Positions 1-32,509 of a stretch of DNA of 32,509 nt are shown here, piece by piece. The stretch spans positions 1 through 32,509 of the IMG/VR virus record IMGVR_UViG_3300009165_000017, one strand, 5' to 3'. Origin of the DNA: a virus. The position numbers and the translations under genes were made by a program. Below the pieces are notes generated by a model that was not told the DNA's origin, did not search any database, and saw nothing but the letters and a program-made list of their open reading frames with translations. Positions within the stretch are counted from its first letter, which is position 1, and each line of letters starts with the position of its first letter.

Positions 1-49
1 GTCGCCAGGAGCCTTACCAGATTAGGCCATTCTCCGTAATTAAAGGGCG

Positions 50-91
50 TGGACCGGAACCGGGAAGGACGTGGTGGACAGTTCCGGCCCA
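50..91 (-). terminator. Inverted repeat, possible 3' hairpin of the operon
   Basis: Arms TGGACCGGAAC (50-60) and GTTCCGGCCCA (81-91) pair over 11 bp with one G-U when read as minus-strand RNA, around a 20-base loop. The repeat lies just beyond the stop codon of the last gene seen (103), so it would form at the 3' end of the leftward transcript. Only a short interrupted T stretch follows, so Rho-independent termination is uncertain. It could instead be an RNA-stabilising hairpin or a protein-binding site. Bases 1-49 hold nothing I recognise. Confidence 0.4.
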
Positions 92-102
92 CTGGGGAAA
101 AA

Positions 103-438
103 CTAAGGAATCCTGAGCACTGGTGCGGCCAATGTCCTGATCGTTCGTGTTGGTAAGCCACAGACCTCGTTAGAGTATCCGCTTTCATTGCCTTCTGCGT
201 CGTAAGCAGAGCAGACGAAACAGTAATTCTGATTTAGTGTCAATTCCGTGACTTTAAACGTCAATACTCCGCCAACGTCCGTAACGGTGCCGTAGGAGCC
301 TGATGCGGTCCCGTAGTGGAGCTTATAGCCCGTGACTCCCGTGCTGGCTGATGCGTTCCAAGCAAGCGTGATTTCCCCCGCTTCACCACATGCGGCCATG
401 ATGACCAGGCAAATGATAACACTGAGTAATCTTTTCAT
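103..438 (-). CDS. Exported fibronectin type III protein, possible lipoprotein
   Basis: This 111-residue protein starts with a clear signal sequence: basic MKRLL, a hydrophobic core (residues 5-15) and MAAC at residues 14-17. The latter is an imperfect lipobox because Met replaces the usual Leu/Val/Ile at -3. The rest reads as one fibronectin type III domain: EITLAW at the first strand, GYKLHYG, a Leu/Thr-rich turn, YCFVCSAYD, and the closing GNESGYSNEV. Such domains are common in phage structural and surface proteins and bind carbohydrate or protein partners. It is the last gene of the lysis block, two bases after its neighbour. An o-spanin role is conceivable from the lipobox and location, but the fold is unlike known spanins. 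The role is unknown: surface alteration, release, or virion attachment. The fold and the signal are well supported. Confidence 0.75.
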   Translation of the reverse strand: MKRLLSVIICLVIMAACGEAGEITLAWNASASTGVTGYKLHYGTASGSYGTVTDVGGVLTFKVTELTLNQNYCFVCSAYDAEGNESGYSNEVCGLPTRTIRTLAAPVLRIP

Positions 439-440
439 AA

Positions 441-698
441 TTACCTCTTGTACCAGATAGAGGCATTCAGCATTTTGACAATGCCGTCATTCGCCTGTTT
501 CAGACCTTCCTGAAACTTGTCGTTATCGACAATATCCTTGCTTGAAATGGCTTCGGCAAGGTTAAGAGAAAATCCTGCGAATTCAATCACGGTTGCCTGC
601 TTCTGGTCACCCTTCAGGCCAGTCATGAGGTTTTCAACTCCCAAAATGATCGACGGAAGCATTGTAATTACCTTAAAAAGCTTACCTAAAAATCCCAT
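441..698 (-). CDS. Small amphipathic protein of the lysis region
   Basis: An 85-residue protein of unknown function. Its start is well set by AAGGAG about ten bases upstream of the ATG. The N terminus (residues 1-25, MGFLGKLFKVITMLPSIILG) is an amphipathic to hydrophobic segment that could lie on or insert into a membrane. The remainder is polar and helical with no cysteine. It lies between the two-segment holin candidate and the exported FN3 protein, so a membrane-associated part in lysis (antiholin or accessory holin) is possible. That is inference from position and hydrophobicity only. Confidence 0.6.
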   Translation of the reverse strand: MGFLGKLFKVITMLPSIILGVENLMTGLKGDQKQATVIEFAGFSLNLAEAISSKDIVDNDKFQEGLKQANDGIVKMLNASIWYKR

Positions 699-714
699 AG
701 TATTTTCTCCTTAT

Positions 715-894
715 TTAGTTTGGCGTCACCTTCTGATTTCCAAGATGGTTGACGTAGTATTGAAATGCTCCAACAAACGCCGATATTATCACAGACCAGA
801 TCGGAGATAAATGAAATTCCGATCCAGCAGCCGCATTAACCATCTGCAAGAATATTAGGATTGATTGAAGTAACAGTACTGTGTTCGCTTTCAT
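715..894 (-). CDS. Holin candidate, two membrane segments, 59 aa
   Basis: This short reading frame (ATG at 894, TAA at 715) encodes 59 residues with two hydrophobic stretches, about residues 5-20 (VLLLQSILIFLQMV) and 29-44 (IWSVIISAFVGAFQYY). They are separated by a short polar turn, and the tail NHLGNQKVTPN is polar. That is the size and topology of class II holins. The ATG overlaps the endolysin stop codon as ATGA, and GGAGG lies six bases upstream inside the endolysin gene, so the two are translationally coupled. Holins form membrane lesions that release or activate the endolysin. The family cannot be named from sequence. At 59 residues it falls under common length cut-offs. The main alternative is an antiholin. 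Confidence 0.75.
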   Translation of the reverse strand: MKANTVLLLQSILIFLQMVNAAAGSEFHLSPIWSVIISAFVGAFQYYVNHLGNQKVTPN

Positions 895-1346
895 ACGACC
901 TCCACTTTATATTCTGGATTGATTTCTCCTGTCAACATCATATGTTCCAATCGTACAGCCCGATTCCCTACCTGAACGTACCAGGACGAGTCAGCCATCT
1001 CCGCTGCGGCTAATTCATAGTTCTCCGCTTCAAGAGCCGCCATCATCCGTTTAAACGCCAGTAATCCGTTAATCCCGAGGTTAAACGCCATATCCACGAG
1101 GACGCATTGCCGGATAACGTCAAGATCCCTGAAGAATGGTATTTTCTGCACACATTGGCTCAACATATCAAATACGTCATGTTCGAACAAGTAGTAGGCT
1201 TCGTCCTTGGAAATGCCCTTTTTGTCCAGACACCGGCCGATCCCGATGGTCAGGAATCCCCGGCTGTCTTTGTACGGCGTCAGGGACAGACCTTCATCCA
1301 ACCGAAGCATTTTCTTCGAAGTCATGACAATTTGGTCAATATTCAT
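891..1346 (-). CDS. Endolysin, T4-type lysozyme (GH24)
   Basis: This 151-residue muramidase would cleave the N-acetylmuramic acid to N-acetylglucosamine bond of peptidoglycan at the end of infection. The GH24 catalytic region is clear. Glu18 (in RLDEG), Asp27 (in YKDSRG) and Thr33 (in FLTIGIGR) keep the 9- and 6-residue spacing of Glu11, Asp20 and Thr26 in T4 lysozyme. Later blocks MAFNLGINGLLAFKRM and WYVQVGNRAVRLEHMMLTGE match the C-terminal helical lobe. There is no signal peptide or signal-anchor segment, so it should be a canonical holin-dependent enzyme. It overlaps the preceding membrane coiled-coil gene by 11 bases and the holin candidate by four. The length is normal for a single-domain GH24 endolysin. 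Confidence 0.95.
   Translation of the reverse strand: MNIDQIVMTSKKMLRLDEGLSLTPYKDSRGFLTIGIGRCLDKKGISKDEAYYLFEHDVFDMLSQCVQKIPFFRDLDVIRQCVLVDMAFNLGINGLLAFKRMMAALEAENYELAAAEMADSSWYVQVGNRAVRLEHMMLTGEINPEYKVEVV
906..935 (-). promoter_or_regulatory. Promoter-like sequence in the endolysin 3' end
   Basis: Minus-strand TTGACA (930-935), an 18-base spacer, then TATAAA (906-911). It lies within the last codons of the endolysin, just upstream of the holin candidate. The predicted transcript start (about 899) would cut into the GGAGG ribosome site of the holin, which weakens the case. Chance occurrence within coding sequence is a real possibility. Confidence 0.3.
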
Positions 1347-1626
1347 TTAAACGTCTCTCCATTGCTATCTCGCGTTCTCTCATCAGGATTTGAAGAATGG
1401 TTGTAATTCCTTCCTGAGTCCGTATTACTTTCTGTTGATTTTCATAGAGTAATGCCGTCATCCTCTGTAGTTCAGTACAATTCACTTCCATTACTGTCAT
1501 CCGGTGTTCACTGGCGATGGCAATACCGACCATCACAAGGATAATGGGAACTATTGTAATCATACGATCTATCCATCTCTGCTTGGCTATTTGTGTCATT
1601 GTGGGTACCCCATCAGGATTAGTCAT
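1336..1626 (-). CDS. Membrane-anchored coiled-coil protein, possible i-spanin
   Basis: A 96-residue protein with one transmembrane segment at about residues 22-39 (MITIVPIILVMVGIAIAS) and then a long helical, charged region (40-96) likely to form a coiled coil. An N-terminal anchor followed by a periplasmic coiled coil is the topology of Rz-type inner-membrane spanins, which help disrupt the outer membrane of Gram-negative hosts. I see no nested Rz1-like lipoprotein gene, so the assignment is topological only. The ATG at 1626 overlaps the previous stop as ATGA. A second Met at residue 10 is a possible alternative start. Cys50 is the only cysteine. Confidence 0.65.
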   Translation of the reverse strand: MTNPDGVPTMTQIAKQRWIDRMITIVPIILVMVGIAIASEHRMTVMEVNCTELQRMTALLYENQQKVIRTQEGITTILQILMREREIAMERRLNEY

Positions 1627-1901
1627 TTCATCAACTCATAAGTAAAGATCGCCCCCAATATAACCACTATACTGGAGATTAAAAAGTTCAGCAAGATTGT
1701 CTCTCTGCGACTAACGAATAACATTCTTTCATCATTGATCTGTTTTCGAAAATTATTCATTTCCTCCAACCGGACGCTAAGAATCGATTCCGATTTTTGT
1801 ATCGATTGGTCTAGCGCCCGTAATTGAAATTCACATTTTTCTTCGAGCGCCTCTATTTTCGCAATAGCTAATGGACATAATTTATCAGCAGGACAATTCA
1901 T
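1623..1901 (-). CDS. Coiled-coil protein with C-terminal membrane anchor (XhlA-like topology)
   Basis: A 92-residue protein. After a short Cys-containing start (MNCPADKLCPLA) comes a long charged helix (about residues 13-66), followed by one strongly hydrophobic segment (about 70-88, LLNFLISSIVVILGAIFTY) at the C terminus. Small proteins with a coiled coil and a C-terminal anchor, such as the XhlA family, accompany holins and endolysins in some phages. The gene starts the lysis block, overlapping the upstream ejection-protein stop by ATGA and the next gene by four bases. A lysis role is inferred from position and topology. An alternative is a membrane partner of the ejection proteins. Confidence 0.6.
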   Translation of the reverse strand: MNCPADKLCPLAIAKIEALEEKCEFQLRALDQSIQKSESILSVRLEEMNNFRKQINDERMLFVSRRETILLNFLISSIVVILGAIFTYELMK

Positions 1902-3385
1902 TTTTTATCATCACTAGTTGTTTGATCCAAATATTGTTGTAATTCTTCTAAATACGAATTAACGCGCGCGGTCGCCGTAGCCAAAGTTGTCCTTCCGTAT
2001 TTGGTCGGATTTTTAGCACTACCCTTATATATCGCGATTGCAAGCCGGGATTTCATGGCGGGATTATCAATTACCCCACGTAATATTCCCGCTGCCAGTG
2101 CGACTTTATTGCTTCCTGTTACAGCGTGCATTCCTGATGCCGCGAGAGGGGTGCCAATTCCAAATATCTGATGGCTTCTAATTCTCGCTACAGCCCTTTC
2201 CATTTCTCCATCCAAGCTTATCAGGGAACCTTCTTTAGCATTAAGCTCAGATACCTCAGGAAAGATATTGGCTATTTCCTCCTTCAACCCCCGTGCAAGA
2301 TTTTTTTGAGTCTCGATCTGCGCTGATCCGAGTTCACCATATTTTTTACGCAATTGTACATATGTACCCTTTTTGATTGCTTGTGCTTCCTCAACGGGAA
2401 TCGGAATATCTAAAGGGGCGCTAGTGGGTGTCAGTCTAACCTGATGTTCTTTTAGAAATTCTTTCTTGCTTTTCTTTATTGCACTCCTATCTGATGCGGG
2501 ATTAACCTGTGCTTTCCATTCCGGTATCATATCATCGGCACGGGAAGCAACCTTTGTGGGAGAAACGGTTGCTCCAGGCTTGCTTTTTATGAGATCATCG
2601 ATCTCCTTGTTTAATCCATCAACCAAAGATGAAATTTTGTCCGCACCAGCCTGACTTACTGGTATTTTGTTTTCTAATCCGGTCTGAACCTGTCTGGATA
2701 TATTGGGAAGATTCTTTTTTGTCTTAGAAGGTTTCAGGGCGCTCTCATATAATCTTTCAGCCACTTTATTGATCTGGCTTGTTGGTGTAATTAATTTACC
2801 AACCTTTATCGGCGCTTGAAGTGGATCGACATAACCAGCTATCTTCCCGGATGTTTTTCCCAATGTGCCCAAAGTCTCCGCTGTCTTACTCATTTTCCCA
2901 GCTTCAGCGGCATATTTTAAACCTTTTAATCCCCCCGCTCCCCCACTGAATAAAATTGAAATATCTGAAGCGAATCCAGCAGGATCTTTGTATGCTGTAT
3001 TGACGATATTATCCCATCCACCATATCTTTCTTTCAATGAATCGACGAGCGCCGTACTATAAGGACCATACTTTTGTTTTAATAAATCCCTGACTTGTCG
3101 TTCGGCTGGGGTGTTGAAAGTATTCGGCATTGTATTCATTGCCGTCCCCATTATGACATTACCGACACCCTTAATTGTTTCAACAGGATGGATAATAGTA
3201 TTGACAATATCCTTCCCTAAATCCAATCCCGATGATGCAACATTAGATATGAATCCACCGATTGATTTAGATTCTTCAGGAATAGTGGTTCCTAATACAG
3301 GCTTCGCCCCAATGCTTGTAGGATCGAAATCATTCACGGGAACTGCCCCAATACTCGTAGGATCAAATTCTTTTAATTGTGGCAT
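1898..3385 (-). CDS. Internal virion / DNA-ejection protein
   Basis: A 495-residue protein with no enzymatic motif. It opens with two direct copies of FDPTSIGAxPV (residues 7-30), then a Ser/Gly-rich region with weakly hydrophobic helices (about 43-90 and 135-165, SDISILFSGGAGGLKGLKY). A long Lys/Glu-rich helical middle follows, then a hydrophobic Gly/Ala patch (about 400-440, GIGTPLAASGMHAV) and a polar tail. Membrane-active patches in a large helical protein, placed between another internal protein and the lysis genes, match the ejection proteins of short-tailed phages. These leave the capsid and form a conduit through the host envelope. No transglycosylase motif was found. GGAG lies nine bases before the ATG. 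The role is inferred from composition and gene order. Confidence 0.65.
   Translation of the reverse strand: MPQLKEFDPTSIGAVPVNDFDPTSIGAKPVLGTTIPEESKSIGGFISNVASSGLDLGKDIVNTIIHPVETIKGVGNVIMGTAMNTMPNTFNTPAERQVRDLLKQKYGPYSTALVDSLKERYGGWDNIVNTAYKDPAGFASDISILFSGGAGGLKGLKYAAEAGKMSKTAETLGTLGKTSGKIAGYVDPLQAPIKVGKLITPTSQINKVAERLYESALKPSKTKKNLPNISRQVQTGLENKIPVSQAGADKISSLVDGLNKEIDDLIKSKPGATVSPTKVASRADDMIPEWKAQVNPASDRSAIKKSKKEFLKEHQVRLTPTSAPLDIPIPVEEAQAIKKGTYVQLRKKYGELGSAQIETQKNLARGLKEEIANIFPEVSELNAKEGSLISLDGEMERAVARIRSHQIFGIGTPLAASGMHAVTGSNKVALAAGILRGVIDNPAMKSRLAIAIYKGSAKNPTKYGRTTLATATARVNSYLEELQQYLDQTTSDDKK
3296..3370 (-). repeat. Tandem 13-codon repeat at an ejection-protein N terminus
   Basis: Two adjacent 39-base units encode EFDPTSIGAVPV and DFDPTSIGAKPV (residues 6-17 and 19-30 of the 495-residue protein). 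The DNA units are also close to identical, so this is a tandem duplication rather than chance convergence. Confidence 0.8.
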
Positions 3386-3388
3386 GGT

Positions 3389-5221
3389 CTACTCCACTAC
3401 CTTGTATCCGTTTTCTTCCATGATCTTTTGCTGGTCTTTGGTCACTGTGAATTTACCCTTAGGACCAATCATTTCAATCGTCCCTGATTGAGTCGGTTGT
3501 TCCCCCCATTTATCGAATGCAGCTTGAGCTTCGGGACTTACGAATCCTGGCCCGCCATCACGCAGGGCGAATTCCTGCCTATTCATTCCGGTTTTCCATC
3601 CATGCGCCTGGGATTCGATCTTGCCGCCGAGAAGCTTCACGGTTATTTTAACGTTGGACAAAATCTGATCGGGAGACATATTCCCGCTGAAATCACCTTC
3701 ATTCTCCTTGCGTTCTGAGAACTCTCCACCAGTTCCAACATATGCCTTAGTTACTTCTGGTCCTATGCGGTGAACAATGGCTTTCAATGTCGTAACCGGA
3801 GTTTTTCCGGTCTGCACTCCGACAAAGTTAGCTATCTGGTTTAATTTCTGAATATCACCATTTTTAAGAGCAAGTGAAGCTTCTCCCAATGTGTCCAAAT
3901 GATTGGCGAGAGTATTGACGGCCTGAAGTTGTTTGTAATCATTTCCACTTGTGAAGCTATTGACTATTTTCTGCCTCGATTGATACTCCTTTTCGTCATA
4001 GTTCGGATCAACCGCATAGGCCATTGCCAGCCATCTTTTCCATTGAGGATCTTTTGTGGCAAATCCTCCTACCGGCTGTCTGCGATACTCAACTAACGCC
4101 TTGACTACATTCCTGTCTGTTAAGGGAAGCTCATTTAATCTGGCTTCAATATTCTCTCCGGTCAACGTCGGCATATTGACCATATTGGATGATTCCTTTT
4201 CTTTTGCTTGCTTCTCCATCCATTTCAAGGCATTCCTATTGGCAGGATCTTCCGCTATCCATTGATTCATAGCTTGTTGTTCAATGCTGCCCGAACTGGA
4301 AGGTTTATTATCTCTGTAATACGCTTTAAGGCGTTCCTCGTCTTGCAGTTTTCTCATTGATTGCAGGTATTGTTCTTCAGTTCGCCGTTTCAATTCCCGT
4401 GCCGTCTGTGCGGTGATTTCCATGAAGCGCTGACTCCCGGAATCGTCAGCCGGTGACATGGGTATCCTGATAGGCTGATTCGGCACCGTAATGCCGGGGA
4501 AGTTGGGCGCTGCTTCCTGAGACGGTTTGTGCCATTGAGTATTGCCCTGCATCATGGCTTCTGCGATTATATCTTGCGGAACTCCTTGAGAATTAGCCGG
4601 TGTTACGCCGCGCATATCATAGGAAGCGCGTCCAACCTTGTCCGCAGTCTTTTGTGCGGTAGTGTCAATCCCTGCCGCCGCCATTGCCTGCATCATATCA
4701 AATTGCTGTTTTGCTTCCTCCTGTTGCATCTTGAATTCTTCTTTTTTTCGGGTATGCCGAATCTCTTCCTCTTTCAGTTTCATGGCGGCAAGCTGATCTT
4801 GACGGCTCATTTCGTACTGTCTTGTCTGTTCCTTCCGGGCGTCCATCAGGTTTTTCTGATCCATGTACCCGCCCAAGGCGTCTGCCGCTCCACGTCCTCG
4901 ACCGGCATAACCGCCACTCCCGCCGCCGGCCAGAGCGCCTAATCCTCCTGCCGCAGCAATAGGGAGTATCTTGGCAAGCAGCATCTTTAATTTGCTTTGC
5001 TTATCGGCGTTTGGATCACCCGCCGCCGGCGCACCCGCAGCAGGGACAGGAGGCGCTGCATTCCCGACATTGGGCATCGTTCCGCTATAGCCGGGAAGTA
5101 TCAGATCGGATTTATTCGGATTCATCATGGTCATTAACACCGGAAGCAAGCTCTTCAATACGTCCATCTGAGGATTGTTGTTTGGAGTAGGCATCCGTAA
5201 AGTTGGTGTTGTTATAGACAT
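3389..5221 (-). CDS. Large internal virion / ejection protein
   Basis: About 610 residues from the ATG at 5221; a TTG at 5239 is the alternative start. It begins with a Pro/Met-rich region, then a hydrophobic Gly/Ala stretch (KILPIAAAGGLGALAGGGSGG, about residues 84-104) that could span a membrane. Next comes a Lys/Glu/Gln coiled-coil region (about 120-175), a long polar middle, and a better-ordered C-terminal half with AYAVDPNYDEKEYQ, FTSG and LANHLDTLGEAS. I associate this C-terminal pattern with widely distributed phage internal structural proteins. With its neighbours it should form the injected complex of a short-tailed phage. No lytic transglycosylase or protease motif was seen. GGGTG lies eight bases before the chosen ATG. 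Confidence 0.7.
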   Translation of the reverse strand: MSITTPTLRMPTPNNNPQMDVLKSLLPVLMTMMNPNKSDLILPGYSGTMPNVGNAAPPVPAAGAPAAGDPNADKQSKLKMLLAKILPIAAAGGLGALAGGGSGGYAGRGRGAADALGGYMDQKNLMDARKEQTRQYEMSRQDQLAAMKLKEEEIRHTRKKEEFKMQQEEAKQQFDMMQAMAAAGIDTTAQKTADKVGRASYDMRGVTPANSQGVPQDIIAEAMMQGNTQWHKPSQEAAPNFPGITVPNQPIRIPMSPADDSGSQRFMEITAQTARELKRRTEEQYLQSMRKLQDEERLKAYYRDNKPSSSGSIEQQAMNQWIAEDPANRNALKWMEKQAKEKESSNMVNMPTLTGENIEARLNELPLTDRNVVKALVEYRRQPVGGFATKDPQWKRWLAMAYAVDPNYDEKEYQSRQKIVNSFTSGNDYKQLQAVNTLANHLDTLGEASLALKNGDIQKLNQIANFVGVQTGKTPVTTLKAIVHRIGPEVTKAYVGTGGEFSERKENEGDFSGNMSPDQILSNVKITVKLLGGKIESQAHGWKTGMNRQEFALRDGGPGFVSPEAQAAFDKWGEQPTQSGTIEMIGPKGKFTVTKDQQKIMEENGYKVVE

Positions 5222-5235
5222 ATTATTCACCCATT

Positions 5236-5601
5236 TCAATAATCAGTCATGCCAAATAATACCATTGCGGTATACGGATCAATGGACGATTGCCATGCTG
5301 GACTCAATGTACCGAAACTATCCCAAAACATCGAATCAATCGGGACATGAGCGGCCCGCAATTGTTCGACTAATGCAGGATCATATAATCCCCGCATCGC
5401 GTCAAGATAATCATCCGTTGAACCTCCAAAATGTCCTTGCGTATTGGTAGTCGGCCAACCAAGGCCCGGATTATAACTCGGATCCCATGAGGCATTCGTG
5501 CCAATATCTATATTTATGCCGCTGTTTCCAGTATTAATGCTTCCGCTTCCTTTATCCGCGCTTGTTTTGTCACCCCGACCCCCAATCTTCGAAGATATCA
5601 A
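5236..5601 (-). CDS. Small internal-protein-like CDS lacking an ATG start
   Basis: A 121-residue reading frame whose first available start is a TTG at 5601, inside the upstream gene; no in-frame ATG occurs until well into the protein. The first 35 residues are Gly/Ser/Asn-rich and disordered. The later part (YDPALVEQLRAAHVPIDSMFWDSF and following) looks like a genuine folded segment. It overlaps the end of the upstream gene by 32 bases in the +1 frame, with GGGGGTCGGGG just before that gene's TGA. Three readings are possible: a TTG-started gene, a C-terminal extension reached by ribosomal frameshifting, or a natural or assembly indel splitting one longer protein. Function is unknown; it lies among the ejection proteins. 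Confidence 0.55.
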   Translation of the reverse strand: MISSKIGGRGDKTSADKGSGSINTGNSGINIDIGTNASWDPSYNPGLGWPTTNTQGHFGGSTDDYLDAMRGLYDPALVEQLRAAHVPIDSMFWDSFGTLSPAWQSSIDPYTAMVLFGMTDY

Positions 5602-6496
5602 TGATATCCGGAGCTAGATTAGCAATCGTAGCTCCCCAGTTTGATCCATTCCCCTGAACATTCGGATGTTCGATACCGTACTTTGCAAGCAGATCCTTAA
5701 TCAGTTCATTCATCTGGTCGCTTTGATTTAACCCATACTGTTGCTGGCCGCTGATGAACTGTTGCAGATTACCTAATAACGCATCAAGCCCGGTAATGGC
5801 TGTCTGCGATAATTGGTTCTGATTCTGGAATCCTTGGTTGGTCAAATTCGCCATGAAATCATTCGTCGCTCGACGTTGAAGTTCGGCCGAATCGCCCATG
5901 CCCAAGTTCGTAACCCCGCCGCCCATCTTGTTCAAATTGCCGATCAGGGTTTCCATCATCGGATCGTAGACCATTTGTTTTTGTGCTTGAACATATTCCG
6001 GAGTAAGCCCGCCCCCGGCGGCTTGACTGGATAACTGTTGTATCAAATCAGTAATGCCCTGCTGCATTCCAGTGAGCGATTGAGTCTGTTGCGTAGCATT
6101 GGGATCTGCGGATGTGAGTCCTAATATCTGACTCAATATATCCGTTCCAGCTTGTCCCGTAATCGCAGAATTGTAGCTTGTCGGATAGGATATGTTCAGG
6201 ATATTGCGAAGCAATTCATCGATGCTGTCGTAACCAACACCCCCAGCGCCCTGAAGATAATTATCAGTATTCGGAGTCCCGATTGCAGGAATAGGTTCCG
6301 TGGGCAAAGTGGTAGGCAGTGCAGGAAGAATCGCGTTAGGCGAAGGAGCGACATATCCCGGCGGGGTTTTTGTTCGGTTATAAAATTTATCGACTATACT
6401 TCCAAAAAGCGAACTGGGAGCAGGCTGTACTTTGGATACGTTGGATTGATTTGTTTGATTGAATAAGGGAGCAAACAACCCTAATGGGTCTGCCAT
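5570..6496 (-). CDS. Gln/Asn-rich internal virion protein, probable ejection component
   Basis: About 308 residues from the ATG at 6496, chosen because GGAGGATGAA directly precedes it; a GTG four codons upstream is the alternative start. The N terminus is Pro-rich and disordered (PAPSSLFGS to about residue 85). The remainder is rich in Gln, Asn, Gly and Leu, predicted helical (for example LTGMQQGITDLIQQLSSQAAGGG), without cysteine or enzyme motifs. Small Gln-rich helical proteins preceding two larger internal proteins resemble the smallest of the three ejection proteins in P22- and T7-like virions. This is inferred from order and composition, not a recognised family match. Confidence 0.6.
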   Translation of the reverse strand: MADPLGLFAPLFNQTNQSNVSKVQPAPSSLFGSIVDKFYNRTKTPPGYVAPSPNAILPALPTTLPTEPIPAIGTPNTDNYLQGAGGVGYDSIDELLRNILNISYPTSYNSAITGQAGTDILSQILGLTSADPNATQQTQSLTGMQQGITDLIQQLSSQAAGGGLTPEYVQAQKQMVYDPMMETLIGNLNKMGGGVTNLGMGDSAELQRRATNDFMANLTNQGFQNQNQLSQTAITGLDALLGNLQQFISGQQQYGLNQSDQMNELIKDLLAKYGIEHPNVQGNGSNWGATIANLAPDIIDIFEDWGSG

Positions 6497-6507
6497 TTCA
6501 TCCTCCA

Positions 6508-7968
6508 CTATTTTAATTCCGTATTAATTTCACCTTCGTCAACCAGGCTGTAATATTCATTAATATTGGTCGTAGCATCGCTTATCCTATGCTTAATCTT
6601 CTTGTGAGTCAAATTAGATGCAAGCGTTGTATCCTGAACATTTGCCGCAATAGTGGCAGAAGTAGCAACGCCTGTTGTGTCGTTGTCCACATAAACTGTG
6701 TGTGTTATCGCGCTACTTCCGCCATTCTTGGTTGTTAAATGAACTTCATGGGATTTTTTCGTAACGCTTGTGCTCATCCGCGCTTCCCGCTTGGTGTCGA
6801 AATAAGTCGTAAACCCGCTTCCGATATCCGTCGCAATTGTGGCATCTTCAGTTCTGCAATATATCTTTCCAGTCGTATGCGTCGGATCGCGGTATAACTG
6901 ATAGACAGCCGGGGGAGCAGTATCATCCACCACGACAGCAATTGCCTTCGATCCGTTATCGTCATGGATAAAGAAACCATCCGTTTCCGGGTAATAATCC
7001 ACCCGCAAATCCGAATAATTATTATTTGCCGTCAATCCGTAGATACTGACGCATCGCTCATACGGACGCCATATCATTGTCCCTTTAGCCGGCGTGTAGG
7101 TAATCATGGAATCGAATGTTTTCGACAGATTCCGCATCATCGGATAATCAAGCGCAACTCCATTCTGACTCCAGACGAGACCATGAAGATTGCTCCACCA
7201 GAACAACCCATAGGGAGACACGCACGTTAATTCATGACAAGGGCACCCGTCCCCGAAGGAATGATACGTTACCGTGAAATCCAGCGGCCCATAGCCTTGA
7301 ATCATGTAGTACCGATGCGTAGACCAGACCACCAAGTAAGAACCAAACCAGCGCTGAGACGTTAAATATTCATTCCGATACTGAGAATTGAATGTCTTGG
7401 AATATCCCGACGTTCCCCACGTAGTCGGATCGCCAACATTGCACCAGATGATAGATGTAGGCGTCGGTTGCGGATATAACGCAAACAAATAGTTATTGTA
7501 CGCACATGGAATAATGGCATTTGCCGTTGCGCCCAAATCAGTGAAGTCGGTTCCGTTCGATGTTTTCAGATCAAGATTTGCGTCCAAGTAAATGTCATAC
7601 GCGCCGAAAGAAGCCCATCCGGGATATGAAGCCGCCGCCGATCCGGTATAAAGAACCGTACCATCAGACAGCTTGTAAATATTCGATACTGTAGCAGGCA
7701 CAGACGTGGTGTAGCTTTCGGCGTAATAGCTGCCATTCTTTCCGCAGTAAATCGACGCTCTGGTTACGTAACTGGCGAACGTAGCCGGGTAAGTCGATCC
7801 GTTGGATTGCGCCTTCACTCCGGTACGCTTAACGAACTTTCCGCCATTGCGCTTCGGGATAATGTTACGCGCATCGGAAAAGAATCCGTCCGGAATGAGT
7901 TCGTCGGGAAGAGAATTAAATATCCCTTTGGTTCCCGCCAAATAATCAGTAAGGTATGGCTTACTCAT
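6508..7968 (-). CDS. Tail nozzle / stabilisation-like protein
   Basis: A 486-residue beta-rich protein with many aromatic and Gly/Asn turns: PDELIPDGFFSDARNIIPKRNGGKFVKRTG (residues 21-50), then WCNVGDPTTWG, VVWSTHRYYMIQG, GLFWWSNLHGLVW. A start motif of the type 'residues to be placed, then remove-me list of measured points' followed by repeated blade-like strands is what I associate with tail nozzle or tail-stabilisation proteins of short-tailed phages (T7 gp12, P22 gp10). These close the tail tube before ejection. AAAGG lies seven bases before the ATG. The gene follows a truncated copy of its own N terminus (7977-8222). The beta-propeller assignment is inference. Confidence 0.6.
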   Translation of the reverse strand: MSKPYLTDYLAGTKGIFNSLPDELIPDGFFSDARNIIPKRNGGKFVKRTGVKAQSNGSTYPATFASYVTRASIYCGKNGSYYAESYTTSVPATVSNIYKLSDGTVLYTGSAAASYPGWASFGAYDIYLDANLDLKTSNGTDFTDLGATANAIIPCAYNNYLFALYPQPTPTSIIWCNVGDPTTWGTSGYSKTFNSQYRNEYLTSQRWFGSYLVVWSTHRYYMIQGYGPLDFTVTYHSFGDGCPCHELTCVSPYGLFWWSNLHGLVWSQNGVALDYPMMRNLSKTFDSMITYTPAKGTMIWRPYERCVSIYGLTANNNYSDLRVDYYPETDGFFIHDDNGSKAIAVVVDDTAPPAVYQLYRDPTHTTGKIYCRTEDATIATDIGSGFTTYFDTKREARMSTSVTKKSHEVHLTTKNGGSSAITHTVYVDNDTTGVATSATIAANVQDTTLASNLTHKKIKHRISDATTNINEYYSLVDEGEINTELK

Positions 7969-7976
7969 TTTAACCT

Positions 7977-8222
7977 TTACGTGTGACTAAACATAACATT
8001 GATACTTGCCCGTTGCGTATAGCTTGTCAATGTCGAGGGATACGTACTGCCATTGGATTGAGCGACAACACCGGGACGCTTAATGATATTCCCGCCATTA
8101 CGCGCAGGCATGAAATTGCGGGAATCCGAGAAACAGTTTTCCGGTATGAGTTCATCGGGCTTGGTATTGTTTACTCCTCGATTGTCTTTCAGATAATCGA
8201 ATGCATATTCTGTAGCTGGCAT
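7977..8222 (-). CDS. Truncated duplicate of the nozzle-like protein N terminus
   Basis: An 81-residue protein whose residues 6-74 align without gaps to residues 5-73 of the adjacent 486-residue protein, with 42 of 69 identical by hand count. The shared core includes PDELIP, FSD.RN, RNGG, KR.GV and AQSNGSTYP. Homology ends abruptly after RASI, where this copy adds seven unrelated residues and stops. AGGA is well placed upstream of the ATG, so the copy can be translated. It is either the remnant of a tandem duplication or a retained small partner of the nozzle. The divergence argues against a very recent event. Confidence 0.75.
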   Translation of the reverse strand: MPATEYAFDYLKDNRGVNNTKPDELIPENCFSDSRNFMPARNGGNIIKRPGVVAQSNGSTYPSTLTSYTQRASINVMFSHT

Positions 8223-8230
8223 ATTAATTC

Positions 8231-10060
8231 CTATGTTGCAATTAATCCATGATTACGCAACGCTGTTAAGATAGAACCGATAGCTGTTCGTGCTTCAGCG
8301 TCTACAGTCCCTCCACCTGAAGGTGCTGAGATTGCGGATTGTTGAGTATCTAAAACTTGTACTCCATTGATATATATTGCCGATGTCGCTAATTTTAAGA
8401 AAAGTATGCCCTGATAATCTATTTCGGCAGTGTTACTACCGTCATTATAAAACCTAATATACCCGTGTTCCGTTATTATATTATAGTCAAGATATATCTT
8501 GCATTCATCTGCACCATAACCTCTTGATAGAAAACTTTTTATTGAAGATGTGTAGATATCATCATCAAATTGCGACAACACGGCACCACCGGAACTATAT
8601 AATCTTAGTCCATTAGTAGGATCTATTTCGATTCTTTGCCCTGAAGATGCTGTCTTTACAGTCCCCCCTATTAATGTTCCTGCCGTGCAAGTCCCCAAGT
8701 CCGCAGCAATCGCCGACAATGTTGAAACACTCATCCTATCCGCTGTGATTGTTCCAGTAGCAATTTCATTTGCCGTTATCGAACCTGCAACAATTTCCGC
8801 TGCGTTAATATTTTTGCCGCCAGCCTGCAGGACCGTAAATGTCGCCTCGCCTGTTCCATTTTGCGCTACAGCGACAAGGATCTTTCCGGATCCGATTGAG
8901 GTGGTCGCTGTTGTTGTTGTTTGCAGTACGGTAGTCGAGACGGCAATATCTAGATAAATATAGGTTTTAGCCGCCATATTCCCGGTGTTCCCGGCGTCAA
9001 TGGAATACGCCGTTCCCGCCGCAGTCGTAAGCGTTCCTGCTCCCCAGGCCACAGTATCGGCATCGGTAACGCTGAAAGCGGAAGTCAGCACCCAACCCTG
9101 AGTCGCAATATTCTGCGCTGAAACGTTGACTTTTCCGGTTGAATCAATAGCGGTATATATCCGCACTTGCGCGTCTTCATCGAACATCTCGATCTTGATA
9201 CAATCCACTTCCCCTTCATTTGTTCCAGCACCATTGCCATAATTCAGAATAACAACCGGACTGAAATATGCAGTTAAGAGCTGCGCTTCGTATGGATCGG
9301 TTGGATTTGTCCCGCCGGATGGAGACGCGCTTGTCCCCTTCATCCAGGCCGTGATGTCCTGCCATTCATTGATGGTCCAGCCGGCCATGTCAATAGCGCT
9401 CATAGGCGTCGGGTATCTGGTTCCGGTGATTGAAGCCTTAGCGGCATCAAGGCAACGAAACCCGAGATAAAACTTCTGATTTGCCGCGTCCGTGGTAACA
9501 GTCCTACGCACCTTAACCGACAATTTGTACAGCCAACTCGGATTGTAGGGAATTAAAACGGTATCCAATGCCCTACCCACGCCGCCAACCGCATGAAGCA
9601 CTTTTCCGCCGGTAATGCCGTTTCCCGCTACAATCGTCGGAGTTCCCGGTAAAGTTCCCGCTGTATAAGCTATCCAATAATCCAACACATCCGAAGCTTC
9701 AAATGCTTCTATCAATAATGTCTGACCGATAAATGATTCATAATTCGTCCGTATAACCGCAGAATCGTTTAACTTGACGTTCGTAACCGCACCATCGGCA
9801 AGATCCGCCGTGGCCACTTCCGTTGTCCATGCCGATCCGGTATCGCGATATAATTTAAGGTCTGTGGCAAGAAGTACAACTCTGCCAATGGTTCCGGCGG
9901 TAGGCAATGCAGTAAAGACTTCAATCGGTTTCGCACCGGGCAAGAAACTAGTCGCTCCTATTTTACCCGCATTAACGTTCCCCTGTTGATTGAGGTAAAA
10001 TAGGTCATCCGTTGTAGCGTAATAATTCGGTGGATGCCAGTTGTTGTCTGCTTTCGCCAT
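8231..10060 (-). CDS. Tail fibre protein
   Basis: A 609-residue modular beta-structured protein. Residues 1-75 (IEVFTALPTAGTIGRVVLLATDLKLYRDTGSAW) form a short phage-fibre module ending in an aromatic strand. The next 200 residues resemble a carbohydrate-binding jelly roll (ESFIGQTLLIEAFEASDVLDYW). Residues about 420-470 carry the fibre signature AAEIVAGSITANEIATGTITADRMSVSTL followed by AADLGTCTAGTLIGGTVKT. The C terminus, TVDAEARTAIGSILTALRNHGLIAT, is a common phage fibre end. The protein should extend from the tail and touch the host surface. It is transcribed between an adaptor-like gene and the truncated nozzle copy. GAGGCG precedes the ATG. No peptidase or depolymerase motif was seen. 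Confidence 0.85.
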   Translation of the reverse strand: MAKADNNWHPPNYYATTDDLFYLNQQGNVNAGKIGATSFLPGAKPIEVFTALPTAGTIGRVVLLATDLKLYRDTGSAWTTEVATADLADGAVTNVKLNDSAVIRTNYESFIGQTLLIEAFEASDVLDYWIAYTAGTLPGTPTIVAGNGITGGKVLHAVGGVGRALDTVLIPYNPSWLYKLSVKVRRTVTTDAANQKFYLGFRCLDAAKASITGTRYPTPMSAIDMAGWTINEWQDITAWMKGTSASPSGGTNPTDPYEAQLLTAYFSPVVILNYGNGAGTNEGEVDCIKIEMFDEDAQVRIYTAIDSTGKVNVSAQNIATQGWVLTSAFSVTDADTVAWGAGTLTTAAGTAYSIDAGNTGNMAAKTYIYLDIAVSTTVLQTTTTATTSIGSGKILVAVAQNGTGEATFTVLQAGGKNINAAEIVAGSITANEIATGTITADRMSVSTLSAIAADLGTCTAGTLIGGTVKTASSGQRIEIDPTNGLRLYSSGGAVLSQFDDDIYTSSIKSFLSRGYGADECKIYLDYNIITEHGYIRFYNDGSNTAEIDYQGILFLKLATSAIYINGVQVLDTQQSAISAPSGGGTVDAEARTAIGSILTALRNHGLIAT

Positions 10061-10061
10061 T

Positions 10062-10763
10062 CTACGCGCCTCGTGCCGTCATAGCCATTTCGGTCAACAT
10101 TTCCTTTTCCAATTCCTGATATTGCGGCAATTCAAGTTTAATCGGTCTTGCCAAATCGCAGACGGTGCCGTAAATCGCAATTGATTCCCATTTCGGATCA
10201 ATGTCAGGATATTCCGCCGCCGGACTCGCCCCGGCCATTTTCGCCGGAATGCGCCAATAAGTGCATCTGATTGACGGAGTAATTCCCGACATTGTCGCCG
10301 GGAATATAGTTGCCTGCCTTACCCACGTTGACCCGTTGGTTGCGAAGCCGAGCAGTTCAATATGTCGCGGAGGTCCAGCCGATTCGGTTCTGAGTTCCTG
10401 ATGATAACGGTCAACATCCTCAACCACGCTGATTGGCTGACTATTCGTATTATCCCAAAACGATATATAATGGTCGTAATCTGCAGGCATGTACGCAGTT
10501 GCCGACCCGGAAGTTGTGGTGATATTGCCCTGAGTGCGCCAAAAGTCAAAACGCGGAATTCTGTTGTACGGTAGTTTGGTTCCGCGTTGTCTTAATTCAT
10601 TTGATACGGCGCTAATCTTCGCTGGAATCCGTTGCATGTACTCATTCACCCGAACGTAGAAATTAGCCTGCGTTTTCCACGGGGAAGCCGTAGACGCGCC
10701 ATATCCCATGATCTGCAATACGGCTGTTTCAATATCCGACAATGCTAGTCTTTGAATAGCCAT
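10062..10763 (-). CDS. Head-tail adaptor-like (neck) protein
   Basis: A 233-residue protein with an N-terminal helical half (residues 1-65, including NFYVRVNEYMQRIPAKISAVSNELRQRG), a middle with TTTSGSATAYMPADYDHYISFWD, and a helical C terminus (QYQELEKEMLTEMAMTARGA). The order of helices, a strand with a Tyr-x-Pro-x-Asp-Tyr motif, then helices is common among adaptor proteins that form the ring below the portal. A second protein of similar plan is encoded at 13417-14064, but the two are too diverged to call recent copies. It could also be a tail-completion protein. The assignment rests on pattern and neighbourhood. Confidence 0.5.
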   Translation of the reverse strand: MAIQRLALSDIETAVLQIMGYGASTASPWKTQANFYVRVNEYMQRIPAKISAVSNELRQRGTKLPYNRIPRFDFWRTQGNITTTSGSATAYMPADYDHYISFWDNTNSQPISVVEDVDRYHQELRTESAGPPRHIELLGFATNGSTWVRQATIFPATMSGITPSIRCTYWRIPAKMAGASPAAEYPDIDPKWESIAIYGTVCDLARPIKLELPQYQELEKEMLTEMAMTARGA

Positions 10764-11114
10764 TTAAGTACCTGCTATGAATATTTTAACAAGCGCCGTA
10801 GACCCGCTTGCATTGGTTAAGAGCAATGCCGATATATCGGTTCCCCAAAGAACATGGACGCATCCGGCGTCAAGCGTTATCGCCGTATCGGTGACTGCCT
10901 GCCTGTACGATATTTGATAATCTGAGGTAATCAGGACAATATCTATCGCCGCCACTCCGGTTGTAAGATTGAACGCGATAGCTTGATCCGCTGTCGCCGT
11001 GGCAACCTCGTAAGACTGCCAACCTATCTCATCTTCGGATAACGACAGACTTTTGCTGAACATTATCCCGTATCCCACTTGTTCCAGTTCCAGTTTCATT
11101 CTTATGGTTGACAT
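10764..11114 (-). CDS. Free-standing copy of the tail-spike N-terminal domain
   Basis: A 116-residue protein that aligns gap-free with residues 1-115 of the neighbouring tail spike. By hand count 55 of 115 positions are identical, including WQ.Y, AT.T.DQ, SD..IS.RQ, DTAITLDA, VH.L.GT and N.SGSTA. It ends exactly where the spike continues into its linker, so it is a complete single domain rather than a ragged fragment. GGGGATAACAT precedes the ATG. In the spike this domain should be the virion-attachment part. The separate copy may occupy the same sites without a receptor-binding domain, act as an assembly partner, or decorate another position. Confidence 0.8.
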   Translation of the reverse strand: MSTIRMKLELEQVGYGIMFSKSLSLSEDEIGWQSYEVATATADQAIAFNLTTGVAAIDIVLITSDYQISYRQAVTDTAITLDAGCVHVLWGTDISALLLTNASGSTALVKIFIAGT

Positions 11115-11173
11115 ATGTTATCCCCGCATGTGCTTTCTCCAGGTTAATAAGCGGTTCGTTCTAATTGTTGCTC

Positions 11174-13414
11174 CTAAGTATTGTCGCTTCTACTTAACTC
11201 ATACCATTTATTATCCGCCTTGCAAATCAGCGTCAATGTATCCGTTGCGGCCATAACAAAGTTCGCACTGCCATTTAGGAATATGTTGGTGCCATCAGTG
11301 ATTGTAATTGCGTGTTCGGACACAATAGTAATTACCTGCCCTTCAACTCCATCATCAAAGTCGGTAATGGTTGTTGTACCGCCAGTCACAAAGTTATTGC
11401 CACCTGCGACTGACGGAGTAGCATCATCAGCGAGAGTAGTAAACCTTTTGCTCTCTCGCCCTCCTCCAATGTAGATTACATCTCCCGTAAATAAACCGCC
11501 TTTTTCTTGAATAAAATTTTCTGCTATTTCTTCATTTTCTATAATTTCAATTGTCGGATACGCAACCCACACATCACCAGTTACATCCCCAGAACCGTAA
11601 TAAAATAAAACACCTGTTGCTGTATCAGAAATAACATTAAGCGAGGTCCATTCAATAGTTTCCCACTCACCACTTCCACTATGTAATATAACCGAAGTTA
11701 AATTAACATTTCCTGCGGTTGGATCAACTATCGTAAGCTGTAAGAATCCGGCACCGACTACAGTGGTAAGAGCTTTAATTGAAAAGTGTAGTCTTTTACC
11801 TTTAAGGAATTCAATATCTACTCCATTACGATTAGGAGTAGTATCAGTAAGATACCCATAAAGATAGATGTTGGTTCCAGTGGGAGTAAACTTAACAGAG
11901 TTTCCATCTTTATAATTAACTGTAGTATCAATGCTGAACCCGGCTGGGTTATTTTGAATACCGTATGGTCTACTTAATGAATCATAGTATTTAATACGAG
12001 GGTCTTTCCAAAGGTTTTTAGATGAGACCACTTGTGTAGCAGATCTTAGATAACCATTTTTTATATCTACTACGTTATACATTCCATCATCTTGTACTAT
12101 TGTCTCTATTGCCTGTCGAGGATAACGTTGCCACGTAGTATTAATAGTCCTATTGTGATCCCCATCTATGTCAAACATTACTGGTTGAATGGTTGCAGTG
12201 TCAGTAAACTCAATGTATTGATTTATAAAGGTATTTCTACTTCCTTCTACATGATAACCTTTATTAATATTTGTGTTAGAAGATGCTTCAATTCCTCCCC
12301 CGATGAAGGTGTTACCATTTCCTCCGACAAATACCATTGTTCCATGTCTTCCTGAAACAACTACATTCTGAAATACATTATCATTAGAATTACTTTGAGA
12401 ATCCAGCCCATCAGACGGAATACGCAGTCCTATTTCACCTACCAAGCCTGTATCTTGAGCTATATGAATCTCCGATAATGACGCCCAATAATTTCCAGAA
12501 GATACACCATACTGCCCTAATTGAATGCCATAAATGTCGAAGTTTTGCACCCTAACCTGATAAGCATTTGCAGCTATCTGTCCATAGAGTGACAATCCAG
12601 ATTGAGACACTGATACATTAGTTGATCTTGATGATTGAAGTGTTAAATTGCTTATAGTCGCACCACGCTGAGAAGTGCTTAATGTAACTAAGGTTCCAGT
12701 ACATGTATCATCATAGAATTTTATTATTGTGTTTTCTTTCGATGTACCTATTATATCTTGAGTAAAAGTAACGCCACTACTCAATAGATATGTCCCATCT
12801 GGTATATTTAATGGACTATCTTGTGTTGCGGCTAAGGCAAATGAAGTATAATCGTCTGTCACTCCGTCCCCAACCGCCCCGTATTCCTTAACATTGATAA
12901 AGCCCTTATCTATCCATGCAGGGAGACTGCTTTGATTCACTATCAGGGAATTTCCGGCTGTTCCTATCGCTAACCGGCTTAATGCCGTAGTCGAACTGGC
13001 GTATAACAGATCGCCCGTAGCATAAGTTGACGGATCTCCGGGAGTAGGGACAACGGGAGCGTCTGCCGGACCGCCGATATACACATACACGTTCGCCGTC
13101 GATCCGCTGGAGTTCGAGACAAGCACATTGGATAACCCCGTTCCGCCCAAATAATGCACCCTGTTTGCGTCCAAAGTTATCGCCGTATCAGACGCCGATT
13201 GTCGCCAGCTAATATTCTGATCCGATTCAAGTAGAAGAATATTGATTGACCCAACGCCGTTATCCAGATCAAAGGGAATTTGCTGATCGGTAGTCCCGGT
13301 CGCTAACTGGTAATTCTGCCATGCGCTCTCATCAACAGAGATTGACTGCCTGCTAGTAAATAGAAGGTTCTTTTTCGCGTCTTCAATCTCCATTTTGAAA
13401 TTAACAATCGGCAT
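11174..13414 (-). CDS. Tail spike with pectate-lyase-type beta-helix
   Basis: A 746-residue receptor-binding spike. Residues 1-115 form a beta-rich virion-binding domain shared with the 116-residue neighbour. Residues 131-170 (GDLLYASSTTALSRLAIGTAG) are a linker seen in many phage fibres. From 171, INVKEYGAVGDGVTDDYTSF opens a pectate-lyase-3 type parallel beta-helix running to about 450, usually trimeric and able to bind or cleave surface polysaccharide. A jelly-roll-like segment follows (about 490-640). Residues 655-746 (FTTLADDATPSVAGGN, TTITDFDDGVEGQ) are a recurrent C-terminal spike module. The beta-helix part is clearly richer in A+T than both ends, as expected for an exchanged receptor-binding cassette. 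Catalytic residues cannot be assigned. Confidence 0.9.
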   Translation of the reverse strand: MPIVNFKMEIEDAKKNLLFTSRQSISVDESAWQNYQLATGTTDQQIPFDLDNGVGSINILLLESDQNISWRQSASDTAITLDANRVHYLGGTGLSNVLVSNSSGSTANVYVYIGGPADAPVVPTPGDPSTYATGDLLYASSTTALSRLAIGTAGNSLIVNQSSLPAWIDKGFINVKEYGAVGDGVTDDYTSFALAATQDSPLNIPDGTYLLSSGVTFTQDIIGTSKENTIIKFYDDTCTGTLVTLSTSQRGATISNLTLQSSRSTNVSVSQSGLSLYGQIAANAYQVRVQNFDIYGIQLGQYGVSSGNYWASLSEIHIAQDTGLVGEIGLRIPSDGLDSQSNSNDNVFQNVVVSGRHGTMVFVGGNGNTFIGGGIEASSNTNINKGYHVEGSRNTFINQYIEFTDTATIQPVMFDIDGDHNRTINTTWQRYPRQAIETIVQDDGMYNVVDIKNGYLRSATQVVSSKNLWKDPRIKYYDSLSRPYGIQNNPAGFSIDTTVNYKDGNSVKFTPTGTNIYLYGYLTDTTPNRNGVDIEFLKGKRLHFSIKALTTVVGAGFLQLTIVDPTAGNVNLTSVILHSGSGEWETIEWTSLNVISDTATGVLFYYGSGDVTGDVWVAYPTIEIIENEEIAENFIQEKGGLFTGDVIYIGGGRESKRFTTLADDATPSVAGGNNFVTGGTTTITDFDDGVEGQVITIVSEHAITITDGTNIFLNGSANFVMAATDTLTLICKADNKWYELSRSDNT

Positions 13415-13416
13415 GT

Positions 13417-14064
13417 TTACCCTTTTATTTTCGGAACCATTCGTGTGCCGCGACTTGACGCTATAGTATAAATAAGGTCTTTCAAACTGTCCCTGTATAA
13501 AGCTTCATACTGCTTCGGTAATGGCCGCCTGAGAACTCCATACAATAGAACCGGATTGTTTTCCGGAAAACTCGGTATTTGATTCTCCGCAGTTAAACTC
13601 CAATCCGTAGGCGAATACAATCCATTGACGCTATAGTTATCATCAGGCGTGGGGGATAATACAAGTTCCTTCCTTCCGCTTGGAAGGTTCATGATTGTAT
13701 AAGATGAGGGAATGCTATTCTGGATTGCCCGAAGATCCTGCGAATAGAACTGCGCCGGCGATTTATATTCCAGCGCCGATTCGTTAGTACCATCATCCAA
13801 CATGCAACAGTATTTATCCCCAACCGTTCCGGCATTCTTGACAAAGTTCATTGGAAAATTATTTGGCAAAGGATAATTCTTCGTTCCGGCCACAGTGGAC
13901 ACAATTGGATTGAGATAAATATAGAAGCAGTCTGCCGGAACTTTCGAAGTGATAATGGATAATTCACTGCTTATCCATCGAAGCAAAGTAAGCCTGTCAG
14001 GAGGTTGTTGCCCATTAGTGGAATATGCCTGTTCGATATCATCCAATATTTCCTTAACCTGCAT
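13417..14064 (-). CDS. Head-tail adaptor-like (neck) protein
   Basis: About 215 residues from the ATG at 14064 (a TTG two codons upstream is the alternative), with GGCGG just before it. Helical N terminus (QVKEILDDIEQAY, LTLLRWISSELSIITSKVPADCF), a strand region TVAGTKNYPLPNNFPMNFVKN, then GRKELVLSPTPDDNYSVNGLYSP, and a helical end (KQYEALYRDSLKDLIYTIASSRG). The helix, then Tyr-x-Leu-Pro-x-Asn-Phe, then beta, then helix plan is typical of phage neck adaptors that join portal and tail. It overlaps the stop of the preceding Cys-rich gene and lies just before the spike. The family is not firmly recognised. Confidence 0.55.
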   Translation of the reverse strand: MQVKEILDDIEQAYSTNGQQPPDRLTLLRWISSELSIITSKVPADCFYIYLNPIVSTVAGTKNYPLPNNFPMNFVKNAGTVGDKYCCMLDDGTNESALEYKSPAQFYSQDLRAIQNSIPSSYTIMNLPSGRKELVLSPTPDDNYSVNGLYSPTDWSLTAENQIPSFPENNPVLLYGVLRRPLPKQYEALYRDSLKDLIYTIASSRGTRMVPKIKG

Positions 14065-14287
14065 TTTCAACCGCCTTTAGTTTTTGACCATTGGATTCCC
14101 GTAACACTTGATTCCGGTATTTCTCGACATTCTTTGCCATAGCGGTTAACCCATCAAGCGTAATCTGCTGCAATCCTGACAAGTATTCACCGGCTAAGGC
14201 TTCGTGTCGTTGACAGAAATGGTTTTTTTGATGGTAATCGCCATCTTTAATTTGCTGATGGCATATGTCGCAACAACAGATAATCAT
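14054..14287 (-). CDS. Small Cys/His-rich putative zinc-binding protein
   Basis: A 77-residue protein. Residues 4-28 carry CCCDIC and HFCQRH, giving a CxxC...CxxH arrangement suited to binding one zinc ion; the rest is a charged helix (QQITLDGLTAMAKNVEKYRNQVLRES). The ATG overlaps the stop of the secreted beta-helix gene (ATGA), and the end overlaps the adaptor gene by 11 bases, so it is part of the operon. Function unknown; zinc binding is inferred from spacing. Confidence 0.6.
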   Translation of the reverse strand: MIICCCDICHQQIKDGDYHQKNHFCQRHEALAGEYLSGLQQITLDGLTAMAKNVEKYRNQVLRESNGQKLKAVENAG

Positions 14288-16416
14288 CTCCTCATCCTTC
14301 CTCTACTCCCGCCGCCTTCCCCTGCTTCTGCCGGAGTATAGTTTACGACTATTGAATCTCCATCACCCCAATTAGCAGCGGCATCCGTACAGCCGATATA
14401 GAGATTGTTTGCACCTTCTGCGAAGCCTGTCACCAGACAGGATGACGTTCCGACACAAGCTGAACCGTTCGAAGCATCCGGCGCAGATTCCAACCGGGAT
14501 TTACAGGAAGTCACGCCTACCGCATCGGTCGTGGTATGGTTCACAACCAGACTGTCGAGGGTGATATTTGTCGGATCTGACGTGGTGATAGTCGTTGCCG
14601 GTGCGGTTGTGTCGGGAGATTCGTCTTGGTCATATTCATAAGCGCCATAGTCGGGAGCAGAACCGCTAAGAACCACCGTTCCATCAGAATCCTTATACAG
14701 CCAAACCGGGGCATTGTCCGCCCATGAAATAGCAGATGCCAATGTAATCGTATTGGTATCGTAGTCGATAGAACTGATTTGGACTGTATTCCCAATAGTT
14801 CCAACTGCAATATAGTCGGCTGCCATTGTGACCGATGAAGGCCACGCCAGAGGGCTTCCAGTCCCAAAATTACCGTCTTGGAAGTATCGCGCATCATCCA
14901 CTACAAGTTCTTCTGAACTCGATCCCGATCCATTTGCCTGAGTGAGATACGATCCACCATCCAGTGCCGGAGATTCCCCCTGTAGATTCAAATTAGGAAG
15001 CACCAAGGATGTAGCATCGACATGACTCTCATTCACGAACATAGGATCAGTTTCAGCGGCCCACTCTAACCCTCCGTTTAGGTTATTTGCTATTATATTA
15101 TTACCTTTTGCGGGGTCAACTGCATCTGCAACGGTTTGTCCACCACTAGGTATCCATACTATTTTGGGGGTTTCTATGTTTGCGTTAATATAAAACAGAT
15201 TATTTTTCAGTGCATTATGATATAACCTATCCCATAATGTTGTTGTGCCGTTATAGGCCCATACAATAGTGTCATAATAAGCTACTTCACTCCCCGGCTT
15301 GGCATAGTAACCATTCGCAAATACAGTATTATTGTAAACATAATTATAATTTGAATCATCATAGGTTGCAGTCTGTGGATAAAATGAAAAAGGGGTTCCT
15401 TGATTGGCGATAAATGAATTGAATCTCACTATATTATATGAACTGCCTAATTTCAATCCTTGTCCGCCTTTCCCTGCTGTATCATTATACAATGGGCTTG
15501 CCCATCCGATCCTATTTCCTTCCACAAGGTTGTAACCTACATATCCCGGATTCCCATCGCTGATTATATTCCGATACCCATATAAAACTTCATCATCGAG
15601 TGTGTCGAACCAAGGCTCATTATGGAAATAATTATTTCTAACTACATTATGCTCTCCCATCATCCCTAAAGTCGCATGTCCTGCTTTGCCGAATTCATTG
15701 TATTCCAATACGTTATAATATGTCCTTTCGTTGCTCGCGTCTGCATCTTCCATGCCTATATCAAACATATTGCCGTCTGCGCTGGATGGATCAGTCCCTA
15801 TAGTGCCATGTTCTTCAAATTCACAGTGGTGAATATGGTTGTAATATGCCTGTTTCCATATTACCGATCCTTGCCAATCCCAACCCCCCCAAGATGCGTC
15901 AAGGAACGATTGTCCGAAATATACATAAGATATTTCATTATATGAGCTATCCCCCGTTGGGTTGGTGCCCGTTGACGGGCCTATCACAAGATTCTCACCC
16001 ATCTTTGTAAAGTTCAACTGTCCTAATGTTGTGCCTGTTACTTTGATATAACTCTTTGCATTTATCCATATTCCGAATGATGAATTACCTTCATCCGCTG
16101 TTCCCACGACATTTACAACTTCATCCGAATATGGCATGAATGTAATTGGATGTCCGGATGTGCCAGAATTATATGGCTGGATAAACGTATCCGAACCTAA
16201 AGAATAGGTTCCAGCCCTATAATAAACAACATCATCTGCGACAACACCCGACCCGTTTGCCAGATCATAATTACATGCATCCGTGCCACTCAGAGGTGTT
16301 GCACCGGAACAGGCAGCTATATTCGCTGCCTCTCCGGTTGAAGAGATCCAGTATGTTTCGGAATGAGATATCCTTACCAAGCTAAGTAAGATAATTAGAA
16401 TAGATAATAGTTTCAT
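14284..16416 (-). CDS. Secreted right-handed beta-helix protein with C-terminal Ig-like domain
   Basis: A 710-residue protein beginning with a signal peptide (MKLLSILIILLSLVRISHS, cleavage predicted near residue 19). Residues about 20-115 form a first beta part ending in HPITFMPYSDEVVNVVG. Residues about 120-480 are repeated short strands rich in Asn and Tyr (YNVLEYNEFG, NVVRNNYFHNE, NIVRFNSFIANQG, NYVYNNTVFANG), the pattern of a pectate-lyase-like parallel beta-helix. Near 590-700 a Thr-rich beta domain follows (DTTAPATTITTSDPTNIT) with four cysteines (SCKSRLES, SACVG, SSCLV, IGCTD) that could form disulfides outside the cytoplasm. ATG and the previous TAA overlap by one base. Export is unusual for a virion protein. 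Polysaccharide binding or cleavage is likely, but catalytic residues are not identified. The central DNA is A+T-rich. Confidence 0.8.
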   Translation of the reverse strand: MKLLSILIILLSLVRISHSETYWISSTGEAANIAACSGATPLSGTDACNYDLANGSGVVADDVVYYRAGTYSLGSDTFIQPYNSGTSGHPITFMPYSDEVVNVVGTADEGNSSFGIWINAKSYIKVTGTTLGQLNFTKMGENLVIGPSTGTNPTGDSSYNEISYVYFGQSFLDASWGGWDWQGSVIWKQAYYNHIHHCEFEEHGTIGTDPSSADGNMFDIGMEDADASNERTYYNVLEYNEFGKAGHATLGMMGEHNVVRNNYFHNEPWFDTLDDEVLYGYRNIISDGNPGYVGYNLVEGNRIGWASPLYNDTAGKGGQGLKLGSSYNIVRFNSFIANQGTPFSFYPQTATYDDSNYNYVYNNTVFANGYYAKPGSEVAYYDTIVWAYNGTTTLWDRLYHNALKNNLFYINANIETPKIVWIPSGGQTVADAVDPAKGNNIIANNLNGGLEWAAETDPMFVNESHVDATSLVLPNLNLQGESPALDGGSYLTQANGSGSSSEELVVDDARYFQDGNFGTGSPLAWPSSVTMAADYIAVGTIGNTVQISSIDYDTNTITLASAISWADNAPVWLYKDSDGTVVLSGSAPDYGAYEYDQDESPDTTAPATTITTSDPTNITLDSLVVNHTTTDAVGVTSCKSRLESAPDASNGSACVGTSSCLVTGFAEGANNLYIGCTDAAANWGDGDSIVVNYTPAEAGEGGGSRGRMRR

Positions 16417-17726
16417 TATTGTCCGACACCTCTAAGTAACAATCCATTAGATGCCGTTCCTGGCGCACCTGCTGGAGCAATATATCCTATATAACTCATT
16501 CTCCCATATCCAGGTGCGGTAGGTGTGCCGCTGGGTGTCCCAACAGTATTATACATACTACTATCAACCAACGTCAGCGGCGTGGTATCAGTAGATACAG
16601 CAGAAGTCGCCGCATCAGATATGACGCAATCATAATCACTTCCCGAGGCAACATCTCCAGAATCCTTACGTATATTGAATGTCCATGTGTCACCTGATCC
16701 AGGGGCCGTAACAATAGAACATGCAGATCCCTTTATACTCCAATCACTCCATCCAAGCCCATACGTAAGAGCTTCAGTGGCATTAGTGGCCAAGCCAGAC
16801 GCAACAAACGCCCCATAACTGGCTGCACCAGTATTCCAAGTTGTAATAGATGTGTTGTAGGGGATTATAAACTCACCTTCAACGGTCGTTGCAAACACAC
16901 TCCCTATATGAACTGCCGCCGCTGCAGGCGTCGCAACTGTTCCGGATACAGTCAGTTTATAGCTTAGCAAATCCCCGGCTACAGCCGCTACTGTATGCGC
17001 CGTGTCATTGCAAGTTGTTGCAGCTTCATCTAACGCACATGTGAGCGTTTGTGGAGATCCATTTTTATATAATGTAACAGTTCTAATATTTTCTCCATCA
17101 GCTCCTCCGGGAGCCGCAGTCCATAAGACATATAGCGATTTGATATCTCCAGCGGTAGGCATGACAAATGCCCGTGCAGCTTCAGCAGATGCAGGAGCAG
17201 ATTCCCCCATAAGTGCTGCATAATAATCAGCCGTCGCATTTCCTGTGCTTGCTAATAAAAGAGCTGTTTCTGAATCAGTGGTGCTATCAAATTCCAGATT
17301 CCATGTTGCTGTAACCGCAGCAGGAGCGCCGCCCCCGCCATTAGTGGGATCAGTCCTCATAACAATTAATTGTCCTGCCGTAACCGCAGCCGTCGACGCG
17401 GTATAATTACAGGAGGTTGCTCCAGCCGCTATGATACATGCAATGGAAGTAGGGCTACCATTGACATATAGCGTGTAAGTGTAACTCGAACTGGCGGTAG
17501 TAGGATCAGAACTTACAACGTGGAGATTTCCTAATGTCCCACCTGTAGGAAAAGGAACGCTCCGTTCTGCAATTAACCCACCAGTTCCATTTCCTCCTGA
17601 TACATTAAAATATCGAGCACCAGTTGTATTTGGTGTTATAAGTTTTGCACTTACCAGTTTTGATTTAGTGGCCCATGCATTACTAATAAACATGAATACA
17701 ATAATCAGACATGCAAGTTTTCTCAT
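16416..17726 (-). CDS. Exported three-repeat beta-sandwich protein
   Basis: A 436-residue protein with an N-terminal signal peptide (MRKLACLIIVFMFISNAWA, cleavage near residue 19). The mature part holds three diverged repeats of about 120 residues, at roughly 36-150, 160-280 and 285-425. The first two align well: LYVNGSP, then C-x8-C (Cys97/Cys106), then AAVTAGQL, against LYKNGSP, C-x8-C (Cys230/Cys239), AAVAGDLL. The third keeps the pattern loosely with Cys336 and Cys367. Paired cysteines fit an oxidising compartment. The sequence is rich in Ala, Gly, Ser and Thr, without catalytic motifs. It is the middle member of three consecutive exported proteins. Surface display or carbohydrate binding is possible but not shown. 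Confidence 0.7.
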   Translation of the reverse strand: MRKLACLIIVFMFISNAWATKSKLVSAKLITPNTTGARYFNVSGGNGTGGLIAERSVPFPTGGTLGNLHVVSSDPTTASSSYTYTLYVNGSPTSIACIIAAGATSCNYTASTAAVTAGQLIVMRTDPTNGGGGAPAAVTATWNLEFDSTTDSETALLLASTGNATADYYAALMGESAPASAEAARAFVMPTAGDIKSLYVLWTAAPGGADGENIRTVTLYKNGSPQTLTCALDEAATTCNDTAHTVAAVAGDLLSYKLTVSGTVATPAAAAVHIGSVFATTVEGEFIIPYNTSITTWNTGAASYGAFVASGLATNATEALTYGLGWSDWSIKGSACSIVTAPGSGDTWTFNIRKDSGDVASGSDYDCVISDAATSAVSTDTTPLTLVDSSMYNTVGTPSGTPTAPGYGRMSYIGYIAPAGAPGTASNGLLLRGVGQ

Positions 17727-17735
17727 AAGTATGAC

Positions 17736-18683
17736 CTATTTCTGGACATAGGTAATGTAACCGTCAATATCAGCAGATGCACCCTGAAGAATGCATAACG
17801 CTTCACCAGCGGTATTGGTGCTGAAAGGCTGAATTAAGAATCCACTGCCATCGGCAGGAACAGAAATCACACCTGACAACAAACCTTGACTCGTTCCACA
17901 GGTTGTTCCAGTACCTTCAGCAAACTGGATTGTATCGTCACCAGCCGTTACGATTACACCACTACAGACATAAATTTTTGTGGTCCCGCTTGCCGCAATG
18001 AGTTCCGCGCTGTCGGTCTGGTTTATTGCCAGAGTTGTTCTCGCTGAATGACTGCAAGGGTCGTACATATTCGCGGTGAGTAGAGCCTGATTCACATCGA
18101 AGTGCATTGCTGCCTTGTCCCCGGTCTCAACTACCGTGGGAGTTGTTTCATGAATGCCCCCGGTGTAGACCGGAGTTGTATTTACCGCTGCGTCAACGGC
18201 TGATTCCACAGTCGCAGGAGTTGACTTTAACCCGCCATCTGCTGCAAGCGCGGCAGGAAGTCCGGCATTGAGCAAGGTTTCAAGGCCATCAACACGTTCG
18301 AGCACTGTAGTGATAAGCACTTCAATCGCAGCAAGGTCTACTACGGCAGGATCGTCGGAAGCAAGAATCACCCGTTGCGTGAGAGCGCTTGCCGCACCGG
18401 CACCGGCAGCTACACCGGCCTGCCCGGCAATCGGGTTTACTTTTGCACGATCTGATTCATCCCAATCGTCTACTATCTGAAGGGCTGTAGTAGACGCTCC
18501 GGTATTTGTGTTTGTGGTGCCGATTAAAGTCTCTACGCCGTCCACATGCCCGATGATGGTAGTTTGATTAGCGGCTGTAGCGTCACCGCCGCCAGCGCTT
18601 CCGCTAGGCTGATATTGAGCGAATGCCATTGAACCAGCAAACACAATTAAGCAAATTATTATTGTGAACCTTTTTCTGTACAT
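17736..18683 (-). CDS. Exported protein with a phage structural-type C-terminal domain
   Basis: A 315-residue protein. Residues 1-22 (RFTIIICLIVFAGSMAFAQ) are a signal peptide. Residues about 30-145 contain two related segments, IIGHVDGVETLIGTTNTNTG and VLERVDGLETLLNAG, a heptad-like pattern seen in phage fibre or spike stalks. Residues about 205-315 (TLAINQTDSAELIAASGTTKIYVCSG, FAEGTGTTC, LSGVISVPADGSGF, INGYITYV-like end) match a beta domain I recognise from phage virion-associated proteins. Four cysteines lie in this last domain. GGAG precedes the ATG. A virion-type domain behind an export signal is odd, and may mean display on the cell surface or a membrane-guided assembly step. Confidence 0.7.
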   Translation of the reverse strand: MYRKRFTIIICLIVFAGSMAFAQYQPSGSAGGGDATAANQTTIIGHVDGVETLIGTTNTNTGASTTALQIVDDWDESDRAKVNPIAGQAGVAAGAGAASALTQRVILASDDPAVVDLAAIEVLITTVLERVDGLETLLNAGLPAALAADGGLKSTPATVESAVDAAVNTTPVYTGGIHETTPTVVETGDKAAMHFDVNQALLTANMYDPCSHSARTTLAINQTDSAELIAASGTTKIYVCSGVIVTAGDDTIQFAEGTGTTCGTSQGLLSGVISVPADGSGFLIQPFSTNTAGEALCILQGASADIDGYITYVQK

Positions 18684-18710
18684 GATTTTCTATCTCCAAT
18701 ATTCAAGGCA

Positions 18711-19769
18711 TCAGATATTTCCTGGCCTTGGTTTCCTCTTAAAAGCATAATTCTTAACACCTGCTTCGCTATAAGCAGTAAGCGCCGGATTTCCTGCAAG
18801 TTCCGGCACTGTCTCCAGAAATACCTGTGCTTTGGGATTCGTGCCGCTTAGAACGGCATAACAACCGCGATAAAACGGGATAGGACCGCCGATGCCCATA
18901 TTCACGCCGACAAGACATTCAACTTTAGCGTTCAATTCTGCTGTGCTGCTTGCCGCATCAGTATCGAATAACATCAATTTATCATTAGCGGTTGCTGTCA
19001 TTAATGAAGCTGCTTTTACCGTTCCCGGTCCAACGAATAGATGTCGAGTGACGCCAAACATTACACTATCCGGATATCGTGGAGTGTAAAGCCCAATCGG
19101 GACCGCTGCTGTCCCTGCATCGGAATCGGCAATGATTTCATCGTAAAAGATCAATCCCGCCGTATGCCCAGCGTCTCCATTCGTTGCGCCGACATACAAA
19201 TCTGTAATAGCGGCATTCGTAAGCGTGGTAATCTGAGCGCCTACCTGAAATCCGTTCACAAAGAAATCGATCGTACCTGTCCCGCCGGTCTGAACTGATC
19301 CGCGTATTTCTACGACAAACCATTCATTCTGATTGATGGAACACACCGGATTTGTTCCAACGGCAGTGGCGGCGGCCTGAGTGCAAAGCAATTGCAATCC
19401 GCCGGCGGTCGTGTAATAAAGCTGAATAACTGCCTGATCGGCAGCGGCAGACCGGACGGTAATAAGAGATGTCCGGTCCCCGTTTGTCATTACATGACCT
19501 TTAAGATATATCGCGGCACTGACGGCGTAGGCGTGTGTGTCCGAAACATTGAATGCCGCTTGCGTTTGATTGCAGGCGGTAGTCGCTGTCCCGACATCCT
19601 GATCCAATCCCCACATATACGCGCCGCGATATGGGGCAACGCCATATTTCTTCACAGAATCGACGTAATGAAGATATCCAAGCGATTTCGATTCCGTATC
19701 GGTTATGGCCGTATCGAATCCGATAGCCCCGGTTTCAAATCCATTTTCGAGCAAATATGGGAACGCCAT
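18711..19769 (-). CDS. LamG / concanavalin-fold virion-associated protein
   Basis: A 352-residue protein without a signal peptide. Its first two thirds look like a concanavalin-A-like lectin/LamG jelly roll: an N-terminal ENGFETGAIGFDT, the mid-strand GAYMWGLDQDV, VSAAIYLKGHVMT, NEWFVVEIRGSVQTGGTGTIDFFVNGFQVG, and a later LIFYDEIIADSD. The last third (about 225-352) is a different domain ending in a basic tail (NYAFKRKPRPGNI). LamG-type proteins next to capsid genes occur in many environmental phages and probably decorate the head or bind surface sugars. It is placed between an unknown charged protein and the three exported proteins. The fold is well supported, the role is not. Confidence 0.75.
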   Translation of the reverse strand: MAFPYLLENGFETGAIGFDTAITDTESKSLGYLHYVDSVKKYGVAPYRGAYMWGLDQDVGTATTACNQTQAAFNVSDTHAYAVSAAIYLKGHVMTNGDRTSLITVRSAAADQAVIQLYYTTAGGLQLLCTQAAATAVGTNPVCSINQNEWFVVEIRGSVQTGGTGTIDFFVNGFQVGAQITTLTNAAITDLYVGATNGDAGHTAGLIFYDEIIADSDAGTAAVPIGLYTPRYPDSVMFGVTRHLFVGPGTVKAASLMTATANDKLMLFDTDAASSTAELNAKVECLVGVNMGIGGPIPFYRGCYAVLSGTNPKAQVFLETVPELAGNPALTAYSEAGVKNYAFKRKPRPGNI

Positions 19770-19770
19770 T

Positions 19771-20535
19771 TTATTCCTCCGTCTGTGCCGCTAATTTCGC
19801 AGCTCTTTTGTCTTCATGGTATTTCTTCATGCGGTCGCTTGCCGCTTTACGGGCAGCAAGATTAGGTTCCTTCTTTAAAACCTCTTTTCCTGCTGCTACA
19901 ACGGGCGCAGGGGCATCCAGCGCTTCCGCACCGGCTTCATATTCGCCCTTGCCGAACACATCGTCATAAGCCTGCCGATACCGTGCGGTCGATCCGAAGG
20001 TAATCCGTTTATAATCCCCGAATGAGGATTTATCCCTGTTTTGAGGTCGGAGTTGCTCGATATTGGCAATATCCGGATCGTCGGCTTCGGCTTCCGCGTA
20101 GAGTTTCCGCTGATTGTCCTTCCATTCACTGACTGCCCCGTAGCCTTCTACGGCGTGAACGGCATCGCCCTTCTGATTGATTGTGTACTTTTTAATCGCC
20201 TTATCCCACTGTAGATGTTTGCCTTTCGCTCCAGCGGGAGATTCCCACATTTCAATTTTGGACGGCATGGCGGGCTTCTTGATGTCGGGCGATTCCAGTT
20301 TAATGAATGCTTCGAGAGTTTCCTGACGCCGAACAAGACTTGCCCGCTCTTCATCGGTAATGGCAGGGGGTGAAATTGCCACCTTCTGCGCTTCCAGGTC
20401 TTTCTTGCGTTTCATAAATTGGGTTTTGTTCTCGATTGAACCGAACTTATACGGATCGGAAGCGATATCGTTCATGTTGTTTACCTGCTTTGTGATATCT
20501 TCTCTTTGCCGATAAGTAGCATATTTTGTAGCCAT
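19771..20535 (-). CDS. Charged protein of unknown function, head-region operon
   Basis: A 254-residue, Lys/Glu/Asp-rich and largely helical protein with no cysteine and no recognised motif. Residues 1-65 are helical (YRQREDITKQVNNMNDIASDPYKF), a central part carries SPAGAKGKHLQWDKAIKKYTINQKG, and the C terminus is Ala/Lys-rich (VVAAGKEVLKKEPNLAARKAASDRMKKYHEDKRAAK). It starts two bases after the stop of a tiny basic protein, with AAGGA before the ATG. Its composition suggests a structural or DNA-associated protein rather than an enzyme. Function is not recognised. Confidence 0.6.
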   Translation of the reverse strand: MATKYATYRQREDITKQVNNMNDIASDPYKFGSIENKTQFMKRKKDLEAQKVAISPPAITDEERASLVRRQETLEAFIKLESPDIKKPAMPSKIEMWESPAGAKGKHLQWDKAIKKYTINQKGDAVHAVEGYGAVSEWKDNQRKLYAEAEADDPDIANIEQLRPQNRDKSSFGDYKRITFGSTARYRQAYDDVFGKGEYEAGAEALDAPAPVVAAGKEVLKKEPNLAARKAASDRMKKYHEDKRAAKLAAQTEE

Positions 20536-20536
20536 G

Positions 20537-20677
20537 TTATCCTTTCTTCACGAATGTTTTACCCTTTGGGCGCGAATCCTTGAACCACCGTTCGCCTTCG
20601 CCCAACTGAAAAGGAGAATCCTTGAATGCATTCCCTTTTCCGCCCTTTTTAACTGTCTGTTTTTGTTTTTTAGCCAT
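20537..20677 (-). CDS. Very basic small protein, 46 aa
   Basis: A 46-residue reading frame from ATG at 20677 to TAA at 20537, rich in Lys and Gly (MAKKQKQTVKKGGKGNAF, ending KGKTFVKKG) with a compact central WFKDSRP. The strong positive charge could bind DNA or an acidic partner. It is the first gene after the hairpin terminator and stops two bases before the next start, with AAGGA spanning the junction. GAGG lies upstream of its ATG. It is short enough to be missed by length filters. Function unknown. Confidence 0.6.
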   Translation of the reverse strand: MAKKQKQTVKKGGKGNAFKDSPFQLGEGERWFKDSRPKGKTFVKKG

Positions 20678-20699
20678 TTTTCACATCCTCATACAAGAA

Positions 20700-20717
20700 G
20701 GGGGGCCGAAGCCCCCC
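20700..20717 (-). terminator. Intrinsic terminator after the capsid genes
   Basis: On the minus strand the hairpin is GGGGGGC-TTCG-GCCCCCC, a perfect 7-bp G/C stem with a stable TTCG tetraloop, followed by the T-rich TTCTTGT. It is 15 bases after the stop of the capsid-associated beta-helix gene. It should end or thin out the leftward transcript between the head and accessory blocks. The interrupted T stretch could allow some read-through. Confidence 0.75.
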
Positions 20718-20731
20718 GGTAAAGGTTAAAA

Positions 20732-21664
20732 CTAAGCAGCAGCAGTGATTTGAACCGCACCCTGTCCGCCGCCATCGCTATCGTTTCCGTAATAGCCACT
20801 GGCAAAGAATTTAGTTGATTCAACGCCGAACAACTGAGCCGTGGTAACGTCCGTCCCGGCGGGATTGACAAACAATCCACCTTTTTCTCCACCAGTCGCG
20901 CCTTCAACCAGAAGGAATATCTGCGAAGTGGCGAGAGAGGAATATCCGGTGCAATTTCGGACCCAAAGATTTGTCGCTGCGGTTGTTTTGTTGTGGATAA
21001 ACGCAGTCTCAAACTGTCCGTAGAAGTGGCAATCATTAATCGACACATTCTCACTGTCTACCAGGTAAATCGCCCCGGTATTCACAGCAGCGTCAGTTCC
21101 ACCCGGATCAGTTCCCTGTTTGAATACGCAACGATTGATCGTTGTATCGTCGAAGGTAGTTTCAATATTGATGAAACACACCGCCTCGTAGGTGCTTGCC
21201 GTGTAGAAGTAGCAATCCTCGATTGTGGCGTTATTCGCTCCGACGGTAATGAAATTTTCCAGGCTATCGATTGCCGACGTAAACTGAAGATTTTTCACCA
21301 ACACGTTAGCCGCGTTGATATCGAAATCCGCAGTCGTCGCCGTGCCTAATGTGATTAATGGCCGATTGGTTCCATTGCCGAGTCCGATGATGCTGATTCC
21401 GGCTATATCGCAGTTTATTCCTGCCGCTGCGGATATGGTTTCGGCATGACCGGGCATGACATAAATGACATCGCCTTTATTGGCGGTGCATAATCCAATG
21501 GCATAATCAATTGAAGCCAAAGGAAGACGCGGATCTCTTCCGGCATTCGCGGCGCTATTTGATCCTGTACCGCTACCAACCCAAAAGACACGTCCACTCG
21601 TAATTAGTTCTGTTTTGTCAAGAAACGGTATTCCACCGATTTTGTTTGGTAAATTGCTAGGCAT
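20732..21664 (-). CDS. Capsid-proximal parallel beta-helix protein
   Basis: A 310-residue protein without a signal peptide. It starts with a short strand segment (RVFWVGSGTGSNSAANAGRDP), then IDYAIGLCTANKGDVIYVMPGHAETISAAAG, a pattern I associate with right-handed beta-helix proteins found beside capsid genes in environmental phages. Repeated short strands with Asn, Thr and Ile turns follow (NVLVKNLQFTS, NATIEDCYFYTAS, TTINRCVFKQG, NVSINDCHFYGQ). The gene starts downstream of the major capsid protein, with a ribosome site (GGAGTAAATC) almost identical to the capsid's, implying strong expression. It probably decorates the head. Polysaccharide binding is possible. Confidence 0.75.
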   Translation of the reverse strand: MPSNLPNKIGGIPFLDKTELITSGRVFWVGSGTGSNSAANAGRDPRLPLASIDYAIGLCTANKGDVIYVMPGHAETISAAAGINCDIAGISIIGLGNGTNRPLITLGTATTADFDINAANVLVKNLQFTSAIDSLENFITVGANNATIEDCYFYTASTYEAVCFINIETTFDDTTINRCVFKQGTDPGGTDAAVNTGAIYLVDSENVSINDCHFYGQFETAFIHNKTTAATNLWVRNCTGYSSLATSQIFLLVEGATGGEKGGLFVNPAGTDVTTAQLFGVESTKFFASGYYGNDSDGGGQGAVQITAAA

Positions 21665-21710
21665 GATTTACTCCATAAAAGGGGAGCGGAAGATTTTCAC
21701 ATGGAGTCGT

Positions 21711-21732
21711 GAGGTTCGCCGGGTGCGACCTC
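21711..21732 (-). other. Hairpin between capsid and beta-helix genes
   Basis: On the minus strand GAGGTCGC pairs with GCGAACCTC over eight base pairs with one bulged A, around a five-base loop. It lies between the stop of the major capsid gene and the next start. No T run follows, so it is more likely a processing or stability hairpin than a terminator. Confidence 0.35.
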
Positions 21733-21759
21733 TCCCGCCCCGTTAGTCCCGGAACTGAC

Positions 21760-22677
21760 TTAACTTACCTGCGCTCCAAGTATGAATCTCCAGGAACGCC
21801 GCAAGTACGCATAGCGCATGTAACCTCGGCCCTTGGCGATGATGTTGTCGAACGATTCCATCTTGGCGAGTTCCAGTTTGATGCGCCAGAACCAGATGAG
21901 GTTCCGGGCGCGTTCAGAGGAATCGCACAGAAAGTAATTGTTCGTATCGGTCAATCGGTTCCAGGTCTTGAGCTTGAATCGTCCTTCATGGACGTTAATG
22001 GTTTGATCGGCATTGTCCAATCCACGAACGGTTTTAAGTATTTCCATTGCCCGATCTTCCAGGTCGATGGGAATAATCAATTCATCCGGCATCAGATCGA
22101 TCTTGTCTCCGGCATCATCCTTAAAGCCGCGCATCTGAATGATGTTAGCCGTCAAGGATACCGGAGAAAGTTCCGCTGTGGTGAGATTATCGAATCCGGT
22201 TGTGGTGGAAATATTCCCATTCGGGCAAGTGTGGCTGTCGCTGCAAAGCGCCACACCTTCTGTATGGGAGTAGAACGTTGTCGGAACGGAAAACCCGCTA
22301 TTGAACATATCGGCGGCGTCGTCTTCCTGAGTCTTGAACGCGCTTCTGCCCAGTCCGGAGAACTGATCGGCGATAACGCCATGCTGGTCGTCGTCGTAAA
22401 GTTTCCGTTGGATTTGCACGCCAAGAGCTTTCTCGATATGAGTTGCCGTCACATCGTAGCCCTGTTCGGCTCCGTCGTACTGAAGGACTCCGTTGAATTC
22501 TTGGAATTTACCCATCGGGGTCAATTCGGAATATTTCTCGGTTGGCTTATCTGAAGATTCAATAGTGAAGAAATCTCCGATACGGCTTTTGCCCTTGTCG
22601 TATTCGCCCGTTGCTATGTCGCGGAATAGAGGATCGAGAACGTCCGCGAACCCTTGAGATGTTAAAGGAACAGCCAT
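21760..22677 (-). CDS. Major capsid protein
   Basis: A 305-residue protein that should form the icosahedral shell, probably with the HK97 fold. Features in order: an N-terminal segment (MAVPLTSQGFADVLDPLFRDI), ELTPMGKFQEFNGVLQYDGAEQGYD, the long central helix region (KALGVQIQRKLYDDDQHGVIADQFSGLGRSAFKTQEDDAADMFNSGFS), ALCSDSHTCPNG, an axial-type stretch (LIIPIDLEDRAMEILKTVRGLDNA), and a C-terminal strand region. The FQEFNG/ALCSDSH combination matches capsid proteins of the Mu-gpT-like type. Gene order fits: a likely scaffold and decoration protein lie upstream and a strong ribosome site (AAGGAG) precedes the ATG. No protease gene was seen. Confidence 0.9.
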   Translation of the reverse strand: MAVPLTSQGFADVLDPLFRDIATGEYDKGKSRIGDFFTIESSDKPTEKYSELTPMGKFQEFNGVLQYDGAEQGYDVTATHIEKALGVQIQRKLYDDDQHGVIADQFSGLGRSAFKTQEDDAADMFNSGFSVPTTFYSHTEGVALCSDSHTCPNGNISTTTGFDNLTTAELSPVSLTANIIQMRGFKDDAGDKIDLMPDELIIPIDLEDRAMEILKTVRGLDNADQTINVHEGRFKLKTWNRLTDTNNYFLCDSSERARNLIWFWRIKLELAKMESFDNIIAKGRGYMRYAYLRRSWRFILGAQVS

Positions 22678-22691
22678 GATTTATTCTCCTT
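22678..22691 (-). promoter_or_regulatory. Ribosome-binding leader of the capsid gene, shared with the scaffold
   Basis: The 14 bases before the ATG are AAGGAGAATAAATC on the minus strand, identical to those before the scaffold gene (25006-25019). A near match, GGAGTAAATC, precedes the beta-helix gene. AAGGAG is a perfect Shine-Dalgarno core, eight bases from the start, with an A/T-rich spacer, fitting high expression. Confidence 0.7.
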
Positions 22692-23367
22692 ATGACCTCG
22701 GATTGAGGAAGTGGTCCCCAAGCGCGAAGTACACATCAACAAGGGGGTTGGATTCATTATAATCGCATACGCAATCGACGACATTCGCGTCAATTCCCGT
22801 TGCAACAACTATCGATGCATCGCCCTGGTCCAGCGTGGTTGACAATTGAACGTTTTTGCATCCTAACGCCCACGGCACAACAACGCATTTGTCCCCAACG
22901 GCTATGCTGGAGGGAAAACCGTTGGTGCAAGTGTAAGACGTAGCGTTTGTGAATGAATCTACAATCGCCTTTCGTCCTTTATTCGCACCGCTAATCATAA
23001 ACAGCGTTCCCATTGAGAAATCCACATTCGGGACTGTTGCGGCGGAAAATACCGTTGCAGACGCCGAAGTCTGTGTATGAATGGTCAACGCGGTATTGTT
23101 GGTTGCTCCCAACGTTCCACGGCATTTGTAAACTGAAAAGGGTTGAATGTTGGTAAGAACATCAACGGGAGTTGAAGCGGCATAAGTCCCGGCTTCGTAG
23201 GTAACGCCTACGGAATCCGCTGCAGCGGTAGTTGAAGCATCTGTGATATTTCCCAACTGATTGGTAATATCATAGATTACCACCTGACCTTTGATAACCG
23301 TCGCGCCTATGCGCAGTTCCCGAAGAATCGCCTCACCCAACCCTGCGGCATTGAAACTGTATTCCAT
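22690..23367 (-). CDS. Probable capsid decoration / head-stabilising protein
   Basis: A 225-residue beta-rich protein of Ala, Thr and Val with short turns. N-terminal EYSFNAAGLGEAILRELRIGATVIKGQVVIYD; then FSVYKCRGTLGATNNTALTI, FSMGTLFMISGANKGRKAIVDSF, and a C terminus ending DVYFALGDHFLNPRS. A small beta protein transcribed immediately before the major capsid protein is the usual place of the cement or decoration protein, which stabilises the expanded head. Its stop overlaps the ribosome site of the capsid gene (TAAGGAG), coupling the two. AGGAG precedes its own ATG. The function is inferred from position and composition. Confidence 0.65.
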   Translation of the reverse strand: MEYSFNAAGLGEAILRELRIGATVIKGQVVIYDITNQLGNITDASTTAAADSVGVTYEAGTYAASTPVDVLTNIQPFSVYKCRGTLGATNNTALTIHTQTSASATVFSAATVPNVDFSMGTLFMISGANKGRKAIVDSFTNATSYTCTNGFPSSIAVGDKCVVVPWALGCKNVQLSTTLDQGDASIVVATGIDANVVDCVCDYNESNPLVDVYFALGDHFLNPRS

Positions 23368-23378
23368 TTGAGTAACTC

Positions 23379-23735
23379 CTATGGTTGAGGGTTAATCCCA
23401 TGATTGTTACGGTCCAGGACGCTAAAGAAATTCTCTTCCGCAAGAAACAACGTGCAAGTGACAAACTTCCGTCCGCACCCGTGGCAATCGGAACGATAAT
23501 TCCATCCCCAGTCCGGGCGGTAATGATAAGATTTCCACCAATTCCGATAGCGACGCCAGCATTCTTCGCACATCACGACTGGCCGGCGCAAGGCGACATG
23601 ATCATCCACCCACACCGCTCCAAGGACGCGATCCGGCTTAACGATGGCAATAGCGTCAGTTTTGGCTTTAATCTGATTTAGAAGTTTAGTCGCTTCGCTG
23701 AGTGGAAGCCTGAACCTGGTAAACGCATGAGACAT
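23379..23735 (-). CDS. Small CxxC protein upstream of the capsid genes
   Basis: A 118-residue protein with an N-terminal helix (SEATKLLNQIKAKTDA) and a central aromatic, Cys-rich part: VMCEECWRRYRNWWKSYHY and later CHGCGRKFVTC. Two CxxC pairs about 30 residues apart suit a zinc-ribbon fold. No Shine-Dalgarno is obvious before the ATG. The frame is closed by a stop five codons upstream, so this start is the only ATG available. Function unknown; it sits between another Cys-pair protein and the decoration protein. Confidence 0.6.
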   Translation of the reverse strand: MSHAFTRFRLPLSEATKLLNQIKAKTDAIAIVKPDRVLGAVWVDDHVALRRPVVMCEECWRRYRNWWKSYHYRPDWGWNYRSDCHGCGRKFVTCTLFLAEENFFSVLDRNNHGINPQP

Positions 23736-23842
23736 AAGTTGACTGAATCATTTCCGTGCCCTCTAAGATGAATTCAGCCGCAACTTACGTCTCTGTGTGC
23801 CGCAGAGGGTATTTTGATGCGGTGATTCCGATGCTTTCAATT

Positions 23843-24091
23843 TTACTGCCGGCGTCCCGCCCGTGACATGCTGCCTAAAGATGCGCCATCCATCCAGGCG
23901 GGACTTCCGCAAAACCAACAGCCCTGAGCGCCGTTGCCGTCGTAATAAACGGTTGCGCCCCCGATTGTCGTTGTAAGGCTTTTGTGAACGAACTGCCCGC
24001 CCCGAGGACGGGTTTCCGGATCGTTCCACGCCCCACATGCCGAACATCTGATTCTATCTTCCTGTTCGTTTCTCATATTCGCAAAACACAT
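23843..24091 (-). CDS. Small zinc-ribbon-like protein
   Basis: An 82-residue protein (77 if it starts at the Met at 24076). RIRCSACG and GCWFCGSPAW give two CxxC pairs 38 residues apart, the pattern of a zinc ribbon. The intervening segment is short strands (TTTIGGATVYYDGNGAQ). No good ribosome site precedes either start. A promoter-like sequence (24087-24116) overlaps the first start, so the second may be used, giving a nearly leaderless message. A 94-codon frame overlaps it at 23763-24047, but that frame lacks any recognisable pattern. Function unknown. Confidence 0.6.
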   Translation of the reverse strand: MCFANMRNEQEDRIRCSACGAWNDPETRPRGGQFVHKSLTTTIGGATVYYDGNGAQGCWFCGSPAWMDGASLGSMSRAGRRQ

Positions 24092-24116
24092 AGCATGAAA
24101 TAATTATTCATGTCAA
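24087..24116 (-). promoter_or_regulatory. Candidate promoter ahead of the capsid unit
   Basis: Minus-strand TTGACA (24111-24116), an 18-base spacer, TATGTG (24087-24092), with TG one base before the -10 (extended -10). It lies in the short gap between the scaffold stop and the small zinc-ribbon gene. It would start a transcript carrying the decoration and capsid genes, ending at the hairpin at 20700-20717. The -35 is perfect and the -10 matches only three of six positions. Confidence 0.4.
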
Positions 24117-24123
24117 TGATAAT

Positions 24124-25005
24124 TTATGCAGAAGCCCTTCCTTCCTGCTTCCGTTTCTCCTTGATTTCAGGAGAAAGGTTCTCCCAATACTTCTTTGTCG
24201 CTTCGGTTTCCCCGATATGATAAGCTCGCATCAGAATCTTGACGCCTTTATCTTTTTCTAGTTGCGTCAGATAAATCTTGTCCGTTGCGGGTTTCGCGCC
24301 GGGTATCTTCCCGTTATTTTTTCCCGGCTCTGTTACTGCCGCATTTGCCGCCAGATCCCGCGCAGCATCAGAAGCGTCCTGCAGACCATGATTTGATTTG
24401 GCAATCACTTCATTTGCCGCAATAGCGACGATATTCGCCATATTGCCGTGAGCGAATGAATAGTTTTGATCGTTGGCTATTTCACGGGCGCGGTTGCTCA
24501 CCTGCTGGTATAGCGGACTTGATGTATCGGTAATGCCGCGTGATTTCAAGTAATTCGACAAACTCGACTGTTGCCGTTGCGTATTTGAGACGGTTTGAAT
24601 CATTTCGCTTAACTGGCTTGCCGCTTCGCTGGTGCTCTTTTCACGTTGAATCTTCCGAATGGATGCAAGTGTAGGCATATCGCCGTCGATGATTGCAGCG
24701 TGTTCCCTCTTGGCAAGTTCTTCGTCTGAAGGGTATTCCGGGTCTTTTTTAGGCGGCGGAGGAGGAGGTGCCGCCATTCTTTCATTGATGATGTTTTGCA
24801 GGCGTTCGCGTTCTTGCTTCTCTCGATTCCATTCCTGAAATGTGCCTTTATAGTTATTTTCCAGGCGATTAAGTTTTGCCTGTAATTCTTCAACCGTGGG
24901 CTGAGCGGTTTTAGAAGTTGAATCATTCGAATCTGATGCCGGCTCCGGATCGGGGGTTGGGTCTACGACCGGCTCCTCAACGGAGGTTTGATCTGTATCG
25001 GGCAT
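24124..25005 (-). CDS. Probable scaffolding protein
   Basis: A 293-residue hydrophilic, mostly helical protein. The N terminus is acidic and Pro/Ser-rich (TSVEEPVVDPTPDPEPASDSND). Residues about 36-75 (VEELQAKLNRLENNYKGTFQEWNREKQERERLQNIINERM) are a clear coiled coil, followed by a run of prolines (about 79-84), further helices, and a C-terminal basic segment (EKDKGVKILMRAYHIGETEATKKYWENLSPEIKEKRKQEG) that could bind the capsid protein. Placement between portal and major capsid genes and the shared strong ribosome site support scaffolding, the role of directing capsid assembly before leaving or being cleaved. No protease domain is seen. Confidence 0.75.
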   Translation of the reverse strand: MPDTDQTSVEEPVVDPTPDPEPASDSNDSTSKTAQPTVEELQAKLNRLENNYKGTFQEWNREKQERERLQNIINERMAAPPPPPPKKDPEYPSDEELAKREHAAIIDGDMPTLASIRKIQREKSTSEAASQLSEMIQTVSNTQRQQSSLSNYLKSRGITDTSSPLYQQVSNRAREIANDQNYSFAHGNMANIVAIAANEVIAKSNHGLQDASDAARDLAANAAVTEPGKNNGKIPGAKPATDKIYLTQLEKDKGVKILMRAYHIGETEATKKYWENLSPEIKEKRKQEGRASA

Positions 25006-25019
25006 GATTTATTCTCCTT
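25006..25019 (-). promoter_or_regulatory. Ribosome-binding leader of the scaffold gene
   Basis: AAGGAGAATAAATC directly before the ATG, identical over all 14 bases to the leader of the major capsid gene. The rest of this intergenic gap (25020-25121) holds only a weak hairpin, AAGCG-ATTGG-CGCTT, at 25052-25066. Confidence 0.7.
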
Positions 25020-25121
25020 GCTGATTGATAATCGGCTGAGGGCACACTCAAAAGCGCCAATCGCTTCAATGGCGGGCCGCTCAACCCACGATGTTATAAT
25101 CCGAACGCTAATTGCGCCAGA

Positions 25122-25379
25122 TTAATACGAAAAATGTTCTACCGGCGTATGATCCGCCTGTATCTTTTCATTTTTTATTGACGCTACTACAAGTTGATTT
25201 GCCAGATTTTTATAGGCAAACACCTGACCTTGATAAAACCGATGATCGTCGGTGCAGGTTTCGCACGCTCTTGACGCTTGCGTAGTCAATGCGTCGAGTA
25301 CCATCTTCACTGGTTCCCAGTCTGAACTGGAAATCAATGTCTGAAGCCTGATGCGTAATTCTTCCGGCCATTCCATCAT
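25122..25379 (-). CDS. Small protein coupled to the portal gene
   Basis: An 85-residue helical protein (PEELRIRLQTLISSSDWEPVKMVLDAL, then ACETCTDDHRFYQGQVFAYKNLANQLV) with one CxxC pair. The ATG overlaps the portal stop as ATGA. In several phages a similar short helical protein with a Phe-Tyr-Gln-Gly motif follows the portal, but no function is known to me. It could assist portal assembly or scaffold incorporation. Confidence 0.65.
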   Translation of the reverse strand: MMEWPEELRIRLQTLISSSDWEPVKMVLDALTTQASRACETCTDDHRFYQGQVFAYKNLANQLVVASIKNEKIQADHTPVEHFSY

Positions 25380-27370
25380 ACCGCCACCTCCGGTTTCGGC
25401 ATTTCCCCGCCCATGCCGCCAAGTTTATTCATGTCCATCCCGCCCCCGCCGCCGGGAATCCGTCCCGGTTGATTTCCACCGGGCATTGGACTATTTGCCT
25501 GCGGCATGGCGGGAATGAGGTTTTTCGGCCAAATCAGGTCGAAGTTCTTTTTCCCGCTCGATAGCCAGATATCGGACAGCATCATGCGGATATTATTCGC
25601 CAATGGCGGCATTTGCATTGCTTTTCCGATTGCATCCAGAGTGATCTGATAAAGCGTCGTATTAGTCTGCGCTTCAGTCGAACGGCTGTTATTGAACGTG
25701 AAATCGAAATCCACATCGTCATTGAACATGCCGCGTTGCACTGATTTCTTCTGGAATGCGCCGGATTTACGATTCAATATCCGGTACATTGCATCCGGTT
25801 TAGCGAATCTTTTATGGTAAGCGTGAACTTTTCGGAACATTTCAACAAAAGCCATCGCGTGCAGGCTGACAAGAATCGTGAATGCCACGGTTGACTGCTG
25901 GATTTGATAGTACATGCCCCGCGCTGTTCGAGGCGCATTGGGCGTTGAAGGGTTTCTCCCGATATTCAGGTCGCTGATGGAAGACAATTTCTCACCATAA
26001 GCCTGAAGCTGCTGTTCCTGAGAGAGGAAGAAGTTCGGATCGTGATTGAATCGCGGGAACAGTACACCTCGTGGGTCTTGCACTTCGATGCCCTGGCCGG
26101 GCGATATTCCGATAATTGACGGCATCACGCCGGTAATCGCCGGACTGTACATGTAAAACGGCACATTAGCCAGCGTGCCATAGTCCACGCCCTGATTCCG
26201 GGCCGTATTCAATCCCTGCTGAATGTATCGGAGTTTCGACGGAATTCCGGAACCGTAGAAGTACCGGCCATTGATTCTCTGGTAATGATTGAGCACATGA
26301 GGCCGTTTATTGTCCGGGCAGACGCGGGACAATGGACGAATCATCATAATTTCTTCTGTCGGAATGCAATAATTCACGATAACTTCTTCCGCATAGCCTT
26401 CCTCTTCCGAAGCTTTCTGTTCGATTACATCATCTTCGCCTTCGGGCATTTCGTTCGAAACAACCTGGAATCTCGCCGGCAATGGCCAGCGCATGTACAT
26501 CTCGATGGTGAAGAGCGTTTCCATCACTTCGTTTTCTTCCAGTCCTTCTTTTTCATTAATGGCCTTATCCTTTTCCGTCGGTTCGCGTTTCAGGAAGTGA
26601 TCGTTCATTTTTTCCGTTACTTTATATCCCAATCGCTGTCGTGCGATAAGTTCTTCGTGGTTCAGATATTGTCGCTGATAATACCAGGGGCAAACGGGAT
26701 ACTGGAATCCGGGACCGCTGCCGGGAGCGACGAAAATATCTTCCATATCGGATAATTCCACTGTCGTCTGGTTAACCTGATCGATTTTGACATCTTCCAC
26801 CCGGTCGTAATTAACGTTCACTTCCACAATCGAACCTTCGGGAAACCCTTTCTCAACGCTTCTATCGATGCGTTCCTCGCGTTCCTGAATCCGATCTTCG
26901 CGCCGGACGAAAAAGTCCTGATTCTGCCTCACTTTCACCGAACTGGTTCCATCGACGGTATTATCCATGAGCCAATCGGCACCAAGTTGCTGAAGTGGAA
27001 TCACTTCCTTATAGTAATAATCGAAATAATATTGGGAAAGATCCTGGGATTCCAGATAATCGCCCGATTCCATTCCAATCACATTCGGCGAAACGGCCAA
27101 TAAAGTATCGAATTCATGAGCAACGACGGCGTGATCCATCACCTGAGTCAATGGCAGATACATATTACTGGCATTTTCCCATGGAAACGATTTCACTTTT
27201 TGATCCGGAATGCTTAGATGCATTCGCCAGTACATTGCGTGAAGATCGTCCCATTCGGATGTTTTCCTGAAATTCTGCGCCGAATCGATCATATCCCGAA
27301 GCGCCCGTTTCAGCCGGTCTTCGGCGTCTCCGGTTAATTCAATCTTTTTTACAAGGTCATTTATCGCCAT
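25376..27370 (-). CDS. Portal protein
   Basis: About 664 residues from the ATG at 27370, chosen because GGGG lies eight bases upstream; a start six codons earlier overlaps the terminase. The portal is the dodecameric ring at one head vertex through which DNA is packaged and ejected. Evidence: the N-terminal KSFPWENASNMYLPLTQVM (about residues 55-75), acidic middle (about 130-320), IRPLSRVCPDNKRPHVLNHYQRINGRYFYGSGIPSKLRYIQQGLN, and the tail-facing helices. The C terminus is Pro/Gly/Met-rich and disordered (GRIPGGGGGMDMNKLGGMGG). The PWENASN pattern, size and place directly after the large terminase are typical of portals of short-tailed phages. It is coupled to the following small gene. Confidence 0.88.
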   Translation of the reverse strand: MAINDLVKKIELTGDAEDRLKRALRDMIDSAQNFRKTSEWDDLHAMYWRMHLSIPDQKVKSFPWENASNMYLPLTQVMDHAVVAHEFDTLLAVSPNVIGMESGDYLESQDLSQYYFDYYYKEVIPLQQLGADWLMDNTVDGTSSVKVRQNQDFFVRREDRIQEREERIDRSVEKGFPEGSIVEVNVNYDRVEDVKIDQVNQTTVELSDMEDIFVAPGSGPGFQYPVCPWYYQRQYLNHEELIARQRLGYKVTEKMNDHFLKREPTEKDKAINEKEGLEENEVMETLFTIEMYMRWPLPARFQVVSNEMPEGEDDVIEQKASEEEGYAEEVIVNYCIPTEEIMMIRPLSRVCPDNKRPHVLNHYQRINGRYFYGSGIPSKLRYIQQGLNTARNQGVDYGTLANVPFYMYSPAITGVMPSIIGISPGQGIEVQDPRGVLFPRFNHDPNFFLSQEQQLQAYGEKLSSISDLNIGRNPSTPNAPRTARGMYYQIQQSTVAFTILVSLHAMAFVEMFRKVHAYHKRFAKPDAMYRILNRKSGAFQKKSVQRGMFNDDVDFDFTFNNSRSTEAQTNTTLYQITLDAIGKAMQMPPLANNIRMMLSDIWLSSGKKNFDLIWPKNLIPAMPQANSPMPGGNQPGRIPGGGGGMDMNKLGGMGGEMPKPEVAV

Positions 27371-27372
27371 TT

Positions 27373-30309
27373 TCAGTACCCCGTGCATTCGTTTCTGGTT
27401 GCATTCGTTTTAGTTTGCACATGCTGTTGAAATATCCTATTTTCTTTCAATCGCCGCAATTGAGGATAGACTTTCGCGCCGAGAACAGCCATAGCGCCAG
27501 TCATTACACAATTATGAACAATAATTCCATTGGCAACAAAGGATCTATCTTCTTTTACTTGAAGATTATATACTTTCCCATTATAATGATATTTTCTAAT
27601 CTTCCTTGCATTAGACCCAAAATGCATTCCTGACAATCGACGCTGTCTGGAAAATCCTGGCCACTTATCATGAATAGCTACCCAATATTGATTCTTTGAT
27701 TTTTTATTATACCGATGTCGCGTTACTTCTTGAAGTGTTGCGTATTTCCCATATACCCATGATATATCCCTCATATCAAGAGCAAGGGACTTACTCGTCG
27801 TACATCCAATTATATGATTTTGGCCTGCTCTATACCACCCGTCCCCCGCCAACCATTCATTTAAAATAGAGTCCCAATAATTCGATAATTGCGTAAAGTA
27901 TGGAGGAAGTATTTTTTCTTTATTTTCGTCATAGCATAATCTGAGCGCATAATGCAATAATTTTGAATTGGCGGCTATAGCAACACAATTCTTTCCTCTT
28001 CTATCTAACCGTATAGACGCTCCTATAGATTCCAGATATTGAGAATACTTTTTTATTCCTAAAATATCTGTTTTATTAAATGATAATTCGATTCTATAGC
28101 CTGAGGTATTTTTCCAACCATTATTTTTACTTTTGGATGCACATCCATCCGCCAGAAATCTACCGAGAAATTCCGCAAAATCTCGATCAAGAGGAATTGT
28201 TTTTAGCTTTACTGGACCTCTATTTTTATATTTAAACTGTGATTCGGTGATTGCATCGATTTCTAATGGATAATTCTCTCTCCCATCAATTACCGATGCA
28301 CACGAGAATGAAGTTTTTTTCCAATCACCAGGGACGACCCATAGACTTCTATGTGATTTCCACATTGAGACGCCATCAACTGTTTTAGGATAGGCCAATA
28401 ATGGATGGTTATAACTCAATTCAATAGGCAATTGGCCCATGAAACGAAATTCGTAGAAATCACCTGAAAACGGTTTTTCAATACATTTCTCTACGGGTTT
28501 GTACCGTCCCATATGCGTCATAACCATATCGCCCGGACGAATATTCTCTATCGGACGATATCCGATATTTGTTTTTATTAGCGTGCCTTGTTTTAGGCAA
28601 TCATCGTGATATCCGGCTTCAGCTTCCGTACCCCCGCCGGGTTTCTTTATGAATGTCCGTAATTGGCTGACGGTTTTCTTACTGTGAAACACAATCTCAT
28701 TATTCGATATGGCCTCGGCCAAGCCGCCTATCAGGATGCTTTCCTTATTCCCTACTGTCGTCCTGAAGCCTATTTCACGGTTCATACGCGTCTTGTCCGT
28801 ATCCCAATCATCTCGATGGTACAATCGTTCACGCGGATATTCCCGCCCTAACTCGATGCAAAGCATTCTACCACTACTATTGCATTCTGGAATAATAAAA
28901 GCGTTATTATAATATTCAGCAATCAGCATGGCCGGCGACTTCAGGTTCTCCACAGCTATCGGGGCCGCAAGTTGCGCCACTTGTTCCATCTGATTGTCGC
29001 AATCGTACACATCAATCACGCTATCGTCCTGAGCGCGGCCATGAGCGTCAAGTTTCCCTTCCGCCGTGTCAATCGCAACGACGTATCTGTGCCCGTGCAT
29101 TGGTTCCCGATACCGAGTCAAATCCCCCTTCGGATCATTCCGAAACAATATCGCCTTATCCCATCTTCCGGAATAATACAGTTCACCCTTAATCCCATCC
29201 TCAATCGGCATACGGTCAATCGCTGCATGATCGAACCGCGACCGGCCACTGGCCCGCACCCCCTCCTCGGGCGTCATCGGATATTCCTGGGCAAAAATAT
29301 CTTCATTGCCCTGGCATGTCAATTTCAATTGCATCCGCCGCCAGTTCAGCAATTCCAGACTTGCACCTTGATCCTCATGATAATATTTCTCTCTTACGCT
29401 TAAACTATTTCGAAAATTCTCCTTTTCATTCTGATCCTTAAATTCCAACCACGCATCTTCATCGTCTTTGATCGAAATAAATACCGGAACAAAATGATTC
29501 CACTTTACCGGATTCGTCACTTCGTAATGCGCCACCAACTTCTGACTACCAAACTGATCCTTCTCTTCCGTGAACCAGACCCGACAGTTCTGATACGCAT
29601 CTTCCCAATACGGCAGAAATAGCCCATCATGCCCGTTAAACGTGCTCTCAATTATCATCGTCGTGTTCGGCATCGTCGCAATCGCTTGAAATAAACTTAT
29701 CGCCACATCCGCACCCTTCTCCCACTTCGATTGCTCGCTGGCCAGGATATACTGCGGCGTCTGTCCCGTCCCCGCGTACTTGCTCCCCGCCGTCTCAACC
29801 CATATGTGCCCTTCAGCACTCTGAAACCTAAGTTCCCGCTTGTTCGTCACTCCCTTGTACAACTTCGGACGCGATAACGGCGGAATGTCCGGCGTCCATG
29901 GCTTGTCCAGATTCTCGAAAAATCGCGTCGCTATCTGAAATAACTTCTCGCTCAAATCCACTTCGTGCGTGATAATCAACCCATCCAACCCTTCAAACAG
30001 TACACTCGCCAACATATCTGCCGCAACAAACGTACTTAATCCCCGCTTCCGACTCTTCGCTATTATTATTCGTACCGGCTGCTTGCTCCCCCTCAACAAT
30101 TCTATCATCGCCATTACTTTCCGCTGCGCATACGTCAACGGACTCATCAACTGCAACGCCCCCTGCTTGTTCTTTATCACGCAATGCCGCTCAAATAACC
30201 ACGTCCTCGACCTCCGGCATAACTCCTCCTCCATCGCACAGATCTCTTCCCACGGCACCTCGCCCTTGTAACTCGCAGGCTTCCTCGGCGGCACTACGTT
30301 TATTCCCAT
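27373..30309 (-). CDS. terL: Terminase large subunit with internal intein
   Basis: A 978-residue translation; the mature protein would be 615 residues after removal of residues 571-933. It is the packaging ATPase and nuclease that pumps DNA into the head. ATPase: a Walker-A-type IIIAKSRKRGLST (81-93), Walker B TTMIIEST with Glu221. Nuclease: VVAIDTAEGK (Asp414), DDSVIDVYD (429 on), and the third motif HDD (568-570), with CVMTGAMA resuming at 934. The ATG lies within the end of the 53-aa zinc-ribbon gene (10-base overlap), and the stop is two bases before the portal ATG. The start codon region has AGAGG upstream. Function and inteins are well supported; the spliced product is inferred. Confidence 0.95.
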   Translation of the reverse strand: MGINVVPPRKPASYKGEVPWEEICAMEEELCRRSRTWLFERHCVIKNKQGALQLMSPLTYAQRKVMAMIELLRGSKQPVRIIIAKSRKRGLSTFVAADMLASVLFEGLDGLIITHEVDLSEKLFQIATRFFENLDKPWTPDIPPLSRPKLYKGVTNKRELRFQSAEGHIWVETAGSKYAGTGQTPQYILASEQSKWEKGADVAISLFQAIATMPNTTMIIESTFNGHDGLFLPYWEDAYQNCRVWFTEEKDQFGSQKLVAHYEVTNPVKWNHFVPVFISIKDDEDAWLEFKDQNEKENFRNSLSVREKYYHEDQGASLELLNWRRMQLKLTCQGNEDIFAQEYPMTPEEGVRASGRSRFDHAAIDRMPIEDGIKGELYYSGRWDKAILFRNDPKGDLTRYREPMHGHRYVVAIDTAEGKLDAHGRAQDDSVIDVYDCDNQMEQVAQLAAPIAVENLKSPAMLIAEYYNNAFIIPECNSSGRMLCIELGREYPRERLYHRDDWDTDKTRMNREIGFRTTVGNKESILIGGLAEAISNNEIVFHSKKTVSQLRTFIKKPGGGTEAEAGYHDDCLKQGTLIKTNIGYRPIENIRPGDMVMTHMGRYKPVEKCIEKPFSGDFYEFRFMGQLPIELSYNHPLLAYPKTVDGVSMWKSHRSLWVVPGDWKKTSFSCASVIDGRENYPLEIDAITESQFKYKNRGPVKLKTIPLDRDFAEFLGRFLADGCASKSKNNGWKNTSGYRIELSFNKTDILGIKKYSQYLESIGASIRLDRRGKNCVAIAANSKLLHYALRLCYDENKEKILPPYFTQLSNYWDSILNEWLAGDGWYRAGQNHIIGCTTSKSLALDMRDISWVYGKYATLQEVTRHRYNKKSKNQYWVAIHDKWPGFSRQRRLSGMHFGSNARKIRKYHYNGKVYNLQVKEDRSFVANGIIVHNCVMTGAMAVLGAKVYPQLRRLKENRIFQQHVQTKTNATRNECTGY
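27511..28599 (-). mobile_element. LAGLIDADG intein within the large terminase
   Basis: In-frame intein, 363 residues (571-933 of the precursor). It starts with Cys571 (CLKQGTLIKT, RPIENIRPGD, block A), has a block B His635 (YNHPLLAYP), and ends VYNLQVKEDRSFVANGIIVHN with His932 and Asn933, followed by Cys934 as the +1 nucleophile. Two LAGLIDADG motifs, FLGRFLADG (714-722) and ILNEWLAGDG (815-824), each keep the acidic residue, so the homing endonuclease may be active. All residues needed for class 1 splicing are present. Base composition differs sharply: 13 G/C of 60 in 28021-28080, against 44 of 60 in 29221-29280 of the host gene. Confidence 0.95.
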
Positions 30310-30461
30310 GAATCTTCAATCCTCTGGATCGTCTCAACTATCGCTTCATACCGCTCATAACTCCCGTTGATCCAAGTGTATTCCTTACCGCAATCCATGC
30401 ACCTAACCCCACTCGGCACTGTCGGATCTAATTCCATATTCGTATGCTTGCATTCATCCAT
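30300..30461 (-). CDS. Small zinc-ribbon protein preceding terL, 53 aa
   Basis: A 53-residue frame from ATG at 30461 to TAA at 30300. DECKH near the start and RCMDCGKEYTW in the middle give a Cys-x-His...Cys-x2-Cys arrangement suited to binding zinc. The C terminus is a short acidic helix (YERYEAIVETIQRIEDSWE). GGCGAGG lies before the ATG. Another ATG at 30476 overlaps the previous stop as ATGA and would add five residues. The end overlaps the terL start by ten bases, so terL translation should depend on this gene. Function unknown; partnering the terminase is a guess from location. Confidence 0.7.
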   Translation of the reverse strand: MDECKHTNMELDPTVPSGVRCMDCGKEYTWINGSYERYEAIVETIQRIEDSWE

Positions 30462-30472
30462 CGCCTCGCCTT

Positions 30473-30844
30473 TCATTCAGTAACTTCACGCCGTGAAACC
30501 ATTCCTTCACGGTAATCCAGAAGCTCTAATCTTAAACTGTATATATATTCAAGCAACTGAGTAACATCCGCTTTGGTCTTAAATCCATACCCACCAGCAT
30601 CAAGCCGCACCTGACGTAATCTCTCTTCCCTCTCTTGAATTTCTTGTAGATCAGGACTTGGAAGTTCTCGGATACTCCTAATCAAATACTTCAATGAATC
30701 TATTTCGACTTGTTCCTTTACTTCCCCACTGCAATTCAATTCCTCTCGCTCGCAATCCTCCAGCCCATACCATACCTCATCCATTATGTCCAATATTCCG
30801 TCCCGTACCTTCGCCAACCCACGGTATACCTTTAAACCGTCCAT
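30473..30844 (-). CDS. Small charged helical protein, function unknown
   Basis: About 123 residues from the ATG at 30844; an ATG eight codons upstream would include the ribosome site itself as codons (GGGE before the Met). The protein is helical and charged: LKVYRGLAKVRDGILDIMDEVWYGLEDCEREEL, then VEIDSLKYLIRSIRELPSPDLQEIQEREERLRQVRL and LLEYIYSLRLELLDYREGM. No domain recognised. It lies between the HNH endonuclease and the zinc-ribbon/terL pair, and its coding strand shows the same strong G over C excess as the HNH gene. Confidence 0.6.
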   Translation of the reverse strand: MDGLKVYRGLAKVRDGILDIMDEVWYGLEDCEREELNCSGEVKEQVEIDSLKYLIRSIRELPSPDLQEIQEREERLRQVRLDAGGYGFKTKADVTQLLEYIYSLRLELLDYREGMVSRREVTE

Positions 30845-30903
30845 CTCTCCCCCCCCCTTCCCACTCATAAATTTTTAAAATATTTTCCGCGAATCCTCAA
30901 TTT

Positions 30904-31401
30904 TTAACTTCCCCCACCATCCCATAATACCTCAACTTCACTCACCCCATGATGATATTTCATGTGCTCACTCTGATTCTCAAATACCACCAAATTCCCC
31001 ACCTCATTGTTCCTATTGTCCCCATCCCGATGATGCACCACATTGTGCGGCTCCAACCGGTAATAATGCCCAACTACCTGCCTCCCTATGTTCTGCCCCT
31101 GCCTCCAGGAATAATACGCCGGATTCTCCCGACTCTTGTGATAACACTCCTCTCCACAGTACTGCCTCACCGCCTTCCGCCACTCCGACCGCCTCTTCCT
31201 CACCCCATTCCCACAATAATCACATACACACTCCACCCACTCCCCATCCTTCGCCACCACCCCCGCTCCCCGCAGTATCTTCATCACATTCGCCCGCGTC
31301 ATCCCGTACCTGTCCCCTATCTGCTGATACGTCAAATGCTGCATCGTGTACATCACTACCATCTCTTCCACCCGGTATTTATATCGCTTCCTCGCTCCCA
31401 T
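30904..31401 (-). CDS. HNH endonuclease with helix-turn-helix and zinc motif
   Basis: 165 residues from the ATG at 31401. That start is chosen because a G-rich ribosome site (GGTGGGGAA region) lies just upstream and the promoter at 31440-31469 makes earlier GTG/ATG codons fall at or before the transcript start. Residues about 10-48 form a helix-turn-helix (LTYQQIGDRYGMTRANVMKILRGAG). CVCDYC (58-63) and YCGEECYH (81-88) form a zinc site. LEPHNVVHHRDGDNRNNEVGNLVVFENQSEHMKYHH (117-151) is the HNH nuclease core, with paired His, central Asn and final His. It could be a free-standing homing endonuclease or a packaging partner, since HNH proteins beside terminases aid DNA cleavage in HK97-like phages. 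The coding strand is extremely C-poor. Confidence 0.85.
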   Translation of the reverse strand: MGARKRYKYRVEEMVVMYTMQHLTYQQIGDRYGMTRANVMKILRGAGVVAKDGEWVECVCDYCGNGVRKRRSEWRKAVRQYCGEECYHKSRENPAYYSWRQGQNIGRQVVGHYYRLEPHNVVHHRDGDNRNNEVGNLVVFENQSEHMKYHHGVSEVEVLWDGGGS

Positions 31402-31439
31402 TTCCCCACCCCCACCATTACGTTTACTACACACCATCA

Positions 31440-31469
31440 CTTATACCACTATCATCAATGCTTTGTCAA
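31440..31469 (-). promoter_or_regulatory. Sigma70-type promoter of the late operon
   Basis: On the minus strand TTGACA (31464-31469, perfect), an 18-base spacer, then TATAAG (31440-31445, five of six), with TG one base upstream giving an extended -10. It is intergenic and points toward the HNH gene, terL and all later genes. The predicted start near 31433 leaves a leader of about 32 bases before the HNH ATG. A+T-rich sequence lies further upstream (31498-31524). Confidence 0.75.
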
Positions 31470-31800
31470 GAATTAGTTTACAAGGTGGGAATAGGATCTG
31501 AAAATTTTATAATATTTTTTTCAGGGATGGGGAGTCACAAGGGAAGTGTTTGGACACCAAAGGAAACGGGACTCCTACCCTCCGGCGTGTCGGGCCTGCC
31601 TGCCGGCCTACCAGATGCCCCTGCATCCTGAGAACGGGATCACCCCTCACCCCAACATATAGTGGTAGCACCACAAATCACCCTGCATAACACGCTACAG
31701 GTATACCGTGCTATGCATGTAACATGCTGATATGGCTGGAGTTATCGGGGCATGGTATACGTAATGGTGGTAGTCATAACATATAATATCAGAAGCTGGA
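31446..31800. other. Non-coding stretch between terS and HNH, palindrome-rich
   Basis: About 355 bases without a credible gene; frames of 39 codons or fewer lack ribosome sites. It holds: CTGAAAA/TTTTCAG (31498-31524), an A+T-rich imperfect palindrome; a G+C-rich part (31570-31640); GTGGT-AGC-ACCAC (31662-31674); GCATA-A-CACG paired with CGTG-C-TATGC (31685-31716) with the palindrome GGTATACC in its loop; and GCATGT-A-ACATGC (31715-31727). Such a cluster beside the small terminase could be a packaging-initiation site or an operator region. Confidence 0.5.
31685..31727. repeat. Nested inverted repeats near terS
   Basis: GCATA-A-CACG (31685-31694) and CGTG-C-TATGC (31707-31716) form a stem with one mismatch, and GCATGT (31715-31720) with ACATGC (31722-31727) a perfect six-base pair of arms one base apart. 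GGTATACC (31700-31707) is a perfect palindrome between them. The arms overlap, so two alternative structures or dyad protein sites are possible. Confidence 0.55.
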
Positions 31801-32346
31801 CTATGAATCGGCACCTGGATCAGTGCCGGTATCTGCTGTAATATCAATAGCTTGCGGAGTATCGCCCTGTAATTGGCGCAACTCTGCATCGGTAGGCTTA
31901 CGACCGTGTAGCACGATGTACCGCATCTCAATGTCTGAGACCCCGATATTGATCTGCGTTGTGGGTCTGCGCTCTGATTGCTGGTCTTGGTCCGGATACG
32001 CACCTATGAGCCTTGCTGCCATATCAGCGCCTCGTAGCCTTATTCCATGCGCTTGCGCGGAGATGATTGACTCATCGCATCTCATTGCATCATCAATTAC
32101 AGTGGTGATTTTTTCTTCGATTGGCTTGGATTTGGAAAGTAGGGCAAGAATCGCTGCCTGAATATTCGGTTTGGTCAAGTTTTCTGATGCCATTTGCCTT
32201 GCAGTGGCTAAATTCTGTTCACTTTGCCCTAAATCGTAGGCTTCTAGGGCTGCTTTGAATCCATTTCGCCCGTTTTTTAGGTACTCAGTGGTAAATTTGG
32301 CCTGTTTTGCGGTAAGTGGCCGGAGAGACTTGTTATCGCTTGCCAT
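31801..32346 (-). CDS. terS: Terminase small subunit
   Basis: About 181 residues from the ATG at 32346; a TTG at 32382, right after tandem stop codons, would add 12. Neither has a convincing ribosome site. It recognises the genome end or pac sequence and feeds DNA to the large subunit. The N-terminal LTAKQAKFTTEYLKNGRNGFKAALEAYDLGQSEQNLATARQMASENLTKPNIQAAI (about residues 9-64) is the classic small-terminase helix-turn-helix and oligomerisation region. The C terminus is Thr/Asp-rich (ITADTGTDPGADS), a usual large-subunit contact. It is separated from terL by three genes and a promoter, rather than being adjacent. Confidence 0.85.
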   Translation of the reverse strand: MASDNKSLRPLTAKQAKFTTEYLKNGRNGFKAALEAYDLGQSEQNLATARQMASENLTKPNIQAAILALLSKSKPIEEKITTVIDDAMRCDESIISAQAHGIRLRGADMAARLIGAYPDQDQQSERRPTTQINIGVSDIEMRYIVLHGRKPTDAELRQLQGDTPQAIDITADTGTDPGADS

Positions 32347-32509
32347 ACGGACATGATAAGGCAGGTTGGAGCTGGATTGCAAGCGGAATTATTAATTACC
32401 TGGGATAATGAGCCTAGCTCTGCGCTCAAGCTCATCGGAGATATGGGCAAGAATATAAAGACTACGGACATATTTCCGGATGGAAGATAGATATTGAGTA
32501 GGGATATCA

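Follow-up and report, generated by a model that had tools for sequence, protein, structure and literature searches.

Inteins in large terminases (TerL) are already known, as are one case in the nuclease domain and the idea that splicing controls packaging. In mycobacteriophages, TerL inteins occupy seven sites (TerL1-a to -e, TerL6-f, and Pham3880-g), all in the ATPase domain and none in the nuclease domain; for some of them, splicing has been demonstrated and endonuclease cleavage assayed (PMC5050341). The intein of the phiCbK terminase lies in the N-terminal part of the protein (PMC3556154), and the TerL of the crAss Delta group typically contains an intein (PMC7886860). Cyanophage Mic1 (MN013189) has an intein in the TerL nuclease domain, and its splicing has been proposed to control packaging (PMC7156551).

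The window analysed here is a stretch of 32,509 nucleotides from the IMG/VR virus record IMGVR_UViG_3300009165_000017, and the intein in its terL gene joins this known type. It is inserted in the nuclease domain and fits none of the seven mycobacteriophage sites. Like the Mic1 intein, it interrupts motif III of the nuclease domain and has cysteines at its first and +1 positions. However, the Mic1 intein sits one residue downstream (DHL|CDALRY, where the bar marks the junction), is only 146 aa long, lacks an endonuclease, and falls outside the clade of the window's intein in our tree, whereas the window's insertion directly follows the second Asp (HDD|C) and is therefore not at the DHL|C site.

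Besides the IMG/VR relatives described below, two other viral terminases are interrupted at the same residue position as the window's. Methanomassiliicoccales virus vir335 (BK063680, DBA35577.1) reads FNH|C...SN|CMDSLRYA, but its intein is 132 aa long and without an endonuclease, its host is an archaeal virus, and its record is labelled only 'terminase large subunit'. Gut phage MT835839 reads FDR|C...HN|CMALIQ, but it has recoded TAG stops and a distant intein that lies outside the window's clade; from its TAG recoding and terminase it may be read as crAss-like. A search of the open-access literature returned no paper that describes inteins at HDD|C or the family to which they belong. As far as searched, the site is recurrent in sequence data and apparently undescribed as such. 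This answers a question raised in the earlier note, whether the position is already recorded: many genomes of uncultivated viruses have an intein there, and GenBank records contain others without annotation.

The precursor frame (27373-30309, minus strand) encodes 978 aa with no internal stop, and its predicted length after splicing is 615 aa. In precursor numbering, the HDD triad occupies residues 568-570 and the 363-residue intein residues 571-933, with Cys934 as the +1 residue; the boundaries proposed in the earlier note, 27511-28599, agree exactly with the frame and junctions. The host protein is a large terminase by its match to a PHROG terminase family (E 4e-14), while no Pfam terminase model reached the N-extein. 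It contains the TerL motifs KSRKRGLST (85-93), YILASE (187-192), and IIESTFNG (219-226) and the RNase H-like nuclease acids Asp414, Glu475, and Asp570. The Walker-type ATPase and the greater part of the nuclease domain lie in the N-extein. Two further IMG/VR contigs hold identical intein copies with the same junctions, at 100% identity over 8,992-8,999 bases, and an IMG/VR search for terminases closely related to the window's returned nothing beyond these copies. No close intein-free relative of that terminase was found, the nearest being about 27-30% identical.

Table 1. Positions of the terminase genes, exteins, and intein residues in the window.
Feature	Position	Strand	Basis
Terminase small subunit, upstream of terL	31801..32382	(-)	phrog_51, E 4e-12
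N-extein of large terminase, residues 1-570, ending at catalytic Asp570	28600..30309	(-)	alignment to intein-free terminases, PHROG, T4 gp17 motifs
HDD triad, residues 568-570, Asp570 being the intein -1 residue	28600..28608	(-)	T4 gp17 motif alignment; PMC3012670
LAGLIDADG intein, 363 aa, precursor residues 571-933	27511..28599	(-)	open frame, junctions, Pfam/NCBIfam, fold, 14 distinct same-site relatives
Intein Cys1 codon	28597..28599	(-)	read at the N-junction
Block B histidine, His65 in S-Y-N-H-P	28405..28407	(-)	invariant in both intein alignments (A1, A3)
LAGLIDADG motif 1 aspartate, Asp151 of FLGRFLADG	28147..28149	(-)	invariant in 8/8 endonuclease-bearing inteins
LAGLIDADG motif 2 aspartate, Asp253 of LNEWLAGDG	27841..27843	(-)	invariant in 8/8 endonuclease-bearing inteins
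Intein C-terminal His362-Asn363	27511..27516	(-)	invariant in relatives
C-extein, Cys934 to Tyr978, starting CVMTGAMAV	27376..27510	(-)	alignment with the CVM/TVM/LVM helix in terminases lacking an intein

The insert is confirmed as a class-1-like intein with an embedded LAGLIDADG endonuclease, apparently complete. All splicing residues are present: Cys1 (Cys571), the block B His65, which satisfies the [TS]xxH pattern as S-Y-N-H65, His362, Asn363, and Cys+1 (VHN|C). The four within the intein are invariant among relatives in the alignments, and both LAGLIDADG helices keep their catalytic aspartates, Asp151 and Asp253. Pfam Hint_2 scores above its cut-off (34.7 vs 28.4 bits), as does NCBIfam intein_Cterm on the precursor (32.3 vs 15.6 bits), whereas Pfam Intein_splicing matches below its cut-off (29.5 vs 35.8). 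Chance origin is excluded because 14 distinct homologous inteins share the site in other viral terminases.

An AlphaFold2 model of the intein, built on eight relatives (pLDDT 82.6), aligns across residues 1-363 with TliVMA, PI-PkoII, PI-PfuI, and PI-SceI, with Z scores from 29.4 to about 20. TliVMA (7qss/7qsu) and PI-PkoII (2cw7) share the Hint plus LAGLIDADG architecture over the whole length (Z 28-29), but they are only 18-20% identical in sequence and reside in archaeal host proteins. The Hint fold superposes on solved mini-inteins at 1.5-2 Å rmsd over about 125-130 residues (Z 18-19), and the model also matches the LAGLIDADG endonucleases I-DmoI and PI-SceI in fold. A model of the whole 978-residue precursor was poor and was set aside (pLDDT 45.9, pTM 0.32). 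Junction residues, Hint blocks, aspartates, and full-length fold thus bear out the earlier description of a complete intein with all splicing residues and both LAGLIDADG motifs intact.

The intein lies exactly between Asp570 and Cys934 (HDD|C...HN|C). The catalytic triad of T4 gp17, which binds metal, consists of D401, E458, and D542 (PMC3012670), and Asp542 is the second Asp of motif III, EEGYHDDLVMSL. The window's motif III, EAGYHDD|CVMTGAM, aligns its Asp570 with this Asp542, and the residue at the intein's -1 position is therefore itself catalytic. The intein thus follows immediately after the acidic residues of motif III, as had been proposed from the sequence alone. In some inteins, an Asp at the -1 position promotes premature N-terminal cleavage. 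The exteins join cleanly when compared with intein-free homologues (GYHDD|CVMT against GYHDDLVMS in T4, and HHDDCIMG, NDDTVMA, and YDDTVMA elsewhere), and 116 empty motif III sites in two other terminase families also join cleanly. The +1 position is already Cys, Ser, or Thr in 106 of these 116 empty terminases, so the residue required for splicing precedes invasion.

Relatives were sought in IMG/VR with a scan for the C-junction pattern and a profile search. Fifteen distinct IMG/VR terminases, including the window's, are interrupted at exactly the same residue by full-length inteins that are homologous to one another, and the window's intein is 36-47% identical to the other 14. In the profile search, all relatives at least 36% identical occupy DD|C of terminase motif III; those at 33% (L230 and L231) are in a terminase one residue downstream of DD|C, and those below 30% occur in varied proteins. 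The tree joins the eight endonuclease-bearing motif III inteins in one clade (support 100/99), separate from inteins of other terminase sites, methyltransferases, a portal protein, thymidylate synthase, and a polymerase.

A second, shorter lineage at the same site (L025, L034, L035) has no recognisable LAGLIDADG motif. Shorter inteins without a recognisable endonuclease at the site include those of L034 (235 aa), L035 (283 aa), and vir335 (132 aa; L006:1729-3642), the last an archaeal-virus terminase whose GenBank record does not annotate the mini-intein in motif III. Inteins one residue downstream (HDDx|C) occur in Mic1 (L067:1-2859), L230, L257, and L276, and motif III has two adjacent insertion points, HDD|C and one residue further on. 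The tree is compatible with one origin or with several for the motif III inteins.

Among 50,697 sequenced-phage records, three queries found no intein belonging to the same clade as the window's; matches there were 20-26% identical at full length, mostly in other genes, or short. The C-junction pattern in bacterial genomes yielded no recognised motif III terminase intein, most matches being non-coding in frame, and the N-junction DNA pattern HDDC...GT picked up nothing but terminases without an intein, unrelated frames, and noise. A T4-like terminase precursor of ~1,800 residues (L033:2377-7776, minus strand, and L041) apparently carries three inteins. The first and second are separated by nine extein residues (TGGKCMLIS); at the C-terminus of the second, His-Gln takes the place of His-Asn.

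Comparison of inteins with their hosts points to horizontal spread between terminases. Pairs among the 15 members were classed as distant where nuclease-domain identity was below 30%. In all 80 distant pairs the inteins are more alike than the terminases (means 42.8% vs 22.5%), and such an excess is a sign of transfer. The 11 close pairs show the reverse (inteins 54.7%, terminases 64.3%), with the terminases more alike in 10 of them, so slow intein evolution fails as an explanation.

One T4-like group, which carries a sister of the window's intein, contains both an empty (L083) and an occupied (L086) allele, 99.6% identical, with the insertion exactly at GAT|TGC and flanks identical at 1530/1536 upstream and 255/258 downstream bases. 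The three mismatches at -22, +2, and +5 resemble a trace of co-conversion (nominal p 0.0003, for positions picked after inspection). Between the occupied L086 and L080, 1/1095 intein bases differ against 18/1794 flanking bases (p 0.003). Six T4-like terminases are occupied and 72 empty, the six representing one distinct sequence, and a second terminase set has 1 occupied and 44 empty. In these nearly identical phages, L083 (4000-5800) and L086, the end of an intein at the P-loop (SHN|TISAS) is also visible, and the sequence of that intein is not the same in the two.

The insert is very probably a mobile homing intein that invaded terL at the motif III codons, splices, and spreads by its endonuclease. 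Its GC content, below that of the host gene, also speaks for this reading. On the other side stand the Intein_splicing score below its cut-off, the remoteness of the nearest intein-free terminases, the Asp at -1, and the choice of the three co-conversion mismatches after inspection. Under this mechanism, a class-1-like LAGLIDADG intein would have entered terL at the conserved nuclease motif III codons and, after translation, would excise itself by the Cys1/block B His/His-Asn/Cys+1 pathway to leave the 615-residue terminase. Its endonuclease would cut intein-free terL at the conserved HDD|C codons, and repair would copy the intein in, a spread that should be easy during phage co-infection. We infer both splicing and DNA cleavage by the window's intein from its sequence. 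The unspliced precursor likely lacks nuclease activity because the chain is diverted directly after a metal ligand.

An alternative is that the intein is kept as a conditional switch, with a nuclease-dead precursor held until a cell signal (redox, metal, or DNA) times genome cutting. The alignment of Asp570 with T4 Asp542 means that the unspliced protein probably cannot form its metal site, endonuclease-free shorter inteins persist at the position (L034, L035, vir335), and the same idea has been put forward for Mic1 (PMC7156551). Nevertheless, this explanation is unlikely: only the minority of related terminases counted above are occupied, an almost identical terminase does without the sister intein, which is therefore dispensable in that protein, neither an additional conserved domain nor a sensor motif was seen, and the mini-inteins may be decaying relics. 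Regulation by splicing is possible but unneeded, as homing and neutral splicing account for the distribution.

Decay of the window's own copy, leaving it dead for splicing or for endonuclease activity, is less probable still. Endonuclease loss is frequent among inteins, and the L025/L034/L035 lineage at the same site shows no LAGLIDADG motif, but in the window's copy the frame is open, no junction residue is missing, and the two LAGLIDADG aspartates are intact, and identical copies recur in two further contigs. In addition, loss of splicing in an essential gene would be lethal. Misassembly or a chimera, with the insert not truly inside terL, could explain the step in GC content at the intein boundaries (36.5% in the intein vs 49.8% in the host gene; 28.7% vs 58.4% at third positions) but is negligibly probable given that two other IMG/VR contigs share the junctions, the frame is open through both, and other assemblies have homologous inteins at the same codons.

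More useful than the single intein is the pattern across its family, in which one lineage keeps to a specific site in motif III of the nuclease. It extends terminase inteins beyond the ATPase domain and Mic1 to a recurrent, exact site on a catalytic residue, and one intein lineage appears to cross between packaging enzymes only about 22% alike. On a wider and doubtful reading, motif III is permanently targeted by a lineage of site-specific homing inteins that moves among distantly related packaging enzymes of tailed phages; with a catalytic metal ligand at -1, the nuclease would stay silent until splicing, and some phages may use this to delay genome cutting. The empty and occupied alleles provide a ready system for testing whether the intein homes from one phage to another, and the catalytic Asp at -1 lets a single assay link splicing with nuclease activity.

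The position upstream of terL often houses free-standing homing or packaging-associated HNH genes. In the window, an HNH endonuclease-like gene (30904-31440, minus strand; phrog_15471, E 3e-6) lies directly upstream of terL. Elsewhere in the window, 11174-16416 (minus strand) encodes two long putative repeat-rich tail-spike or adhesin proteins (11174-13414 and 14284-16416), as judged by eye.
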